The position numbers and the translations under genes were made by a program. A DNA stretch of 64,000 bases, taken from positions 1 through 64,000 of the IMG/VR virus record IMGVR_UViG_3300003323_000465; one strand, 5' to 3'. This document shows, one piece after another, positions 1 through 64,000 of this stretch. Below the pieces are notes generated by a model. That model did not search any database. It saw only the letters and a program-made list of their open reading frames with translations, and had not been told where the DNA came from. The stretch comes from a virus. Position 1 is the first letter of the stretch; each line of letters starts with the position of its first letter.

Positions 1-24
1 ACATTTGTATTAAATAAATTAATA

Positions 25-348
25 ATGTCTGATTTCAGAATTAAAACTCTCCCCGGCGCTGCTGGTTCGTACGCATGGGATACTAGATTTGATAAAAGAG
101 CCGTATCTACCCTTACTGGTAATGTAACTTATGCTGTAGGTGGAATGGATGATGGTGATTCTGCTACTCTTTTTGTTACCCAAGATGCGACTGCTGGCCG
201 CACATTGGCATTTACATTTGCATCAGGATTGACTGCAGTAGTATTGGGCGCAGATACAGCTATTAGCGCTGTTGCTGCTAAAACCACAAGGGTTTCTTTA
301 ACTAGAGCTGGAGCTAATGTATTTGTAATTTATACATTGCAGGCTTAA
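25..348 (+). CDS. Small virion-associated protein, possible head decoration or fibre
   Basis: This is a 107-residue protein rich in Ala, Thr, Gly and Val, with alternating small and hydrophobic residues typical of an all-beta fold. No transmembrane segment or catalytic motif is seen. It is the first gene of a rightward block of structural genes and lies 22 bases before the next one. A TTTGTATTA stretch at the very left edge may be the end of a late promoter cut by the window. The composition and position fit a head decoration or head-fibre protein; this is inference and I do not recognise a family. Confidence 0.6.
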   Translation: MSDFRIKTLPGAAGSYAWDTRFDKRAVSTLTGNVTYAVGGMDDGDSATLFVTQDATAGRTLAFTFASGLTAVVLGADTAISAVAAKTTRVSLTRAGANVFVIYTLQA

Positions 349-370
349 TATTTAACATAATAATAAAACT

Positions 371-1264
371 ATGGCAAGAGGCAAACAATTAGATTTAGAG
401 AGCGCATTAACTGATAACGGTGATATTATAGAGAAAGAAGCGCCTATTAAAAAGTATAAGGAAGAAGTAGAAAAAGCTCCTGAATCTTATACTTTTGAAC
501 AAGTAGGTGAATTTATGGTGAGGGATGGGGTTACTATCTATCCTAAAATGTGTACTATCCCTAATACAGATGTAGTGCTTGATCCCGGAAAGGGCAAATA
601 TCGTAGTATTAGGTATCTTATTGGCGTAGATACTATTTGGGAGGATGAACAAGGTGATATGGATAAACAGGCATTAAAACGCCTTACTCCGCGCCGGTTC
701 CAGCTAACAGATGGTAAATTGGTTGTAGATGCCAATGATAAAGCTCAATTGGAATTCCTGATGTTGTCTAATTACAATGAAGGAACAAAAGATAGAGTAC
801 AGGGGAAATTCCCACTTTATCGTTTGGTGGATAATACTTCTAAGGAAGAACAGGCGCTCCAGTTTATGAAAGCAAGTCGTAAGGCTGCAGCAATTGCTGA
901 AGATGCTTCTGAAGAGGATATGATGATTCATGTAAGCTATTTAGGTATTCAGACTGTGGATAATGGCCAAAACAAAAGTAAGGCTGGCATCAGGGCTGCA
1001 TATATCAAATATGCTTCTGAAAACCCTAAAATGTTCTTAAAATCTTATCAAAACCCATTAGCTAAGGTATTTGTTCAAGTAAGGAATGCTATTGTTAATG
1101 GTGTAATTAGCACAACTAAAGTTAAAGGTCAAGCTCATTGGGCTGAAACTGATGCGCTGATTATTACTATCCCAGAAGGCAAAAATGAGGTAGACTTCCT
1201 TGCGAATTATGCCACTAGCGCCGAAGGTAAATCATTTAAAGAGCGACTTGCAGAACTCTCCTAG
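371..1264 (+). CDS. Conserved virion-region protein of unknown function
   Basis: This 297-residue protein has a charged Lys/Glu-rich N-terminus (residues 1-45), then a mixed alpha/beta body containing RRFQLTDGKLVV near residue 108, and a Lys-rich helical middle near 155-180. There is no signal peptide, membrane segment or enzyme motif. It sits between a putative decoration protein and a strong terminator, so it is probably the last gene of the head transcription unit. It could be a minor capsid, scaffold-like or DNA-associated protein. I do not recognise the family; its reading frame is clear. Confidence 0.65.
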   Translation: MARGKQLDLESALTDNGDIIEKEAPIKKYKEEVEKAPESYTFEQVGEFMVRDGVTIYPKMCTIPNTDVVLDPGKGKYRSIRYLIGVDTIWEDEQGDMDKQALKRLTPRRFQLTDGKLVVDANDKAQLEFLMLSNYNEGTKDRVQGKFPLYRLVDNTSKEEQALQFMKASRKAAAIAEDASEEDMMIHVSYLGIQTVDNGQNKSKAGIRAAYIKYASENPKMFLKSYQNPLAKVFVQVRNAIVNGVISTTKVKGQAHWAETDALIITIPEGKNEVDFLANYATSAEGKSFKERLAELS

Positions 1265-1303
1265 TTTTGTTATCGCTCTCTTTTTCTGTTCATGGTTTGA
1301 TGT

Positions 1304-1331
1304 CTCCCCCTTTCTAGGGGGAGTTTCTTTT
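1304..1331 (+). terminator. Rho-independent terminator after the head gene
   Basis: CTCCCCC (1304-1310) pairs perfectly with GGGGGAG (1317-1323) across a six-base loop and is followed by TTTCTTTT. It isolates the upstream structural genes from the membrane protease gene that follows. Confidence 0.85.
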
Positions 1332-1392
1332 AGTATATGTTAAAAATTTCGTATATTCAGAGTATTAATTAATCACCTTAATACCTACTGAA

Positions 1393-1881
1393 ATGCTGAA
1401 CGAAAAGACTCTGCGGAGTTATGGAGAAAAATTTGCTGTGATAGCCTCAGCCTTCCTTATTAACCTTATATGGGTAGCTTTTATAATGCTATTCTTAACA
1501 CGAGTACTAGATCTAAATGCTTTATCCTATATTACGGCAATGCCATTTGGGCTAACAAATAATGTTGGTGCTGGCTGGACGATGTTTTTTATGGCAGTTG
1601 TTTTTGCTCCTATTTGGGAAGAAGCAGTATTTAGGTATTTCCCACTATCTATAGCCAAAGGATTGCCCTCAAAATACACATGGCCCATTGTAGTTGTGAG
1701 TTCTATAGTTTTTGGACTTCTTCATGGTAGTATTATTAATATATTAATCCAGGGAGTTGGAGGATTTTTGCTTGCAGGTGTTTACATTCAGAATGGATGG
1801 AGCTATAAGAGTTCTGTTTGTTACCATTTTTTGTGGAATGGAATGGTATGTTTCCTTCTTCCATATGTCGTTAATGGATGA
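1393..1881 (+). CDS. CPBP (CAAX/Abi) family intramembrane metalloprotease
   Basis: The 162-residue protein has about four to five membrane helices. It carries all CPBP motifs: EEAVFR with Glu76-Glu77 and Arg81, FGLLH with Phe107 and His111, and His145 with Asn149. In this family these residues form the active site of a membrane protease related to Rce1. The gene stands alone between a strong terminator (1304-1331) and a late promoter (1902-1909), so it looks like an added moron gene rather than a morphogenesis gene. Possible roles are superinfection exclusion, immunity to a host toxin, or processing of a host membrane protein. The family call is firm; the role is unknown. Confidence 0.87.
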   Translation: MLNEKTLRSYGEKFAVIASAFLINLIWVAFIMLFLTRVLDLNALSYITAMPFGLTNNVGAGWTMFFMAVVFAPIWEEAVFRYFPLSIAKGLPSKYTWPIVVVSSIVFGLLHGSIINILIQGVGGFLLAGVYIQNGWSYKSSVCYHFLWNGMVCFLLPYVVNG

Positions 1882-1901
1882 ATGATATATAAAATAAGTG
1901 T

Positions 1902-1909
1902 TATATTTG
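1902..1909 (+). promoter_or_regulatory. Late-type promoter box TATATTTG
   Basis: TATATTTG sits four bases before the ATG at 1914. The same octamer precedes other late genes (7923, 10088, 16320, 19916, 62859). No TTTG box is evident about 20 bases upstream. Confidence 0.6.
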
Positions 1910-1913
1910 TGGC

Positions 1914-2582
1914 ATGACAATCGATAAAGTCTATACCCTATTCCTCTTTCTTGCAAATAAAGCATCAGTAGGCTATTTCGGCCCTGATGCTTTTAATACT
2001 TTATTTGATATAGCGCAGAATCAGACCTTTAATGACTATATGTCAAACTTGAAGGGATGGAAGGATATGGGGCCTGATGCACGTAGGGTTCCTGGAGATA
2101 TCCAGCCAAATACAGATAGTTTATCTCCTTTTAAAGTAGGCCCGGTATCTTTATCGGTAACTGGTAGTGGAGATGTTGTACGGCCAGCATCTCTTATATA
2201 CCTAGATGCTATGTGGAGGACTTCGGATGGGGAAAGAGTTAGAAGGGTAGAAGATGATAGAAGATGGAGTAATATAAATTCTGTAATAGACCCACCATCT
2301 GTTAGCCCTTTTTATATTGAATATAACAATACGTATAAGATATATCCTAATAATATTGGATCTGTTGATATCTCATATTATACGATGCCAGTAGTCGCAA
2401 AATGGGCTTATACTATTGTAGATGGTCGTCCTGTTTATGATCCAGTTAATTCAGTGGACCCGGTATGGTCCGATGATGTAATTTATAAAATACTTTTGAG
2501 AATGGCTCGAGCTGCAGGCATCCGTATAAAAGATCAGGATTTAATTGCATTTGACAGACTCGTAAATCAGGAGGGAGAATAA
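1914..2582 (+). CDS. Head-tail connector-type structural protein
   Basis: This 222-residue soluble protein is rich in Asp, Tyr and Pro, with beta-type segments around 85-170 and a helical C-terminus. It starts the tail-connector cluster, followed by a 215-residue and a 256-residue protein and the giant muzzle-like protein, the order seen in podoviral and crAss-like tails. The ATG is only four bases after a TATATTTG box, so its message may lack a leader. Ring or adaptor protein is my inference from size and order, not from a recognised motif. Confidence 0.6.
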   Translation: MTIDKVYTLFLFLANKASVGYFGPDAFNTLFDIAQNQTFNDYMSNLKGWKDMGPDARRVPGDIQPNTDSLSPFKVGPVSLSVTGSGDVVRPASLIYLDAMWRTSDGERVRRVEDDRRWSNINSVIDPPSVSPFYIEYNNTYKIYPNNIGSVDISYYTMPVVAKWAYTIVDGRPVYDPVNSVDPVWSDDVIYKILLRMARAAGIRIKDQDLIAFDRLVNQEGE

Positions 2583-2583
2583 T

Positions 2584-3339
2584 ATGGCAACGGGGTATAT
2601 ATACAAGATAGTGAATCCAGAAGGTAGAATTTATATAGGCGCAACGCTTAATTATAAATCAAGGATGAACTCATATAAAAGTGAGGCTAAGCATTGTTAT
2701 ACTAAATCTCCTATACATTCTAGTATGAATTTATATGGATTTGATGCACATGATATTTCCATTATTACTTCTGTAAATAATTGTAATAGATTGTTTTTAG
2801 ATGAATTGGAGCGACATTATATAAGATTATATTGCTCTTTTTATGATTGGAACAGAGGCGGCATGAATATGACTACAGGAGGCGGGAAAGGTGCTAATCG
2901 TAGTATATTATACGAGTTTAAAAAGCTAACAGCTATGGATTTGCAAGGAAATGTTGTTGGTACTTTTAATGGGATATTAGCTGCTGAGAAGTTCTGTAAT
3001 GGAGATCGTAAGAACATATCATCAAGTGCTTTAAACAAGAGACATTTGGCTTATGGGTATATATGGAGCTATGATGATAATCCAGAAGTATTGAAAGTAA
3101 AATATAATAGATATAAACATTGGATTGATAATAGAAGCCAAATTAATAAAATACATTCTCAAAGGGCCGCTATATTAAAAAGGAAAAAAATAATAGATAC
3201 CAATACTGGTATTATATACAATTCCATTATAGATGTGACTAATGAGTTTGGAATGGGCAAAAAGCACCTACAATCAAAACTTTCCAATTATATAAATAAT
3301 AATACTTCATTTAAATATTATAACATTGGCAACGACTAG
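2584..3339 (+). CDS. GIY-YIG homing endonuclease with NUMOD-type DNA-binding repeats
   Basis: The N-terminal 90 residues carry the GIY-YIG nuclease fold: YIYKIV at 5-10, RIYIGA at 15-20, conserved Arg and Glu residues, and a GMNMTTGG stretch. Residues 115-165 match the NUMOD1 pattern (DLQGNVVGTFNGI followed by a Tyr-rich YGYIWSY end), and the C-terminus has a second similar repeat. It is a selfish gene that would cut an empty copy of its target and spread. It is inserted exactly at the start codon of the next gene: TGGCAACG occurs at both borders (2585-2592 and 3327-3334). It overlaps that gene by 14 bases. Confidence 0.9.
   Translation: MATGYIYKIVNPEGRIYIGATLNYKSRMNSYKSEAKHCYTKSPIHSSMNLYGFDAHDISIITSVNNCNRLFLDELERHYIRLYCSFYDWNRGGMNMTTGGGKGANRSILYEFKKLTAMDLQGNVVGTFNGILAAEKFCNGDRKNISSSALNKRHLAYGYIWSYDDNPEVLKVKYNRYKHWIDNRSQINKIHSQRAAILKRKKIIDTNTGIIYNSIIDVTNEFGMGKKHLQSKLSNYINNNTSFKYYNIGND
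2585..3334 (+). mobile_element. Homing endonuclease insertion bounded by 8-bp direct repeats
   Basis: TGGCAACG occurs at 2585-2592 and 3327-3334. Removing the 742 bases between equivalent points joins ATGGCAACG to ACTAGAAGG and restores an ordinary ATG start for the downstream connector gene, which now begins with TTG. The element is therefore a free-standing homing gene placed inside a gene start. Confidence 0.75.
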
Positions 3340-3973
3340 AAGGCAGGCTTGCGAATTGGTTATGAGAATGCTCGCTCCGGGATGGGGATCGGATGATTTT
3401 CTGATTACAGTGAATCTGGTAAACCTTCATCTCAACGGGGCTATAGCTGCAGCTGCCGTTGCCGACCTCCGGGCTAATATTGATATTGAGGGGGTAGAAA
3501 GTGTAGGTGATGCGTTTTATGCAACAACTAAGGGCATTACCATATCCCAAGATGCTGATACTGGCTATTATACTGCCACCATCCCCCAGCCACCTGCTGC
3601 GATTTCTAGGGGATTAGATATTACTTCCTTGAAATTCATAGCTGAAAGTGGATTTAAATATTCTTCTTACCGTGTTAGCCCTCGTGAATGGGATTATATG
3701 AACGTTCTTCCTATAGAATCAAGTAAGATATATTGGAAGGTGAATGGGAATAAGGTATATATGCAAAGTGTGCGAGATCTTACTAATGATAAAGCGATGA
3801 TTGAAATGGTTTCAACCCAATCATCTACCGGTACCGGTTTGGATGATCCTATTACACTACCAGATAATTACATGCCTGATGTAATTAAATACATGGCAGG
3901 AGTATTTAATATAATGTTGAATATCCCTATTGACAACTCCAATGATGGCACCCAATCAACCCAAGTTAAATAA
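3326..3973 (+). CDS. Head-tail connector/ring protein, start rebuilt by insertion
   Basis: The 215-residue protein reads MATTRRQACELV from a TTG at 3326, because the original ATG was taken over by the homing endonuclease upstream. It has a helical N-terminus, a middle with beta segments, and an Asn/Asp-rich tail. The stop shares a base with the ATG of the next gene (3973). Position and size suggest a ring or adaptor protein between portal and tail. Translation probably depends on reinitiation after the endonuclease stop at 3339. The function is inferred from context only. Confidence 0.65.
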   Translation: MATTRRQACELVMRMLAPGWGSDDFLITVNLVNLHLNGAIAAAAVADLRANIDIEGVESVGDAFYATTKGITISQDADTGYYTATIPQPPAAISRGLDITSLKFIAESGFKYSSYRVSPREWDYMNVLPIESSKIYWKVNGNKVYMQSVRDLTNDKAMIEMVSTQSSTGTGLDDPITLPDNYMPDVIKYMAGVFNIMLNIPIDNSNDGTQSTQVK

Positions 3974-4743
3974 TGGATACTCCTGGATATATAAAACTTA
4001 ATACTGTAGTACATAAATACTTAGACAGATCATTTCAAAATACTTCCAAATACAGAAGGTTGTATGCAATGGCAGTAGATTGTCTATCTGAGTATAATTT
4101 TGATGTTGCTGGTATTGTTAAGACCTGTAAACTGTCTGTTTTAGCTAATCAGACGGCAGAACTACCAATGGATTTTCTTCAATGGAGTAAGGTAGGTGTG
4201 CTTAATTATAAGGGGGAAGTGGCTTGTCTCCAATATAATTCCAACCTAACATCATACCATGAAAGTGCTGTAGACAGATTAGAAACTAATACAGATGGCG
4301 GTGTGGGGCAGAACTTTAGGCCCGGTAATTTCTTTTTATTTAACAATTTCTACGATGGGTATGGATATGTAAATCTTTATGGGATACCCGGATCAGAATT
4401 TACTAAATTAGGAGAATTTAAAATAGACAAGGATAAAGGGTTGATGTTATTGGGTAATGGATATTGTTTTGATTATGTTATATTGGAATATTTAGCTGCC
4501 CCTGATTGTAATGAGGAATATGAAATACCTATACAGCTGCAGGAAGCAGTTATTGCATGGTTGGGGTATAAGGATATAGAATTTCAAGCTGCTTCAAGGC
4601 AGGTATCCCAATACGACAAACAGCGTAGGTTTAAAGAATATATCAGGCAAAAAACACTAGCTAAAGAAAGAATGCAGCCATTTAGAATACAAATAGCTAA
4701 TTCTTATACTAGGGAAACAATAAAGATGGCGCTTAAATCATAA
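3973..4743 (+). CDS. Tail tubular/adaptor protein
   Basis: This 256-residue protein has a helical N-terminus (HKYLDRSFQNTSKYRRLYAMA region), then beta-rich segments with LPMDFLQWSKVG at about residue 60-72, and a charged helical C-terminus. The pattern of a helix, then LP-x-D-x-x-x-W-x-K-V-G, is typical of connector or gatekeeper proteins of podovirus-like Bacteroidota phages. It overlaps the previous gene by one base and is followed nine bases later by the giant tail protein, consistent with one assembly unit. Confidence 0.6.
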   Translation: MDTPGYIKLNTVVHKYLDRSFQNTSKYRRLYAMAVDCLSEYNFDVAGIVKTCKLSVLANQTAELPMDFLQWSKVGVLNYKGEVACLQYNSNLTSYHESAVDRLETNTDGGVGQNFRPGNFFLFNNFYDGYGYVNLYGIPGSEFTKLGEFKIDKDKGLMLLGNGYCFDYVILEYLAAPDCNEEYEIPIQLQEAVIAWLGYKDIEFQAASRQVSQYDKQRRFKEYIRQKTLAKERMQPFRIQIANSYTRETIKMALKS

Positions 4744-4752
4744 TAAATAATA

Positions 4753-7700
4753 ATGGTAGAAACTAAATCATTTACTAGCGGGGGCTTGAATACAGATGTG
4801 GAAGAAAGCCTTCTTTCGGCATCTGATTGGGTTGATGCTTTAAACATACGTATTGGTAGCCCTGATGCGCAAGTAGAGGCTGTAGTTTCTAATATTAGAG
4901 GCAATCAGCAAATAGGGACTAATTATGTGTATCCTGATGGTACTAATAGAATTATAGGGGCCTATTCTGATGAATTAAGAAGAAGGGTTTATTGTTTTCT
5001 ATGGAATAGTTTAAACCAGCATAGAATATTCTATATAGATATCACCACCGGGATTGCAACAGATATATTTAAAAATATCACATGGACAGGTGGTGTGAAT
5101 GTATTGAGATTTGATTCTACCAAGAAGATAAATGACATTGATATCATCAATAGGGATGAGGCTGAAGGTGATATAATGTTCTGGATAGATGGTAATGCTC
5201 CCCGTACAATAAATGTATTAAAAGGTCAGCTTACTGGACAGCCGGGGGGCTATCCAGCTACTGTAATAGAAGATTATATCTCTCTTGCTAAGGCAATCCC
5301 AGATATCCCATATAATGTTAATTACATAAATGTTGTAAGCAATAGTATTAATAACCTTCGCCGCAAACTTTTCCAATTCAGATATAGATGGGTTTATGAT
5401 GATTTAGAGAAATCTCCGTGGGGTGGTTGGTCTGATATATCATTGCCCAGAAATGGCCTTAACCCAGATACAGATAGTGATCCTACTAAGAATTGTGCTA
5501 TAACAATGCTGTTAATGACTGGTAGCCCGCAGGTTACTAAGATTGAAATATCAGTAAGGCAGAATGTAGGTAATGTGTGGCAAGATGCTTTGTTATTTGA
5601 AATACTGGATAAGGCAGAATTATTAATATCTGATAATTCTTTATACACATACACTTTTACCAATAATAATGCTGGAACTGTTTTGCCAGTAGCGGAGACA
5701 TCACTTCTTTATTCAACCGTTCCATTGATTGCTAATGCCCAGGAATTGGTAAATGGTAATACTCTTTTATATGGGGCTACTACTGAAGGATTCGATACGC
5801 CCGAAAAACAAAATGTTACTATAATTGCCACCAATTCAGTGTATTCTCCATTAAATAATGGTGATTCTGTAGCGGCGTGGAAATGGGGAGGAAGATATAA
5901 ATTAGGTATTGTATATTATGACGAACAAGGTCGTACTGATGGAGTACATACATATGCTGATAATACTAACAACGATTTTATAGTTAATATTCCTGATTAT
6001 AATGATGATGGAACTTTACCGCCTGCTACTAATTATCAGGTACAGTTAGCTTCTTTAAGTATTACTATTCGGAATCAACCTCCTTTATGGGCTAGTAAAT
6101 TTAGGATAGTAAGAAGCCAGTGCCTTACCTATGACAGGTTTTCTCAATACATTGGCCGAACCGACTATACAGATAATGAGTATTTTTATATTTCACTGGA
6201 TAATATAAACAAATCAATTACATCAAATGGACAGAATGCTATAACATATGACTTTATTCCAGGTGATAGGATAAAATTTGTACGTAGAATGGGCAATGCT
6301 CCTCTCCCCGGGTTTCCAGTATACCCAAATGTAGATGCAGAAATAATAGCCAAAGTTTTAAAACCTAATATAGGCGGCACTGATAGGGATGGTGTTTTTT
6401 TAAAGATAAAAATAAACGCAGCCATAATTGCAGCTCAAATAGTAGGTAATACGGATTATTTAATGGAATTTTATACCCCGGCTACTATTTCTAATAAAAT
6501 ACTATTTTACGAATTCGCTGCCACATGGGACGTATTGAACCCCCATACCGCCAATCGCGCTCACGCCGGTCTTACTAACCAAGATATTCCAACCAATACA
6601 CCTTGTAATATTGTGTATGGGCCTGCTTATGGGGATGTGTATGTGAAAAGATATACTAAGCAGACAACTGTGTCTAGCGGAGGCGCTGTTAATGATTATT
6701 TAAATGCGCCTGTTCAAGACATGAATTATAATGAGGCTTATGCAAGTGCTGTAAATGGTAATGGCCGTGGATTAACCGAAGATCCAACTTCTGGTCGTAG
6801 ATTCTATCCTAATCTTGTTAGATTTGGTGGTCAATATATTCAAGGAACTAATATCAATCAAACCAATATATTCTATCCTGAAAACTTTGATGAGTATGAT
6901 AGGAAATATGGAGAGATTAAAAGATTGAAAACCCGTGATAGGGAAGTGAGGGTTTATCAGGAATTAAAGGTTGGGAGGGTGCCAGTTTACCAACAGGTTA
7001 TAAAAGATGCTACTGGCTCTGATGTATTGGCTCAATCGGACAAGTTAATAAACAACATTCAATATTTCTCTGGGGAATATGGTATTGGTAATGCTCCAGA
7101 ATCATTGGCTTCTAATAATTTCGCAGATTATTTCTGTGATACCAATAGGGGGGTTGTGTGTCGTATTTCGCAAAATGGGCTTACCGCTATAAGCATTACA
7201 GAATTCAATAATAAATTCTATACCACTTATCTTCCCCGATACAATAAAACAAACGATCCAGGCTTTCTTCCTTCTCCCCTGCGACCAGATATTCAAGGAT
7301 ATGCTCCCATATTAGGAGTGTTTGACGCCCAGCATAATGAATATATAATTGCAATGAGTGAAGTAGCAAGGTATTCAACAGACGGGATAGGGATAACAAG
7401 AGAGGTTATTACCCCGGCTGTAACTCGTAGTTTTGACGAAAAAAAGAATAGGTTTATATCTCCAGTTAGCTACGAACCTGAATATATGACTAATATAGGG
7501 ATTAAATTAATAACCTTTAAAAACGGGCTGGCTTACACTCATGATAGTGATACATATTGCAATTTCTATGGGGTTCAATATGACGCCTATATTACAACTG
7601 TATTTAATAAGCAGCCAAACATTAAAAAGACCTTCTTGTCTTTAGACGAATATTCTGATGATACGTGGGTTTGTGATAGCATATCCACTTCTGAACATCA

Positions 7701-7917
7701 AACATCCAACCTTGTATTCTCTGATTTCTCCACTTTTGAAGGTCATAAATATGCTTCTTTCTTAGGGGATATTGATAGTCCGGGTGGAATACTCAATGGA
7801 GATTCATTAAAGGGCGGATGGATAAAAATACAGTTTATAAGAAAGTTAGCGTCAAGCCTAACTAAGCTAGTAACTGTTGCAGTGAAGTCTATAACATCAA
7901 ATGAGAATTTACGTTAA
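4753..7917 (+). CDS. Large tail muzzle/stabilisation-like structural protein
   Basis: The 1054-residue protein begins with a motif region SGGLNTDVEE and DALNIRIGS. I associate this opening with the tail muzzle or stabilisation proteins of crAss-like and related podoviruses. The body is long, beta-rich and Asn/Asp/Tyr-rich, without transmembrane or catalytic motifs. It probably closes the tail channel and contacts the fibres encoded downstream. It follows two connector proteins at short spacing. The family link is from memory of the N-terminal motif and is moderately sure; the structural role is well supported by order and size. Confidence 0.65.
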   Translation: MVETKSFTSGGLNTDVEESLLSASDWVDALNIRIGSPDAQVEAVVSNIRGNQQIGTNYVYPDGTNRIIGAYSDELRRRVYCFLWNSLNQHRIFYIDITTGIATDIFKNITWTGGVNVLRFDSTKKINDIDIINRDEAEGDIMFWIDGNAPRTINVLKGQLTGQPGGYPATVIEDYISLAKAIPDIPYNVNYINVVSNSINNLRRKLFQFRYRWVYDDLEKSPWGGWSDISLPRNGLNPDTDSDPTKNCAITMLLMTGSPQVTKIEISVRQNVGNVWQDALLFEILDKAELLISDNSLYTYTFTNNNAGTVLPVAETSLLYSTVPLIANAQELVNGNTLLYGATTEGFDTPEKQNVTIIATNSVYSPLNNGDSVAAWKWGGRYKLGIVYYDEQGRTDGVHTYADNTNNDFIVNIPDYNDDGTLPPATNYQVQLASLSITIRNQPPLWASKFRIVRSQCLTYDRFSQYIGRTDYTDNEYFYISLDNINKSITSNGQNAITYDFIPGDRIKFVRRMGNAPLPGFPVYPNVDAEIIAKVLKPNIGGTDRDGVFLKIKINAAIIAAQIVGNTDYLMEFYTPATISNKILFYEFAATWDVLNPHTANRAHAGLTNQDIPTNTPCNIVYGPAYGDVYVKRYTKQTTVSSGGAVNDYLNAPVQDMNYNEAYASAVNGNGRGLTEDPTSGRRFYPNLVRFGGQYIQGTNINQTNIFYPENFDEYDRKYGEIKRLKTRDREVRVYQELKVGRVPVYQQVIKDATGSDVLAQSDKLINNIQYFSGEYGIGNAPESLASNNFADYFCDTNRGVVCRISQNGLTAISITEFNNKFYTTYLPRYNKTNDPGFLPSPLRPDIQGYAPILGVFDAQHNEYIIAMSEVARYSTDGIGITREVITPAVTRSFDEKKNRFISPVSYEPEYMTNIGIKLITFKNGLAYTHDSDTYCNFYGVQYDAYITTVFNKQPNIKKTFLSLDEYSDDTWVCDSISTSEHQTSNLVFSDFSTFEGHKYASFLGDIDSPGGILNGDSLKGGWIKIQFIRKLASSLTKLVTVAVKSITSNENLR

Positions 7918-7922
7918 TTTGT

Positions 7923-7930
7923 TATATTTG
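7923..7930 (+). promoter_or_regulatory. Late-type promoter box TATATTTG
   Basis: GTTATATTTGTATATAT lies six bases after the previous stop; the ATG at 7936 is five bases beyond the box. The flanks match the copies at 10088 and 19916. Confidence 0.65.
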
Positions 7931-7935
7931 TATAT

Positions 7936-8640
7936 ATGTTGTATATTCTATTATTTATAGTCATATCTATTAGCCTTGATAAATGGCAAAGAGATAATAA
8001 AGGAGCTTTAGGATTTTGGTTTCTCATCCCTGCTGCTATAGCTGCTGTATCTGGGATATATCAAGCTATTAAAGGATCTAAACAACGAAGGGAAGCTAAT
8101 GCTGCAAAAGATGCTGTTATTAAGCAGCAGGAACAAGTAGCTAATCAGGCTTTTCAACGCGCACAAACGGGCCTTCCTGCTGAACAATATCAACAAGCAT
8201 TAAGAGATATTCAGCGCAATCAGGCATATGCTATTTCTCAATTACAGGACAGGAGGTTGGGAGTTGCGGGAATTGGAGCAGTACAACAAAGAACTAATGA
8301 TGCCCAATTGAATTTGGATGCACAGAATGCCGAGGCTAGATTAAGAAATCAGGCCATTGCGGATCAGCAGCAGGCTAAATTACTTTCACTTAAATATGGT
8401 ACTGCACAAGATAATGCGGATTATGGTGCGTCATTGCAGGCTGCTGGTATACAGAATATTGGGAATGCTGTTAGCTCTGCATCTCAATTAGGCGCTGCAG
8501 GAGCATTTAGTAATCAGACTCAGGGTTACGATAATATAAATGGGATAGCCACTTCTCAGGCATCATATCCTAATAGGTATGATACTTCTTTAACTAAGCC
8601 TATCCCTAGAATTTCATATAGATATAATCAGATCAAATAA
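7936..8640 (+). CDS. Small internal virion (ejection-type) protein
   Basis: The 234-residue protein has a hydrophobic start (residues 1-14), a second hydrophobic helix WFLIPAAIAAVSGIYQAI near 28-45, then a long Gln/Ala-rich coiled coil (50-150) and a Gly/Ala/Ser-rich tail. This architecture resembles the small internal proteins that podoviruses eject into the cell envelope. It is the first of three consecutive genes of this type. The ATG is unusually close to the promoter; a start further downstream cannot be excluded. Role inferred. Confidence 0.6.
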   Translation: MLYILLFIVISISLDKWQRDNKGALGFWFLIPAAIAAVSGIYQAIKGSKQRREANAAKDAVIKQQEQVANQAFQRAQTGLPAEQYQQALRDIQRNQAYAISQLQDRRLGVAGIGAVQQRTNDAQLNLDAQNAEARLRNQAIADQQQAKLLSLKYGTAQDNADYGASLQAAGIQNIGNAVSSASQLGAAGAFSNQTQGYDNINGIATSQASYPNRYDTSLTKPIPRISYRYNQIK

Positions 8641-8641
8641 T

Positions 8642-10081
8642 ATGCCTAGAACATATCAAAATTATGGAGAAGCAGTAGTATTCAATACGCCCTCCGCTAC
8701 AAATATGTTCCTGCAACAAATAGAGCGGAATAAGCAGAATGAATTAATGCTAAATAGGCAGATTGAACAAAGCATGGCTACTTATGATCCTGATAAGATT
8801 CGTAGTGAGGATCTAAAAGGGTTTTATGATCGTTATAGTAAGGCTAAGAGCCTTTCTATGAAGTATAAAGATGCTTTGCGTAATCCCGCTCGGAATCCTG
8901 ATAAGATTAATGAAATAGATGCTGCAAGAAATGACCTTGCGGCTTATATGATTAAATCTAAGAATCGGAAGGATTTTCAAAAACAGGTAGATGATTTTTA
9001 TATCAAAAATCCTGACAAAGTAGATTTGGAGGATTTCACTACAAAGAGAGGATTAATAGCAGCTCCTTTAGATTCTCCTGAAGCCCAGAAGGCGGATATG
9101 TTAAGTATAATGGATTTTCAGGTAGATGGTAATAAATTTGACCCTCAAAAATTCTATGCCCCTATCTATAAGGAAAATCCAATGTCTATTCAGGCTACAC
9201 AACAGATAGGGCCTGGTGGTGAAATATTAACTAGCAAGAAGCGCATCAGGGATATTAATGGAACCATGAATAGTATATCATTAGGATATGATGCTAGTCG
9301 TGCGACTCAAAAAGGATTTGAGAAGATATTTAATGAAACTACTCCTGATGAAAAAGCAGCATTAGCTCGTACAATGCAGCCTATTATCCCCGGATTTGAG
9401 ATAAATAATCCTAAGGATTTAGCAATAGCATTGGGGATGGCAGGCAAGATGCAGATAGATATGGGGCAAGTTCAGAGCGGTTATACTATGGCAGCTCAGG
9501 AAGCAAAATCAAGACGATTACAAGATCGTAGTGCGGCTATATCTAATAGCCAATGGGCGCAAAGGCACGCTATTACCCAATCCGAAAAATCTTCTAAGAA
9601 AGAAGGGGATTGGATTCCTAAAATGACTGCAGCTTTAAAAACAGGTGATTCTAATATTGTACAGAATTATATTGGTGAGTTAAGCGCTTCTGAACCTACA
9701 TCTGATTATGGATATATGAATATGGATATTTATAGGCAAGATCCAAAAAGGAATAGAGAACTTATAGAAGAGATTGTTTCCAATAGGGCTAGTAATAGAG
9801 ATATACCTACTGCTGATGATGTGAAAAAAGGTATTATTTATGCTAAATATCCTACTAAACAAAAAGATGCTAATGGCAATATCATATATAAATATATTAT
9901 AGCATCAGGTGCAAGAAAAGATACAAAGGCTTCTTTGAATAGAATACTGAATGCCACTAGAGGTACTAAAAAGTATGAGGGATCTACAGGGTATGCTCCC
10001 ATTTACGAAGAGGGCAGTCTGAATGATGTAGATAATGAAGAAATGGATAATCAAGACATGGAAACATACGAAGAGGAATAA
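8642..10081 (+). CDS. Internal virion/cargo protein, helical
   Basis: The 479-residue protein is highly charged and helical, with Gln/Asn-rich N-terminal coils (residues 20-120) and an acidic C-terminus (last 20 residues nearly all Asp, Glu and Asn). There is no membrane segment. It begins two bases after the previous stop. Between a membrane-active small protein and a 2064-residue polyvalent protein it most likely belongs to the set carried inside the capsid and released with DNA. I do not recognise a named family. Confidence 0.55.
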   Translation: MPRTYQNYGEAVVFNTPSATNMFLQQIERNKQNELMLNRQIEQSMATYDPDKIRSEDLKGFYDRYSKAKSLSMKYKDALRNPARNPDKINEIDAARNDLAAYMIKSKNRKDFQKQVDDFYIKNPDKVDLEDFTTKRGLIAAPLDSPEAQKADMLSIMDFQVDGNKFDPQKFYAPIYKENPMSIQATQQIGPGGEILTSKKRIRDINGTMNSISLGYDASRATQKGFEKIFNETTPDEKAALARTMQPIIPGFEINNPKDLAIALGMAGKMQIDMGQVQSGYTMAAQEAKSRRLQDRSAAISNSQWAQRHAITQSEKSSKKEGDWIPKMTAALKTGDSNIVQNYIGELSASEPTSDYGYMNMDIYRQDPKRNRELIEEIVSNRASNRDIPTADDVKKGIIYAKYPTKQKDANGNIIYKYIIASGARKDTKASLNRILNATRGTKKYEGSTGYAPIYEEGSLNDVDNEEMDNQDMETYEEE

Positions 10082-10087
10082 AATGGT

Positions 10088-10095
10088 TATATTTG
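10088..10095 (+). promoter_or_regulatory. Late-type promoter box TATATTTG
   Basis: GGTTATATTTGTATAT starts three bases after the stop at 10081, giving a leader of about 20 bases before the ATG at 10118. Confidence 0.65.
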
Positions 10096-10117
10096 TATAT
10101 ATTTTTATATATACATT

Positions 10118-13100
10118 ATGCCTGATCCTAAGATAAAAGCGAAAGCGTTATATAAACAGATGGTGGGAGCTTATGGGCCGCAGGGGAGTATTTCTCCTGG
10201 GGCTTTTCAGTTAGATGAAGCCTCATTTACTGATAAAATATATAATAACCCAAAGTATGCGGAGAAGATATATGGGGCCATGAATGCCGCTTATGGGGAT
10301 GATGGATTTAAGTATGATAAGAAATCGTTTATTAGAGATCTGGGGTATGATGATCAATCTCAGTCTACTGCCGGACCAGGTAAGCCTACCAAAAAACAAT
10401 CTCCATTAGATGCTGTTATAGCATCAGGTCAAACGCTGCAAGCTCCTGAGCCTAAAACCCCAGGCCCCATGGATAGCGTAGAGGGGTTATTGAATACAAT
10501 GGCTCCTGCTGAGGCGGAAAGACAGAAAAAAGAACAAGAATCATTAGCCTTTGGGGAACAGGCATTATTGAATCCAAAGAGTCCTGTTGCTCCTATTTCG
10601 ATGCAGCCATTAACTCCTGATCGGCAAAAAAACTTAATTGCTTCTCAAATAGGCGACCCACAATTAAAGTATAAAGACAATCTGAAAAATGCCCTCCATC
10701 AAATAGAGGAAGATGAGAAAAGATATTTAAAGACACAGGCTGAAGCAGATGCCTATTATGAGACCCCCCAGGGTAAGCTGTATTATCAGTTGGTAAGACC
10801 TGTTATGAAAACATTAACAGAAACTGGAGGTGGTATAGCAGGATTTGCTACCAGAACAGCTGCTAATGCTTTGGAAGGCATTGGTGCTGAAGAAGCCTCT
10901 AAATCTGTAAACAAAATTGCTGATAATATAGTTGATTATCTGTCTTATGATAATGCTGCAAAAAATGATCGCCCAGATGCTGCTCAATTCGCAGAGCCAA
11001 CTAAGCTGAAAGGTAATTTAAATATCCACAATGTAATTCCTCGTACTGCTGAAACTTTAACAGGAATCGGCACATTATTGGGTGGGGGAGAGGCATTAGG
11101 TGGCGGTAATTTAGGGCTAATGGCCTCTTCTTATATCCAAACAAATGAGGCGTATAGGAAGGCTGCTAAACAAGCAGGGTTGACCGATGGAGAGGCAGAT
11201 GCCTATGCTGCTACAAGTGCGGGTCTTACTTCTATGCTTATGTTGGGCAATCCATTTAAGGGTGCGCTTACAGGTAAATTAGGTGAGTCTTTGGCTAAAA
11301 CTGGTCAGAACAGCGTTTTAGGTGCTATAAAAGATGGGGTTAGTGTTAATGCTGCGGTAAAAGAGGGATTTAAGAAATATCTGAATGGATTGGGGCATGC
11401 AGAAGCGTTTGTAATAGCCCAACATCTATCAGATGCTAGTGTGAAGTACGGATTTGATAAAATGGTACTGGATACTCCTAAATTCGGCCAAACTTCTCCG
11501 CTGCCAGATATGCACGAATTGGCGCAATCAATGGCGTTAATGGGCATTGCGACAGGTGTAATGGTGTCGCCGGGTATTGTTAAATCTTCTAAACCATCCT
11601 CTATAGAACGCAGCTCATGGGCTACAGCTGCTAAAGATCCAGAATTATTTAATCGGACAGTAGATAAGGGTGTAGAACAAGGAAATGTAACCCCACAACA
11701 GGCTGAAGTAATTAAGCAGAATGTTGGTGAATATAAGGAGATATATGATGCAACTAAACAGCATGGATTAGATGATAATACTGCTGCCAGAGTTGCTCTT
11801 GATGCTTATAGGGCTAAGAAAATGGATGAGGCGAATAAGCCTATATCTGGGATATCTGTTTTGGAGCCATTAAAAGAACAGCATGAAGCCCAAAAGACGG
11901 CTATTGAAAGTGATATAAAAGATGCAATGAAGGGAATCCCTGAGAAAGGGACCGAAATATCCAGTGTGGAATTAGCCGAAAGAATGAAGGAAACAGGTGC
12001 TGCTAATAAAGTGGATCAATTGGTGGATAGAAATTATCGTGTCAATGATGTAAGGCTAAAAGATTTGTACGAAAAGAATGCTGAGTTTAAGAAATATGTT
12101 GATGAAGAGAAACTAAAGCCCTCTGAGGATGAAGATGGGTTAAGGAATCCTGTTATTATAAATGCTGATGGAAAGATAGTAGATGGTTTTAACCGTCTTG
12201 CCCAACAGTATGTAGATGGAGAAAAAGTAGCCCGGGCTTATATAGAAACTAAAGATATTAATGTACAAGAACCAGGAGAAATTAATAAACCTCGTATTGT
12301 AGATACTGAAACTGCAAGTAAAGGAGTTACAGTTGAAAGACCTGTTAATAAAGAAAATATTCCCTTAACTGAAAAATTAGAATCCAATGCCATTCAAGAG
12401 CCGAGCGCAAGAAAAATGGATGTTCGCCAACAAGCCGGAAATGGCGAAAGAGTGGGCATCGAAAACCCCAAATCAGAAGTCACTTCCCCAGAAAGTATCA
12501 AAGAAGAAATCGCCCCGCAAAAAGCGGTAAATGTTCCTGAGCCAAAATTAGAATCTCCTGAAGGGCCTCGTTTAGATATTACCCCAGAATCAAAAGAAAT
12601 GGGAATAAAAGAGGCACCTGATGCCAAACGTAATGCTGCTATTGATAGGCTTAAAAAGGCTTATAGTGAATTTCAGCACCAGGGGATTATATCTGATGTA
12701 GAAAAGAACTTTAAACGAGATAAAGAGTTTTATTCTGCATTGGCCAATTATGTGAAGGAAGAAATAATGTATAGGATCAATCAGATAAAGGGCTTTGCTG
12801 ATAAGACCAAATCTGAGATGAAGCGGGCTATTACTAAAAGCCTGAGAGATGAAGGCATGAGCGTAAGTGATCAGGCAATGATAAATGATGCTTTTGAACA
12901 GGCATATGCCGAAGCTGCTAAGATCCCTGGGCTGATTAAAGGTGAACCTGCAGATAAAGTATCCTATAAGAAATATATAAAAGATCGTATTCTTCTTAGG
13001 GAGAAGGCCACAATAGAAGGTATTAAACAAGGTAAAGGAGATATACGGCTTCAGGTAAGAGAGGCTAAAAAGGCTGTATTTGATGTATTTAAAGGACAGA

Positions 13101-16100
13101 AGATAAAGCCTAAGCTATCCCAATTAAAGCAAATAGTAAGTGCTTTTGACAAAGTGGCAAGGGTTAAAAATAAAGAAAAGGCTGTAGATTATGCTACAGA
13201 TGTTGCAACTCAGATTGTGTGGGAGGCTAAGAATAGAGAAATTATATCTTCTACTAAGAAGCTCATTAAAAAAGTTCAGGCATTAAAGAAAAACAAAGGG
13301 ATGGTGAAGCAGGATGTAGATTGGATTTCCAATACACAATTCCCTGACCCATCCCGGGTAGATGATATACCTCTTTACAGGGATATGTTAAATGAATATA
13401 ATAAATCCCGGCGTGGCGAACAGACGGGAATGAAGTATACAAAAGATGAAATAGCTGAATTTTTCGATCAAGAAAATGCTCGTATCCATTCAGATAAAAT
13501 GAAGAGGCTACAGGGAGAACTAGATGAATTAAAAGCTGATGGGGAGATTCCAGATGATGTGACTTTGGATGAGTATATTGCTATGTTGGATAATAGAGTG
13601 CCAGATAAGTTGAAGGAGTTCAAAAGCATGAAGGATGAAGTGTTAAGAAAGGATTTAGCTGAAGGATTAGAAGCAATAAAAGATAGAATACCTGAATTTG
13701 AGGGTTATGAAAAAGATATTATAGAAAGATTGGTAGAAGTAGATCCAAAAGAATTATCTTCTATTGAATTAAGAGTTTTAAATAATATACTCAATAATAT
13801 AGCAGAATATGGCACATTAGATAGGGCAGGAGAGATAATTACTGCTTTTGAAGCTAATAAAGTTGTTAAAGATATTATTGCGATTAATCCCAAACTACGA
13901 ATATTACCAGCCAATCCAATACTTAATAAAAGCACATTAAGCAATACCACCTCATCCTTATTCTATAATAATAATGTAATAGCTGAATTTAGGAGCAAAA
14001 CATTTGGGCCTGTAGAGCAGGCCATAAGCAAAGACGTTAAAATTCCAGCAAATAAATATGCGGAAGATTTTACTAAAATGTATAAAAAACATAATTTAAC
14101 CGCTATATCTAATAAAAAATTATTTCAATTCTCTTTCTTAAATCAATGGAGGGGAATGCATGAAGGTATGATTGCAGATGAATTTAAAAAAAGTGTTGAT
14201 AAATTGGTTAGTGATGTTAAATATCATTTTGAAAGAGCGCAAAGTTTAAATAAAGGAGAAAATAAAATATCCCAAAAGGGAGTAGAAGATCAGTTGAAGG
14301 CATTAAAAGAGCTTGGATTGATTGACTATGATATAGTAGGCAAAAAATTGAACGTAGATATTAAAAATGAAATATTTGATAATGGTGATCCTATAGGTGT
14401 TATAAATGAGATATATAACAAATTATCTGCTGGTGAAAAGGAGGTATATGAATATGCTGTTAATAAATTTGAAGAAACAGTGGATGGAGTAGAGAATTAT
14501 GCTCGTATACATGAAGGCAAGGGATTTGAGCGAATCCCAGGTGGGAAGTATTTTCCTAGAATACCAGTACATAAAGAAAAGCCTATAGACTCCAACAAAG
14601 AAGATTTAGATTTAAATAATGCGTTTTCATCGAATATGAAGTCATTAAATAAAAGACCCCCTAGACTCATGGAAGAAAGGGCTAAGGATTTTAATGATGA
14701 TGTATATTATGATAGCGATTTTTATACTAATGCAATAAATGGATACTGGAATTCACTTTATACTTCTAAAGCTATGCCTGAAGTACAAAAGTTAGATAAA
14801 ATATTAAAAAATGAGGATTTCAAAAGATTTCTTAATGGAAAATTTGATGAAACATTTGCAAAAAGAGATAAGGTAAATCGTGAAGATAAAACAAGGACTC
14901 TGGGAGAATATAATTTTGATAAATTTAAAAAACAATTAGTTACTTCTCTTAATGAAGAAAAACTATCCCCATTTTTTTCTCATAACCCGCGAGTACTAGA
15001 TGAAATATTAAATAGAAGCGTAAAGGGAGTATTGGGGAATATACCACAAGCTCCAAAGCAATATATAACTGCATCTGTAAATAATCTTATAGTTAATGAC
15101 GCCGGGGCGTGGTGGACCGCTGTGGGTTCTCATGGCAAAGCTATATTCGATAAGGAATATAGAGATGCCAGAAGAAAGCTATTGAATAATTTCACAGGAG
15201 TACAGAGATCTGTTAGGGGGCAATCTATGTATGATAAGGGTTATAAAAGTATAGATGAATCTAAGTCATGGTATCAATATCCCCTTGATTGGCAGGCTAA
15301 ACTCCAAGAAATAAGTTCTATCCCTTTAGAAAAAGGGGATCAAATGGCTCAAAATGAAGCATATATAGCTAGTTACATAACCTCTCTCATTAAACAGGGT
15401 AAGATTAAAAATGCAGGAGAGTTTGATATTTACAAAGAATCTCAAAGCCCAAATAAACAAGCCATATCTTATGCAGAGCAAATAGCCGGGGAAATAAATA
15501 ATGAATCAGCCAAAGGCTACCGTCCAGCAATTATAAAAGATCCTGCGGGTGCTGCTAAGTATTTATGGCTACTCCAAAGTTTCAATTTAAATGCTTATAG
15601 ATTTGCTAAACAAAAGGCTCAAATAGCCTTTGGTATAAATAATGGCGCAACAATGGCAGAGCGCCAACAGGCTCTAACGCATGTGATAGGATTTGCGGCC
15701 CAGATTGGAGCATATAATATAGTTTCATCTGGTATCAGAGCTGGATATTTAATGATTGGGTTTTCTCTATTAAAGGCATTGTTTGGAATAGAAAAAAAGG
15801 AGTTATCTGAAGAACAAAAGCATCAAAAGCATATTAAAGAAAAGATAACGACCGGAGCTAATGCTTTCTCTGATATGTTTTTTGGCGGTCAAAATGCAGT
15901 AACTAAATTAGCCATTCAAAATGGGATTAATTATCTATACAAAGCCTGGGCTCTGAATGAAAGAATGAAAAAGAAGGAAAGTGGAGAGAAATTTAATAAT
16001 AAAGGCACTTATCTAAATCCTAAATTCGCTCCATATTATAGTGATAATACCCTCCCTGGAGCAGCGGCCTTCATTTATAAATTATTTGAAAAAGGTGCTG

Positions 16101-16312
16101 ATTTGGCTTTAGATACCAAAGAAGCTAAAAAGGACCCCTCAAATGAAGAACAGGCAGCTTCTATGCTATCAAAATATGTAGCGCCTCCTGTAACTGCATT
16201 GGGATTAGGTGATTTTATTCTATTTGAAAGAGCTATGGAAACGGCCTTACGCCAAAATAAAACTGCAGAAGGTGCTAAAAAACAATCTAAACCCAAAAAG
16301 ACAATTCTTTAA
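10118..16312 (+). CDS. Giant polyvalent internal virion protein with ParB-like domain
   Basis: At 2064 residues this is the largest gene here. Residues 1-85 form a short alpha-helical head. A hydrophobic Gly/Ala-rich stretch lies near 230-470. A ParB-like domain covers about 640-712 (NPVIINADGKIVDGFNR). Long Lys/Glu coiled coils run from 830 to 1500. A C-terminal region near 1715-1950 (PLEKGDQMAQNEAYIASY, then hydrophobic helices) resembles the tail of phage polyvalent proteins. Such proteins travel in the virion, enter with the DNA and carry several effector or DNA-handling domains. It has its own late promoter. The class is fairly sure; the activity of the ParB-like part is unknown. Confidence 0.7.
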   Translation: MPDPKIKAKALYKQMVGAYGPQGSISPGAFQLDEASFTDKIYNNPKYAEKIYGAMNAAYGDDGFKYDKKSFIRDLGYDDQSQSTAGPGKPTKKQSPLDAVIASGQTLQAPEPKTPGPMDSVEGLLNTMAPAEAERQKKEQESLAFGEQALLNPKSPVAPISMQPLTPDRQKNLIASQIGDPQLKYKDNLKNALHQIEEDEKRYLKTQAEADAYYETPQGKLYYQLVRPVMKTLTETGGGIAGFATRTAANALEGIGAEEASKSVNKIADNIVDYLSYDNAAKNDRPDAAQFAEPTKLKGNLNIHNVIPRTAETLTGIGTLLGGGEALGGGNLGLMASSYIQTNEAYRKAAKQAGLTDGEADAYAATSAGLTSMLMLGNPFKGALTGKLGESLAKTGQNSVLGAIKDGVSVNAAVKEGFKKYLNGLGHAEAFVIAQHLSDASVKYGFDKMVLDTPKFGQTSPLPDMHELAQSMALMGIATGVMVSPGIVKSSKPSSIERSSWATAAKDPELFNRTVDKGVEQGNVTPQQAEVIKQNVGEYKEIYDATKQHGLDDNTAARVALDAYRAKKMDEANKPISGISVLEPLKEQHEAQKTAIESDIKDAMKGIPEKGTEISSVELAERMKETGAANKVDQLVDRNYRVNDVRLKDLYEKNAEFKKYVDEEKLKPSEDEDGLRNPVIINADGKIVDGFNRLAQQYVDGEKVARAYIETKDINVQEPGEINKPRIVDTETASKGVTVERPVNKENIPLTEKLESNAIQEPSARKMDVRQQAGNGERVGIENPKSEVTSPESIKEEIAPQKAVNVPEPKLESPEGPRLDITPESKEMGIKEAPDAKRNAAIDRLKKAYSEFQHQGIISDVEKNFKRDKEFYSALANYVKEEIMYRINQIKGFADKTKSEMKRAITKSLRDEGMSVSDQAMINDAFEQAYAEAAKIPGLIKGEPADKVSYKKYIKDRILLREKATIEGIKQGKGDIRLQVREAKKAVFDVFKGQKIKPKLSQLKQIVSAFDKVARVKNKEKAVDYATDVATQIVWEAKNREIISSTKKLIKKVQALKKNKGMVKQDVDWISNTQFPDPSRVDDIPLYRDMLNEYNKSRRGEQTGMKYTKDEIAEFFDQENARIHSDKMKRLQGELDELKADGEIPDDVTLDEYIAMLDNRVPDKLKEFKSMKDEVLRKDLAEGLEAIKDRIPEFEGYEKDIIERLVEVDPKELSSIELRVLNNILNNIAEYGTLDRAGEIITAFEANKVVKDIIAINPKLRILPANPILNKSTLSNTTSSLFYNNNVIAEFRSKTFGPVEQAISKDVKIPANKYAEDFTKMYKKHNLTAISNKKLFQFSFLNQWRGMHEGMIADEFKKSVDKLVSDVKYHFERAQSLNKGENKISQKGVEDQLKALKELGLIDYDIVGKKLNVDIKNEIFDNGDPIGVINEIYNKLSAGEKEVYEYAVNKFEETVDGVENYARIHEGKGFERIPGGKYFPRIPVHKEKPIDSNKEDLDLNNAFSSNMKSLNKRPPRLMEERAKDFNDDVYYDSDFYTNAINGYWNSLYTSKAMPEVQKLDKILKNEDFKRFLNGKFDETFAKRDKVNREDKTRTLGEYNFDKFKKQLVTSLNEEKLSPFFSHNPRVLDEILNRSVKGVLGNIPQAPKQYITASVNNLIVNDAGAWWTAVGSHGKAIFDKEYRDARRKLLNNFTGVQRSVRGQSMYDKGYKSIDESKSWYQYPLDWQAKLQEISSIPLEKGDQMAQNEAYIASYITSLIKQGKIKNAGEFDIYKESQSPNKQAISYAEQIAGEINNESAKGYRPAIIKDPAGAAKYLWLLQSFNLNAYRFAKQKAQIAFGINNGATMAERQQALTHVIGFAAQIGAYNIVSSGIRAGYLMIGFSLLKALFGIEKKELSEEQKHQKHIKEKITTGANAFSDMFFGGQNAVTKLAIQNGINYLYKAWALNERMKKKESGEKFNNKGTYLNPKFAPYYSDNTLPGAAAFIYKLFEKGADLALDTKEAKKDPSNEEQAASMLSKYVAPPVTALGLGDFILFERAMETALRQNKTAEGAKKQSKPKKTIL

Positions 16313-16319
16313 TATTACT

Positions 16320-16327
16320 TATATTTG
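16320..16327 (+). promoter_or_regulatory. Late-type promoter box TATATTTG
   Basis: CTTATATTTGCAATATA lies eight bases after the polyvalent protein stop and 16 bases before the ATG at 16344, at the head of the tail-fibre group. Confidence 0.6.
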
Positions 16328-16343
16328 CAATATATAAATTATT

Positions 16344-16859
16344 ATGTCCTTTATAGCTGATTTTACAGTCACACAGTCTAATGATGGAAGTATATTAACT
16401 TTCACAGATGTAAGTAATTACGTTTCTCCAGGAACTGGTAAGGCGGATTTTACTAGCCGTACTTTATATTTAACATTTGCTGATGGTAATCCCGCCATTG
16501 CGGTTCCATTTCCTTATACCAATACAAATAACGCGATACAGGACATAGTTACTTATACAATTGATCGTGATAGGGCATTTGTTGCAAAATTGGAGTTAAC
16601 CCAAGTGGCCCCTGATCCAACATCTATATTATTCCAAGAGGCAGCCATTTGTACTACTGAATATGTAGAAAAAGGATTGCGAAAACTGTTATCTAATTTA
16701 GATTTATGCGATTGTAAGGCAGATAGATTGTTTAATGATATCGCTTTGGTTGAAATTGGGAAAATAGCTGCTTTGAATAGGGCTGATAGGGGAGATATTG
16801 CACAAGCACAAAAAGACATTTCTTTTGTTCAGGATAAAGTAACATTATTATTGGGTTAA
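16344..16859 (+). CDS. Fibre-region structural protein (possible tail hub or adaptor)
   Basis: This 171-residue protein has a beta-rich N-terminal half (residues 1-95) and a helical C-terminal half with a paired-Cys motif DLCDCKADRLF near 120. It opens the fibre cassette directly after a late promoter and is followed one base later by a 97-residue helical protein. A hub or adaptor that docks the fibres is plausible from order. No family is recognised. Confidence 0.55.
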   Translation: MSFIADFTVTQSNDGSILTFTDVSNYVSPGTGKADFTSRTLYLTFADGNPAIAVPFPYTNTNNAIQDIVTYTIDRDRAFVAKLELTQVAPDPTSILFQEAAICTTEYVEKGLRKLLSNLDLCDCKADRLFNDIALVEIGKIAALNRADRGDIAQAQKDISFVQDKVTLLLG

Positions 16860-16860
16860 T

Positions 16861-17154
16861 ATGGCTGCTGAATATTTAATAAATCCAACCGAAATAGGAT
16901 ATGTACTTACAGGTGCGTATGGTAGATTAATGGAGCTATTTGAGAAATACAGGAAAAATTATGGGGCGAATACCCGAAAGGATTTAGATAGAGAAAATGA
17001 AATGTTGGGGTTATATGCCCTTCTGATGTCTGCACAACATAATAACTCTGATTCGACAGTTACACAAACTCAGGAATACCAGAAATTAATTAATAAACTA
17101 TATAGCCAGTTCAGCATAGAGCCATATACCTCTCCAATAATAAATGGCGTATAA
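16861..17154 (+). CDS. Small helical fibre-region protein
   Basis: The 97-residue protein is helical and charged, with a Tyr-rich patch around 60-85 (QEYQKLINKLYSQFSIEPY). It starts one base after the previous stop and ends right at the ATG of the next gene, so the three are translationally linked. It could be a chaperone or adaptor for fibre attachment. Function unknown. Confidence 0.55.
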   Translation: MAAEYLINPTEIGYVLTGAYGRLMELFEKYRKNYGANTRKDLDRENEMLGLYALLMSAQHNNSDSTVTQTQEYQKLINKLYSQFSIEPYTSPIINGV

Positions 17155-17511
17155 ATGCTTACTAATAACCAAAATAATGATTTTTTTGGTAATTTTACCC
17201 CTATCACATCCTTTCTACCTAATAGATTGGTGGTCACTAATGCCAATGGGTATGCTGTTAGTTCTGATATTTCTATTGAGAAATTAGAAACAATTGTTCA
17301 ATATGCCCCAACTATTTTTGTTTCTAATCCTATTGCTACTACGACTTTTACAAATGCTTATTTGAATAATATATATTCTATAAATGTATATCCTATTGGG
17401 TCTACATTTAAATATACTTCTCTTGTTGATATGCCAGATTCCACTGCATTAGTAACAAGGATAGGGGCTAATACATGGGATTTGAATTTAACTACAATAA
17501 AATTGACATGA
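17155..17511 (+). CDS. Short tail-fibre anchor protein
   Basis: Residues 1-48 closely match the N-termini of the two large spikes at 19940 and 22352 (shared core FTPITSFLPNR or FTPVTSFNPNR, then VTNxxGYAxxSD). Here that anchor is followed by only about 70 residues and no enzymatic domain. The stop overlaps the next start as ATGA (17508-17511), linking it to the repeat fibre. It likely docks to the same virion site as the spikes, perhaps as an adaptor for the next protein. The anchor assignment is by direct comparison. Confidence 0.65.
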   Translation: MLTNNQNNDFFGNFTPITSFLPNRLVVTNANGYAVSSDISIEKLETIVQYAPTIFVSNPIATTTFTNAYLNNIYSINVYPIGSTFKYTSLVDMPDSTALVTRIGANTWDLNLTTIKLT

Positions 17512-19202
17512 GATATTTGAAGTGTTTTTTTTTATTTTTAACATTATTGTTAGGATATAATTTATTTTCTCAGGTACTTTGGCAGCCGCAAGGAAGTTTT
17601 GAAATGCAAAATATCCGGGCATTAAACTCATCTGGAATACCAATTAAGGATACTATAAACTGGATAGGGTTTACTAATAGGGACAGTCTGGGGTGTATGG
17701 TTATTCGGCCAGCAGATGGTATTATTTATGTGAAAAAGAGAGGGTATTGGGCTGGATTGGCTTATACTTCTTTGGTCGCGACTAAGCTAAACTTATCAGA
17801 TACTGCTAATATGCTAAATCCTTACCTACGTAAAGGGGATACTGCATTTATGTTAAGCCCTTACTTGCGTAAACTTGATACAGCTTCTTTATCTAATAGA
17901 ATAGATCTGAAAGTTAATATATCTGATACCGCTTTAATGCTATCCAAATATCTACGGAAAAGTGATACTTCAACATTAAGTACAAGAATAGATGCTAGAG
18001 TAAAATATACAGATACTTCAGTCATGCTGAATCCATATCTGAGAAAAGGCGATACTGCAAATATGTTATCTCCCTATCTTCGTAAATCAGATACTTCTTC
18101 TCTTAATTCAAGGATAAATTTGAAATTAAATATATCGGATACATCATCCATGTTGAATGCTTATTTAAGGAAGGGTGATACAGCTGCCATGCTTTCTAAA
18201 TATTTGCGAAAAAGTGATACAATAACATTATCTAATAGAATAAATACAAAAGTCAACATATCTGATACGGCCAATATGTTAGCTGCTTACCTTAGAAAAG
18301 GAGACACGGCTTCAATGCTGTCTAAATACCTGCGTAAATCAGACACAACCAGTATGCTCGCTCCATATTTAAGGAGATCAGATACTACCTCCATGTTAGC
18401 CCCTTATTTAAGAAGGTCTGATACAACTGCTATGCTATCCCCTTATCTTAGGCGATCTGATACAACTTCAATGCTATCTAATTACACTAGGGCTGCTTCC
18501 AACGGGTTAACTCATAATGGGCATACAGATGTGTTAGGCGGTACGCTATTAAATAATACAAACATAGAGATGGCGGGATTTGGGTTAACACTTAATAGAG
18601 CTTCAGGTGTTACTGGAGCATTGAATGTTCTTCCGCTAACAGTCGATATGAGTACTACTATAAATAATTTAACCCTAAGCAGGATTCAGCTGTGGACAGA
18701 TGGTATATCTACAGGAGGTATAAAAATAGGGGATTTTTATGGCAAGGGAATGGTATATGAGACTGATTTATCTGCAGTTGGATTAACGGACCCCAGATGG
18801 ATACCAGATCTTGCCGGTGTCAAGAAAGTTGTAAGTGATACCGCATCAATAAAATTAAATAAAACAGATACTGCATCGCTCTCCAATAGGATTAATATTA
18901 AGAATATTAGGACAGTGACTGCGACTACATCAGTGGCTTTAACAGATTATACAATTATTGTAAATAATTCAGCCGCAGCCGTATTGACATTACCGACAGC
19001 TTCATCTGCATCGGGAAGATTATATTTCGTTAAAAAAATAAGTGGAGCTTCATTAAATGTTACAGTACAGGGATCTGGTGCAGAATTAATTGATAATGCC
19101 AATACAAAAGTTTTATCAGTTCAATATAGTGCTATTTTAATACAGAGTGATGGTACAAAATGGCATGTGCTTTCTTGTTATGCTACATCAATTGTTTTAT
19201 AA
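17508..19202 (+). CDS. Repeat tail fibre with N-terminal signal peptide
   Basis: From the ATG at 17508 the protein has 564 residues and begins with MRYLKCFFLFLTLLLGYNLF then SQ, a classic Sec signal peptide of Bacteroidota type. Residues about 99-324 contain some 13 copies of MLxxYLRKxDT, alternating with LSNRIxxKVNISDT units. These form a long regular rod. The C-terminal 80 residues resemble the end of the spike at 19940 (DYxIxxNN, LTLP, VKKIS). An in-frame upstream ATG at 17475 exists, but the ATGA overlap favours 17508. A signal peptide is odd on a virion part, so capture of a host surface protein or real export should be considered. Confidence 0.7.
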   Translation: MRYLKCFFLFLTLLLGYNLFSQVLWQPQGSFEMQNIRALNSSGIPIKDTINWIGFTNRDSLGCMVIRPADGIIYVKKRGYWAGLAYTSLVATKLNLSDTANMLNPYLRKGDTAFMLSPYLRKLDTASLSNRIDLKVNISDTALMLSKYLRKSDTSTLSTRIDARVKYTDTSVMLNPYLRKGDTANMLSPYLRKSDTSSLNSRINLKLNISDTSSMLNAYLRKGDTAAMLSKYLRKSDTITLSNRINTKVNISDTANMLAAYLRKGDTASMLSKYLRKSDTTSMLAPYLRRSDTTSMLAPYLRRSDTTAMLSPYLRRSDTTSMLSNYTRAASNGLTHNGHTDVLGGTLLNNTNIEMAGFGLTLNRASGVTGALNVLPLTVDMSTTINNLTLSRIQLWTDGISTGGIKIGDFYGKGMVYETDLSAVGLTDPRWIPDLAGVKKVVSDTASIKLNKTDTASLSNRINIKNIRTVTATTSVALTDYTIIVNNSAAAVLTLPTASSASGRLYFVKKISGASLNVTVQGSGAELIDNANTKVLSVQYSAILIQSDGTKWHVLSCYATSIVL

Positions 19203-19213
19203 AATTTAATAAT

Positions 19214-19714
19214 ATGCTATTTGGCCCCCTTTATGTTGATCTAATATCAGATCTTTACATTTATGATTCCTTACCTCCAGGATTTGCTATGTTTACTGGA
19301 GGTAAAATAACCACTAATGATGAACCTATTCATTCATATAGATGGGATATAAATTCATTAGCAGTTGATGATGGGTATACCGTAATTAAACCTAATACAA
19401 TTTCTGTAGAAACTCCCGGTCGATGGTTGAGGACTAAATCATATCCAGTAGCTCCAGTAATGGTAACATTCACTGGTACAACCAATCCATCAGGTAATTA
19501 TTCAATTACTTATTCTACACCATTTACTTCTACTCCAAATGTTATAGCCTTAATTGTAGGCGGAAGTAATACACAATTTGTCAAATTAACATCTTCCACA
19601 ACTACTGGATTCACGGTTCAGGTAATGAATAGGAATGATGTATTGGGATTATTGCCTACGTATAGTGCAGTAAATGGTGCGATTGTTAATGTTTTAGTAA
19701 CTCAAAATATTTAA
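19214..19714 (+). CDS. Short tail-fibre-associated protein
   Basis: The 166-residue protein starts at 19214, the first ATG after the fibre stop. Residues 30-75 carry the module YRWD, GYTVIKP, GRWLR, which matches the FVWD, GGTIIKP, GRWKR module in the two spikes. The rest is Thr/Ser/Gly-rich beta sequence. It looks like a small fibre or a cap reusing the connector module. It lies between the repeat fibre and a small membrane protein. Confidence 0.6.
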   Translation: MLFGPLYVDLISDLYIYDSLPPGFAMFTGGKITTNDEPIHSYRWDINSLAVDDGYTVIKPNTISVETPGRWLRTKSYPVAPVMVTFTGTTNPSGNYSITYSTPFTSTPNVIALIVGGSNTQFVKLTSSTTTGFTVQVMNRNDVLGLLPTYSAVNGAIVNVLVTQNI

Positions 19715-19716
19715 AT

Positions 19717-19899
19717 ATGAAGGCTCTTAAATTAATATTTGGCGAATCTTATAAAACCTCTATCGTAGGATATATTGTATCTGGCCTAGTGGCATATGAT
19801 GGTTTACTTAAATCTGGAGAGACAGATTGGAAGAAAATAATTGTAGCTGTAGCATTAGCTGTATTTGGTCGGATTGCTGGTGATTCTAGCAAAAAATGA
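19717..19899 (+). CDS. Small membrane protein, holin-like
   Basis: The 60-residue protein has two hydrophobic helices (about 15-31 and 40-52) separated by a charged turn and ends in Lys-Lys. Size and topology fit a small class II holin, but it lies inside the fibre cassette, away from the endolysin. It may be an accessory holin. Confidence 0.5.
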   Translation: MKALKLIFGESYKTSIVGYIVSGLVAYDGLLKSGETDWKKIIVAVALAVFGRIAGDSSKK

Positions 19900-19915
19900 C
19901 ATTTATAAATAATGT

Positions 19916-19923
19916 TATATTTG
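19916..19923 (+). promoter_or_regulatory. Late-type promoter box TATATTTG
   Basis: TGTTATATTTGTATATAT lies between the small membrane protein and the first spike gene; the ATG at 19940 is 16 bases beyond. Confidence 0.65.
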
Positions 19924-19939
19924 TATATATAAAAATTAT

Positions 19940-22339
19940 ATGCCAGGATCTCAATTCACTAATAATCAACGCTCAGAATTTACTGGTGGCTTTACTCCTG
20001 TCACTTCCTTTAACCCTAATAGGATAATGGTTACAAATCAGTATGGGTATGCAACCGCATCTGATTTAACTATTGCTGATTTACAGGCGTCTTTAGGGGT
20101 TGTTAATTTTATATTTAATGATATTTCATCCCTAAGGTCGCTCAATAATATATTAATAATATCCTTATTAAAGGCAGCTAATGTATTGGGGTATTATGAT
20201 AAAACAGATGGTGCTGGTGGGACATTTGTTTGGGATTCTACTTCAACTGAAGCTGATAATGGCGGTACTATTATTAAACCTACTGGCATAGCTGAAGGTA
20301 GATGGAAGAGGGTTATGGATAAAGCCCCTGTGAATGTAAGGATATTTGGGGCTAAGGGAGATGGAGTAACTGATGATACAGCAAGTATTATGAATGCTGC
20401 TGCTTATTGTAACTCTTTCCCTTCAGCAGGGGCGACATTATATTTTCCACAAAATGTAGGATATCAATGCTCTCAAACCGTGTCTTTAGGAACGGGGATA
20501 GGATTGTTAATGGACGGTATATTGAACTATACAGGACCTATGGATAGGCCGGCTATCGCCTGTGGGGCTGCCGGGGGGGCAACAAGTATTAGTAACCAGA
20601 TATCTTATAGGGTAATGGTTAATAATGCCACTACTTTAACGTCTGGGAATTCATGGTTAGATGAGAATTTTATTGGAGTAAAGTTCACTAATTCCTACAA
20701 TTGTAATATACAAATAATAAGATCTTCTTTTTTTACTATAGGCGTACAGTGTATTGGAGATGGATATGGATTTGCTTATAACAATGTGTTTTTAAATAAT
20801 ATAGCTAATAATAAGTTTGGGCTTGATCTAAACAATAACTTAGTAGGCGTTACACAGGGATGGTGTAATGAGAATAACTTTTATGGGGGTAGATTTTCTG
20901 TAGCTGGTGCTGCGTTTTCTGGGAAAGACAGAACAGGTGTTAGATTAACCAGTAAGCAATCTTACAATAATAATAATAATATATTCTATAAGCCAGCTTT
21001 TGAATTAGGACAATCTTCAGCTGGCGGGGGTATAGCATTGCCTATATTGATAGAGAGAGGCGTTTTAAATACCTTTCATGACTGTAGGGGAGAATCGGTA
21101 AATATTGTATTTGTAAGGACAGAAAATACTTCTGAAAACAACAGGGTTGAAATTGGGTATTCAGATGGTAGTACTGGACAGGTACAGGATAATGGCACGC
21201 TTCCGTCTACACTCGTATCTCAACGGCGGTTGCAGACAATGGATGGATATTTTAATACCATTTATAATTCTGGATATTTAACTAAAAAACTAACCCCATA
21301 TAACAATACTGAATATTATATTGCTGATGAATTATTCTTTGGTAGTAGTTCAAATGCTTCCATCCTAGAGCATAGAACAATTACATCTATTACAAATGAC
21401 TATGTAGAAATATCTTCTGCTGCTTCGATAGGGGTAAGAGTAAATACAAGGCTAAATAAGAGGTTTGTAATAAAAAGAGATTGTGATATAGTATCTGGTA
21501 ATAATGGATATGGTAGGGTTTTTATAAGATGCTATGATGCTGCTGGTACAATATTATCAGGATCTACGCCTTTTTATGCAAGATCATTTGGGTCTACTCA
21601 GTTTATTGCATCTACGGCGCATGGTGGTGGGTACTTAACCCCGGTAGATTCTGGATTGAATACATATGTGTCTTTAGACCCTGCAGTACAATATATAGAT
21701 GTTTTATTTACAGGAGGATCTAATAATGTTAGGTTGCGCTCTTTCCAGATTCAGTGTATTAATACTTATGATGGAGCAACGACTTCTGGGAACGGATATT
21801 CTAGTATCATTAAATTAAATAATAAGACTGGTAGATATGCTATTCAGGCCCCTATATCTGGTACATGGGCTGTAGGTGATATTATTAATAATTATAACCC
21901 TAGCCCGACAAGTGTAACTGGATGGAGGTGTACGGCCGCTGGTAGCCCTGGTACATGGTCTGATATAAATATATCAGCTCCTACATTGCAAGATGTTACT
22001 AATCAGGGAGCAAATACTACATTATCTATACAGACAGGGGGCATAGTTTCTACAGGGGGAATGTCAATGCCATATAGATCTGTTACGGCTACAGGTAATA
22101 TATTAGCAACAGACTATCTTATATTGGGTAATAATACTACAGCTATTGATTTAACATTACCAGCCCCTGCTTCGGTCCCTGGAAAGATAATAGTAGTAAA
22201 AAAAATAAGCAATAATGGGTTCGGTGTTAAAGTAATAACTCCTTCTGGTACTATAGATGGAGCTACTGATTTCACCCTCTCTACATTAAATGAGTCAAAA
22301 AGAATACAAGCCTCTGCCACTAATTGGTATGTAATATAA
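19940..22339 (+). CDS. Tail spike with pectate-lyase-like beta-helix
   Basis: The 799-residue spike has the shared anchor (1-55), the connector module near 80-125 (GGTIIKP, GRWKRV), then VRIFGAKGDGVTDD near 130, the standard opening of a pectate lyase-type beta-helix. The helix is Asn/Gly-rich to about residue 450. The C-terminus has DYLILGNN, LTLPAP and VVKKIS, shared with the repeat fibre. Such spikes bind and often cleave capsular or surface polysaccharide. Specificity cannot be read from the sequence. Confidence 0.85.
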   Translation: MPGSQFTNNQRSEFTGGFTPVTSFNPNRIMVTNQYGYATASDLTIADLQASLGVVNFIFNDISSLRSLNNILIISLLKAANVLGYYDKTDGAGGTFVWDSTSTEADNGGTIIKPTGIAEGRWKRVMDKAPVNVRIFGAKGDGVTDDTASIMNAAAYCNSFPSAGATLYFPQNVGYQCSQTVSLGTGIGLLMDGILNYTGPMDRPAIACGAAGGATSISNQISYRVMVNNATTLTSGNSWLDENFIGVKFTNSYNCNIQIIRSSFFTIGVQCIGDGYGFAYNNVFLNNIANNKFGLDLNNNLVGVTQGWCNENNFYGGRFSVAGAAFSGKDRTGVRLTSKQSYNNNNNIFYKPAFELGQSSAGGGIALPILIERGVLNTFHDCRGESVNIVFVRTENTSENNRVEIGYSDGSTGQVQDNGTLPSTLVSQRRLQTMDGYFNTIYNSGYLTKKLTPYNNTEYYIADELFFGSSSNASILEHRTITSITNDYVEISSAASIGVRVNTRLNKRFVIKRDCDIVSGNNGYGRVFIRCYDAAGTILSGSTPFYARSFGSTQFIASTAHGGGYLTPVDSGLNTYVSLDPAVQYIDVLFTGGSNNVRLRSFQIQCINTYDGATTSGNGYSSIIKLNNKTGRYAIQAPISGTWAVGDIINNYNPSPTSVTGWRCTAAGSPGTWSDINISAPTLQDVTNQGANTTLSIQTGGIVSTGGMSMPYRSVTATGNILATDYLILGNNTTAIDLTLPAPASVPGKIIVVKKISNNGFGVKVITPSGTIDGATDFTLSTLNESKRIQASATNWYVI

Positions 22340-22351
22340 AGTTTTATAACT

Positions 22352-24718
22352 ATGCCCGGATTTAAATTTACTGAAAATCAACGCTCAGATATTACAGGGG
22401 GATTTACCCCGGTAACTTCCTTTAATCCTAACCGGGTATTAGTTACAAATGGTTATGGATATGCCGTTAGTTCTGATATTTTAACTTCAGATCTTGAAAG
22501 TTTAACTGGAATAGTTAACGGTACATTCGACTCTGTTTTAAGTCTCCGAAATATTATAAACGTTGTTACTATCCCTTTAATTAAAGAAGCGGTTTGTTTG
22601 GGATATTATACACGAGGTGACGGAGGGGGCGGTAGTTTTTATTGGGACTCATCATCCGTAGAGGCTGATAATGGTGGTACTATCATTAAAGTAAACTTAC
22701 TAGCAACCGGCCGGTGGAAGAGAATAATGGATGGATCTCCTATAGATCCTCGTATTTTTGGTTGTAAGGGAGATGATGTAACTGATGATAGTGCATCGCT
22801 GCAGGCGTGTATTAATGCCTTTGGTGGGGATGATGTAGGAGATGGGATAAATATTTGTTTCTCTAAAGGTATTTATCGCCTAAAGGATATTGCCATCCCT
22901 CGTGGAATGAAGATCTATGCTGAGCAAACTGCTAAAGATAACGTTATAGCCCATGTGCCAGTTGTGATCAGGCCAGCCGCGGGTGCCACTTATGTATTCA
23001 ATTTTAATGATGATTCTAAGAACTCTTCTGTAGAGAATCTTTACATAGATGGAGATTGGCAAAATAACCTTAATCTTGTTGCTGCTATTCGTTTTTCTGG
23101 TACTTTTAACCGCTTAGAGGGCAATAATATTGGAGCATGCGCACAATATGGTGTTTATTCTTTGGCGGGCGGTATGTACATTATAGATAATAATATCCAG
23201 GGATGGTTTGGTCCCCCTCCAGTATTCGATAACATAGATGATTTTAGAGGCGCTTTACATATCGTTGCAGCAGGAGACTCCTATGTTATAAATAACGAAA
23301 TAGGTGCTGCTGAGCCATACCTTGCAGGTCAAGTACCTAACCCAATAGATATGCTTAGAGATCCTGTAAATCGCAGGATATGTGCTATCGTTTCTGTTAA
23401 CTATTTTGGTAATTCTGTCGTAACAGGTAATATATTTGAGAACGGCGATAGAGCTGCAGTATTTAGTACAGGTCTGTATTGGTATGCTGCAGGAAACAGA
23501 TATGAAATGTGTGGCGGTGGTGGCTTGCATTTGAGGGGTGTGTTTTCTTTTGGCCGGTTTATAGGGGAGCGATTTGCTAATAACAGTTTGGCTATTGATG
23601 GTGGGTTTGATGATATTGAAATAGGACCGGGGGGTATTGGCGGGGTAACTTTTATAGCGCCTTTATTTGAGAAGTTAGCTAATGCACTCATCCCAACTTC
23701 CACCTATTCCGTAAAATATAATGTATTAAATACCAGTCCTGATACTACATGGATTGCACCTACATATGATACAACATATTACACATTAGGCCCTGTAGAT
23801 AATGTAACTCCTACTAATTTCCCAATGAAGGAGGCTATTATACAGACAGATGTAAATAATCCTGTATTTAATAGTGTTAGGTTATTTACTCCAGGTAACC
23901 CCTATGTGCAGATAGTACGGGGCGGTTCTCCAACTCTTTCTGGTGCTATCCAGTTCTGGGATGCAGATAATACATTAAGGGCAGGGATTGGTAATGCCCC
24001 AGGAACTGATATGTATTTCTCTATGTTAAAATCAGGAGGGATATGGAGCTTTCAAGGGGCAGATATGTTCATCCAACATGCTGCTGGTGCTGATGGTGCT
24101 TCACAGGTAATATGGTCTACTGATGGATTAGGCCCGGCTAATCTAAGACTTATAGGTGACGTAGGAGGTACTAAGGTAGGGGTTATTCAGGTGAATAATA
24201 CTACTGGCGATATGCAGGTTACCAGTACCGCCGATATTAGGATGGGTGGTAATAATAACTGGGTATTTAAAAATAATGGGTTAAGCAATATACCCATAGC
24301 TCCTACAGTTGCAGCAGGAACATATGTATTTCTTGTTAGGGATAATGCCACTGGCGATCTACAGAGTGTTACTACGGCCAACTTTTTTACATTAGTTACT
24401 ACTACCCCTTCAGTTACATTAGGGCCTGGTATTACGGGAAGCGTAGCTGTTGTTGGAAATGATTCAAGAGGAACCATTGGGGTTACTATTGTATCAGCAA
24501 CATTGGCGGCGGATGATCCGATTGTTACCCTTACCTTTGGTACTCCCTATGGCGCTACCCCAGGAATTACATTCAGTCCTGAAAGTGGTCTTGCAGCAAC
24601 TGCCGTAGGGGGAGTGTATAAGAAGAATGCAAGTGCTACTAGTTTCCAGTTGGCTTCAGGAGCAGGCGGAACATTGGCAGCAGGCAACTACTCTTTCAGT
24701 TATGCAGTCATTAAATAA
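22352..24718 (+). CDS. Second tail spike with pectate-lyase-like beta-helix
   Basis: The 788-residue protein copies the anchor (1-55) and connector module of the previous spike and contains IDPRIFGCKGDDVTDD near 130. Its beta-helix and C-terminal half differ: residues 520-640 are Gly/Asp-rich, and the last 80 residues form a separate beta domain (TLTFGTPYGATPG). Two spikes with a common base and different distal parts suggest two receptor specificities or sequential use on one glycan. Confidence 0.85.
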   Translation: MPGFKFTENQRSDITGGFTPVTSFNPNRVLVTNGYGYAVSSDILTSDLESLTGIVNGTFDSVLSLRNIINVVTIPLIKEAVCLGYYTRGDGGGGSFYWDSSSVEADNGGTIIKVNLLATGRWKRIMDGSPIDPRIFGCKGDDVTDDSASLQACINAFGGDDVGDGINICFSKGIYRLKDIAIPRGMKIYAEQTAKDNVIAHVPVVIRPAAGATYVFNFNDDSKNSSVENLYIDGDWQNNLNLVAAIRFSGTFNRLEGNNIGACAQYGVYSLAGGMYIIDNNIQGWFGPPPVFDNIDDFRGALHIVAAGDSYVINNEIGAAEPYLAGQVPNPIDMLRDPVNRRICAIVSVNYFGNSVVTGNIFENGDRAAVFSTGLYWYAAGNRYEMCGGGGLHLRGVFSFGRFIGERFANNSLAIDGGFDDIEIGPGGIGGVTFIAPLFEKLANALIPTSTYSVKYNVLNTSPDTTWIAPTYDTTYYTLGPVDNVTPTNFPMKEAIIQTDVNNPVFNSVRLFTPGNPYVQIVRGGSPTLSGAIQFWDADNTLRAGIGNAPGTDMYFSMLKSGGIWSFQGADMFIQHAAGADGASQVIWSTDGLGPANLRLIGDVGGTKVGVIQVNNTTGDMQVTSTADIRMGGNNNWVFKNNGLSNIPIAPTVAAGTYVFLVRDNATGDLQSVTTANFFTLVTTTPSVTLGPGITGSVAVVGNDSRGTIGVTIVSATLAADDPIVTLTFGTPYGATPGITFSPESGLAATAVGGVYKKNASATSFQLASGAGGTLAAGNYSFSYAVIK

Positions 24719-24721
24719 AAT

Positions 24722-24850
24722 ATGAAATCCCTATTAAAATTCCTTAAAGAGCTGGTATCAGCAATTTTAAATGCACTTTCAAAACCTCAACAAAAAGACG
24801 GCCCCGGTGGCGGAACACACCCACCAGATCCTCCAGGAGGGAAAGGATAA
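24722..24850 (+). CDS. Short amphipathic peptide with Pro/Gly-rich tail
   Basis: A 42-residue frame begins four bases after the spike stop. Residues 1-20 (MKSLLKFLKELVSAILNALS) form an amphipathic cationic helix; the rest is Gly/Pro-rich (GPGGGTHPPDPPGG). It overlaps the start of the membrane protein at 24771 in another frame. Its position before holin and endolysin suggests a membrane-active lysis accessory, but it may be a translational leader. Confidence 0.45.
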   Translation: MKSLLKFLKELVSAILNALSKPQQKDGPGGGTHPPDPPGGKG

Positions 24851-25187
24851 ACTCAGTGGTTATCTTATTGTAATAGGTGCCATCTCTTTTATATCGGCGT
24901 ACCATATATGGGGATGGCTCTATTCAATAGGATTACGACATGCTTTTTATTCCTTTATAGCATTTGGGATGGCCTGTTGGGGATTGTATTTTAAAAGGAA
25001 GTTTAAGGAAGGGATATTAGGAGTGTTTTGTGATATTGTTTTTTGGTTGTTTTTGTTTAGTCTGGTTGATGAAATAAGACATGAATGTACTTCCTTCCAT
25101 ATTAATCAATATATCATTGGAATTTTAGTAATAATTTGGCGAATATATATTTTTCTCTCAAAGAACCCACGAAATGGAAAACAGTAA
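24771..25187 (+). CDS. Integral membrane protein of the lysis cassette
   Basis: The 138-residue protein has a polar N-terminus (1-30) and about four hydrophobic segments (30-50, 58-72, 80-97, 108-126). The first part overlaps the amphipathic-peptide frame, so the true start is uncertain. It overlaps the holin-like gene at 25174 by 14 bases and so belongs to the lysis unit. It could be a holin partner or an antiholin. Confidence 0.55.
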   Translation: MHFQNLNKKTAPVAEHTHQILQEGKDKLSGYLIVIGAISFISAYHIWGWLYSIGLRHAFYSFIAFGMACWGLYFKRKFKEGILGVFCDIVFWLFLFSLVDEIRHECTSFHINQYIIGILVIIWRIYIFLSKNPRNGKQ

Positions 25188-25488
25188 CCCAGAACAAAAT
25201 TCCTTCTTATGGAAGGTAGGTATTTATGCAATTGGCCTTGTATTAGGGATAACAGCTAAGTTGGCGACATTAGCAGATCAGAAGCAGCTTTCGTGGGGCA
25301 AAGCATGGATTCATGGTACGATTGCGCTTTCATCTGGTTGGTGTTGTTGGTGGCTGTTGGAGTCTAAGGGTATGACAGAAATAGCCCCAGTGGCAGGAGC
25401 AGTAATTGGAAGATATGGGGATCATATGTTATTAGCAATATGGAAGGGATTTAAGAAAGCAATATTTCCAAATATGGATGATAAATAG
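25174..25488 (+). CDS. Probable holin
   Basis: The 104-residue protein has hydrophobic helices at about 12-30, 45-62 and 70-82, including the unusual GWCCWWLLE, and a charged C-terminus. Two genes later comes a clear endolysin, and the preceding gene is also a membrane protein. Size, helices and place support a holin that times lysis by making inner-membrane holes. No family motif is decisive. Confidence 0.6.
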   Translation: MENSNPEQNSFLWKVGIYAIGLVLGITAKLATLADQKQLSWGKAWIHGTIALSSGWCCWWLLESKGMTEIAPVAGAVIGRYGDHMLLAIWKGFKKAIFPNMDDK

Positions 25489-25521
25489 TTTTAGTATTTT
25501 ACATTCATTAAATTATTAATT

Positions 25522-25749
25522 ATGTGGTTTACTTCGTTGGATGATAACAGTAGTCCTATCAGAGTTTATATATTTCGTGAGGATATTAGTGATATAAGAT
25601 CAGGATTTAACCCTGATGAATATGATGGGTGTTATTCAGTGGTGATTAAAAAGAATGAAGAAGAGGTTTGGATCTTAGAAGATGAGAACGAATTAAATGC
25701 TATTATAGCGGAAGAACGGAGAAAAGATATTTTGTTTTTACATCAATAA
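25522..25749 (+). CDS. Small acidic protein next to endolysin
   Basis: The 75-residue protein is acidic with Asp/Glu clusters (FREDISDIRSG and EEEVWILEDENE). It stops two bases before the endolysin start. No motif is recognised; it may regulate lysis or be unrelated. Confidence 0.5.
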   Translation: MWFTSLDDNSSPIRVYIFREDISDIRSGFNPDEYDGCYSVVIKKNEEEVWILEDENELNAIIAEERRKDILFLHQ

Positions 25750-25751
25750 TT

Positions 25752-26243
25752 ATGACGCCGAAGGAGTTTTTTGATAAATATTATAAGGATGCTGCTGCTA
25801 GTGAAAAGGCAACTGGTGTACCGGCCGTATTTAAATTAGCACAGGCAGCTATTGAGAGCGCCTATGGTGCTAAAGCAGTAGGTAATAACTTTTTTGGAAT
25901 AAAGGCAGACCCTTCATGGAAGGGGTTAACTCAACTTATAACCACTACAGAAATACATACTACTCCTAATGTCAAATATCCAGCTATTATTTCCATCACG
26001 AAGAGAGCGGATGGAAAATATAAATATGTGGTGAAAGATAAGTTTAGGGCATATACGTCCGCAGCAGATTCCTTCAATGATCACTCTCAATTTCTCCTTA
26101 AAAACCCCAGGTACAAAGAAGCATTCAATCACACTGATCCTATAGAGTTTGCGGCAGCTGTTAGCAAATCGGGGTATGCCACATCACCAGAATATTTATC
26201 ACTATTGACTAAGGTGATCAAGATGTTTGAGAAGATGTTATAA
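25752..26243 (+). CDS. Endolysin, glucosaminidase (FlgJ-like)
   Basis: The 163-residue enzyme matches the glucosaminidase fold of FlgJ and phage endolysins: LAQAAIESAYG with the likely catalytic Glu35, NNFFGIKA near 45-52, FRAYTSAADSFNDHSQFL, and GYATSPEYLSLLTKVI near the end. It hydrolyses the glycan strand of peptidoglycan at lysis. There is no signal peptide, so it needs the holin. It is the last gene of the rightward late block and overlaps the opposing gene by six bases at its stop. Confidence 0.88.
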   Translation: MTPKEFFDKYYKDAAASEKATGVPAVFKLAQAAIESAYGAKAVGNNFFGIKADPSWKGLTQLITTTEIHTTPNVKYPAIISITKRADGKYKYVVKDKFRAYTSAADSFNDHSQFLLKNPRYKEAFNHTDPIEFAAAVSKSGYATSPEYLSLLTKVIKMFEKML

Positions 26244-26564
26244 TTCATTAACAAACTGAAGAGGGATACAGGAAGTATAACAAGCAGCATCTATTACCTC
26301 TTTCTTACTGTTATCAATAAACACATCAAACCCCATACTATCTAACCATGTGTATTTAGGTTTATCGTGAGTGTAGATAACGTTTTGGAGAGGGATGTGG
26401 GAGTCCTTAACTACTTTCTGAAAGAAAGGCTCTTCTGTTCCTTGTTTGCTTCTAGCTGTTACTACCCATACTTCATTGCCCGCTTTAATTAACATACGGG
26501 CAAAGGCTTGCATGCGGGGATCGCTGAGGCAATGATCAAAATCTAGCGCACATCTAAGGCTCAT
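26238..26564 (-). CDS. HAD-superfamily phosphatase-like protein
   Basis: The 108-residue protein has the HAD nucleophile motif DFD (Asp8 and Asp10), a second motif VVTARS (residues 34-39), and a third region with DVFIDNS. It lacks a cap domain and is at the small end of the superfamily. Phage relatives are thought to act on nucleotides or polynucleotide ends; the substrate here is unknown. It is the last gene of the leftward block, and its stop overlaps the endolysin stop tail to tail. Confidence 0.7.
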   Translation of the reverse strand: MSLRCALDFDHCLSDPRMQAFARMLIKAGNEVWVVTARSKQGTEEPFFQKVVKDSHIPLQNVIYTHDKPKYTWLDSMGFDVFIDNSKKEVIDAACYTSCIPLQFVNEL

Positions 26565-26842
26565 GGTCTTTCGTATTTATCCCTTAATTCTGCTAATCTC
26601 TCAATGGAGTTTTCATAATCCTCTTCTCCATATCCTTGCTTCCTAGCCTCATCCGTTAAGAATTGTTCTCTCGCAAACACCTCTATCTCTCCATCTGAAA
26701 CTTTTCCTATCATCTCAAACATCCCATCATAAAATACCTCATCTCCATATCCATATGTTTCAGCACAATTTATTAAATCAAGGATATTGTGTAGATCAGT
26801 TACTACAGCCCTATTTTGATCTTTACCTATTTCTTCTATCAT
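26561..26842 (-). CDS. Acidic protein of unknown function
   Basis: The 93-residue protein is strongly acidic and mostly helical, with no motif seen. Its stop overlaps the HAD gene start (26561-26564), so the two are translated together. Confidence 0.55.
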   Translation of the reverse strand: MIEEIGKDQNRAVVTDLHNILDLINCAETYGYGDEVFYDGMFEMIGKVSDGEIEVFAREQFLTDEARKQGYGEEDYENSIERLAELRDKYERP

Positions 26843-26853
26843 AGTTTTATGTT

Positions 26854-27861
26854 TTAAAGTATTTTACCTTCAAAAATTCTTTTATTTTCAACCCTGAATG
26901 TTCCATCCGCCTCAAATGAAACTACTGCAAATCCATGATTATAGCCATTTATATGTGGAGTATAATCAGGATGTAAATCAGAAAGGCATCCAGTCGTCCA
27001 ACAAGTAATAATACCTCCATTCATTTTCATAGCAGTATATTCAGAAGTCTTATGAACATGGCCAGCCAAAATAGATTCATTAGTTTTCAGGAAAGCATTT
27101 CTTGCAGGGGATACAGCAGTACCGAATCCTCTAAATATAGTATCTCCATGAACACAAGACAACCCTCCCATCATAACTTTTTGCTTATCTGTAAGCACTT
27201 TAATACCTAATTCATCACATCCAAAAATATAGGAGAATTCAAACTCAGGGATACCTAATAATTCAGGAGCTTTAGCCATAAGATAGCGCTCCCATCGCCT
27301 ATCATGATTACCCACACTTAAATAAATAGGAATACTTTCAAATTCACTTCTTAACCATCTAAGCACTTCTTTAGTAGAATCTATTTCATATTTAAGATCA
27401 CGTTTCCGAGGGTCGGTTTGAAAATAACTACAGGCATAAAAATCCACAAGATCTCCATTAATATGAACCGCTTTCACTCCTACGCTTTTGCCATAATCTA
27501 CTGCCAATTCAATTGCTCTTTTGTCGTGATATGGCACATGTAAATCAGATAAAATAAGAACTTTATTATGCCCCAATGGGATATGAAAGGGCTTTATTTC
27601 TTCTGAAAGTCCTTCGGGGAGAGAGTATGGATTAGTAGGGCGATCACTTATTTCGTGTCTGTTTTCATCCATTTTCAATTTCATCCTTTGTCCATTCTTT
27701 CCTCTAACTGTTCTCACCATAGACCTAGTTGATTCTTCACTAGTAAAAAACTTCTTGTTTTGATTAAAGATAAGCCGGGCCAGTTTAGCTTGTGGCATAT
27801 CAGGATATTTATCCGAATATTCACGTACAATGTCTGTTCTACTTGTCTTTTTCTGTGCCAT
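26854..27861 (-). CDS. Calcineurin-like metallophosphoesterase with N-terminal DNA-binding-like segment
   Basis: Residues 1-70 are basic and helical, resembling a helix-turn-helix or tether. Residues 100-310 form the phosphoesterase: SDLH (Asp106, His108), INGD (Asp137), GNHD (184-187), CVHGD, and AGHVHK near 270. These bind two metals. Relatives include nucleases (Mre11/SbcD type) and phosphatases. A separate host-type promoter and a 5-prime hairpin precede it. Given the replication and recombination neighbours, a DNA-processing role is likely but unproven. Confidence 0.8.
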   Translation of the reverse strand: MAQKKTSRTDIVREYSDKYPDMPQAKLARLIFNQNKKFFTSEESTRSMVRTVRGKNGQRMKLKMDENRHEISDRPTNPYSLPEGLSEEIKPFHIPLGHNKVLILSDLHVPYHDKRAIELAVDYGKSVGVKAVHINGDLVDFYACSYFQTDPRKRDLKYEIDSTKEVLRWLRSEFESIPIYLSVGNHDRRWERYLMAKAPELLGIPEFEFSYIFGCDELGIKVLTDKQKVMMGGLSCVHGDTIFRGFGTAVSPARNAFLKTNESILAGHVHKTSEYTAMKMNGGIITCWTTGCLSDLHPDYTPHINGYNHGFAVVSFEADGTFRVENKRIFEGKIL

Positions 27862-27886
27862 AAAATTTGTTTAGGTAAAGGGATAA

Positions 27887-27903
27887 ATTCGGCTTCTCCG
27901 AAT
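27887..27903 (-). promoter_or_regulatory. 5-prime leader hairpin of the phosphoesterase gene
   Basis: ATTCGG and CCGAAT pair around a five-base loop between the promoter and the start codon. It may stabilise the message or tune initiation. Confidence 0.5.
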
Positions 27904-27912
27904 CGATTATAA

Positions 27913-27920
27913 CAAAGGTA
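27913..27920 (-). promoter_or_regulatory. Host-type promoter box TACCTTTG
   Basis: Read leftward, TACCTTTG matches the Bacteroidota -7 element and lies about 50 bases before the phosphoesterase start. A clear TTTG -33 element is not visible. Confidence 0.5.
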
Positions 27921-27921
27921 A

Positions 27922-28587
27922 TTAGAATCTTATTAATACTCTTTGAATAGTTACACCCACAAATGGCCTTACTTTTAAATCACTACTAACCCCATATCCT
28001 ACTCCCACTCCAACACTCCACTTCTTAGGTGCTGGATAAGCTACCTTATAAGAGATAAGTTCCTCTACAGTGGTATGAGGGTTCATGTTTTTCACACTAA
28101 CTATTTCTCCGTCCTTAACCTTGTCATGGGATAAAACGTATTCATTAGTTACTTGCGTGAAGATTGAGAAGGAATCTGGAGAAGCAGTGGCCGAGTATTT
28201 CAGCCACTTATCTTCCCCTTTGGTTTTATAGATATGGGATATTGTATCAACATAATATGGAACTTGTACAACACTATCCCTAGTCACCATCTTCACATAA
28301 GAAGCATCCGTACTTCCTTTCTTATTCATTAATCTCGTTATCTCTTCATCCTTACCAGCCAAAAGACCCTTGTTAGAGTTTAATATGGCAGTAAGGGATT
28401 TTTTATCTGAGATAAGAGTGAGAATATGGGCTTCTTGTCTATTTAAAGAATCCCTTGTAATATGCAAAGTATCCTGCAAGGCTTTGGCTAGATTACTGGA
28501 TATTTCTTTAGGTGTGAATATTCCAGTGAATTGAATTACTATTATTAGTACGAGGGCTGCAATTAACAGCCATGTTTTTGTAGTCAT
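27922..28587 (-). CDS. Membrane-anchored periplasmic protein, spanin-like architecture
   Basis: The 221-residue protein has one N-terminal membrane helix (5-25), a coiled coil (35-100), a central domain, and a C-terminus of alternating residues (WSVGVGVGYG then RPFVGVTI) resembling outer-membrane beta strands. An inner-membrane anchor, periplasmic coil and outer-membrane-like end would suit a spanin that disrupts the outer membrane at lysis. Similar proteins with unknown function are common in Bacteroidota phages. The role is inference; the topology is seen. Confidence 0.6.
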   Translation of the reverse strand: MTTKTWLLIAALVLIIVIQFTGIFTPKEISSNLAKALQDTLHITRDSLNRQEAHILTLISDKKSLTAILNSNKGLLAGKDEEITRLMNKKGSTDASYVKMVTRDSVVQVPYYVDTISHIYKTKGEDKWLKYSATASPDSFSIFTQVTNEYVLSHDKVKDGEIVSVKNMNPHTTVEELISYKVAYPAPKKWSVGVGVGYGVSSDLKVRPFVGVTIQRVLIRF

Positions 28588-28597
28588 GGTTTTTGTT

Positions 28598-28891
28598 TTA
28601 TATTTTAGACAATCCTTTTATCTCCCTTATCAATTTACAACTAACCTTCACATCTAAATACAAATACTTTTTAGGATCACGATTTCCAGTCCATTTATCA
28701 AATAATGTTTTATTATCATTTCTAGTTATCCCTCTAGTTCTCAAAGCCCGGGATATATAAAGTGGATCTTTATTCTTATTCTTTTCATCTCCTAATATAA
28801 ACTCATCACTTATCAGCTCTTCATTAATCCATTTCTTGTTATTTTCTTGTGCGCGGAGGGAGAAGGTGAAGATGCCGAGGTAGATGCTCAT
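28598..28891 (-). CDS. Small basic protein of unknown function
   Basis: The start at 28891 overlaps the resolvase stop as ATGA and is preferred to an upstream ATG. The product has 97 residues and is rich in Lys, Arg and Asn, with segments LRTRGITRNDNKTLFDKW. A nucleic-acid-binding role is possible. It is coupled to the resolvase gene. Confidence 0.5.
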   Translation of the reverse strand: MSIYLGIFTFSLRAQENNKKWINEELISDEFILGDEKNKNKDPLYISRALRTRGITRNDNKTLFDKWTGNRDPKKYLYLDVKVSCKLIREIKGLSKI

Positions 28892-29352
28892 TTGCCTACA
28901 ATTTGAGTATCCCAATAAGTTACAGCTACAGCCAACGCAGCCCACATATCCCCCGATATACCAAAAGTATGACCCGGCTTTTTTTTAGTCCCAGGAGCGC
29001 CGAAACGATCTATCAGGGCTTGACGAATATTAGCATCTTTAGCTTTAGTTTGCCCACAAATGTGCATTTTGATATCTTTTCGGTAAATAAGATCGGGTGA
29101 TATATATGTATGTAATGATGCTTCTATGAATCTTCCTATCCATACACATGTTTCAAACACCTCTTTTCCAACAGCCATCCCATAACTTGCAATCATTTCA
29201 ATAACTACTCTATCATATGTATCAAATTCTACAAATTTCATATTTGATCTTAAATCATGGTTATCAATCTTGCCATAATTAAGTATCCCATGTTCTCCAA
29301 ATAACACATATGCACTCTGGATTGGCCCTGGATCAATAGCTAAAATAGTCAT
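28888..29352 (-). CDS. RuvC-like Holliday junction resolvase
   Basis: The 154-residue protein starts ILAIDPGP with Asp7, has VIEM with Glu52, KDANIRQALIDRFG (106-118), and GISGDMWAALAVA with Asp135. These are the RuvC fold acidic residues that bind metals and cut junctions. Phages use such enzymes to resolve branched replication intermediates before packaging. It is translated with genes on both sides (four-base overlaps at 29349-29352 and 28888-28891). Confidence 0.88.
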   Translation of the reverse strand: MTILAIDPGPIQSAYVLFGEHGILNYGKIDNHDLRSNMKFVEFDTYDRVVIEMIASYGMAVGKEVFETCVWIGRFIEASLHTYISPDLIYRKDIKMHICGQTKAKDANIRQALIDRFGAPGTKKKPGHTFGISGDMWAALAVAVTYWDTQIVGK

Positions 29353-29717
29353 GATTTATTATGATTTAATAGGGATGTCAAAATAGTTATTTGGTGATGT
29401 GATTCCTGAATAAGCCCATTGATTAAATTATACCAGAATAAATAATCTATAACCTCTCCATCCATCTCTTTCTGTGCATGCGCTGCTAATGGTTTTTCTC
29501 TAAACCTCACCGCCTGTTCTCCATAAGCTGATATTAAAAGGTAATTAACCTTTTCTCTCAGGAAAGTAGCTCCTTGAAGGCCATTGTGTATGAGAGATAA
29601 TTGATGTGTGATAGTGGAAATATCATCGTATGACACAGGGTTGCATACAAGTAATCTATACTTCTCTATATCATCTTTAATAGAATTAAGCCGTTCTCTT
29701 CTTTCTTTCTCGTTCAT
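29349..29717 (-). CDS. Helical protein upstream of the resolvase
   Basis: The 122-residue protein is mostly helical and charged, with no recognised motif. It follows a promoter (29724-29753) and overlaps the resolvase start by four bases, so it opens that transcription unit. A partner of the resolvase is possible. Confidence 0.55.
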   Translation of the reverse strand: MNEKERRERLNSIKDDIEKYRLLVCNPVSYDDISTITHQLSLIHNGLQGATFLREKVNYLLISAYGEQAVRFREKPLAAHAQKEMDGEVIDYLFWYNLINGLIQESHHQITILTSLLNHNKS

Positions 29718-29723
29718 GTATCA

Positions 29724-29753
29724 CAAATTTAATGATTAATAATGGAATACAAA
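29724..29753 (-). promoter_or_regulatory. Host-type promoter for the resolvase unit
   Basis: Read leftward: TTTG (29753-29750), 18 bases, TAAATTTG (29731-29724). The start codon at 29717 is only six bases beyond the -7 box. Confidence 0.6.
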
Positions 29754-29780
29754 TACATAGTACAATAATTGCCGGAAAAA

Positions 29781-30287
29781 TTAAACTGATTCCATCCATG
29801 CCTTAGGGATATTAAGTTTAGAAACATAAACATAATCGTAATTGCTATCCATAGTCATATCTACTGTAATCATTCCATCCTTAATCATCTTTTTAACCAA
29901 AACATTTATCATATGCTTTCTTCTGGCCACTCCATCATATCCTCTATTTTTCTTTTTATTAGAGAAGGTTTCAGATACAGTAAACACGCATTCGTTTTTC
30001 TTACGTTCACCTACAATTTCATTGATCTTTTCTCTATACTTATCATCAATCCGATAGGTCACAATATGCTCATTTATTAGCCGATGGACAGTTCTTCTAT
30101 CTCTATTTATAAAGGGAGCTACTTCCATATTGGATATCCCTAACTTATTTGTTAAAAGATATACATAGGCCATTCGAGCAGCAGTAATGACATATGCCCT
30201 TCCCTTTTTATTACTTATCTGCTCAGGAGTCACCCCAAAGGATTCACATACAGCTTTAAGTATTGCATTTCCTGATCTAAGCTCCAT
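29781..30287 (-). CDS. DnaA domain IV-like DNA-binding protein A
   Basis: Residues 25-75 resemble the C-terminal DNA-binding domain of DnaA: a Lys/Arg helix, AARMAYVYLLTNKLGIS, then NMEVAPFINRDRRTVHRLI, where DnaA has an LGxSxxEIGxxFxRDHTTV motif. There is no AAA+ ATPase part. The C-terminal 50 residues may form a winged helix. A neighbouring gene is a divergent paralogue. A phage initiator, helicase loader or mimic of host DnaA binding is likely; which one is unknown. Confidence 0.75.
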   Translation of the reverse strand: MELRSGNAILKAVCESFGVTPEQISNKKGRAYVITAARMAYVYLLTNKLGISNMEVAPFINRDRRTVHRLINEHIVTYRIDDKYREKINEIVGERKKNECVFTVSETFSNKKKNRGYDGVARRKHMINVLVKKMIKDGMITVDMTMDSNYDYVYVSKLNIPKAWMESV

Positions 30288-30768
30288 AATCCATTAATTT
30301 GACAGTGTGAGTATAATGCCCATTATTATCTGTATATCCTTCTACTTTAACAATGCCTTCATCAAGTAACATCTTCATAAAATCTTTAAGCATCAATTCT
30401 TCTTTTTTATTATTACTATACCCTGAATACTCCCTAAAACGTCTGGAATGCTCTTTTATTACTTTCCCCTGCGGTTCTTCTTTCCCATAATTACTCATAA
30501 ACTGAATATATCTTGAATTATACTTGATATATTCTTCATGCTTTTTTAACCGGTAAAAAGAACTACAACGTCCCCATTTCATTATTTCAGATATTTCACG
30601 AGGGGTATAATTGCCTATCTTGAAAAGATTATACGTTATTGCTGTCCTTAAAAATACCATGTTTTCTGTAGAACTATTATTGCTAAGGCATTTTGGTGTT
30701 GTATTAAAAGCCTTACATGTTTTCTCTACTATTTCTTCTGCCAACGTTTTTATTTCCTCTCGTGCCAT
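30277..30768 (-). CDS. DnaA domain IV-like DNA-binding protein B
   Basis: The 163-residue protein aligns end to end with its neighbour at 29781: both have a CxxFxxTP segment, a helix-turn-helix core (here YTPREISEIMKWGRCSSFYRL), Lys-rich linkers and a similar C-terminal (MLLDEGIVKVEG). The DnaA signature is more eroded. It overlaps the primase-helicase gene by 19 bases and its paralogue by 11, so all three are made together. Likely another origin-binding or loading factor. Confidence 0.65.
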   Translation of the reverse strand: MAREEIKTLAEEIVEKTCKAFNTTPKCLSNNSSTENMVFLRTAITYNLFKIGNYTPREISEIMKWGRCSSFYRLKKHEEYIKYNSRYIQFMSNYGKEEPQGKVIKEHSRRFREYSGYSNNKKEELMLKDFMKMLLDEGIVKVEGYTDNNGHYTHTVKLMDYGA

Positions 30769-32585
30769 AATGGATCTTCATTTGTTTCTGTCATGAGTAA
30801 TCTGTGTTTATCAAAGGCGGCTATGATATTTATTGTATTGCCGCTCCCTCGTTTATTAAAAAGCCGGATGTAAGACCTATCCGAAAGGTATTCTGTATTA
30901 TAAGAAGTGGACCTGTCTATATCTTCACACATGCTGAGATACACCATAAAATCCAAATTATCTGCTATCTTCTGGCTACCTCTTATATCCCCATATAAAT
31001 CCCTCTTTGTCTTATCTGCGGTCTTTACTACGTGAATGATCAGTAGGATAAAAAGGTCAAACTCATTGGCTAATTCCTTTAGATCTGCTGTATTCTTATT
31101 GGATGCTTCCACTTCGCCCTTATTGCCTTCTGCCATGAGGGATAACCCATCAACCAGTAAAATATCTATCTTTCCTGCCTTGTTGGAGTTTTCGATAATA
31201 GCGTTCCGATAATCATCAGTACTTAACCTGCTATTCTGGCTTATGAAAAGGCTGTTGCCGAGTCGTTTAGCTATATCCTTGTGCATTGCTACACGGGCTG
31301 TTTCTATATCCTTTTCGTAATAGTCTTTGATCACATCAGAGGCGTTATAGCCCGGAATATCCACTATCTGGTCTATCTCCCTTTCCAACCACTGATACCA
31401 GCTCATTTCTGCAGTATTCACCATCCCTATAGCCCCATGTTCTGAGATGTTGTGGTTTAGGATCTGTTGGGCTAGTAGTGACTTCTTGGTTCCTCCTAGT
31501 CCTATTATTCCCCCTACCTTCCCCCTTAATTTGCCCTTAAATTCTTTGTCGATAGAAGGTATCCCAAAGTACAATTTAGAGCGTTTATCCAGCACCATAG
31601 CCTCATATCCCGGTACTAATTCTGCTACTGTTTTCCATGCCTTTTCTTGTATTGGTTTGATCTTCCCACTTCGTTCTATCCTTCTCTCTGCGTTCTTGAC
31701 TATCTGCTTTAGCTCTTCATCGTCTAATGGATTAGGGCTACATTGATTTATAGACCGGATAATCTGTAGAACAGAATTTTTATGGAGTTGGCCATTTGTA
31801 AGGTCAAAAAGCATTGCACTCTGTCTAAAGAACTGAGAATTGCGCTCACCTTCTTGTGGAGGGCAAAAGAAATCCCCATCACTAAATAATTCCCCCCTAT
31901 GCACATCTGTAGGCTTCGGCTTATTAATGATGTTAGCCCAATGAATAGACAGGAGGTTATTACGAGTAATATTATATATAGGCTTAGGCCGCAAGAAATC
32001 AGTTCTTGGATTAAGAGCGAGTTCTTTAATTTCATAGATCGTGAGATTTTGAAGTTCATCAAAAGATAATTCTACTTTATAAAGACCAGATTTATCATTT
32101 TTAGAATTAGGAACACGAAAAATCCTTACTGCATCATAAATCTTCATGTCCAAATTATCCACATGTTCTGCTATCTCATATGCTAATTCCTTCATTTGCC
32201 AATATAGATCAGGGCTACCGGTAAAACCACCAAAGCACTTAGCGTCTATCATTAAATGGAATCCCTTGTTGCCACTGAAATAATAGGTAATATCATCAGG
32301 GCTAAGAGAGAATTCAGTATTAAGATAAGCTACTGCCTTTACTGCATTCTGCCTTGCTAATTCAAGATCCCCACAGTCTATATCTAAGGGAAATGCGTCT
32401 GCATATAAATCCCCTGGATAAAGAGCTATAGAGCCTCCATTAACCCGGATATATTCCATCACATTAGCATCGAAAGAAAAGAGAGAAGCATAACGTTCGT
32501 AATTGCAAGGAGCTGGATCGATATTCCCTACAGGGATAATTACATTCCTATTCTGTAGACTATGCTCTACTATTTCTTTATACAT
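30750..32585 (-). CDS. Primase-helicase: AEP-type primase, PriCT-like linker, RecA-fold helicase
   Basis: The 611-residue protein has an archaeo-eukaryotic-type primase domain: FPLDID (catalytic acids 68 and 70), SGNKGFH (104-110), and DAVRIFRVPNSKND (151-164). A helical linker near 250-305 resembles PriCT. The helicase part has Walker A GLGGTKKSLL (362-371) and Walker B ILLVDG (475-480). It would unwind DNA and lay primers at the phage fork. A 340-base structured leader precedes it. No DNA polymerase is seen in the window, so it probably works with a host polymerase or one encoded outside. Confidence 0.85.
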   Translation of the reverse strand: MYKEIVEHSLQNRNVIIPVGNIDPAPCNYERYASLFSFDANVMEYIRVNGGSIALYPGDLYADAFPLDIDCGDLELARQNAVKAVAYLNTEFSLSPDDITYYFSGNKGFHLMIDAKCFGGFTGSPDLYWQMKELAYEIAEHVDNLDMKIYDAVRIFRVPNSKNDKSGLYKVELSFDELQNLTIYEIKELALNPRTDFLRPKPIYNITRNNLLSIHWANIINKPKPTDVHRGELFSDGDFFCPPQEGERNSQFFRQSAMLFDLTNGQLHKNSVLQIIRSINQCSPNPLDDEELKQIVKNAERRIERSGKIKPIQEKAWKTVAELVPGYEAMVLDKRSKLYFGIPSIDKEFKGKLRGKVGGIIGLGGTKKSLLAQQILNHNISEHGAIGMVNTAEMSWYQWLEREIDQIVDIPGYNASDVIKDYYEKDIETARVAMHKDIAKRLGNSLFISQNSRLSTDDYRNAIIENSNKAGKIDILLVDGLSLMAEGNKGEVEASNKNTADLKELANEFDLFILLIIHVVKTADKTKRDLYGDIRGSQKIADNLDFMVYLSMCEDIDRSTSYNTEYLSDRSYIRLFNKRGSGNTINIIAAFDKHRLLMTETNEDPLWHERK

Positions 32586-32719
32586 TCAGGTATATGGATT
32601 AAAATAAAAAGAAATGGCTAAAATTTATGAGAAGTTACGATTGTGGTGTACTTCTAGGTATGGACATTATTCATATTCATGGTATTAAGGACTGTAGGAA
32701 AGGGAATGTTTTAAAAATA

Positions 32720-32920
32720 AAGCCTGTACAACCAGTCTGAGAGGGTTGCTACTTCCCTTCTCCACTTTTCAGTGTTGTTGTGCGTAGTTGATTCTGATGT
32801 AGCGATCAGATACAGACTTTATTTAGTTATTTAAATACCCAGGCTCTACACATAAATTACGTGACTTGGGATTTGAACCCACAAAAGCCTTACCACACCT
32901 TACAAGGGACGGGTATTAAT
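32720..32920 (-). ncRNA. Candidate structured RNA or leader upstream of primase-helicase
   Basis: The 338 bases between 32586 and 32923 hold no convincing gene. Read leftward, AATACCC pairs with GGGTATT and AGGCT with AGCCT, enclosing TGGG-TTCAAAT-CCCA and CACGTA-ATT-TATGTG; the last needs a G-U pair that fits RNA from this strand. Further on are TCTGAT-6-ATCAGA, CACT-GAAA-AGTG and CAACC-10-GGTTG. A competing stem GAGAAGGG with CCCTCTC shares bases with the last one. It could be a riboregulator, a stable ncRNA or a decayed tRNA. No canonical tRNA could be folded. Confidence 0.5.
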
Positions 32921-32923
32921 TAT

Positions 32924-33181
32924 TTAAAATGGAAGATCTCCGGGTGAGGATTTATACTGTTCATTACTTCTCCGCTGATTACCATTATTACCAGCTGGCT
33001 CTAACTTCCCACTATTCCAAATATCCTTACCATTCTTATTCTTCCAGCAGCCAAATTTATACTTGCCGGGAGCAAGAGGTTCTGTAATTTCCAGATAGCC
33101 ATTAAGTACTGGCTGTTTGTTTTCTGGTGTTGCTTTTTCGTTTTTAAAAAGTGTTACTGGTGTTGCTTTAAAATCAGCCAT
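32924..33181 (-). CDS. Small protein with SSB-type C-terminal tip
   Basis: The 85-residue protein has a compact beta-type body (residues 5-60, including GYLEITEPLAPGKYKFG) and a Gln/Asn/Ser-rich tail ending in GDLPF, like the DDDIPF tip of bacterial single-stranded DNA-binding proteins. That tip recruits replication proteins. Its place next to the primase-helicase supports a single-stranded DNA role. The body is too short to identify an OB fold. Confidence 0.5.
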   Translation of the reverse strand: MADFKATPVTLFKNEKATPENKQPVLNGYLEITEPLAPGKYKFGCWKNKNGKDIWNSGKLEPAGNNGNQRRSNEQYKSSPGDLPF

Positions 33182-33205
33182 TGTTGTTTTATTTAAGTTA
33201 AAAAT

Positions 33206-33727
33206 TTAGATATTTTGTAATGTTTTATGTTCACGAAATTTAGCTTTGTATTGAGGATCAGGAGCCATATTATCCAATTCCATCATCACATCTACCACCG
33301 CAGCAAGCCCCTTATATTGATCTTCTAATATCTCCACCTTTGTGTAATATAAATATTGATCAATGTGGATATCTGTGTTAATTTCAAAGGCATATTCAAT
33401 TTTAGCCATTTCTTGTTCAGAGTAACCAGTGAGTCTTAATAGCCTGCTAGCAAGATAATCATGATCTAATATTTCTCCAGCCTTCTCACTATGGGGAAAT
33501 CTTGAAATTTGATTATGTAATCTATCTGTAAAGAATAAGTAGCTCCACCACTCAACATCTCTATCACACATAGGATTATAAAAATCATCTAATTCCAAAT
33601 TAGCCCCTTCCGCATCCGCTACAATATTTCCCACTGCACAACATTTACAATCTCCTTTAGCTAATGTTCCCTCAAAATATGCCTTTACTAAGGCGTTATA
33701 GGCACGATTAAATCTTTCTGAGTTCAT
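33206..33727 (-). CDS. C-A-x-G family protein, replication-side member
   Basis: The 173-residue protein is helical and contains GDCKCCAVGNIVADAEG near residues 25-41, the core of a motif repeated in at least eight other small proteins of the leftward block. The rest is helical with several Trp and Tyr. It overlaps the next upstream gene by four bases. No enzymatic function is recognised; a structural metal or DNA-mimic role is only a guess. Confidence 0.55.
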   Translation of the reverse strand: MNSERFNRAYNALVKAYFEGTLAKGDCKCCAVGNIVADAEGANLELDDFYNPMCDRDVEWWSYLFFTDRLHNQISRFPHSEKAGEILDHDYLASRLLRLTGYSEQEMAKIEYAFEINTDIHIDQYLYYTKVEILEDQYKGLAAVVDVMMELDNMAPDPQYKAKFREHKTLQNI

Positions 33728-34107
33728 GCTTCTTGTAGTTTTAAAGTAGGGTGATTAATAAGTAAAGGTTTTATTTCGTCAATGTTTATTTGATCGATTA
33801 TTGAATCAGGAATGTTGAGTGTGAAGGAGTATTCTGGAAGGCCAGGGCGAAAGATAACAGGAGTAGAATCAAATTTACGGATATAATCTATAGTTTTTCT
33901 ATCCAAAATGATACAATTTTCTTGTTGATGAGGAAGGTGTAGATATGGATAAAAAGCACATGCAGTAACGATTGCTTTGGGAAATATATCCCTAACTGCC
34001 AAAGCTACTGCACAGTTAGTTGATACATTTTCCATTTCTCCAAATCCGCAATTCTTACTTCTCTCCAAAATCTCTTTAGTTACTGTTATTGTCAGTTGAT
34101 AACTCAT
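33724..34107 (-). CDS. Conserved small phage protein
   Basis: The 127-residue protein has a NCAVALAVRDIFPKA motif near 31-45 and a beta-rich C-terminal half. I have the impression of a widespread phage family with a Cys-x-x-Ala-x-Ala pattern but cannot name it. It overlaps the next upstream gene by 32 bases and the downstream one by four. Confidence 0.55.
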   Translation of the reverse strand: MSYQLTITVTKEILERSKNCGFGEMENVSTNCAVALAVRDIFPKAIVTACAFYPYLHLPHQQENCIILDRKTIDYIRKFDSTPVIFRPGLPEYSFTLNIPDSIIDQINIDEIKPLLINHPTLKLQEA

Positions 34108-34336
34108 TGTTTAGTATTTTTATAGTTACAGGAATCTCGTTTTCTTCAAGTATCTCCAATACCAACCCCATACTTACCCCCTTTGCCCTATTGGGATACT
34201 TATTGTAATAATTGATTGAGGTAGAATGATACATATCCTTTCTATCCTCTAATACCTTTTCAAACACCTCAGCAACCTCCGGGTATTTCTCTCGTAGCTT
34301 TTCTGCGTTAAATGATGTATCTCTTCTAAACGTCAT
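34076..34336 (-). CDS. Small helical protein
   Basis: The 86-residue protein is charged and helical (EKLREKYPEVAEVFEKVLEDRK). Its 3-prime end overlaps the next gene by 32 bases. Function unknown. Confidence 0.5.
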   Translation of the reverse strand: MTFRRDTSFNAEKLREKYPEVAEVFEKVLEDRKDMYHSTSINYYNKYPNRAKGVSMGLVLEILEENEIPVTIKILNNELSTDNNSN

Positions 34337-34341
34337 AATAA

Positions 34342-34590
34342 TTAAATTTCTTTACAGCCCTTATACGCTATATAATCATATAATTTAGGGGCATAGTGTG
34401 AATATCCCTTAGTTACTACATAATCTATTTGCTTCCCCCTTCCATCTTCCGAAATCCAACTCCACGTATCTCCATTTAGTAGAGGAGTAGTTAATACAGT
34501 AACCTTAAGGCATAAATTATATTCAAACTCATAATGTACATCCCCTGCCTTTATATTTTCTATGATTATATTACCTCTTGTGTGTGTCAT
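34342..34590 (-). CDS. Small beta-rich protein
   Basis: The 82-residue protein shows alternating hydrophobics and several Trp and Tyr residues, with no motif. It lies five bases upstream of the following gene and 27 bases after a possible terminator. Unknown function. Confidence 0.5.
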   Translation of the reverse strand: MTHTRGNIIIENIKAGDVHYEFEYNLCLKVTVLTTPLLNGDTWSWISEDGRGKQIDYVVTKGYSHYAPKLYDYIAYKGCKEI

Positions 34591-34617
34591 AATTATTGAT
34601 ATTAAAACTTATAAATA

Positions 34618-34642
34618 ACCCCGTAATAAGACTAAAACAGGG
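34618..34642 (-). terminator. Possible terminator in the leftward block
   Basis: Read leftward, CCCTGT pairs with ACGGGG (one G-U pair) around a 13-base loop and is followed by TTATTTAT. It lies after the gene at 34680. Confidence 0.45.
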
Positions 34643-34679
34643 ATAATAAAATGGATCTATCTGTTATGAACTGTGTGTT

Positions 34680-34931
34680 TTAAATGTATTCTGGATAATT
34701 TTGGGCAAACCATTCATCAAACCATTTGTCATCATAATAAACTAACTTAACTCCTTCGTCCCACGCTTCTTTTGCAAGAGCTTTTATTTTAAGTTTAAAA
34801 TGTTGATTAGACCACATAGCTGCATCTAGGAACCCAGCCATAAAATATTGAGAACGTAAATCTTCCACGCTTCCATATCTTCTAATACATTCCCGTTCTG
34901 CTTCTTCATATCTCTCTTCAGGTGTTGTCAT
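34680..34931 (-). CDS. Small acidic helical protein
   Basis: The 83-residue protein starts at a host-type promoter and ends before a possible terminator, so it is probably monocistronic. It is rich in Glu, Tyr and Trp. No motif is recognised. Confidence 0.55.
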   Translation of the reverse strand: MTTPEERYEEAERECIRRYGSVEDLRSQYFMAGFLDAAMWSNQHFKLKIKALAKEAWDEGVKLVYYDDKWFDEWFAQNYPEYI

Positions 34932-34935
34932 GGTA

Positions 34936-34966
34936 TAAAGTTAAGAGTTATTTTCTAATTAGCAAA
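34936..34966 (-). promoter_or_regulatory. Host-type promoter
   Basis: Read leftward: TTTG (34966-34963) within TTTTGCTAATTAG, 19 bases, TAACTTTA (34943-34936), then the ATG at 34931. Confidence 0.75.
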
Positions 34967-34968
34967 AT

Positions 34969-35220
34969 TTATTTCTCTTTTTTTATAATATTTAAATATC
35001 TTCCTCCACATTCCTTCCACGAATAACAAGCGCTCAATATACATTCATCACAGCCAGCATTTTCAGTCCATCCACATTTGAAGCAGTGTTGTAGTGATAT
35101 GGGTCGCTTTGAAAAATCATCTATATAATCTACCTTCCATTTATCTGCACATACAGGACAGATAAACATATCTCTATTTGGGTCTATTGGCTCTTCAAAC
35201 AGGTCTAATAATTCCTCCAT
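34969..35220 (-). CDS. Zinc-ribbon protein
   Basis: The 83-residue protein has CPVC (21-24), CFKC (46-49), CDEC (57-60) and two more Cys, enough for two zinc sites. It overlaps the HNH gene upstream by 26 bases. It may act with that nuclease or bind nucleic acid. Confidence 0.65.
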   Translation of the reverse strand: MEELLDLFEEPIDPNRDMFICPVCADKWKVDYIDDFSKRPISLQHCFKCGWTENAGCDECILSACYSWKECGGRYLNIIKKEK

Positions 35221-35524
35221 TTTTAAATATTTTAATTAAAGAAAAATCTGAATCAAATATTGCATATTGGGCTGTGAGATGTTTGTTTAATTCATTCATT
35301 TTATGATTACATCCTCGACATGCTAAGACTGTATAATCAAAATTATTTTCCTGAGCATAGCGTCTTATATCTGTTTTCGGATATAAATGCTCAATACTTG
35401 CATGGTATTCTTCATTATCTTCTTCAGGTGTTCTTATTATAGTCTTTATTCCACAATAGGAACATATCCCATTAGCCTGTTTATATAATCTTAATAAGAC
35501 TCTTTTCCTGTGACCACGTGCCAT
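35195..35524 (-). CDS. HNH endonuclease
   Basis: The 109-residue protein has the HNH signature with zinc cysteines Cys21, Cys24, Cys69 and Cys72, the catalytic EH (45-46) and a downstream NH (73-74). It could be a free-standing homing nuclease or a recombination or packaging nuclease. The gene sits in the recombination group and is translated with its zinc-ribbon neighbour. No direct repeats or disrupted gene surround it. Confidence 0.85.
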   Translation of the reverse strand: MARGHRKRVLLRLYKQANGICSYCGIKTIIRTPEEDNEEYHASIEHLYPKTDIRRYAQENNFDYTVLACRGCNHKMNELNKHLTAQYAIFDSDFSLIKIFKNGGIIRPV

Positions 35525-35529
35525 GATTA

Positions 35530-35808
35530 TTAAATTTCTTCGTAAAAACTAATATCATCTTCATCAAATTCAACATCATAATAAAGTTCATCTTCATCAG
35601 TATAATATTCTGTTAAATAAGTAACATTATCATTATCGATGTGTTCACTACAATAAATCTCATGATTGGGATATTCAGCAAAACATTCATCACAATGCCA
35701 ATCCCAATAAGTATTATATTCATCATCCCATCTTGCCAAACAATCATCACAAACATCATCAGGGCTTATTAAACCCTCTCCACATACTTTGCATCTCTTG
35801 TAATCCAT
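35530..35808 (-). CDS. Small zinc-binding acidic protein
   Basis: I take the start at 35808 (MDYKRCKVCG) because it follows the upstream stop; another ATG at 35826 is possible. The 92-residue protein has CKVC, CDDC, CDEC and a Cys/His pair (53 and 56), then a very acidic C-terminus. Two zinc sites with an acidic tail suggest a protein- or DNA-interaction module. Confidence 0.55.
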   Translation of the reverse strand: MDYKRCKVCGEGLISPDDVCDDCLARWDDEYNTYWDWHCDECFAEYPNHEIYCSEHIDNDNVTYLTEYYTDEDELYYDVEFDEDDISFYEEI

Positions 35809-35813
35809 AATAG

Positions 35814-36602
35814 CTATTTTAACCATCCAGGTAAATCAAGTTCTTGTATTTCATTTCCTACCCAAAATTCATAGCCCCCGCTAAAATCTCCTTTCTCTAA
35901 ACAATCTTTAAAGTCCTCTGTTTTCTGTCTTAATGTTAGCTTTCCCCGCCTGATATAATCATCAGAAGCCCTAAATACACCTGAAAGATATGGAGGCTTT
36001 TTCTCTACCCAAATATAGTAAGAATCAGGGGTGGGAAGGGCAGTATCATAAATTCCATTCTGGATGTGATAACCCTTATCATAGAAATCATTTTGGATCT
36101 TCCTATAAACCCCACTCTGTACTGTCTTTAATTCTACTTTATGGGTTACATTCCCTTCTTCATCACACCCTAAGAAGTCTATATACCCCACAAAAGGAAG
36201 CCCATTGTAATCAAACTGTATCTTATATTCAGGTGTACCATGCTTTATTAAGGTCATAGCCTGTGAATTGTTCCTGATAGAATTAGCCATACCTTCCGCC
36301 TGTTTGTACAGCTTATAGGGAATATGCTCTTTCCCTTCATTCGCTGCTATAAAATCTGCCTTTATCTTTTTACCTTCTGTAGTTCTTCCATCACACTCAG
36401 GGATACAAGCATATAATTCTTTAGCCTTTTCTGGTTCTAAAACCATACTATGTAGTACTTTTCCGACAATTAAAGCATCTGTATCTTCCTCATCTTCTTT
36501 ATCCAAATAATATTGATATAAAGCCGGGGCTTTTGTGAAATGGAAGAAAGAAGTGAAGGAAAGGGGGCGGTTGTGGAGAAATTCCCAATTAATAGTTGTC
36601 AT
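35814..36602 (-). CDS. RecE-like PD-(D/E)XK exonuclease
   Basis: The 262-residue protein resembles the exonuclease VIII family: a helical N-terminus with LSFTSFFHFTKAPALY, IVGKVLHSMVLEP, then YIDFLG and VELKT, supplying the acidic Asp, Glu and Lys of the nuclease, and a Gln-bearing helix downstream. It would resect double-stranded ends to give 3-prime tails. About 0.5 kb upstream is an ERF annealing protein, so the pair forms a phage recombination system. Confidence 0.82.
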   Translation of the reverse strand: MTTINWEFLHNRPLSFTSFFHFTKAPALYQYYLDKEDEEDTDALIVGKVLHSMVLEPEKAKELYACIPECDGRTTEGKKIKADFIAANEGKEHIPYKLYKQAEGMANSIRNNSQAMTLIKHGTPEYKIQFDYNGLPFVGYIDFLGCDEEGNVTHKVELKTVQSGVYRKIQNDFYDKGYHIQNGIYDTALPTPDSYYIWVEKKPPYLSGVFRASDDYIRRGKLTLRQKTEDFKDCLEKGDFSGGYEFWVGNEIQELDLPGWLK

Positions 36603-36607
36603 AATAA

Positions 36608-36787
36608 TTATGATCTTAATTCTTCTAAATGAATTATAGACTTATCAATCACTTCATCATTAAGAGAAATAGCTACGACTAAATATTCTTTACCATATCT
36701 GATTTCAGTATCTACTGCAATAGCTAATTCCCTTTTGATCATCTCTCTTATATCATCCATCATTAGGCCAGTTATTGAATCGTTCAT
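36608..36787 (-). CDS. Small acidic protein between nuclease and C-A-x-G gene
   Basis: A 59-residue frame starts at 36787, with its ATG overlapping the upstream stop as ATGA, and ends five bases before the exonuclease start. It is helical and contains VVAISLNDEVIDKS. It is short but its spacing is exactly that of an operon gene. Confidence 0.55.
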   Translation of the reverse strand: MNDSITGLMMDDIREMIKRELAIAVDTEIRYGKEYLVVAISLNDEVIDKSIIHLEELRS

Positions 36788-37128
36788 GAGTATTTTTCTT
36801 TTAACATTTGTAAAAATTCTTTTCCTTTTTCTGTTAATCCATTTTCATCCCAATAGTTGCCGTCATGGAATAACTGTAAATAGACCCAGAAATTAACGTC
36901 ATGTCCCCTATATTCTTCTTTTAATAATTTATCAGCACCATTTTCCCCTAATATAGCTTCAGCACCGCCACCAACGACAGCCCCTGGATCAATCAAACAC
37001 CTCCCGACAGCACACATTCTCCCATCTAGTGTTAAATATTCGCACATCCCATTGGTAGATGCCCTTCTACTAGTATCTTCCGAATAATAAGTGGCTGTTT
37101 CTTCTATAATTTCTAATTTAGTTTTCAT
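36784..37128 (-). CDS. C-A-x-G family protein (SRRA subfamily)
   Basis: The 114-residue protein contains YYSEDTSRRA (14-23) and MCAVGRCLID (38-47), then FWVYLQLFHDGNYW and a helical end. The gene at 43543 is a clear paralogue with the same blocks. Its stop overlaps the next start as ATGA. Function unknown. Confidence 0.65.
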   Translation of the reverse strand: MKTKLEIIEETATYYSEDTSRRASTNGMCEYLTLDGRMCAVGRCLIDPGAVVGGGAEAILGENGADKLLKEEYRGHDVNFWVYLQLFHDGNYWDENGLTEKGKEFLQMLKEKYS

Positions 37129-37130
37129 GG

Positions 37131-37745
37131 TTATTTGGTTATATCGTTAACTAAATCTTTTTGTTCTTTTATTTTCAAAGATGTTGCATGGTCTTTGGCG
37201 GCATTGATTATTCTTTCGTCTGCCTGTAATTCCATCTTTAACTTAGAAAAAGCATCCCTCATCCTCTCTACATTGTTATATTTCTGTAATTCCTTGATGG
37301 TTTTAGTAGCTTCTTGTTCGGATACTTTAGGCATTTCTTTTTTAGGGGGATCGGCCTTCTTACTAGCACTATTCCCGTCATCATCCTGCCCTACAATTCT
37401 AAGCCCCAATATCGCAGTAAGGGCATACCTCTTTTGATAGGAAATAAGGCTTCCTACCTCTTGCGGGCCTGCTTTTGTAGGCACCATATTATAAGTAGAT
37501 TCAAAGAATTCCCCAGAAGGGACGTGGATAAGTTTGGTGGTAAGGTTATAATCACCTTCGGGATGTTGAGTATAAAGGAGGTCATATTTAGCCAACACCG
37601 GATCTACTAATTCCTGTATCCCTTCAAGAGCCGCATAGTTCTTCCCAAAATAAGGGTTAAGATCTCCTTTTTCGATAGCCGGGACTTCTTTTTTGAAGGC
37701 AAGAAGAGCGGCAGATATTTTTAGTATAGATTGTGATTCTTTCAT
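37131..37745 (-). CDS. erf: ERF-family single-strand annealing protein
   Basis: The 204-residue protein matches the ERF recombinase pattern: LNPYFGKNYAALEGI (27-41), VDPVLAKYDLLYTQHP, and GSLISYQKRYALTAILGL (98-115), with a charged C-terminal tail. It anneals complementary single strands during phage recombination. It works with the nearby RecE-like exonuclease and RuvC-like resolvase. Confidence 0.88.
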   Translation of the reverse strand: MKESQSILKISAALLAFKKEVPAIEKGDLNPYFGKNYAALEGIQELVDPVLAKYDLLYTQHPEGDYNLTTKLIHVPSGEFFESTYNMVPTKAGPQEVGSLISYQKRYALTAILGLRIVGQDDDGNSASKKADPPKKEMPKVSEQEATKTIKELQKYNNVERMRDAFSKLKMELQADERIINAAKDHATSLKIKEQKDLVNDITK

Positions 37746-38050
37746 TGTAATGGTTTGTATTTTTTGAGAACTATTGTTTCTTCATATTCTTCTACAAAAT
37801 GAATGGAAGAAGGATCGAATTTCCATCCCCTTTCTTCAGGTCCATCATCACCTGTTGTCTCTGCATCCATGAATCCTATTAATTTATCTTCTAATTTAAT
37901 AACACGAAAAACATTATTCCACCATCTCTTTGTATCCACCACTTCCTCGTGAATATCTTTCTGATAAGATAAGAACTCATGTAATTCATAATCACTCCAC
38001 ACCATTTCATTTCTTTGAAAATAATCTTGTAAAAATTGTATTGCGTTCAT
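37742..38050 (-). CDS. Unknown soluble protein
   Basis: The 102-residue protein is acidic, with Trp-rich N-terminal and beta-rich C-terminal parts. It overlaps the ERF gene by four bases. No motif is recognised. Confidence 0.55.
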   Translation of the reverse strand: MNAIQFLQDYFQRNEMVWSDYELHEFLSYQKDIHEEVVDTKRWWNNVFRVIKLEDKLIGFMDAETTGDDGPEERGWKFDPSSIHFVEEYEETIVLKKYKPLQ

Positions 38051-38054
38051 ATGT

Positions 38055-38474
38055 TTATATGTTTACTGAATTTATAAGTGCAAAATACGCATGCAAGAAA
38101 TTCCCTTCTTGGAAGTGTGCATAATTGAAAGAAATGTTATTAGTTTGTAACAATAATAATATACGCCTAGCGGCTCCTTTGGGAGTGTTATCAATACCAT
38201 CCCAATTACCACTAAAACACCATTCCCATTCATCTGATTCTGGATCTATCTCAAATACTCTTTCACTATATTTGGTCCAACTTTCCCCAGGAAGTTTAGG
38301 TAATCCAGCATATGGTCCGTGGCCTACTGCGCATCCGATACTTCCGCAATTTGTTTGTAAGCGCTGCTCACGATAAAAAGGCTCATCCGAAAATTTACTA
38401 ATATCGAATTTAGATTCTTTAAATTCATTTGTTAATAAATAATCAGCAAGTATTTTTAAATTTTCTCTGTTCAT
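38055..38474 (-). CDS. C-A-x-G family protein (ADYL subfamily)
   Basis: The 139-residue protein begins MNRENLKILADYL, has GCAVGHGPYAGLP near 48-60, and ends WDGIDNTPKGAARRI. The gene at 46141 shares the start, the C-x-x-G-H core and the DNTPxGAAxRI end. Several Trp and Cys residues are conserved between the two. Function unknown. Confidence 0.65.
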   Translation of the reverse strand: MNRENLKILADYLLTNEFKESKFDISKFSDEPFYREQRLQTNCGSIGCAVGHGPYAGLPKLPGESWTKYSERVFEIDPESDEWEWCFSGNWDGIDNTPKGAARRILLLLQTNNISFNYAHFQEGNFLHAYFALINSVNI

Positions 38475-38486
38475 GGTATATGGTGT

Positions 38487-38837
38487 TTATTGCGTTATTA
38501 AATGATTCCTTACAATAATTAGCGCCTGATAATCATCTATCTCTCTTAAATAATCGTACTTCACCAAATGCACAGGCCAATGCTCAGTAATCCACTCCCC
38601 CTCACATCCTACACTATGACATTCCTTTACATAATAAACATGGAGAATATCCCATGCGTTTATAAGTTGGGCATCAAAGAGCGCATACATCAGATGTTCA
38701 TCTTCTAAAGATAAAGTCCTTCCTGTATCTTTCCCATCTTCTTTTAACCTATAACTTATCTTTAAATAAAACTTGTCTTTGCCGGCAGATGCAGAAATAC
38801 CTTCTATTTCAATCTGTGAATATTTTAGTGACTTCAT
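38487..38837 (-). CDS. Unknown protein
   Basis: The 116-residue protein has a beta-rich N-terminus and helical C-terminus with His/Cys near YVKECHSVGCEGEW. It overlaps the next upstream gene by 29 bases. Confidence 0.5.
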   Translation of the reverse strand: MKSLKYSQIEIEGISASAGKDKFYLKISYRLKEDGKDTGRTLSLEDEHLMYALFDAQLINAWDILHVYYVKECHSVGCEGEWITEHWPVHLVKYDYLREIDDYQALIIVRNHLITQ

Positions 38838-39045
38838 CGGTAGTTGTTTTAGGGATAGGTGGTAAATCTACAAATTCCTTTCTATATAAAGCCCGGACTT
38901 TCATAAAGAAGATCTTGTCTTTCATCATCCTGTCTTTTAGTTCAGAAAGGAAAGCCATTTGCTCATTTACAGGTAGATCTCTGAAGTCCCATGTGTTTAG
39001 AGCTTTAGATACTATTTCGTCTGTGTATTCTTTAAAGTTGTTCAT
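38809..39045 (-). CDS. Small helical protein
   Basis: The 78-residue protein is charged and helical with Met-rich stretches (DRMMKDKIFFMKV). It overlaps both neighbours. Function unknown. Confidence 0.5.
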   Translation of the reverse strand: MNNFKEYTDEIVSKALNTWDFRDLPVNEQMAFLSELKDRMMKDKIFFMKVRALYRKEFVDLPPIPKTTTDEVTKIFTD

Positions 39046-39331
39046 TGGGATCAGTTAAGATGAGATAGAATTTTTGAGTGTTGCTGGGAGTATTTAAGAC
39101 CTCTCTTATTTCTTTAAAAGAGATATGCCCCATTCTATTAACAATAGAATATTCTCTAATTATTTCTCCCTTATACTTACCCATACTCCACTCTTTTACC
39201 TTAAAGGCCGATGATACCCAATATCCTCCAAAATACCTATCTGCCGCTCGCGCTTCTGCACAATCTTCATTGCAGTTATATTCATTCCCCTCAAAATCCT
39301 CTTTTATAAACTCTATTTTAATCTGTTTCAT
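39032..39331 (-). CDS. Unknown protein
   Basis: The 99-residue protein has EYNCNEDCAEARAADRYFGG near 16-35, with Cys and acidic residues, and a beta-rich remainder. It overlaps neighbours by four and 14 bases. Confidence 0.5.
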   Translation of the reverse strand: MKQIKIEFIKEDFEGNEYNCNEDCAEARAADRYFGGYWVSSAFKVKEWSMGKYKGEIIREYSIVNRMGHISFKEIREVLNTPSNTQKFYLILTDPNEQL

Positions 39332-39660
39332 GGTATATCATTTTTAAGATTATCAGAATGTGAATAGGAAAAATTATCAGTAGTTGTTAGGCTCTTTAAT
39401 AACTCATTCAATCCTTCTGGCCACTTTTTAGTTAAGTAAAAATTATATACTACTCCTAATCCAATAAAGGATTCTTTTGATAGTCTCATAGTTTGATTGG
39501 ATCTTCCTGATGATTCAGGATTTTCAACTGATAAGCAAAAGGTGCCATCTTCAAGGGAGAAAGCGGATATGTGTCGTCCATTAATAAAATCCATTTGAAA
39601 GAAGTCAGTTATCTTTATTTGAATACCAGCAACATTTGCTGTTCCGTAATCCTGTTCCAT
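39328..39660 (-). CDS. Unknown protein at a promoter
   Basis: The 110-residue protein is the first gene after a strong host-type promoter. It is beta-rich in the first half and Ser/Asn-rich at the end. No motif is recognised. Confidence 0.55.
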   Translation of the reverse strand: MEQDYGTANVAGIQIKITDFFQMDFINGRHISAFSLEDGTFCLSVENPESSGRSNQTMRLSKESFIGLGVVYNFYLTKKWPEGLNELLKSLTTTDNFSYSHSDNLKNDIP

Positions 39661-39664
39661 GTTG

Positions 39665-39695
39665 TAAAATTAAGATGATTTTTCTAATTAGCAAA
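39665..39695 (-). promoter_or_regulatory. Host-type promoter
   Basis: Read leftward: TTTG (39695-39692) in TTTTGCTAATTAG, 19 bases, TAATTTTA (39672-39665), then the ATG at 39660. Confidence 0.75.
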
Positions 39696-39699
39696 ATAT

Positions 39700-39924
39700 T
39701 TAAGTGTTTATTTCTTGCACTTCGTGAAAAGCAAACATCCTCCCATTCTCATGTAATATAGCTGTCCTCACTAGCCCTCTAATCTCCCCTGAACTTCTCA
39801 CAAAATCATTAGTCTGTCTTACGCTCCCTATTAGCTCTTTCATCGCTAAAATGCGGTTATCAGAGTAGTTAAAACTGAATGTTTCAGTAATGTTGTCGTC
39901 TTTTAGATAGGTTATCATTTTCAT
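39700..39924 (-). CDS. Unknown small protein, start uncertain
   Basis: The frame continues to 39990, but its first part overlaps the upstream gene. I favour MKMITYLKDDN at 39924; ATGs at 39930 and 39918 are alternatives. The product (about 74 residues) is Thr/Asn/Glu-rich with no motif. Confidence 0.4.
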   Translation of the reverse strand: MKMITYLKDDNITETFSFNYSDNRILAMKELIGSVRQTNDFVRSSGEIRGLVRTAILHENGRMFAFHEVQEINT

Positions 39925-40105
39925 GATCATAGCTTTTATGTAGTGAAATAAATACATGCCAGAATGTGTTATTCCAATAGGTACGACCATATTTGATAAT
40001 CAGGGAAGTAAAATGAAATATAGCTAAGGTGCTAACAACAGGGATGAGAAGTAAAAATAATACTGTCGCTACCATTCCTGCTAAAAATGCTTTTAAAACT
40101 ATCAT
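39884..40105 (-). CDS. Small membrane protein
   Basis: The 73-residue protein has one long hydrophobic segment (residues 4-33) followed by a basic, aromatic, His-rich tail. It lies next to another membrane protein. Confidence 0.5.
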   Translation of the reverse strand: MIVLKAFLAGMVATVLFLLLIPVVSTLAIFHFTSLIIKYGRTYWNNTFWHVFISLHKSYDHENDNLSKRRQHY

Positions 40106-40107
40106 AA

Positions 40108-40332
40108 CTATAGGTTTTTTAATACTGGCAATCCTAGTCTTAATCGGTGGGCATTCCTTTTAATAAGCCTGATTCTATCTGCCTGTTTCTTTGTAGGGCC
40201 GAATAGTTTGTATCTTATTTTCTCTATTAGACGTGGAAGCACTTCTAATAAAATCAGGGCTATACACAAAACTCCTAATCCGGGAAGCCAGAAGGGCGCA
40301 TTTTCTATTAAGATAATAAGTATTCGTTTCAT
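40108..40332 (-). CDS. Small membrane protein with basic tail
   Basis: The 74-residue protein has a membrane helix (about 12-32) and a Lys/Arg-rich cytoplasmic tail (FGPTKKQADRIRLIKRN). It follows a four-base overlap with its upstream gene. Confidence 0.55.
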   Translation of the reverse strand: MKRILIILIENAPFWLPGLGVLCIALILLEVLPRLIEKIRYKLFGPTKKQADRIRLIKRNAHRLRLGLPVLKNL

Positions 40333-40643
40333 TGGAATATTGTTTGGTGGATTATGCGTAATTGTTCAAGGGATAATGTATAAGTTCCATATGCACTTAA
40401 TCTCTTTCTTATTTCCGTAGATAGCTTGTTATATTCTTGCAGATCTTTTACTTCCTCAATAGAGGTATATAATTGTATTTCAAATTGTTGATACTTAGGA
40501 TAGTATGTTCTGAGGGTTTCAATAACCACTTTACTCATTGAAATATCATCTAGATGTAGGTATTTATTACCTATCGAAGATATTTTGTACTCCTTTCCAT
40601 TTACATTCCATAAAGATTGCCCTACTTTTAGGTTGTGTTTCAT
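40329..40643 (-). CDS. Unknown soluble protein
   Basis: The 104-residue protein has a beta-rich N-terminal half containing GQSLWNVNGKEYKISSIG, suggestive of a small SH3-like barrel, and a helical end. The fold is a guess. Confidence 0.5.
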   Translation of the reverse strand: MKHNLKVGQSLWNVNGKEYKISSIGNKYLHLDDISMSKVVIETLRTYYPKYQQFEIQLYTSIEEVKDLQEYNKLSTEIRKRLSAYGTYTLSLEQLRIIHQTIFQ

Positions 40644-40654
40644 AATATCTTAAT

Positions 40655-40801
40655 TTAATGTGGTATACCCATTTTTATTGCTGTCCAATCATGGAATCTT
40701 CCAAATACCGAGCTTTTCCTATTAGATAAGCATAATAATGGATGCGCAATTGCGTTGTGAATTATAAACCAAAATGCTTTTGTTTTACTTTTCCTATTCA
40801 T
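40655..40801 (-). CDS. Small basic protein
   Basis: Starting at 40801 (MNRKSKTKAFWFIIHN) gives 48 residues, basic and aromatic, with a short hydrophobic stretch. This start overlaps the upstream stop by eight bases; an earlier ATG at 40837 lies inside the upstream gene. Confidence 0.45.
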   Translation of the reverse strand: MNRKSKTKAFWFIIHNAIAHPLLCLSNRKSSVFGRFHDWTAIKMGIPH

Positions 40802-41078
40802 ATTCTTCCTCCTTTTCTGCTGGAGGGATAAGACCATATTCCCTCAGGTGGTTATTTATATTAGACCAAAAAATATGGGGAGCGAAGGAAAACCCTTTTG
40901 TGAATTGTTCCGCCATGTGCTTTACTGCTATACGGGCAAAGGGGGTAAATGCTGTAATTCTTTCGTTTATTACCGAATGATAAAATCCTCTATTGTTCAT
41001 GTAAGTTTCAAAGAATTTATCATCTATTTTTGCCATTTCCTCAGCTATCTGGCGGACAAGTTCTTCGTGCTTATTCAT
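40794..41078 (-). CDS. Helical protein
   Basis: From 41078 (MNKHEELVRQIAEEM) the product has 94 residues, helical with a Phe/Ala-rich centre and a Glu-rich end. It overlaps both neighbours slightly. Function unknown. Confidence 0.5.
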   Translation of the reverse strand: MNKHEELVRQIAEEMAKIDDKFFETYMNNRGFYHSVINERITAFTPFARIAVKHMAEQFTKGFSFAPHIFWSNINNHLREYGLIPPAEKEEEYE

Positions 41079-41454
41079 AATATTCATGAATTACTGTTTT
41101 TATAAATTGCCATCCTAATACCGATGCACTTTCCTCGGCCCGGGCTTCATTATCAAAAATAAAAGATTTAAAGCCTTCTGGAGTGCTGAAAATATTTATG
41201 TATATAGTCTTTTTGGTGGGAGCCATGAAGAGATCATGACTGCTTTGTGTGTAGCTCATACGGCCATTTATTGTATAAGATGCTACCCTTTCCCCTTCCT
41301 TACTGTCCACAAGCCCAATTACTGGATACTTAGCACGTCTATCAATACATATAACTCTTACTTCTTCCCCTTTTCCTGTAACTACTTTTTCTCCCTTCAT
41401 AGCCCCTTCTGCGTTGAAAGGCTTTAATTTTGTAAGATCAATTGTGTTATCCAT
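41071..41454 (-). CDS. Conserved small phage protein with beta repeat
   Basis: From 41454 the product has 127 residues. It contains VRVICIDRRAKYPVIGLVD and GERVASYTINGRM, a pattern I have seen in many small phage proteins of unknown function. The gene overlaps its neighbours by eight bases on each side. Confidence 0.5.
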   Translation of the reverse strand: MDNTIDLTKLKPFNAEGAMKGEKVVTGKGEEVRVICIDRRAKYPVIGLVDSKEGERVASYTINGRMSYTQSSHDLFMAPTKKTIYINIFSTPEGFKSFIFDNEARAEESASVLGWQFIKTVIHEYYE

Positions 41455-41647
41455 TTTGTTGTCCCTCCGCAGCTTCATATGAATACCCTAATTCAATGTA
41501 ACTTTCACTCCATTCTTTGGTAATCTCTTGTGCTAATTCCTCTATATATTCAGGAGTAGCATTATCCTCCACTTCAAAATATTCTTCATTCTGATGATCA
41601 GACAGAAAACCTATTGAAAGGTGCATTTTTATTTTAAATCTTTTCAT
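41447..41647 (-). CDS. Small acidic protein
   Basis: The 66-residue protein is Glu-rich, with a beta-rich start and an acidic helix. Unknown. Confidence 0.5.
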   Translation of the reverse strand: MKRFKIKMHLSIGFLSDHQNEEYFEVEDNATPEYIEELAQEITKEWSESYIELGYSYEAAEGQQNG

Positions 41648-41648
41648 A

Positions 41649-41900
41649 TTATTGTATTTTAATGTTAATTACTTGCCACTCTACTCCTTCTCTTGTCCAT
41701 CTATATCTATATTCCTTTCCACACTCACATTTATGCGTACGTGGTTCTGCATTTACTTCATCAAAGAAATAATCATCATTATAGCCGGATAAATCTATTT
41801 TCGTTTTAAATAGGTTATGATTATATCTTTTATCTACACAATCACAATATGTAGTTACAAATAAATCATTACCCCAATGTTCAAAAGGAAGTACTTTCAT
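41649..41900 (-). CDS. Cys-rich small protein
   Basis: The 83-residue protein has TTYCDCVDKRYNH and HKCECGKEYRYRW, giving four Cys and His residues able to bind one zinc. Possible zinc finger of unknown role. Confidence 0.55.
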   Translation of the reverse strand: MKVLPFEHWGNDLFVTTYCDCVDKRYNHNLFKTKIDLSGYNDDYFFDEVNAEPRTHKCECGKEYRYRWTREGVEWQVINIKIQ

Positions 41901-41901
41901 G

Positions 41902-42105
41902 TTATTTAGTTTTTAATATTATTATATCAGCGTATTTAATAGCTAATTCAGTTAATAATACCGGATCAGGCTTTATTGAAAGGGCTGGATTGGAAAGAAG
42001 CCCGGATAAAAGAGATACTACAATATCTAATCTTTTCTTTTGTGCTTCCCGGTCCATTTCTCTCTTAATTATTCCTGAATGACTACCTGGACGTGGTGGT
42101 ATCAT
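41902..42105 (-). CDS. Small helical protein
   Basis: The 67-residue protein has a basic N-terminus and a hydrophobic helical end. It overlaps the tiny membrane peptide upstream by four bases. Confidence 0.5.
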   Translation of the reverse strand: MIPPRPGSHSGIIKREMDREAQKKRLDIVVSLLSGLLSNPALSIKPDPVLLTELAIKYADIIILKTK

Positions 42106-42197
42106 AATTGTTTGTTATTTCTCCCAAATATTGCCCCTACTAGCATAGTAAGTATTACAATAATTAGGTAGGTGAGTATAATGTATTTACAGATCAT
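42102..42197 (-). CDS. Tiny membrane peptide
   Basis: A 31-residue frame starts inside the end of the upstream gene (42197) and ends with an ATGA overlap at 42102-42105. It is one membrane helix (YIILTYLIIVILTMLVGAIF) with a short basic tail, and it fills an otherwise empty gap. Confidence 0.45.
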   Translation of the reverse strand: MICKYIILTYLIIVILTMLVGAIFGRNNKQL

Positions 42198-42384
42198 GGG
42201 ATTCAAGATTTAGCTCTTCGTTTATCTGCCAGCACCATTTCCATTCTCTTTCTAACTCCAAACTATTATCCGTACAATCCCCATCATATCCCCTTCTGAA
42301 CTTCAAGAAATTATCTACATAGTCCTGCATGTCGGGGAAGTTTTCTATAACCCATTTTGCGCGGGTTGGGGTAGGTTCTGTCAT
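42187..42384 (-). CDS. Small acidic protein
   Basis: The 65-residue protein is acidic and helical with several Trp (LEREWKWCWQINEEL). Unknown. Confidence 0.5.
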   Translation of the reverse strand: MTEPTPTRAKWVIENFPDMQDYVDNFLKFRRGYDGDCTDNSLELEREWKWCWQINEELNLESHDL

Positions 42385-42387
42385 GGG

Positions 42388-42909
42388 TTAAAAATTAGGG
42401 GTGGGGATTAATAATTTATAAAGTCCATTATCTTCCCATTCCCACGTATAAGAGGGATCTAGTAAAAAACATCTTCTTGATAGTTCAGAAGAAGATGGCC
42501 AATATTCTGCAATCCTAATCCCTGTAACTCCATAGCCAAATATTGATATAGTGGCTTCTGATTCAAGTTTTTTTATTAATCCTCTTTCAGGTTTAAATAC
42601 TTCGGGGAATAAGGTTTTTAATGTGTCCTTAGCTGCTGGACATGTTGCAACTGCTTCTAATATTTTTTCTTTAGTTATTTTAAGTTCCATTGGATTTGAT
42701 TTTAAAGTAAATTGGTTTGGATTGACAAAATATTCGACTCCTGTATCTGTTTTTATTTTAAGATACTCTCTATCCCTTCTGGCATCCAAAGCGACATACG
42801 CCTTATTCACAGTACAATAATTTATAGCCCACGAATTTTCTGCACAATCGGGATGTTCAGGCGCATCAGGATTACTAAAAACAACTATATCTCCAGGTTT
42901 AAATTTCAT
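42388..42909 (-). CDS. MKFKxGD family protein, tandem copy 1
   Basis: The 173-residue protein shares blocks with its neighbour at 42911: MKFKPGDIVVF at the start, VNPNQFTL near 63, LFPEVFKPERGL near 105, and a shared end ending in LIPTPNF. The N-terminal half looks like a small beta barrel. The two are tandem duplicates. Function unknown. Confidence 0.65.
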   Translation of the reverse strand: MKFKPGDIVVFSNPDAPEHPDCAENSWAINYCTVNKAYVALDARRDREYLKIKTDTGVEYFVNPNQFTLKSNPMELKITKEKILEAVATCPAAKDTLKTLFPEVFKPERGLIKKLESEATISIFGYGVTGIRIAEYWPSSSELSRRCFLLDPSYTWEWEDNGLYKLLIPTPNF

Positions 42910-42910
42910 G

Positions 42911-43495
42911 TTATTGGTTTTTAGGAGTTGGAATTAAAATGTAACCATTATCCATTTCATCGGGATGAGGAATAACTTCCCATTCATATTTTTCTGATAA
43001 ATAAAAAGCCCTTTCATTTAATTCACTTATCTCATCATCATCCCCACTATTCAGTATGCTAATACCTATCTCATCATAAGAAGTATATGATAATTTAATA
43101 TCCATTGGAATTGTCTTTTCCAATCCTTTCTCCTTTTCAAAAGCAGCTGGAAATAACTGTCTTAATTCCGCCCCCACTTCTTCATTCAATTTAGCGAGGT
43201 AGTTAATGTTTTCTTTACTTAATACATATTCGTTCATGGTAATAGTTTTTTCTGAGTCTGTGGTTGTATCTGTTTCAGGGGCTAATTCAAATTGATTGGG
43301 ATTTACATATAATACAGCTGAAGTATTAAATCTAGGAACAAAAATTCCTATATATGATTCTGCCGCTTCCCCCACTTCGTATGTTTCTTCAGCCCTACAG
43401 TATTTTCTTGCCCAGAAATCACTCATATCTTGATGCTCAATAGTATGAATATAGGTATATTTAAATACCACCTTATCTCCTTTTTTGAATTTCAT
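42911..43495 (-). CDS. MKFKxGD family protein, tandem copy 2
   Basis: The 194-residue paralogue is one base away from copy 1. Shared blocks are MKFKKGDKVVF, VNPNQFEL, LFPAAFEKEKGL, RAFYLSEKYEWE and LIPTPKN. It is the first gene behind a host-type promoter. Divergence between copies suggests an old duplication with separate roles. Confidence 0.65.
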   Translation of the reverse strand: MKFKKGDKVVFKYTYIHTIEHQDMSDFWARKYCRAEETYEVGEAAESYIGIFVPRFNTSAVLYVNPNQFELAPETDTTTDSEKTITMNEYVLSKENINYLAKLNEEVGAELRQLFPAAFEKEKGLEKTIPMDIKLSYTSYDEIGISILNSGDDDEISELNERAFYLSEKYEWEVIPHPDEMDNGYILIPTPKNQ

Positions 43496-43508
43496 AGTTT
43501 TGTTTTTA

Positions 43509-43540
43509 TAAAGGTAAACAGTATTTTGCTATTAAGCAAA
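43509..43540 (-). promoter_or_regulatory. Host-type promoter
   Basis: Read leftward: TTTG (43540-43537), 20 bases, TACCTTTA (43516-43509). It serves the tandem pair. Confidence 0.75.
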
Positions 43541-43542
43541 TT

Positions 43543-43941
43543 TTATTTGAAGGAATTGTATATTTCTTGTAATTGGTCATGGGTAATGGAAAGATTATGT
43601 TCTGCAATGATTGATTTTACCAGATCTTCTCCATCTCCACTTAATCCCTTACTTTCTTGCCAATAATGGCTCACATCATGCAATTGCTGAACAACATTCA
43701 AAAAACGATTTTCCCAATGACAGAGAGGGGATGGCAGTTTTCCTTTTATTTGTCCGACCATTTTGCCTTCCATGTTTTTATTATATGATTTATCATCAAT
43801 AAATCTACCTATTGCACATTTTTCTCCAGTGGATGTACGGTATTTACAAGAGGCCCCACGTTTTGCCCTTCTACTAGTATCTTCTCCATAATACCTTATT
43901 GTATCTAATAAAAATTCTTCTTTTGTTTGTGGTATATTCAT
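43543..43941 (-). CDS. C-A-x-G family protein (SRRA subfamily)
   Basis: The 132-residue protein has YYGEDTSRRAKRG (14-26), KCAIGRFIDD (39-48) and VVQQLHDVSHYW, matching the blocks of the gene at 36784. It has a longer insert. Function unknown. Confidence 0.65.
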   Translation of the reverse strand: MNIPQTKEEFLLDTIRYYGEDTSRRAKRGASCKYRTSTGEKCAIGRFIDDKSYNKNMEGKMVGQIKGKLPSPLCHWENRFLNVVQQLHDVSHYWQESKGLSGDGEDLVKSIIAEHNLSITHDQLQEIYNSFK

Positions 43942-44126
43942 TTTTCAATTTTTAAAAGTTGGAAATTCATAATAACGACTCTTCCTAATTCAGGGTGTTT
44001 TTTATTTAACTGTATTTGAATCCTTTTGATGTCTGAATAATCATCTAGAGGGACGTCCATGATAACTTCTCCATTCCCTTTGTTCATATTATCCCCAAAA
44101 TAAGATACAAAATAATAGTACTTCAT
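43938..44126 (-). CDS. Small protein
   Basis: The 62-residue protein is beta-rich and overlaps both neighbours by four bases. Unknown. Confidence 0.5.
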   Translation of the reverse strand: MKYYYFVSYFGDNMNKGNGEVIMDVPLDDYSDIKRIQIQLNKKHPELGRVVIMNFQLLKIEK

Positions 44127-44734
44127 TGTTGTTTGTTTTTAATGTCATGTAATGCGGCTAAGATGCGTTGTTTGGGAGTGGGTTGAGGGTAATTTCTATC
44201 TAGGCCATCGTTTACAGACGATATAGATATATTATGGCCTGAAGCTATATCTATTAGTACATTATATATCCCCAAGTACTGGCAGTGTCCCAAAGCACAG
44301 TGTTGCCCTAGATGGTTAGTAATTTGTCTTGTACACCATTTATTTTCCGGAATTTTACTAAAGAAATCAATAAAATAATCTACTGTATACATGGTTTGGA
44401 GGTTAAAAAGTGAAAGTTTAGTGATTTGAATGTTATATTCTTCTTTCATTGTAGCTAATTCCTGTTCTGCTTTTCTAATTATCTCTGCTCTACATTCTAA
44501 TTCCGTGTCTATTTCCGCAATTAAATGATCAATAACATGACCAATATATGAATCATTGTCTGTTTCTTCAACAATCTCACAATCATCTATGTCAATACAT
44601 CCTCCCCCATTTGTGCCGGGTATTATAGGGACACAATAACGCTTAGAATCATATACATTAACAGTAATTATTTCACCTATTTTATCCGCATACCAATAAG
44701 TATGTTTATTGCTTTTAATTATTCTTACTTCCAT
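44123..44734 (-). CDS. C-A-x-G family protein (YFIDFF subfamily) with N-terminal extension
   Basis: I prefer the start at 44734 (MEVRIIKSNKHTYW), which follows the upstream stop at 44752; an ATG at 44773 lies within that gene. The first 110 residues are a separate beta and coiled-coil part. The C-terminal 90 carry TVDYFIDFFSKIPENKWC, HCALGHC and TPKQRILAALHDIKNKQ, as in the genes at 45642 and 46427. So this member is a fusion of the family domain to an extra domain. Confidence 0.6.
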   Translation of the reverse strand: MEVRIIKSNKHTYWYADKIGEIITVNVYDSKRYCVPIIPGTNGGGCIDIDDCEIVEETDNDSYIGHVIDHLIAEIDTELECRAEIIRKAEQELATMKEEYNIQITKLSLFNLQTMYTVDYFIDFFSKIPENKWCTRQITNHLGQHCALGHCQYLGIYNVLIDIASGHNISISSVNDGLDRNYPQPTPKQRILAALHDIKNKQQ

Positions 44735-44751
44735 ATAAAGTATTTTAAAGT

Positions 44752-44913
44752 TTAAAATCTTCCGTTTTCCCATTCCTCATTATCTCTATATGCCAATTCC
44801 CTTTTGATCTTAGCGGCAGAGAAGAGGGTTGGAATGCCTATTTCGGCATTAGAAAGCATAATCTGTAATTCAGCTATGCTGTAGGTTGAAATCTCGTTTG
44901 TTGTGGTGTTCAT
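44752..44913 (-). CDS. Small helical protein
   Basis: A 53-residue frame starts at 44913, after a gap of 26 bases, and ends 17 bases before the next start. It is helical and contains IPTLFSAAKIKRELA. Its spacing supports a real gene. Confidence 0.5.
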   Translation of the reverse strand: MNTTTNEISTYSIAELQIMLSNAEIGIPTLFSAAKIKRELAYRDNEEWENGRF

Positions 44914-44939
44914 TGTATAAGATTTAAGAGATTAAGAGA

Positions 44940-45260
44940 TTATGTGATTATAAAAGTACATAAGGGATGATCTTTGCAATACCCTTGTATTCTTTTTAAA
45001 TACGCCAAAGCCCCTTCATAATTTCCCCATCCATTTGTAGGGGCCAGTTCTTTAAAAAAACCTGATTCATCTTCCATTTTCTTAATAGCCATTTCTAATA
45101 CACTATCTACATATCTTGCATTGGCTCCACTCAACTCTGTAATAGATTCGCCAATTGCTAATGAGAACATAGGCGATACATTGTAATTATAATCACCAAT
45201 ATCAACTACTTCATGCCATGAATTTCCGGTATATATTATTAAAGAAGCATCGTAACTCAT
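44940..45260 (-). CDS. Unknown soluble protein
   Basis: I choose 45260 (MSYDASLIIYTG) as the start because the upstream gene stops at 45265. The 106-residue product is mixed alpha/beta with no motif. Confidence 0.5.
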   Translation of the reverse strand: MSYDASLIIYTGNSWHEVVDIGDYNYNVSPMFSLAIGESITELSGANARYVDSVLEMAIKKMEDESGFFKELAPTNGWGNYEGALAYLKRIQGYCKDHPLCTFIIT

Positions 45261-45264
45261 AAAA

Positions 45265-45645
45265 TTATAGTTTAGTAAATGAATAACCCATATCATACAT
45301 TCTTCTAAAGCCCGGTGTAAAGAAATAATCTCCTTCATAAATCATTATTCCACTTCTTATGTGTGAGGCGTTGGAGATATATTTCCAATTACTAAATACC
45401 CATCCACTCGCATCTTCCCAACAACCATAAATCCTTACTCCATCCACTACAGCTCCCCTGCATGCACTAAGGTCATTGCCAAATAATCCCCATCCCTTAT
45501 GTATTAACTTGCCCTGGCTATATATTTTAGCAGTTACGAACCCTAATATATATCGGGTTATTTCGATTGTGGCAACAGGGAAGTGATATTGGTCTGTTTC
45601 GCCGTAGGAAACATTGTAGGCTTCTTGTGATTTAATAAGTTTCAT
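45265..45645 (-). CDS. Unknown protein, beta-rich
   Basis: The 126-residue protein is rich in Tyr, Trp and Gly, with a likely all-beta fold, and has two Cys. It overlaps the upstream C-A-x-G gene by four bases. Confidence 0.5.
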   Translation of the reverse strand: MKLIKSQEAYNVSYGETDQYHFPVATIEITRYILGFVTAKIYSQGKLIHKGWGLFGNDLSACRGAVVDGVRIYGCWEDASGWVFSNWKYISNASHIRSGIMIYEGDYFFTPGFRRMYDMGYSFTKL

Positions 45646-45971
45646 AATCCCATGTTTTTTAGGTCATTTAATGCCGCAAGGATTCTTTCTTTTGGGGTTG
45701 ATTGAAAGTAAGGTAATGATTTATAATCGTTAATTTCATATACATTACTTAATTGATCCCATGGTCTCCCTTTATTCTTTATAAGTTTACTAAACATTAC
45801 TATTAAAGCAATGATTTCTTCGGGATAATCATCTATAGAATTATAAAATTCTATCAATCCACAATGGCCTAAAACGCAACAAGCCTTTCCATTATTTAAT
45901 ACTCCTGTTGTCCATTTATCTTCTGGGATCAGTGTAAACTTATCTATAAAATATTGCGCAGTGTATTTCAT
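45642..45971 (-). CDS. C-A-x-G family protein (YFIDFF subfamily)
   Basis: The 109-residue protein shows TAQYFIDKFTLIPEDKW, ACCVLGHCG and STPKERILAALNDLKN. The blocks align with the genes at 44123 and 46427 over most of their length. Function unknown. Confidence 0.65.
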   Translation of the reverse strand: MKYTAQYFIDKFTLIPEDKWTTGVLNNGKACCVLGHCGLIEFYNSIDDYPEEIIALIVMFSKLIKNKGRPWDQLSNVYEINDYKSLPYFQSTPKERILAALNDLKNMGL

Positions 45972-45975
45972 ATAA

Positions 45976-46038
45976 TTAATTGAAGGTTAAGAAATATATC
46001 AGGGCTAGTATAATTAACCCGGCAATCACTTTAGTCAT
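45976..46038 (-). CDS. Tiny membrane peptide
   Basis: A 20-residue frame consists of a single hydrophobic helix (VIAGLIILALIYFL). It sits directly upstream of a family member with operon spacing. Small enough that it may be chance. Confidence 0.3.
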   Translation of the reverse strand: MTKVIAGLIILALIYFLTFN

Positions 46039-46048
46039 GTTATTGTAT

Positions 46049-46123
46049 TTAAGGCCATGTGCTTTTTCTGTGGCGGATGAAATAAGCGATTATAGTTGTG
46101 GTGATAATTAGGTAGAGGAACAT
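46049..46123 (-). CDS. Tiny membrane peptide
   Basis: A 24-residue frame has a hydrophobic start (FLYLIITTTIIAYF) and a basic end (RHRKS). It precedes another tiny membrane frame in the same gap. May be chance. Confidence 0.3.
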   Translation of the reverse strand: MFLYLIITTTIIAYFIRHRKSTWP

Positions 46124-46140
46124 AAAAAGGGATTTAGATG

Positions 46141-46440
46141 TTAGTATTGAATTGGGATTTTACCTGTTATCTGTTCATGCCAATTATAAGGAACGCCATT
46201 AGCTAAAAAGTAACGGATTCTTTTGGCAGCTCCTATAGGGGTATTATCTGAATATTTCCAACCATATCCAAATAACCATTCGGTTTCATCATCAGAAGCA
46301 CAGCGCACATCATTTACCCAATCAAAATTTATATGTTTTCTGTGTCCTAAAATACAAGTAGCCATTCGCCCCATATCAAAAGGAGCCTTCAACTCCCCTT
46401 CTAAATAATCAGCCATCAAGGCAAGGTTACTTCTGTTCAT
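46141..46440 (-). CDS. C-A-x-G family protein (ADYL subfamily)
   Basis: The 99-residue protein begins MNRSNLALMADYL, has ATCILGHRK near 28 and ends YSDNTPIGAAKRIRYFL, aligning with the gene at 38055. It overlaps the next upstream family member by 14 bases. Confidence 0.65.
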   Translation of the reverse strand: MNRSNLALMADYLEGELKAPFDMGRMATCILGHRKHINFDWVNDVRCASDDETEWLFGYGWKYSDNTPIGAAKRIRYFLANGVPYNWHEQITGKIPIQY

Positions 46441-46717
46441 ATTGTTTGGTTTTAATATCGTTTAAGGCTGCGAGAATACGGGCTTTAGGGGTGGCTTGTT
46501 GGTAATATGGGCTATTCCCATCATTAATATGAGCCACAGTATTACCTTCTTCTCTAAACATTTTGAGTAATTCACACTCTGCTCTGGTCATGTTTCGTGC
46601 TAGAAGATGGCCCCTAGCACAACATTGATTTGTTTCATTTATAAAAGTGCCCGTACACCATTCCTGATCGGGTATAACAGAAAAGAACCCTATAAAATAA
46701 TCTACTGTGTATTCCAT
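46427..46717 (-). CDS. C-A-x-G family protein (YFIDFF subfamily)
   Basis: The 96-residue protein is a short version: YTVDYFIGFFSVIPDQEWC, QCCARGHLLA, NDGNSPYYQQATP, RILAALNDIKTKQ. It is the simplest member of the subfamily and marks the domain limits. Confidence 0.65.
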   Translation of the reverse strand: MEYTVDYFIGFFSVIPDQEWCTGTFINETNQCCARGHLLARNMTRAECELLKMFREEGNTVAHINDGNSPYYQQATPKARILAALNDIKTKQYEQK

Positions 46718-46727
46718 AATGAAAGTT

Positions 46728-47120
46728 TTAGATGGATTTGATGAATACTGCTTCTGGATTAGCTTCTACAAAATCAGCTATCTGGGGCCATGTTTTACCT
46801 GAATCATTCATATAAGATAATGAACTGGCACCGGGAGTCATTATCAATCCTGAAGGTGAATAAAAACATACTCCATGTTCTCCTATTAAAGTTGTGTCCC
46901 CATCTAACCTTTCGTTACTGGAAATTATTTTTCCATCTTTAAAGGGTGCAGGAAGTCCCCTCATTCGATTATAAACTACACACCATTCTCCCAAACAACA
47001 GGCGCGATAATTATCCTCACTCCCTTCCCCCAAACGCGCTTTCATCTGTCTTTCAGGATGTTCCCTTAAGGACTTAATCCATTCCTTTTGTATTGTCCCT
47101 AATTCAAATTTGTCTTTCAT
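46728..47120 (-). CDS. C-A-x-G-like family protein (CCLGE type)
   Basis: From 47120 (MKDKFELGTIQ) the protein has 130 residues. It contains ACCLGEWCVVYN near 41-52 and ends with YMNDSGKTWPQIADFVEANP. The C-C-x-G core followed by an ND-x-G helix recalls the other family members, but it belongs to a distinct branch. Confidence 0.55.
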   Translation of the reverse strand: MKDKFELGTIQKEWIKSLREHPERQMKARLGEGSEDNYRACCLGEWCVVYNRMRGLPAPFKDGKIISSNERLDGDTTLIGEHGVCFYSPSGLIMTPGASSLSYMNDSGKTWPQIADFVEANPEAVFIKSI

Positions 47121-47130
47121 AATATGATTT

Positions 47131-47601
47131 TTAATTGTTAAGTAATTGAATGGCCGCATCTGCTTCAGCTTTCCATCTCGGCTTAAATTGCTCTATCCAT
47201 CCTGCAAACGCTTCTTTAGTATCTATCTTAACCCCATATTCAGCCTCTTCCTGAGTGAGACGTAAATAAGATTTAAATGTTTCAAAAGATCTTTCATTCT
47301 TATAAAACCACCCATTCTCTACAGCATACATAGGCACCCCGTTGATATCAGATAAATGGAGGTCAATAAAAGGTTGCAGGGAAGGAGCTTTTTTCGCTAT
47401 TTCTTCATGTATTGCCCCGCACATAATTAATTCGTACTTACTTCCTTTCTGATCCTCTATATAATCAGAATACCGTCCCCTTATCTTCTCGCCAATACTA
47501 CCTGTAATACTAAAATAAGTATGATTGGTAGTACTAAGACCGTAAGTAATAATCATTAGCTTATTGCCATATTTGATGTATTTTTTCTTAGTCTGTTCCA
47601 T
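47131..47601 (-). CDS. Conserved small phage protein
   Basis: The 156-residue protein has FSITGSIGEK, CGAIHEEIAKKAP and DLHLSDINGVPMYAVENGW. I recall this as a widespread phage family of unknown function. It is the first gene behind a host-type promoter, so it is expressed early. Confidence 0.6.
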   Translation of the reverse strand: MEQTKKKYIKYGNKLMIITYGLSTTNHTYFSITGSIGEKIRGRYSDYIEDQKGSKYELIMCGAIHEEIAKKAPSLQPFIDLHLSDINGVPMYAVENGWFYKNERSFETFKSYLRLTQEEAEYGVKIDTKEAFAGWIEQFKPRWKAEADAAIQLLNN

Positions 47602-47623
47602 GATTATAATGTTTTTGACAAGG

Positions 47624-47655
47624 TAAAGGTAAGTGTGTTTGTGCTAACTAGCAAA
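47624..47655 (-). promoter_or_regulatory. Host-type promoter
   Basis: Read leftward: TTTG (47655-47652) in TTTGCTAGTTAGC, 20 bases, TACCTTTA (47631-47624). Confidence 0.75.
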
Positions 47656-47664
47656 TATTTATTG

Positions 47665-47850
47665 TCACAATATTGTAAATACATACCCGCTGTTCTCAAT
47701 CTCAAATCCCTTAGTCATATTTCGTAGGTCATAAGGGAAGGTGAAAAGGGAAGTAGTGCCAGCAATATAATAGTGGTAGCCCTGAGAGTCATGAGAGGCT
47801 AATACCATGTACTCTAGTTTTCCGTTGATATATACCTTAGCCTTTTTCAT
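47665..47850 (-). CDS. Small protein
   Basis: The 61-residue protein is beta-rich, with Tyr and Gly. It overlaps the next upstream gene by four bases. Unknown. Confidence 0.5.
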   Translation of the reverse strand: MKKAKVYINGKLEYMVLASHDSQGYHYYIAGTTSLFTFPYDLRNMTKGFEIENSGYVFTIL

Positions 47851-48023
47851 GATCTCAATATTAATTTAACAATTAATGATTCTGCCTCCCATATTGTATC
47901 ATGGTAAGGAGTTGGTAGCAGTTGGGAATGATAGGACTTAGCAAGATTTAATAAATCCACTAAGATTTCTAATTCTGTGGGCGTTAATAGCCCTTCTTTC
48001 TGTTTTCTTAAATCGATAGACAT
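47847..48023 (-). CDS. Small helical protein
   Basis: From 48023 (MSIDLRKQKEGLLTP) it has 58 residues, helical and Leu-rich; the upstream gene ends at 48049, which supports this start. Unknown. Confidence 0.5.
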   Translation of the reverse strand: MSIDLRKQKEGLLTPTELEILVDLLNLAKSYHSQLLPTPYHDTIWEAESLIVKLILRS

Positions 48024-48048
48024 AATATTATAATTTAAGGTTAATGTT

Positions 48049-48234
48049 TTATTTTTCTTGCACCTTGGATTCAATTTCTTTTATTATCTCATTAGCGATA
48101 ATATCAATACTGCGTCCTTCAGTGAGCCCGAAACGCTGGAAATTATCCCCGGAATAGAAGGCCATGTAGGTACCATGTATAACTTTAACTATCAAATGTT
48201 GTCCGTTTGGGAGTATAAAAGATTTCTGTTTCAT
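48049..48234 (-). CDS. Small protein
   Basis: The 61-residue protein has a beta-rich first half and helical end. Unknown. Confidence 0.5.
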   Translation of the reverse strand: MKQKSFILPNGQHLIVKVIHGTYMAFYSGDNFQRFGLTEGRSIDIIANEIIKEIESKVQEK

Positions 48235-48300
48235 AATAAATGTTTTAAAAGTTTAAGCAAACCTGCCGGGACTAGCCCGACAACGCACGGATTTTACGCC

Positions 48301-48603
48301 TTAATTGCCCTTCATATTCATATTACTTAATTCCTTATGAAAGTCAAGGTAAACCCTATAAACATTACCTGCTTTAGAGGTCTTTAAAGCATATACACGA
48401 CCTTTCTTAGTCATATAAACAGGCCATACTTTCCCTTTCACATCCGTAAAAGTCAAAGCAAGCAACTCGTCTGTTTTAGCCGTATCTTTCACAGCAACAT
48501 AATTACCAGATTTATCCCTTACCACAGTCTGGGCTTTAACATTATAAGCCATCAGAAACAAAAGAAGGATAGCAGTGAGTGTAAAAACAGTTAGAAATCT
48601 CAT
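48301..48603 (-). CDS. Secreted small protein with signal peptide
   Basis: Residues 1-25 form a signal peptide (hydrophobic run TLTAILLLFLMAYNVKAQ). The mature 75 residues are Lys-rich and beta-type (VKGKVWPVYMTKKGRVYAL). Exported phage proteins made early often protect the cell from a second phage; that is a guess here. Confidence 0.6.
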   Translation of the reverse strand: MRFLTVFTLTAILLLFLMAYNVKAQTVVRDKSGNYVAVKDTAKTDELLALTFTDVKGKVWPVYMTKKGRVYALKTSKAGNVYRVYLDFHKELSNMNMKGN

Positions 48604-48613
48604 AATAGTAATT

Positions 48614-48853
48614 TTAAGCGTTATAGTTAGGGTTTGAAGGAGTGTTTTGCCAAATCTGTTCAGTTACAATATTTACCAACTCCTTCTGTATTTCATCCAG
48701 CTGAATCAACTGCTCAGGGGTAATATCCCCATGTTCGGTGCTAGCATACACATGTAATTCATTAAATAAGGTAGTTAACATTTCGTCTACCTTATCCCTC
48801 GTAATTATTCGTAGTTCAAGCCAGCTAATTTGTTTGCCTGTGTTTTTTGTCAT
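48614..48853 (-). CDS. Small helical acidic protein
   Basis: The 79-residue protein is helical and acidic (DKVDEMLTTLFNELHVYA). It ends ten bases before the secreted protein start. Unknown. Confidence 0.5.
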   Translation of the reverse strand: MTKNTGKQISWLELRIITRDKVDEMLTTLFNELHVYASTEHGDITPEQLIQLDEIQKELVNIVTEQIWQNTPSNPNYNA

Positions 48854-48942
48854 ATTAATGTCATTTAGATTGTTTAGAAATGATTATTTACGTCTCTTAC
48901 CACCAATCCCCGGTCCATTTACGGTGCCGGGGCGGTAGGGAT

Positions 48943-49035
48943 TTAGTAGTCTTTTACCTTCGTACTACGATCAATCCAGAACTTAGAGACCATCTTGTCT
49001 ACACCATAAGCGGTGAGCCATGCAATTACAAACAT
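48943..49035 (-). CDS. Short protein, possibly extended by frameshift
   Basis: A 30-residue frame (MFVIAWLTAYGVDKMV and so on) stops at 48943. In another frame the sequence continues as KRLLNPYRPGTVNGPGIG then GKRRK with a stop near 48890 and no start of its own. Either one frameshifted gene or a chance pair. Confidence 0.35.
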   Translation of the reverse strand: MFVIAWLTAYGVDKMVSKFWIDRSTKVKDY

Positions 49036-49066
49036 AGTTGTACATTTTAAAAGTGAAAGAAAAAGG

Positions 49067-49264
49067 TTAGACAATGCTATTCTTAACAATATAAGGATAA
49101 TGTGTACCAAATCCTTCTATGCTAATTTCAGTATATGTGAATTCCTGCATCTGAGCCTTTCTTAAGGCCTGATACCTATTGTGTGCCTCAACAGTTCCTA
49201 CAAATACCAGCTCCTGAGGCTGAAACCTTGCACTGCGGTTAAAATAAATTAAGTATTGTTTCAT
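49067..49264 (-). CDS. Small protein
   Basis: The 65-residue protein has a basic, aromatic start and a helical middle with ALRKAQMQEF. Unknown. Confidence 0.5.
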   Translation of the reverse strand: MKQYLIYFNRSARFQPQELVFVGTVEAHNRYQALRKAQMQEFTYTEISIEGFGTHYPYIVKNSIV

Positions 49265-49314
49265 GAGTTTGAGTTTAAAGGTTAAAAGATATTAAAAGTA
49301 GGGGCCGTAGCCCC

Positions 49315-49563
49315 CTAAATCACAAAGATGGTTTCAAAGGTCCCGTGAATATCACTAATAGTAAACGGTTCACCGTTATGTACGTAATACCACTTGTGAC
49401 CCTTGTTAAAAAGGATTTCGTTAGAGACCATTGTATGATTGATCTCTCCCGTAAAACCAGTTACATAAAACACGATAGTCTTGTCCTTTAAGCTAACTCC
49501 AGCCCTCCGGGCCAGTAACCCCGCAGCTGCTCTTAAAGATCCTTTGTTAGTTAATTTGCGCAT
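49315..49563 (-). CDS. First gene of the leftward early block
   Basis: The start at 49563 (MRKLTNKGSLRAAAG) is 20 bases after the promoter; the longer frame to 49638 would run through the promoter. The 82-residue product has a basic helical start and a beta-rich end. As the first leftward gene it should be made immediately after infection. Confidence 0.6.
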   Translation of the reverse strand: MRKLTNKGSLRAAAGLLARRAGVSLKDKTIVFYVTGFTGEINHTMVSNEILFNKGHKWYYVHNGEPFTISDIHGTFETIFVI

Positions 49564-49583
49564 ATCAATCCATTTTATTAAAC

Positions 49584-49615
49584 CAAAGATACATCGTGTT
49601 TTGCTAAATAGCAAA
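49584..49615 (-). promoter_or_regulatory. Host-type promoter, leftward early
   Basis: Read leftward: TTTG (49615-49612) in TTTGCTATTTAGC, 20 bases, TATCTTTG (49591-49584). It drives the whole leftward block and mirrors the rightward promoter at 50623. Confidence 0.8.
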
Positions 49616-49639
49616 TAATAAGGGTATTTTATTGTCATA

Positions 49640-50620
49640 AAACTGTAAATATTCTCCCTGTGGTGCTTTTATTCCTAACAATATTTGGATATGGTAAGGA
49701 TATATCCCATAGTAGTGTCTGTAATAAGCTTTCTGTTTAACTGTAATAATTTATGTTACACTTAATTACATACCGATCGGTATCTTTTATTATACTATAC
49801 TTATGTTAGTTAGTTACTTTTAGTAACCAACTACTACCAAAACCCGGCAGGCTAACATCGCAAGGGAGGTCCCCGGAGACGGAAGGGATGAGAAAGAGGA
49901 GGGGGTAATCCCCTGATACTCAATATCTTCCACAACTTACCTCAACCTTTCCTCCAACCTCCCGACAATCAAACGGCCCTCACAACTCCCCGGGCTACTT
50001 TCAAATATCCAATCCTCAGGGCTTTGGTTTACAATATTGTGACACAAATGTGTCGTAAAGCCCGGGCTTCCCCCGAATACGGTTTTCCCCCTAACAATAT
50101 TTTCCCGCCAACAATTTCTGGCAGGGTTAGGATTGCCTGATTAGTTAGCTTTGGAAAAGAGCTTTTGGGGCTTTGGACGGTTTGAACCCGGCAATCAAAC
50201 AAAGCCAGCTTTCCCTAGCCCGGCAGGCACCCCACCCGGTCGAAGTTTTTCGTTTCCCCCGGGAGGGCAAGGCGCTGGGTTGGTGGTGGTTGCCCCCCAC
50301 TAAAGCACATCTAATACTTTTAGCCTCTATTTTCACTGTCCCCTACGCATTCTTACACATCTATCCCTCTTCATCCTTATTCACCACCTTTTTGCTCCTA
50401 TATCCTTCTAATAAAGCCCGGGCCTTGAAACTATTTTGGGATAAAAAGGTTTCAATTACCACCCTACCCGGTCTAAATAAACGGCTTCCCCCGAGCCCGG
50501 TAGCTACAATACCGTTTTTAACCCCCTAGAGCCCATATTTTAGCCTGTTTCTCCCCTAATGGGCTACATACCCCTTATAAATGTCATTTAATTGTAAAAT
50601 GGCTTCCAGTAAGATCCATT
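49640..50620. other. Gene-free divergent control region, palindrome-rich
   Basis: About 980 bases separate the two outward promoters and hold no credible gene. The stretch 49840-50570 is much richer in G+C than its surroundings and pyrimidine-rich on the top strand. It has perfect palindromes ATACCGATCGGTAT (about 49781), GACACA-AA-TGTGTC (about 50041), ACAATATTGT, and AAGCCCGGGCTT (about 50058), plus inverted repeats GTTAC-5-GTAAC and GTTTGA-9-TCAAAC. Five AGCCCGG words lie in its right part. A control centre, centromere-like site or second origin is likely. Confidence 0.6.
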
Positions 50621-50622
50621 AT

Positions 50623-50653
50623 TTTGCTAGTTAGAAAAGAATGTTTACCTTTG
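50623..50653 (+). promoter_or_regulatory. Host-type promoter, rightward early
   Basis: TTTG (50623-50626) in TTTTGCTAGTTAG, 19 bases, TACCTTTG (50646-50653); the ATG at 50670 follows after 16 bases. Confidence 0.85.
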
Positions 50654-50669
50654 TATAAATCCTTTATCT

Positions 50670-50897
50670 ATGAACATGAATGAACTTAAAAAGAGTATAT
50701 ACAAGAATAACCCTATTGCTGAACTGTTATTCGCTAGAAAAGGTGTTTTGGTATATAGTTCTCATGTACCTGAATGTGCTATTACTTTTAGTATACCTAT
50801 GGATGATATGGGCGAAGCTGATTTCTTCCCTACCATGAGGGCTAAATACTTAATTAGATGGATATCTGCTACTTCTCTTAATGAATGTTCTAAATAA
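50670..50897 (+). CDS. First gene of the rightward early block
   Basis: The 75-residue protein starts 16 bases after the strong promoter; an in-frame ATG at 50676 is also possible. It is mixed alpha/beta with one Cys pair. Unknown. Confidence 0.55.
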   Translation: MNMNELKKSIYKNNPIAELLFARKGVLVYSSHVPECAITFSIPMDDMGEADFFPTMRAKYLIRWISATSLNECSK

Positions 50898-50906
50898 AAT
50901 AATAAT

Positions 50907-51110
50907 ATGGGCTATTATGCTAATTACGTTTATAAACCTGATACCCCTACTCCATATACCCTATTTGCTGTTGAGTATCTAGAGGGTGAAGAAGAGTTTA
51001 GGTATGATATAATGACTTTAGAACACGGGATTATTACAGCTATTAAGATAGATAAAGCATTTTACGAACAACTTAAATCAGAATTAAATGCCAAAATTCA
51101 AGATCCTTAA
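50907..51110 (+). CDS. Small acidic protein
   Basis: The 67-residue protein is acidic and beta-rich with many Tyr. It overlaps the next gene by 23 bases. Confidence 0.5.
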   Translation: MGYYANYVYKPDTPTPYTLFAVEYLEGEEEFRYDIMTLEHGIITAIKIDKAFYEQLKSELNAKIQDP

Positions 51111-51279
51111 AACAGACGGACATACAGGAGACGAATCTCTTTACATGGTAGTAGATAGCCCTGCGGATGCTCAGGAATATTTCAGGAAGTGGGGTGATTA
51201 TATCTTCACTGCCACCCAGATTACAGATGAAGAATACGAAACACTTAAATCTCAATTAGATGAATCTAAAAGTAATTAA
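51088..51279 (+). CDS. Small acidic protein in overlapping chain
   Basis: The 63-residue protein is acidic and mixed. Its last 20 bases also encode the start of the next gene in another frame (51260-51279). Confidence 0.5.
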   Translation: MPKFKILKTDGHTGDESLYMVVDSPADAQEYFRKWGDYIFTATQITDEEYETLKSQLDESKSN

Positions 51280-51454
51280 TTGGGGCCATATAGAAAATGA
51301 GATTGAATGGCTTAGGTATTCTGCTGAAGGAACGGGTGAACATAAGGATATAATTAAAACATATATTGACTGTATACACAATCTCATACTATCTTCAATC
51401 CGAGAACATAACGAACCATCTAAAAACGAATCAAATGAATCTGAAGGTAATTGA
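51260..51454 (+). CDS. MNLKVI-type small protein 1
   Basis: The 64-residue protein starts MNLKVINWGHIENEIEWL. The gene at 51435 starts with the same six residues and a similar helix, so they look like paralogues. Overlaps of 20 bases join it to both neighbours. Confidence 0.5.
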   Translation: MNLKVINWGHIENEIEWLRYSAEGTGEHKDIIKTYIDCIHNLILSSIREHNEPSKNESNESEGN

Positions 51455-51722
51455 CTTAGATTGGTTGGAAGAGAAACTGCGGATGTATACTCATGCAGGG
51501 GAGTTTGGGATTATAGTTTCCGATCATACTGCCCTAGTCCTAGCCGAAGTAATCTCCCAAACAAAGCCTATTATCCCTCATATAGACAGTGCATATGATG
51601 CTGGATATGAACAGGGGGTAGATGAAGTACTGAAGGATTATGCTTATGTTCCCCTTTCTTTCAACCCTTCACCTTACGAACAAGCTCTCTTAAACTTTAA
51701 AAAAGAAAACGGATATGAGTAA
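51435..51722 (+). CDS. MNLKVI-type small protein 2
   Basis: The start at 51435 (MNLKVIDLDWLEEKL) is preferred to an earlier in-frame ATG at 51366, by similarity to the gene at 51260 and by the conserved 20-base overlap. The 95-residue protein is acidic and helical. Unknown. Confidence 0.55.
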   Translation: MNLKVIDLDWLEEKLRMYTHAGEFGIIVSDHTALVLAEVISQTKPIIPHIDSAYDAGYEQGVDEVLKDYAYVPLSFNPSPYEQALLNFKKENGYE

Positions 51723-52002
51723 AATACCTGATTACAAACAATTTCTTGCTGAAGAATGTGGATATGCAGATGGTAATGATATGATAGCAATAGAACTAAA
51801 TGGTATGGATGTATGTGATGCTATGAGGAAGTATGGAGAATTAGTACGGAATATAACCCTTAAATGGGCTGCTGCTAATGCTAATTTAATAGATGAAATA
51901 TCCGGGGAAGTAATATCTTCCTTGAGCGACAATGTTTGTGAATTTGTAGTTAATGAATCCTCCATCCTCTCCGGCATCAATCACCCAGACTTACACATAT
52001 GA
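51715..52002 (+). CDS. Small acidic helical protein
   Basis: The 95-residue protein is helical and acidic with four Cys. It overlaps its neighbours by eight and four bases. Confidence 0.5.
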   Translation: MSKIPDYKQFLAEECGYADGNDMIAIELNGMDVCDAMRKYGELVRNITLKWAAANANLIDEISGEVISSLSDNVCEFVVNESSILSGINHPDLHI

Positions 52003-52271
52003 AAGTACTTCCAGAAAAATTCACCCTTAAAGGCTTCGACTACCACCAACTAAACCGCTCTGCCAAAGCAGCTATCTACGAGGTCACTTCTGGCTCTACA
52101 CACATATGCTACGAGGTAATACGGGTTACTATACAGCCAGAAAGGGTTATTACAGGACATATAACAGAAGAAGGGGAATATTACCCTGGTACTGCTACAT
52201 GGGGAACTAATGGGTTTACCTGTAATACTAGGGAAAGAGCAGAAGAGATATTTAACGAATTAAACCAATAA
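51999..52271 (+). CDS. Unknown small protein
   Basis: The 90-residue protein is beta-rich in the middle (HICYEVIRVTIQPERVI). Starts by ATGA overlap. Confidence 0.5.
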   Translation: MKVLPEKFTLKGFDYHQLNRSAKAAIYEVTSGSTHICYEVIRVTIQPERVITGHITEEGEYYPGTATWGTNGFTCNTRERAEEIFNELNQ

Positions 52272-52273
52272 CC

Positions 52274-52531
52274 ATGAAACTACGAACTAAAAAAGAGTAC
52301 TTTGAAGAAACTGCTGTAGCCCGGGCTTATGCAAGAAAGGCAGCTGAACAAGTGCCTAAACGAGAACCTTTAGCCCGGCAATATAGGGATAGGGAGGATA
52401 GAATATGGACTAAATCAACTGATGGGCTATACTATCACCAGCAGTATATACTTACATCTGCAGAAATAAGTACTATGAATTTAGTAGGTAGTATTAAGCC
52501 ATTGGAAGATTATAATGAAGATGACTTTTAA
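52274..52531 (+). CDS. Basic small protein
   Basis: The 85-residue protein has a Lys/Arg-rich first half (ARAYARKAAEQVPKREP) that could bind nucleic acid. The codons for ARA contain the palindromic AGCCCGGGCT word. Confidence 0.5.
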   Translation: MKLRTKKEYFEETAVARAYARKAAEQVPKREPLARQYRDREDRIWTKSTDGLYYHQQYILTSAEISTMNLVGSIKPLEDYNEDDF

Positions 52532-52561
52532 ATTTATTACTCACTACACAATAACAAACTA

Positions 52562-52768
52562 ATGCAATTATTTGGACTATACACAAAGAAAGAAATTATA
52601 AAGCTACTAAAAGAAGCCCATTATCACGGCTGGTTATGTAAGGATGATAGCTCTAATGGGGACAAATATTATCCCAATCCTCCTGCTTCCGATACAACAG
52701 ATGAAGAACTGCAAGACTGGTACTTTAAACAGTTCTTAGAATATTCTCCTTATTCACCCTTTAATTAA
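52562..52768 (+). CDS. Small aromatic acidic protein
   Basis: The 68-residue protein is rich in Tyr, Trp and Asp. Unknown. Confidence 0.5.
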   Translation: MQLFGLYTKKEIIKLLKEAHYHGWLCKDDSSNGDKYYPNPPASDTTDEELQDWYFKQFLEYSPYSPFN

Positions 52769-52773
52769 CTAAC

Positions 52774-52920
52774 ATGAATCCCTTTACCGTCCTCCGGGCT
52801 ATATACTACGCCTTATTTGAGGTAACAGATGTATACGGCACTTATATGTATTTGGATAATCTGGGAGAAAAAGACTTCTCCTGCAGGGTTATGTTATGGA
52901 TATTAGATAAAAGATTATAA
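52774..52920 (+). CDS. Small protein
   Basis: A 48-residue frame starts five bases after the previous stop. It is mixed, with VLRAIYYALFEV at the start. Operon spacing supports it. Confidence 0.5.
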   Translation: MNPFTVLRAIYYALFEVTDVYGTYMYLDNLGEKDFSCRVMLWILDKRL

Positions 52921-52931
52921 AATATATACTT

Positions 52932-53210
52932 ATGGCAAAGTTTAGGAAAAAACCAGTAGTAATTGAAGCAATTCAATATAATGGCAATAATGGATTTGAG
53001 CTGAGTAAATGGTCAAATAATGTTATTATAGAAAGCCCCGTTTTGGAACCAACAGAGGATAATAAATCAGGAGAGTATGTTCAGATAAAAACATTAGAAG
53101 GTATTATGATAGGTATAGTAGGGGATTGGATTATTAAAGGTATTAATGGAGAATTCTATCCTTGTAAACCAGATATATTTGAAAAAACTTACGAACCCAT
53201 AAACGAATAA
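52932..53210 (+). CDS. Conserved phage protein of the GDWIIKG type
   Basis: The 92-residue protein starts MAKFRKKPVVIEAIQY and ends in GDWIIKGINGEFYPCKPDIF. This pattern is extremely common in phages of many hosts, yet its function is not known to me. Confidence 0.75.
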   Translation: MAKFRKKPVVIEAIQYNGNNGFELSKWSNNVIIESPVLEPTEDNKSGEYVQIKTLEGIMIGIVGDWIIKGINGEFYPCKPDIFEKTYEPINE

Positions 53211-53212
53211 CT

Positions 53213-53374
53213 ATGAAAAAGAAAGAAAAACTTAGCCCATCAGGTAAGACTAAGCAAGAGATCTTAGATAAGATTGAACAATGTTTAGATGAAATAGAGA
53301 TGTTTAAGGCGGATATACAAGCCACAGAAGCCCAAATAGTAGAACTGGAAATAGAGTTAGATAGACTTCTTTAA
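53213..53374 (+). CDS. Small coiled-coil protein
   Basis: A 53-residue frame starts two bases after the previous stop. The first 12 residues are basic; the rest is a regular Leu/Ile heptad coil ending LDRLL. Confidence 0.6.
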   Translation: MKKKEKLSPSGKTKQEILDKIEQCLDEIEMFKADIQATEAQIVELEIELDRLL

Positions 53375-53382
53375 AAAATAAC

Positions 53383-53390
53383 TATCTTTG
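53383..53390 (+). promoter_or_regulatory. Possible host-type promoter before a short terminator
   Basis: TATCTTTG fits the -7 element; no convincing TTTG lies about 20 bases upstream. A terminator follows 30 bases downstream, so the product would be a very short RNA or an attenuated leader. Confidence 0.35.
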
Positions 53391-53419
53391 CAGTAATGTT
53401 TAACAAGGTACTGTCGATC

Positions 53420-53452
53420 TCCGGCCTCTTTCCAGTCGCCGGATTTTCTTTT
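53420..53452 (+). terminator. Rho-independent terminator
   Basis: TCCGGC (53420-53425) pairs with GCCGGA (53438-53443), followed by TTTTCTTTT. It ends the first part of the rightward early block. Confidence 0.8.
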
Positions 53453-53471
53453 AACACTTAAAAACTAATAT

Positions 53472-53630
53472 ATGGGCTTATTTAACTCTAAAAAGAAGAA
53501 AGAACCAGAAATATCTGAAGAACCCAAAGAAGAACTAAAACCCAAAGATTGGTTAGATAGGACAGAGAAAGAAAGAATAAAGGCTGATCAGGAGGCTACA
53601 GAGAAATTTAAACAAAAACATAAAAAATGA
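53472..53630 (+). CDS. Small highly charged protein
   Basis: A 52-residue frame begins MGLFNSKKKKEPE and is almost entirely Lys and Glu. It overlaps the next gene as ATGA. Likely disordered or helical. Confidence 0.55.
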   Translation: MGLFNSKKKKEPEISEEPKEELKPKDWLDRTEKERIKADQEATEKFKQKHKK

Positions 53631-53800
53631 TGCTAATCTATAAGAAAGTAATTAAAGACACCAAAAGACTGGATTTACCATTAACCCTTACCTACGAACA
53701 ATTCCATAAGCTCCCGCAAGCAGATAAGAATTACTATGTATTGGTAGATGGGCATTTCTATACCACCCTCCCATCAAAGGGGATAAAGGTGAAAACTTAA
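53627..53800 (+). CDS. Small protein
   Basis: A 57-residue frame (or 56 from the second ATG) is basic and Tyr-rich. Its position after a four-base overlap supports it. Confidence 0.5.
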   Translation: MMLIYKKVIKDTKRLDLPLTLTYEQFHKLPQADKNYYVLVDGHFYTTLPSKGIKVKT

Positions 53801-53861
53801 TCGTACCTGATACGCTTACGCTCAGCGCACCCATTCAGGGCTTTTTCTACCCTCAGCATTA

Positions 53862-53891
53862 GTTGGGGGTATTTTATTTAGCTTACCTTTG
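53862..53891 (+). promoter_or_regulatory. Host-type promoter
   Basis: GTTG (53862-53865), 18 bases, TACCTTTG (53884-53891); the ATG at 53923 lies about 30 bases downstream. Confidence 0.6.
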
Positions 53892-53922
53892 TAATATTAA
53901 TTCAAACATAAAACAAACAAAC

Positions 53923-54201
53923 ATGAAATCAAGTATCAAAATTGCAGTAAATTCAGAATGTAAACCCGTAATTGAAGTGATTCAGATTGAATCTGATGAT
54001 GTAAGGGATACATTAATTAAGAAATGGAAAGAGTCTTTAGGGTATGTTTCTAATTGGGCTAAAATTGAGTTTGTAGATCCTAATGGGGAAGGAGTAAGGT
54101 TCCATTTAACTCCTGTCACTGTTGAGGAAATGGAGCATGAAAAATGGTTAATGGAAGGTAGAGTAACTCTCTTTAATGAGGAGACAGAATCTAGTCTCTA
54201 A
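53923..54201 (+). CDS. Small acidic protein
   Basis: From 53923 (MKSSIKIAVNSE) the protein has 92 residues, acidic and mixed; the longer frame from 53863 would include the promoter. A possible terminator follows. It is expressed alone, just before the replication region. Confidence 0.55.
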   Translation: MKSSIKIAVNSECKPVIEVIQIESDDVRDTLIKKWKESLGYVSNWAKIEFVDPNGEGVRFHLTPVTVEEMEHEKWLMEGRVTLFNEETESSL

Positions 54202-54225
54202 TATCCCTATTTCTAAATTAACAGG

Positions 54226-54254
54226 TCCCTGGCTACGGCTGGGGATTTTTTTTT
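54226..54254 (+). terminator. Rho-independent terminator with long T run
   Basis: TCCC (54226-54229) pairs with GGGA (54242-54245), followed by nine T residues. The stem is short but the tract is strong. Confidence 0.55.
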
Positions 54255-54259
54255 GAATG

Positions 54260-54830
54260 TCGCGCCGAAGGCAGCGAACAACTACGCTCAGATCCCACCA
54301 ACCCATATAATATTAGTTATTTGTTAATATTTAGTTAATTGGATTAGGGTTAAGTCTAAGCGTAAGCGAAAAAAAACTATCCAAGAAAACTGTATTTAGT
54401 ATCCCGTACTTTCAGCCCCCTAGCTATATTTAAATTTAAAGTAACCCATATAGCAGCTTTATAGGGTTAAAACGAAGTGAAAATTATTACTAGTAGGTTA
54501 TTAGTAAGGTTAAAACTGGCTATTCAGCTAAAATATATTACCCTCCTTCTAGCTGCTTTCTGGGATATTTTTTCACCCTTCGGGTTCAGTTTAACCCTTA
54601 AAATATACTAATATAGTAAGTGATTATAGGGTTAGAATTATAGCTGTATATAATAAGATAAGAAAGAAGCTAGATGGCACTTTTTCAGCACTTTTTTTCA
54701 TTGTAATTATATATATATCAATAAATTAGATCTAAAAATAAGCCATTTTCATCGTACCTGTGGGAGTATCAATCGTACCTGTGGGAGTATCAATCGTACC
54801 TGTGGGAGTACGATCTGTAATTAAATTTGG
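54260..54830. other. Candidate replication origin, gene-free AT-rich region
   Basis: No gene fits in this stretch. It has TAGGGTTA words at 54345, 54462 and 54627 and an inverted copy at 54591, an AT-rich zone with TATATATATA near 54708, small hairpins such as ACCCTTCGGGT near 54574, and three 21-base repeats at its right end. It lies directly before a RepL-like gene. This layout is that of an iteron plasmid origin. Confidence 0.6.
54751..54813 (+). repeat. Three tandem 21-bp iterons
   Basis: ATCGTACCTGTGGGAGT begins at 54751, 54772 and 54793, a period of exactly 21 bases or two helix turns, with TATCA as spacer. The third copy runs into GTACGA, an inverse of TCGTAC. A partial copy ATCGTACCTG lies at 53812. 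Confidence 0.9.
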
Positions 54831-54857
54831 TTATTAAATACATTTTACCTACCTTTG
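54826..54857 (+). promoter_or_regulatory. Host-type promoter of the initiator gene
   Basis: TTTG (54826-54829), 20 bases, TACCTTTG (54850-54857). The -33 box starts 13 bases after the iterons, so a protein bound to them could repress the gene. Confidence 0.75.
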
Positions 54858-54886
54858 TATCTATTGAAAATGAACATATCCCGCCG

Positions 54887-55678
54887 ATGAAAAGAAAACT
54901 TTTAGGAGAGAAATTTACTGTAGATCATGCAGAAGAAGTATTATCTAAGGATAATCCAGATTTTACAGGACAAGCCTTCAGAAAAAAGATAACAGAACCC
55001 CTATTTTACAAAAGGTATCTCACAGATCTTTGTATGCTCCATGGGCTATCCCCTATTGACCGGGTAGTGCTTGACTATATATGTTGTTGTATGGACAATC
55101 TGAATTCTGCCAGACTGGATAAAGATTTCTATGGTAAAGTAAAGAGAGAAACGGATATAGGAGAGCAAACCACTAAAAATAGCATTCATAAATTAAAGAA
55201 GGCTGGCATTTTATTTAATTCTGCAGATAATGCCAAATGCAAATATTATGTTAATCCTAATTACGCGGCTAAGGCTAACTTCCATGATTTATGCAAAATA
55301 GTCACTAGAATCGAATATTCTGATGATAAATCTACTGCTATTGTTACAGAATTTATTCCAAATTCCGGCAATGGTCGTCCTATGAGGATAGAAGAATACG
55401 AATGGACCAAATCAGGCATTGATACAAAATCATTCTATAGGATGATGGGCGCTAAGGATAATGAGGATAGGGAATATGTTTATTATGAACTAGAAGTATC
55501 AAAAGAAAAGGGTTCCGTGTTGGAAAGGATGTCTGCTGCTCTTGATAGAAAACCAGAAGAATATAATAAATTAAACAATAGATTAATTCAATTGAATACC
55601 CTAACAGGGATGATAAATAATAGAGATAGCATTGAGGATATTAAAAAATTATTTAGGCCCAGAGATCCTAACAATTAA
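54887..55678 (+). CDS. RepL-like replication initiator with winged helix
   Basis: I start at 54887 (MKRKLLGEKFTVD), because the longer frame from 54827 would cross the promoter. The 263-residue protein has a winged-helix region: LSPIDRVVLDYICC, then DIGEQTTKNSIHKLKKAGIL, then KYYVNPNYAAKA, a pattern seen in plasmid RepL and related initiators. With iterons and AT-rich DNA just upstream, an initiator that also controls its own promoter is likely. A plain regulator remains possible. Confidence 0.65.
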   Translation: MKRKLLGEKFTVDHAEEVLSKDNPDFTGQAFRKKITEPLFYKRYLTDLCMLHGLSPIDRVVLDYICCCMDNLNSARLDKDFYGKVKRETDIGEQTTKNSIHKLKKAGILFNSADNAKCKYYVNPNYAAKANFHDLCKIVTRIEYSDDKSTAIVTEFIPNSGNGRPMRIEEYEWTKSGIDTKSFYRMMGAKDNEDREYVYYELEVSKEKGSVLERMSAALDRKPEEYNKLNNRLIQLNTLTGMINNRDSIEDIKKLFRPRDPNN

Positions 55679-55679
55679 A

Positions 55680-55711
55680 TTTGCTAATTAGAAAAATAAC
55701 CTCTACCTTTA
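55680..55711 (+). promoter_or_regulatory. Host-type promoter
   Basis: TTTG (55680-55683) in TTTGCTAATTAG, 20 bases, TACCTTTA (55704-55711); the ATG at 55726 is 14 bases on. Confidence 0.8.
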
Positions 55712-55725
55712 CATAAATCTATACC

Positions 55726-56199
55726 ATGAATAAATATTTTGCTAAATATCTTCCTGTAGAAGGAGGAGTATTTTTCACTAATGCCTTAAATTCTGAGGGG
55801 GTCATAGGACAAGAAGGGTTACAGGATGTTTTTTTTCAAAAGAAGAAACTATTCCTTTGTTCAAGAGATTGGGAATATGGAGATAATGTAATACATATCA
55901 AAACCTTTAAAAAGACGACCATAAGTCCCGCTTTCATAAATAAGTATTTACACAAAATGGGATATAATGATGATGAAAATTGGGTGAAAGTAATAGGCGA
56001 AATTTCCCCCAATGCCACATGGGTAAAAGAAGGGGATGAGTTCACAGAAGAACAACTAGGTATATATACTGATGATACATTATCTAGTATGGTTGAATTT
56101 GTGCCTTATAATTGTATTCCTGAAGATAATTGGAACGATTTAGGATCTCCTGATATTATAATAGGCATCCTTTGCCCAACCTGCAAAACCTTTCACTAA
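55726..56199 (+). CDS. Unknown soluble protein
   Basis: The 157-residue protein has a beta-rich start, a Trp-containing acidic middle, and a final CPTCKTFH that could bind zinc. It opens a unit with a metallophosphoesterase. Unknown. Confidence 0.55.
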   Translation: MNKYFAKYLPVEGGVFFTNALNSEGVIGQEGLQDVFFQKKKLFLCSRDWEYGDNVIHIKTFKKTTISPAFINKYLHKMGYNDDENWVKVIGEISPNATWVKEGDEFTEEQLGIYTDDTLSSMVEFVPYNCIPEDNWNDLGSPDIIIGILCPTCKTFH

Positions 56200-56208
56200 A
56201 CTTATACC

Positions 56209-56877
56209 ATGAAAATAGTACACATTTCCGACACTCACGGCCTACATTGCTATGTCAAACCAATCCCCTGCGACCTGATTATTCATACTGGAGATTTTTC
56301 CGACATCGGAGAGGAAGAAGAAGTCCTTGATTTCTTTGATTGGTTTAATTGTTATCCGGCTAAGTATAAAGTAGTTATTGCAGGGAATCATGATAGATGT
56401 TTTGACAGAACATTATTTGATAATATTATACCTGAATTTGTAATAGATCAAGTAGTTAACTTTGTTGAATTATCACAAGGATGTAACTTCTATCTTGAAA
56501 ACGGCGGCTGTGAGATTGAAGGGATAAAGATATGGGGCAGTCCTGTTACTCCTACCTTCGGTAAAGGATGGGCCTTTAATGTGGATAGGGGGCTACCAAT
56601 TGGTAATATATGGTCTGCTATTCCTCCAGATACAGACATTCTTCTCACTCATGGTCCGGCATATGATATGCTAGATGAATTAGAATACGGAGAAAAAGTA
56701 GGGTGTAAGGACCTTGCTAATTTCATAAATAACAACAGGATTAAATATCATTTAACTGGACATATACATTCAGGATATGGCCTCATGTACTCCGACCATA
56801 CTCTTATTTCAAATGCTGCCATCTGCAACGAACAATACGAGCCAGTAAACAAACCTATCATCATTCAATATAAATAA
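56209..56877 (+). CDS. Calcineurin-like metallophosphoesterase
   Basis: The 222-residue protein has the motif series ISDTH (Asp8, His10), IHTGDF, AGNHDR, LTHGPA and LTGHIHSG, giving the full set of metal ligands. It resembles small single-domain phosphoesterases acting on nucleotides or phosphoproteins and differs from the larger one at 26854. Breakdown of a host signal nucleotide is an attractive idea given the nearby anti-defence gene, but the substrate is unknown. Confidence 0.85.
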   Translation: MKIVHISDTHGLHCYVKPIPCDLIIHTGDFSDIGEEEEVLDFFDWFNCYPAKYKVVIAGNHDRCFDRTLFDNIIPEFVIDQVVNFVELSQGCNFYLENGGCEIEGIKIWGSPVTPTFGKGWAFNVDRGLPIGNIWSAIPPDTDILLTHGPAYDMLDELEYGEKVGCKDLANFINNNRIKYHLTGHIHSGYGLMYSDHTLISNAAICNEQYEPVNKPIIIQYK

Positions 56878-56880
56878 ATC

Positions 56881-57171
56881 ATGACTGATCCAGCTATATC
56901 TTTTGAAACTTACGACTTAGCCATATCTAAGGGCTACCATGAAGAGGTGTTTGATGAGAACTTTAAGGTATCCACAACTCAATCAGAGCTACAACGCTGG
57001 CTACGAGATCATAAACGCATTGTAATGTTCGTCCAGCCCAAAGGCATGAAATACCATTGGACTATTTATTTGGATGATTTTAAGAATGGAGAGCATGGAT
57101 ATACATTACATGAGAAATGGGAAGAGGCTATGGAGGAAGGATTGAAAACGGCTTTAAATCTAATCCCATGA
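56881..57171 (+). CDS. Unknown small protein
   Basis: The 96-residue protein is mixed, with Trp residues and an acidic end. It overlaps the SLOG gene as ATGA. Confidence 0.5.
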   Translation: MTDPAISFETYDLAISKGYHEEVFDENFKVSTTQSELQRWLRDHKRIVMFVQPKGMKYHWTIYLDDFKNGEHGYTLHEKWEEAMEEGLKTALNLIP

Positions 57172-57533
57172 TTGTAGCTATTGTAGGCACTAGAGCCTAT
57201 ACTAATCAACAACATGTATGGGATATGATGAACATCATAGTTCAAAAATATCCTAATGTAATATTTATCTCGGGGGATTGCGATACGGGCCCCGATCATT
57301 ATGCCCTTGAATATTGTAAGCAAAATGGGATTGATATTATTATATGTGGCGCAGGATGGATTAAATATGGGAAAGCAGGAGGCTCTATAAGGAACAAGAG
57401 GATAGCAGAGCAAATGGATGTAGGGGTAGCATTTTGGGATAAGAAATCTCCTGGTACTAGAAGTTTTATTGATGCAGCTAAGGCAGTCGGCAAATTAGAT
57501 AAAGTATTCATTTACGATTTACTACCTTTGTAA
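57168..57533 (+). CDS. SLOG-family nucleotide-binding protein
   Basis: From 57168 the 121-residue protein reads IVAIVGTRAYTN, then FISGDCDTGPDHYALEYC, then GAGWIKYGKAGGSIRN and VAFWDKKSPGTRSFIDAA. This is the Rossmann-like SLOG fold of the YpsA/DUF2493 type, which binds nucleotides or nucleotide signals. It is placed before the Acb2-like gene. It may sense or degrade a signal ligand. Confidence 0.78.
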   Translation: MIVAIVGTRAYTNQQHVWDMMNIIVQKYPNVIFISGDCDTGPDHYALEYCKQNGIDIIICGAGWIKYGKAGGSIRNKRIAEQMDVGVAFWDKKSPGTRSFIDAAKAVGKLDKVFIYDLLPL

Positions 57534-57544
57534 AAAATAAAACT

Positions 57545-57760
57545 ATGTCTGAATTAACATTAGGAGAAAAAAGAGTACGCACTTCCTTCAATCCATCCGC
57601 CATCAGCATTGTGGATACTATCAAACAAAAGGTAGCAGAATTGATTAATATTTGTGAAAGTATTAAAACGCCTAACAATGTTCGTGAGGCATCTGTGGCT
57701 CAAACTGAATTTGAATCAGCTGCTCATTGGGCTGTAAAAGCAGCTACTTCGGGTTTGTAA
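57545..57760 (+). CDS. Acb2/Tad1-like anti-defence sponge
   Basis: The 71-residue protein is two helices with the pattern GEKRVRTSFNPS, VDTIKQKVAELINICE and AQTEFESAAHWAVKAAT. This matches my knowledge of the Acb2/Tad1 hairpin domain, whose members form hexamers that trap cyclic nucleotide signals of CBASS and Thoeris immunity. The length (about 70-90) and basic N-terminus also fit. The call rests on pattern recognition without a search. Ligand preference cannot be read. Confidence 0.68.
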   Translation: MSELTLGEKRVRTSFNPSAISIVDTIKQKVAELINICESIKTPNNVREASVAQTEFESAAHWAVKAATSGL

Positions 57761-57978
57761 TTAAATAATAGCTTGGTCTTTGGTGTTTGGAACACCCGAA
57801 GTTGAGGACGCTCAACCGCTGTCAAGAAGTGCGTTCGAATCGCAGCCCGGCGCTGAGTTTTGGTCATGTTTTCTGCGGAATCGTTTTGTATGGATAATCA
57901 GCAAACGACATTCTACCGTCTTTGATAAACTTGGCAAGTGTATGAGAAACTGGCGTAACCAGTAAGTATTATACCTCC
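57746..57978 (+). ncRNA. Candidate structured non-coding RNA
   Basis: From the end of the Acb2-like gene to the terminator no good gene is seen, but hairpins follow one another: ACTTCGGGT with ACCCGAAGT, GGTGTT-TGG-AACACC, GTTGAG-GACG-CTCAAC, TGCG-TTCGAAT-CGCA, ACTT-GGC-AAGT, and ACTGG-CGTAA-CCAGT. A 61-residue frame covers part of it but has unlikely composition. The TTCGAAT loop looks like a tRNA T-loop, yet no cloverleaf forms. It ends in a rho-independent terminator, as a stable RNA would. Confidence 0.5.
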
Positions 57979-58006
57979 GGCCCTACTTAAAACGTGGGGC
58001 CTTTTT
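57979..58006 (+). terminator. Rho-independent terminator
   Basis: GGCCC (57979-57983) pairs with GGGCC (57997-58001), followed by TTTTT. A promoter starts 14 bases later. Confidence 0.8.
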
Positions 58007-58019
58007 ATTTAAAATAAAT

Positions 58020-58050
58020 TTTGCTAATTGGAAAATAAGTATTAACTTCA
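58020..58050 (+). promoter_or_regulatory. Host-type promoter
   Basis: TTTG (58020-58023) in TTTTGCTAATTGG, 19 bases, TAACTTCA (58043-58050). Confidence 0.7.
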
Positions 58051-58081
58051 CATCCATCACCTTATACCTAATTCCTTTACC

Positions 58082-58471
58082 ATGAAACAGCATAAACTTC
58101 TGCCTTCGCAGTTTTTCTCTTTCTACATGGAATTATACCCCTTTATACTTAGGTTCTCTGTAAATCAAACGTTAGAGGAGATATGTAATGAAGATCATAT
58201 AGATGATACTGATGATTTTACAGTATCCCTTATATCCGCTTGTACCACTCCCGGTAGAATAATCCCTTTTGAAGATTCTGTTTATCTTTGTGTTTTAAAG
58301 AGATTTGATACTTCTCCATCCTCACATGGTGTCTTTGCCCATGAAGCTCTTCATTTAATGAATTTCATTGTAGAAAAGATAGGTGCTAAATTATGTACTG
58401 ATAACGATGAATTTTGTTGTTATATGCTCGGGTATATTACAGAGAAATTTTACGAGAACTTAAAATATTGA
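58082..58471 (+). CDS. HExxH metallopeptidase-like protein
   Basis: The 129-residue protein has VFAHEALHLMNFI, a zinc-binding HExxH helix, followed 20 residues later by NDEFCCYMLGY with a possible third ligand. Similar small proteins are frequent in phages. A target is not known. It is the first gene after its promoter. Confidence 0.65.
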   Translation: MKQHKLLPSQFFSFYMELYPFILRFSVNQTLEEICNEDHIDDTDDFTVSLISACTTPGRIIPFEDSVYLCVLKRFDTSPSSHGVFAHEALHLMNFIVEKIGAKLCTDNDEFCCYMLGYITEKFYENLKY

Positions 58472-58473
58472 TC

Positions 58474-58830
58474 ATGGGGGATATTGTAATACGGCTGAAG
58501 GAATTGGGAAACTATGATAGTAAGATGGTAGAAGCATATGATACCATCATAACATTAAAAGATAATTATCTTAAAACGTCTTTTGATTTTTATAGCACAG
58601 AAGAAGATACTGAATTAGGTATTGATATTACAGTTCATAGAAAAGGTACTTCTATCTATAAAAAGGAGAGTATCATATATACAGGGATAAGTTTCTTAGA
58701 AAAGAAAGATAGATGGCAGGTTATAGTTGAAAGTACTGATAGATTGCTTACGCAGTATTTTGAAGCAGAAGATGAGGAAGCGGCATACAATTATTTCAAT
58801 CAAATTCATAAATGGTTATATAATGAGTGA
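58474..58830 (+). CDS. Unknown soluble protein
   Basis: From 58474 (MGDIVIRLKELG) it has 118 residues, acidic and mixed alpha/beta. It follows the peptidase-like gene after two bases; the earlier in-frame ATG at 58414 lies within that gene. Confidence 0.5.
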   Translation: MGDIVIRLKELGNYDSKMVEAYDTIITLKDNYLKTSFDFYSTEEDTELGIDITVHRKGTSIYKKESIIYTGISFLEKKDRWQVIVESTDRLLTQYFEAEDEEAAYNYFNQIHKWLYNE

Positions 58831-59044
58831 AATTCCATATCCAACCATACCGATAACACCATTCCAAGACCGGGAATTAAAGATAAGGGAAATGGCTGAG
58901 CAGAGATATATGATAGAAGCTCTTACGCGGTCAATATCTGCCACGATAGACATGGGCTATGAAAAGGATAAGGTACTAGCCTTTACTGATACTGCAAGGG
59001 ATATTATGTCCAGAAAATTAATTGAATTAGTAAATAAAATATGA
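58823..59044 (+). CDS. Small helical protein
   Basis: From 58823 (MSEIPYPTIPITP) the product has 73 residues with a Pro-rich start and helical end. Overlaps neighbours by eight and four bases. Unknown. Confidence 0.5.
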   Translation: MSEIPYPTIPITPFQDRELKIREMAEQRYMIEALTRSISATIDMGYEKDKVLAFTDTARDIMSRKLIELVNKI

Positions 59045-59295
59045 TGCTATTCCAAGAAATAAATGAAATCGCACCAAATGCCCTCTCCGCCTTTTTAAGG
59101 GAATATGAAAGTACTAAATGCCCATTACCTATAGGACAATATCCCGATGCGGCATTAAGAGGGTTGATATTGGAATGGCTTCAGGATTATATGGATTTAG
59201 ATATATCAGAGCTTGTGGCTAATGATCTTTGGAAGGGGAAGGATCTTCTCATTAACTCACTCATTGAATTAGAAAAAGAATACATTATTAAATAG
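59041..59295 (+). CDS. Small acidic helical protein
   Basis: The 84-residue protein is acidic and Leu-rich. Starts by ATGA overlap. Unknown. Confidence 0.5.
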   Translation: MMLFQEINEIAPNALSAFLREYESTKCPLPIGQYPDAALRGLILEWLQDYMDLDISELVANDLWKGKDLLINSLIELEKEYIIK

Positions 59296-59302
59296 TAACA
59301 CA

Positions 59303-59476
59303 ATGATCACATCTATAAAGAATCATGAAGATTATTTAGCAGCTCTAGATGAATTATATATTCTCCTAGATATGCCGCCAGCTGGCATGACAAAAGGCGA
59401 TGCGGATAGGCAGGGAGAATTATTTGATATGGTAAGCGAGTGGGAAAGGGAATATGAATCACCGATAAACGATTAA
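59303..59476 (+). CDS. Orphan HigA-type antitoxin N-terminal domain
   Basis: The 57-residue frame reads MITSIKNHEDYLAALDEL and later FDMVSEWEREYESPI. This closely follows the N-terminal dimer region of HigA-type antitoxins, where IxxxxDYxxALxxIxxL and LxxLvxxyExxhxPI are conserved. The usual downstream helix-turn-helix is absent and no toxin gene is next to it. It may neutralise or interfere with a host HigBA system. The match is by eye. Confidence 0.6.
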   Translation: MITSIKNHEDYLAALDELYILLDMPPAGMTKGDADRQGELFDMVSEWEREYESPIND

Positions 59477-59477
59477 T

Positions 59478-59690
59478 ATGTATCTAAAAAGTAAGAGATT
59501 TTTCAAATCATTCATGTTTACTTTTCAAGTAGGCACAATGTTAGGTGATCGTAATTTTTATTTGTTTGAAGCGCTTCCTTCTCTTTCATTTAAGCGCATA
59601 GGTCAAAATGAATGGGTTGCTACAAAAGAATATATATTATCCCTTAGCTGGATCAGATGGTATATTGAGATTGGTTTAGATGTAAAATAG
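59478..59690 (+). CDS. Small aromatic basic protein
   Basis: The 70-residue protein is rich in Phe, Trp and Lys. It lies one base after the antitoxin-like gene but shows no toxin motif I recognise. Confidence 0.5.
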   Translation: MYLKSKRFFKSFMFTFQVGTMLGDRNFYLFEALPSLSFKRIGQNEWVATKEYILSLSWIRWYIEIGLDVK

Positions 59691-59698
59691 TAACTTTG
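59671..59698 (+). promoter_or_regulatory. Host-type promoter
   Basis: TTG (59671-59673), 17 bases, TAACTTTG (59691-59698); the ATG at 59724 is 25 bases on. Confidence 0.55.
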
Positions 59699-59723
59699 TG
59701 ACTTACTAACCTATTAAATTCAT

Positions 59724-59825
59724 ATGAAAGTCTCAAAGAAAACTGTAAAGGCTGTTGCTAAGCCTAAAAAGAAAGGTGAAAACCCTAAACTCATTCAAGC
59801 ATCAAAAACTAAATTTGGTTACTAA
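59724..59825 (+). CDS. Tiny Lys-rich protein
   Basis: A 33-residue frame reads MKVSKKTVKAVAKPKKKGE and continues basic. It shares its last base with the ATG of the next gene. Likely nucleic-acid binding. Confidence 0.5.
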   Translation: MKVSKKTVKAVAKPKKKGENPKLIQASKTKFGY

Positions 59826-59992
59826 TGGCAAAGTCGCATCCAGGGTTTAAAAAAGTTCAGGCAAATATTGCCAAAAAGGAAGGAATTAGTGAGAAGAGGG
59901 CTGGAGCTATTCTGGCTTCTTCCACCCGCAAGGCGGCAGCTAAACCTTCCAATGTGAAGAAAAATCCAAATCTTAAAAAAGTAAAAGGGTAA
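59825..59992 (+). CDS. Small Lys-rich conserved phage protein
   Basis: The 55-residue protein reads HPGFKKVQANIAKKEGI then AGAILASSTRKAAAK and ends NLKKVKG. I recall very similar short proteins in many Bacteroidota phages. It is strongly basic. It ends before a terminator. Function unknown. Confidence 0.65.
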   Translation: MAKSHPGFKKVQANIAKKEGISEKRAGAILASSTRKAAAKPSNVKKNPNLKKVKG

Positions 59993-60018
59993 TCAATCCC
60001 GATCTATCGCGGTTTGTG

Positions 60019-60052
60019 GCCCTGTTTTATTCTTATTACAGGGCTTATTTTT
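60019..60052 (+). terminator. Rho-independent terminator
   Basis: GCCCTGT (60019-60025) pairs perfectly with ACAGGGC (60038-60044), followed by TTATTTTT. Confidence 0.85.
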
Positions 60053-60061
60053 CACCTAACC

Positions 60062-60304
60062 ATGAAACGAATGAGCATATTTGATACAGCAGAAGCAATG
60101 GGGAGTTTAGCTATAGATTACACATGCGCTCCAAAATCCATTAAGATATTATTTGAGCCTAATGGGGTTCCTGAATATGTGGTTATTTCTCGTAATGATG
60201 AGAAAGAAGCGGGGGAAGATATGGCCATGAGGCTTTCTAAAGTACATTATGAAGAATATCCCTTTGGTAATTATACTTTGTTTATAACTTATGATCATAT
60301 ATGA
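60062..60304 (+). CDS. Unknown small protein
   Basis: I use the start at 60062 (MKRMSIFDTAEAMG), after the terminator; an ATG at 60014 lies before it. The 80-residue product is acidic and mixed. Unknown. Confidence 0.5.
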   Translation: MKRMSIFDTAEAMGSLAIDYTCAPKSIKILFEPNGVPEYVVISRNDEKEAGEDMAMRLSKVHYEEYPFGNYTLFITYDHI

Positions 60305-60930
60305 GAACTACAAATAATGCAAGAGGGGAGAAGAGATTGTTGGTACTGGCGGACGCTGAGCAAAAAGAACGTCACTCGTTCCTTATGCCAGACGGAACGA
60401 GAAAATCATTCTTTTTAGGTACTAAGTACAGCGAGGACAATCGTTTGTCAAAGCCAACGCTCGCTCAGGTTATTACAGAATGTGACGGATTAGAAGTTGG
60501 AGATATAGTATTATTTACACATGCCGTATTAAGTAATGATAAAATGGTATTGCATGAAGATTATATGGAAGGTAATGATCGCCTTTATTTGATAGATAAA
60601 AGTTCAGTAGCTTTTTATATAAAAGGAGATGAAGTATATCCCTACAATGAAAATATTCTTTGTGAACGTCTTTTTTATCCTGAAGTAATTTCTCCAGGTG
60701 GCATTATACTATCCCCCAATAAAGAACAGGTTGAAAATAGATTAAGAGTATTGAAGGTACCAGAAGGGGTAGAAGATATAAAAAGTGGGGATATAGTTGT
60801 AGTTCCTAAATTTAGCGATTATGAATTAGTTTTTAATTATAATGACATTCAACAGAGTATCATTAGGTGTTTATACCGGGATATTTATTGTATAGATGAA
60901 GGGGATTATTCAAACTGTTTAAATAAATAA
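60301..60930 (+). CDS. GroES-like co-chaperonin-fold protein
   Basis: The 209-residue protein has a C-terminal GroES-like pattern: ENILCERLFYPEVISPGGII (like the roof loop and SxGGI of GroES), RVLKVPEGVEDIKSGDIVVV, then FNYNDIQQSIIRCLYRDIYCI. The N-terminal half has a second GDIVLF segment and may be a diverged repeat. T4 gp31 is the known case of a phage co-chaperonin that helps fold the capsid. The fold is likely; the function is by analogy. Confidence 0.65.
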   Translation: MRTTNNARGEKRLLVLADAEQKERHSFLMPDGTRKSFFLGTKYSEDNRLSKPTLAQVITECDGLEVGDIVLFTHAVLSNDKMVLHEDYMEGNDRLYLIDKSSVAFYIKGDEVYPYNENILCERLFYPEVISPGGIILSPNKEQVENRLRVLKVPEGVEDIKSGDIVVVPKFSDYELVFNYNDIQQSIIRCLYRDIYCIDEGDYSNCLNK

Positions 60931-60931
60931 T

Positions 60932-61258
60932 ATGACTTTCGTGCCTAGAAATAAACATGGACACTATACCAATTGTATCTGCAATATATGTAGTAATGAC
61001 CCAGATAATGGGCGTTCTTTTGGTAAACAAGAAACATCTTCAGGGTTAATTCCTGGTAACCGCTCATACTACGCTGCAGAAGTTGAGCCTATTCATCTTA
61101 TCGAAGCCCAGAATCTTGACTTCTTATTGGGCTCAGTTTGCAAATATATCTGCAGGAGTGATAAGAAGGGTAGTGAAATAGAAGATTTAGAGAAGGCTAA
61201 ATGGTATTTGGAAAGGAAGATAGAAAGTTTAAAAAGGAACCAAGATGGCAGTAAATAG
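60932..61258 (+). CDS. DUF3310 protein with zinc motif
   Basis: Residues 45-100 match DUF3310: YYAAEVEPIHLIEAQNLDF, CKYICRSDKKG and DLEKAKWYLER. The first 22 residues hold CICNIC, a possible zinc site. In other phages this family lies near nucleotide-metabolism genes, but its activity is unclear. Confidence 0.75.
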   Translation: MTFVPRNKHGHYTNCICNICSNDPDNGRSFGKQETSSGLIPGNRSYYAAEVEPIHLIEAQNLDFLLGSVCKYICRSDKKGSEIEDLEKAKWYLERKIESLKRNQDGSK

Positions 61259-61595
61259 ACCTAATCGCGAATCTCCTGAGAAAGAGATATGGGAATATAT
61301 AGAATATTTAGAGGATAAGTTATCTGATTATTCTCGTAATGGGGCTATTTCATTTATGGGAAGCCTGAACCGTAAATTAATGGTACTGGCGGAACAGATA
61401 GATAATGCGGATATTCAATTCGGAAGTAAGGATGATAAATTATATGATAGATTTATTGCCACTGCTAAGGTAGGTAAAGATTTAGCTAGTGATTTCAAGG
61501 CATTCTTACTTGAATATGGAGAGGTAGTACAAGAGGATGAAACTAAAAAGAATAGAAATCTAATGGAACTTCACGCTAAAAACAAACAAAAGTAA
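61245..61595 (+). CDS. Unknown helical protein
   Basis: The 116-residue protein is helical and charged. It overlaps the DUF3310 gene by 14 bases. Unknown. Confidence 0.5.
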   Translation: MAVNRPNRESPEKEIWEYIEYLEDKLSDYSRNGAISFMGSLNRKLMVLAEQIDNADIQFGSKDDKLYDRFIATAKVGKDLASDFKAFLLEYGEVVQEDETKKNRNLMELHAKNKQK

Positions 61596-61596
61596 T

Positions 61597-61797
61597 ATGG
61601 AGCCTAAATTATTATCAGGAGATTATTTGTTTGAAAATAAATATGCTACAGTACATTTGGGGTTAGAACAGAAGAGATTTAATATACGTAGTGAGATAAA
61701 ATTGTGTAGTATAGGTGAAGAGCTAGAATATAAATCCGGCGCATCTAATTTAGTATTGGAAGCAACTAATTTCGCAATTAAACATATATACGGATAA
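61597..61797 (+). CDS. Unknown small protein
   Basis: The 66-residue protein is beta-rich. It shares one base with the next start. Unknown. Confidence 0.5.
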   Translation: MEPKLLSGDYLFENKYATVHLGLEQKRFNIRSEIKLCSIGEELEYKSGASNLVLEATNFAIKHIYG

Positions 61798-62606
61798 TGG
61801 CAAACATGCCTAAAAGAAAAGCCACAGGGAGAGCCAATGGCGCTAGTGTAATTACGCTTAGAGCTATGGTCGAAGAATATAGGGAAAGAGAGAAGATTTA
61901 TAAACTAAAGATATATAGATTTGAGTCTGAGATTAAAAGGAGAAAACAGAATCGGAAGGAGATCATAGCTCATAAGAACATTAGATACGATAAACTTCGG
62001 TATACAGTATACAAACTCAAACAAAAATTATGGGTATTCCGAAAGAAATTCAAAAACCAAATAGTTGACCCCCGCCGCAAAAAAATTACCCACTTTAAAA
62101 GAAAAGGAGTTCAAATAGGATTAGCCAGGGGGTATGAGAAAGGTCGGATAGCAGGATATAAGAAGGGATTGATGGAGGGTAAGAAAGCGAAGAATTTTGA
62201 TCTATTCTACAGAGGTGTAGCTGTTGGTAAGAAAAGAGAAAGAAAGACGGCTGAAAAGGCATATAATTACCGCCGTAAGGCATTCTATAAAGTAGAATCT
62301 ACAGCCCGGATGTCGGTAATATTAGCAAGACTTTCAAAGGCCCTACAACTATCTCCTACTATTGTATCATACCTAATATGGGTTAGCCAGCGTGAATTTT
62401 GGACTAAGAAGGATTTATTCAGGGCTTTTGATGATTTGGGCTTTGATGGGTATCACTTTTGTGTGCAGCGATTGAAAGAGTTAGAATTGATTGAAGCAAT
62501 GAAGAGAGATAAGACTACAGTTACGTGGAAGCTCACATTCAAAGGCGTTCAACTTACAAATAAAATACACAAGTATATTAATAAATATTTCAAAGAAAAA
62601 CCATGA
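61797..62606 (+). CDS. Coiled-coil winged-helix protein, possible small terminase
   Basis: The 269-residue protein is very basic. Residues 20-90 form a coiled coil, 100-150 a Gly/Lys-rich linker (RGYEKGRIAGYKKGLMEG), and 180-265 a winged helix (FWTKKDLFRAFDDLGFD, VQRLKELELIEAM). A DNA-binding subunit for packaging is plausible because terL follows after one short gene. It might also be a late regulator. Function by position only. Confidence 0.5.
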   Translation: MANMPKRKATGRANGASVITLRAMVEEYREREKIYKLKIYRFESEIKRRKQNRKEIIAHKNIRYDKLRYTVYKLKQKLWVFRKKFKNQIVDPRRKKITHFKRKGVQIGLARGYEKGRIAGYKKGLMEGKKAKNFDLFYRGVAVGKKRERKTAEKAYNYRRKAFYKVESTARMSVILARLSKALQLSPTIVSYLIWVSQREFWTKKDLFRAFDDLGFDGYHFCVQRLKELELIEAMKRDKTTVTWKLTFKGVQLTNKIHKYINKYFKEKP

Positions 62607-62839
62607 AAATAATATCTAAGAGTCTTTTCACCCCAACCCATCAGGTAGTGTTAATTAATGGCTATAAAGATGATATTGGATATTGTATTGATCAAATTGC
62701 CGATGTATTTAATGTTAGAGTAAATTTAGCATTAGGATATGGAGAAGATGAAGATAAAAGGGATGAAGCATTTATGGCATATAATAATACAGATGCTGAT
62801 AAGTTTATAGATACCTGCATTGAATTAATATCTGAATAA
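62603..62839 (+). CDS. Unknown small acidic protein
   Basis: The 78-residue protein is acidic (ALGYGEDEDKRDEAFM). It starts by ATGA overlap and ends before the late promoter of terL. Unknown. Confidence 0.5.
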   Translation: MKIISKSLFTPTHQVVLINGYKDDIGYCIDQIADVFNVRVNLALGYGEDEDKRDEAFMAYNNTDADKFIDTCIELISE

Positions 62840-62858
62840 ACATGTTCAATATATATAG

Positions 62859-62866
62859 TATATTTG
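62859..62866 (+). promoter_or_regulatory. Late-type promoter box TATATTTG
   Basis: AGTATATTTGCTATATATG: the box ends six bases before the terL ATG. It links packaging to the other late genes. Confidence 0.65.
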
Positions 62867-62872
62867 CTATAT

Positions 62873-64000
62873 ATGTTGACGGAAAAGATTTATGGTATAA
62901 CCTATGAATTACCAAAACCTCCCAAATATGGGGAGGTTTGTAATTTCCACAAACACAGGAAAGATCAGAAGTGGGAACGAGAAGAATTGCCAGATTGTTT
63001 TGATGATCTGGAATTTGATGCTGATGGGGAAGCTGTGTATGAACCTGAGCATCTTGAATTTATTGAAAGAGAACTTGACCGTATAGAGAATGGTCATTGG
63101 CTATTCATTAATGGTAAGTTAACCTACCTTACAGGTCTACATTATTATTATCTACAGTATTGGGTTTTGGAAGATGGATATCGTCCAGATTATAGGGATG
63201 CTGATCGTAAATGGCATTATTTCCACGATTATTGCCATAAACATCCCAAGATATTAGGGGTTATCCGTATTAAAAAGCGCCGTGAAGGGGCTACCTCACA
63301 AGCCGGTTGTTTTCTTGCCAAAGTTGCTACTTCCACTTATAACGCTAACTGTGGTCTTGTTTCTAAGACGGGTGATCCTGATGCCAAAAAAGCCTTTCTA
63401 AATATTGTTAAGGGATACAAAAACCTTCCTGTATTCTTAAAGCCCCGAGTAGAGGATGAAGAGTCTAAGACTACTTTGCTTTTTAAGAAAAAGAAAAGTA
63501 AGAAACAGAACAAGGACAGGAAGAAAGGTGAAGTGGTATCTGGAGATATGGGGCTTGATTCTACCCTAGATTATCAGAACACAACCCTTAATGCCTATGA
63601 CTCTGGTCGTCTCACCGCCTTCTTAGGAGATGAGTTTGGAAAGTTTGAGAAAGTACCGGTTAACCAATACTGGCCAATTGTTAAGAAAACGTTATTGAGA
63701 GGTGGGGTAAAAGTAGGGTTTGCGTTGCTCCCATCTACCGTAAATACAGGGGATAAAGGAGGTAAGGAATTTAAATCTATATGGGACGAATCAGACCACA
63801 CCACAGGCGAAATTCCAGCTTCAGGATTATTCAGGTACTTCTCTCCCGCTGATGAAGCAATGGAGCCTTATATAGGTCCTTATGGGGAGTCTATTAAGGA
63901 TACTCCGACTCCAGAACAAAGGGCTTATGTTAAGAAACGATATGGCATAGATATAACAACTGGAGCTACTGAATATATCCTTTCAGAAAGGAAGAAAATT
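62873..64000 (+). CDS. terL: Terminase large subunit, N-terminal part (cut by window end)
   Basis: The frame is open from 62873 to the window end (376 residues). RIKKRREGATSQAGCFLAKV near 125-145 is the variant Walker A of the large terminase ATPase, preceded by a Tyr/Trp-rich segment and followed by Lys-rich and acidic regions. The enzyme pumps DNA into the capsid and cuts it. The C-terminal nuclease is beyond the window. Its place at the far end, with structural genes at the other end, suggests a circular or permuted map. Confidence 0.82.
   Translation, partial: MLTEKIYGITYELPKPPKYGEVCNFHKHRKDQKWEREELPDCFDDLEFDADGEAVYEPEHLEFIERELDRIENGHWLFINGKLTYLTGLHYYYLQYWVLEDGYRPDYRDADRKWHYFHDYCHKHPKILGVIRIKKRREGATSQAGCFLAKVATSTYNANCGLVSKTGDPDAKKAFLNIVKGYKNLPVFLKPRVEDEESKTTLLFKKKKSKKQNKDRKKGEVVSGDMGLDSTLDYQNTTLNAYDSGRLTAFLGDEFGKFEKVPVNQYWPIVKKTLLRGGVKVGFALLPSTVNTGDKGGKEFKSIWDESDHTTGEIPASGLFRYFSPADEAMEPYIGPYGESIKDTPTPEQRAYVKKRYGIDITTGATEYILSERKKI

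Follow-up and report, generated by a model that had tools for sequence, protein, structure and literature searches.

A divergent RepL-type gene preceded by tandem 21-bp repeats marks a probable replication origin in a putative Bacteroidota phage

The locus described here lies in the first 64,000 bases (bases 1-64000, referred to as the window) of the viral record IMGVR_UViG_3300003323_000465, a single contig which comprises 70,024 bp in total. No end repeats were found in the record; part of the genome may therefore be missing, or the ends may reflect an arbitrary cut. On the plus strand, a terminator-like hairpin (54223-54248) is followed by about 680 bp of intergenic DNA containing an AT-rich zone, tandem repeats and a promoter-like site, and then by an ORF of 263 codons (54887-55678, plus strand) that is predicted to encode a replication initiator of the RepL superfamily. 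The repeats, three tandem 21-bp units of ATCGTACCTGTGGGAGTATCA (54751-54813, plus strand), end 73 bp before the start of the ORF and are candidate iterons, belonging to a kind of array that is common to most of the RepL loci considered below. An iteron replicon is expected to carry, next to its rep gene, tandem repeats about 18-22 bp long, and this arrangement is found in the window.

The original prediction spoke of three exact repeats, which slightly overstates the case. Three tandem copies are indeed present and the first two (54751-54771 and 54772-54792) are identical, but the third (54793-54813) agrees in 19 of 21 positions, sharing the first 18 bases and ending in CGA; extended by one base, it reads ATCGTAC-N8-GTACGAT. 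Allowing up to three mismatches, 0.21 occurrences of a 16-base core of the repeat are expected per window and four were observed, three mismatch-free copies being those of the array. Among tandem repeats with a period of 15-30, the array at 54751-54813 is the strongest in the window, with a score of 39 as compared to 18 for the next scan window of the phage and a maximum of 12 when the local sequence was shuffled 100 times. In Tandem Repeats Finder its score of 120 ranks second in the window, the top score (121) belonging to a 39-bp repeat inside an ORF. Tandem repeats of 39 bp occur at 17799-17873 and 18354-18466 within ORF 17475-19202, a putative tail-region protein, and translate into protein repeats of 13 residues. 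A single ATCGTACCTG, the same as the start of the iteron unit, is situated at 53800-53809, 950 bp upstream of the array. A search for the exact repeat in all viral contigs returned four matches; these fall in unrelated sequence that is GC-rich or coding, and their number is approximately that expected by chance.

That the protein is of RepL type and contains a winged helix, as had been proposed, is borne out by homology and by a structural model. In tblastn searches against plasmids it matched 19 records with a best E value of 2e-5, reached by small plasmids of Klebsiella, E. coli and Aeromonas, and most of the matches fall on genes annotated as RepL or as hypothetical protein; one of them is a 2.2-kb E. 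coli plasmid on which RepL is the sole annotated gene. A profile built from 21 RepLs, with the window protein left out, was searched against every ORF in the six frames of the window, of the remainder of the record and of a portion of a related phage. It recognised the window protein with 68.5 bits (E 1.1e-20) as its only match in the phage, the runner-up having an E value of 0.18. A profile search against RepL families, suggested earlier as a check, is thus positive with the profile of 21 relatives but negative with Pfam's own RepL model, since a direct Pfam scan of the window protein did not hit RepL even at E values as high as 10. Sequence searches of Pfam, PHROGs and the PDB did not provide a name for the protein, and as a single query it had no match among viral contigs and phages. 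The cut-off of the Pfam family RepL (PF05732) is passed by the relatives from Klebsiella, Hymenobacter and Chryseobacterium, and judged from these sequence comparisons the window protein is a divergent member of the superfamily, outside the curated Pfam family and linked to it through those relatives, and is homologous to the RepL initiators of plasmids. Its identity to the relatives amounts to 20-28% and its branch in the tree is very long, so that its function may have drifted.

The RepL domain, a predicted winged helix, comprises residues 36-154 and is followed by a C-terminal extension, some 100 aa long, that is missing from most relatives. The fold model is weak overall (whole-model pLDDT 58.7), with a confident core at residues ~40-110 (block pLDDT ~67-91) that displays the H-H-E-H-H-E-E order of a winged helix, as characteristic for the RepL superfamily. 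In a library of viral structures the model had a single match below 0.001, a 132-aa protein (1.2e-6) that, going by its size, may be the RepL of a Vibrio phage. Among solved structures the best resemblances, all weak and none below 0.001, are to regulators of the Fur, CodY, SarX and MarR kind.

If the repeats are the binding sites of the initiator, its relatives should possess arrays of their own, different in sequence and alike in geometry. We therefore scanned the 300 bp upstream of repL in 21 RepL loci, obtained from plasmid and genome searches and chosen for diversity, for tandem arrays with a period of 15-30, using 100 shuffles per locus; the repeats of four loci (L015, L016, L008 and L009) had been inspected before this systematic scan. 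A tandem array was present in 19 of the 21 loci, with a period of 22 in all except one, where it is 21. These arrays end 65-152 bp before repL, a range that includes the 73-bp gap of the window, and in each case none of the 100 shuffles reached the score of the array. No array was seen in a Pseudomonas plasmid, whose available upstream sequence extends over 168 bp only, or in pRGI00569, which carries many scattered inverted TTACTCA half-sites. Among phage loci, phiSG1, HS5 (period 21) and Erwinia LS-2018a have an array and Vibrio 1.148.O a weak one of two copies. Of the further viral loci found afterwards, six of the seven with upstream sequence have an array, which in two of the six consists of two copies only. 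Several of the loci are near-duplicates (Sodalis and phiSG1; Erwinia, LS-2018a and L058; two from Priestia; L057 and paPv2; L056 and L017; L054 and L060), so that the comparison amounts to about 20 independent cases. The period of 21 is common to the array of the window and those of HS5, Campylobacter, L054 and L060. The Hymenobacter relative is encoded on a small plasmid-like contig that appears to be circular, given its end overlap of 149 bp, and the Chryseobacterium relative likewise on a small plasmid-like contig. Palindromy of the repeat unit was considered as a family trait and discarded, being clear in some units and missing in others. A viral contig of 122,779 bp (L059) represents another large phage with a RepL, which lies at 4986-5453 and has three 22-bp repeats. 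Arrays far above the shuffled controls together with the homology to RepL give good support, at the level of sequence, for assigning the window locus as a replicon composed of iterons and RepL and for reading its protein as an initiator.

Directly upstream of the repeats lies the AT-rich zone that had been noted before the RepL gene (54590-54740). Position 54590 is the start of the best 150-bp window, with 78% AT, a value equalled at 0.016% of window positions, and such a region adjoining the iterons is a usual component of an iteron replicon; here it is a candidate unwinding element, a role that is predicted. The promoter, said to start right after the repeats, is found as a predicted site TTG-N20-TACCTTTG (54827-54857, plus strand) that begins 13 bp past the last repeat and matches the Bacteroidota-type promoter consensus. 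The several AGGGTTA words of the original prediction do exist, four copies with one of them inverted lying between 54346 and 54634 (54346, 54463 and 54628 on the plus strand, 54592 on the minus strand), but they find no support among the relatives. When all 23 copies of the word are placed at random, four in 300 bp occur with p ~0.003 for a word that was picked post hoc, and copies are spread over 50.1 to 55.8 kb; with such weak clustering we do not consider them iterons. No DnaA box of the TTATCCACA type was found from the AT-rich zone to the RepL gene. To our knowledge, DnaA boxes are not universal among iteron origins, and their absence was therefore not used to exclude an iteron replicon. 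The minimum of the GC skew (50,961), 3.8 kb from the array, coincides with a switch between divergent gene blocks and, as it cannot be separated from this change in gene direction, was dismissed as evidence for an origin.

Elsewhere in the phage, the ORF at 30750-32585 (minus strand) encodes a fusion of an AEP primase with a DnaB-type helicase, in agreement with the primase-helicase reported earlier (Pfam DnaB_C 7.9e-12; PHROG primase 1.2e-23; DNA_primase_S 3.5e-4, under the cut-off). It is the likely partner to be loaded at the origin, and it belongs to a different transcription block than repL. Directly after it, two adjacent proteins (29781-30287 and 30277-30768, minus strand) contain a DnaA C-terminal DNA-binding domain, one of them above the cut-off, and one such match each occurs in three of four terminase-related phages tested; the pair might constitute a further system of origin recognition that is specific to the phage. 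Other genes code for an Erf annealing protein, an exonuclease VIII-like nuclease and a Holliday junction resolvase. The lack of a visible DNA polymerase and integrase was confirmed, in searches with positive controls, for polymerases of families A and B and for tyrosine integrase and serine recombinase domains. As no family A or B polymerase was found and the largest ORFs, where they had matches, had them to structural or tail families, replication of the phage very probably depends on the polymerase of its host. No ParA-type ATPase was detected in the phage, P1 serving as positive control, nor did the scanned genes include families of partition, repressor or toxin-antitoxin proteins, in a search that may have missed small or divergent members. 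Downstream of repL, at a distance of a few genes, a small protein (57545-57760, plus strand; match at 57590-57748) contains an Acb2/Tad1 hairpin domain (3.7e-12, above the cut-off) and is a candidate anti-CBASS/anti-Thoeris sponge. One small plus-strand protein within 50170-62840 matches YAcAr, a SLOG-family domain (1.3e-10).

Alongside the RepL gene the phage has virion genes, for a terminase, a portal, structural and tail proteins and an endolysin. Relatives of the terminase are found in Flavobacterium and Cellulophaga phages. In combination with promoters of the form TTG-N19/20-TAnnTTTG, these relatives lead us to infer a host among the Bacteroidota. Phages with related terminases have no detectable RepL, so that the unit does not seem to be a core feature of that lineage. 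A search for the primase-helicase in related phages gave no match and was of no help. In the related phage L032, with a terminase 49% identical, ORF 6316-6984 (222 aa) appeared RepL-like by eye and was rejected, its profile E value being 0.18 and no array preceding it. Two exact 21-bp repeats of AGTTGTCATCTTATGAAGACA (7555-7596) are located downstream of this winged-helix-like ORF.

In our judgement the locus is a RepL-type replicon that probably functions as the early replication origin of the phage during infection. The RepL-type protein would bind the 21-bp repeats through its winged helix, melt the adjoining AT-rich DNA (54590-54740) and recruit the AEP primase-DnaB helicase together with the host DNA polymerase III, leading to theta replication. 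Binding near its own promoter would at the same time allow the protein to limit its own synthesis. The phage might also be maintained as a plasmid prophage, without a sign of it from other genes.

It had been proposed that the phage replicates as a plasmid or uses a plasmid-style origin, and of this the RepL protein with its iteron origin is sustained by homology and conserved arrays, but the plasmid lifestyle is not, as no ParA, integrase, repressor or toxin-antitoxin was recognised. Measured against what defines a phage-plasmid, virion genes and a plasmid replication gene are present and a partition system was not found. Such an element might maintain its extrachromosomal genome through the RepL replicon and start lytic replication at another origin, for example near the skew minimum at ~51 kb with the DnaA-C proteins, in the manner of the two replicons of P1. 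RepL relatives do occur in extrachromosomal phage elements, i.e., pSG3/phiSG1, pArsFIN14 of Arsenophonus with its tail genes, and pETR003 of Erwinia with ParA and RecT; crAssphage has been proposed as a phage-plasmid and repL has been used to seek others (PMC11652158), and the two DnaA-C-domain proteins adjoin the primase-helicase in a phage whose skew minimum is at 50,961. The missing ParA-type ATPase, integrase and partition, repressor and toxin-antitoxin families speak against it, within the limits of the searches given above, and we consider this two-origin scheme rather unlikely. An initiator of lytic replication fits the data as well as a plasmid lifestyle does, since RepL genes stand beside primase or helicase genes in HS5 and Vibrio 1.148.O, which provides an equally good model for an origin of the lytic phase.

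Two further explanations would deny the locus an initiator function. The resemblance of the winged helix to Fur, CodY, SarX and MarR-kind structures, weak as it is, and the position of the repeats just upstream of the protein's own promoter could mean that the protein does no more than regulate transcription, with the repeats as its operators. The homology, however, is to RepL, including plasmids that have RepL as the sole annotated gene, and a regulator alone would leave unexplained why 21-22 bp arrays are conserved across autonomously replicating plasmids; this explanation appears improbable to us. Still more improbable is that the phage captured a plasmid replicon which has since lost its function. 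The very long branch, the low identity and the absence from phages with related terminases would suit a relic, but the 263-aa ORF is intact, the promoter-like site and AT-rich zone have been kept, and decay would have blurred an array whose repeats are near-perfect.

RepL is already known in phages (crAssphage, phiSG1, HS5), and the window adds a member that is new and divergent. That repL is preceded, across phyla, by an array of nearly constant 21-22 bp period is described in a piecemeal way in the papers found and may be under-appreciated. RepL genes serve to call phage-plasmids, yet their origins are poorly defined, and the regularity seen over plasmids and phages of several phyla, an array with a period of 21-22 bp about 60-150 bp before repL, offers a simple route to divergent repL origins in phages, including those of Bacteroidota from gut and environment. 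More speculatively, and with considerable doubt on our part, a Bacteroidota phage might combine an iteron/RepL replicon with a primase-helicase and DnaA-C proteins, persist extrachromosomally without integrase or ParA and possess a second origin, and more broadly the RepLs outside the classical Firmicute group might in general be iteron (theta-type) initiators with a conserved repeat period of 21-22 bp.

Among known systems, P1 (RepL/oriL and RepA/oriR) resembles the present case in having phage-borne initiators, and its oriR has iterons at 21-bp spacing. Its oriL is believed to be located within repL (PMC9948254). The P1 genome gave no match to the profile of 21 RepLs at E ≤ 1, and the window protein does not qualify as a RepL of the P1 type. 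For pMOS6 of Paracoccus, the RepL-family Rep alone was stated to be enough for a minimal replicon (data not shown there), and two 18-bp repeats 3 bp apart upstream result in a 21-bp period (PMC3832669); likened to the present locus by its description, it differs in being a plasmid with two repeats only. A 1.3-kb RepL plasmid of Campylobacter was described without iterons and is suspected of rolling-circle replication (PMC11389370). CrAssphage (Carjivirus communis) is a Bacteroidota phage with a RepL homologue and a proposed phage-plasmid (PMC11652158), and a RepL-domain protein of crAssphage is among the weak fold matches of the window protein, although in sequence a close match to the crAssphage RepL did not emerge. 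RepL plasmids, e.g., E. coli Col(MG828) pMB9698_7, Aeromonas 9716_6_41 and the small plasmid-like contigs of Hymenobacter and Chryseobacterium, possess a RepL-domain initiator with three to five tandem 22-bp repeats just upstream, whereas the present locus belongs to a 70-kb phage, has a period of 21, and its protein shows 20-28% identity, carries the C-terminal extension and is missed by Pfam RepL. Sodalis phiSG1/pSG3, Pseudoalteromonas HS5, Vibrio 1.148.O and Erwinia LS-2018a have 21- or 22-bp repeats before repL (weak in Vibrio) as in the present locus, and their hosts are gammaproteobacterial, unlike the one inferred here. In HS5 and Vibrio, whose RepLs group weakly with the window protein in the tree, repL lies near toprim or primase-helicase genes, whereas in the window it is transcribed in another block than the primase-helicase.
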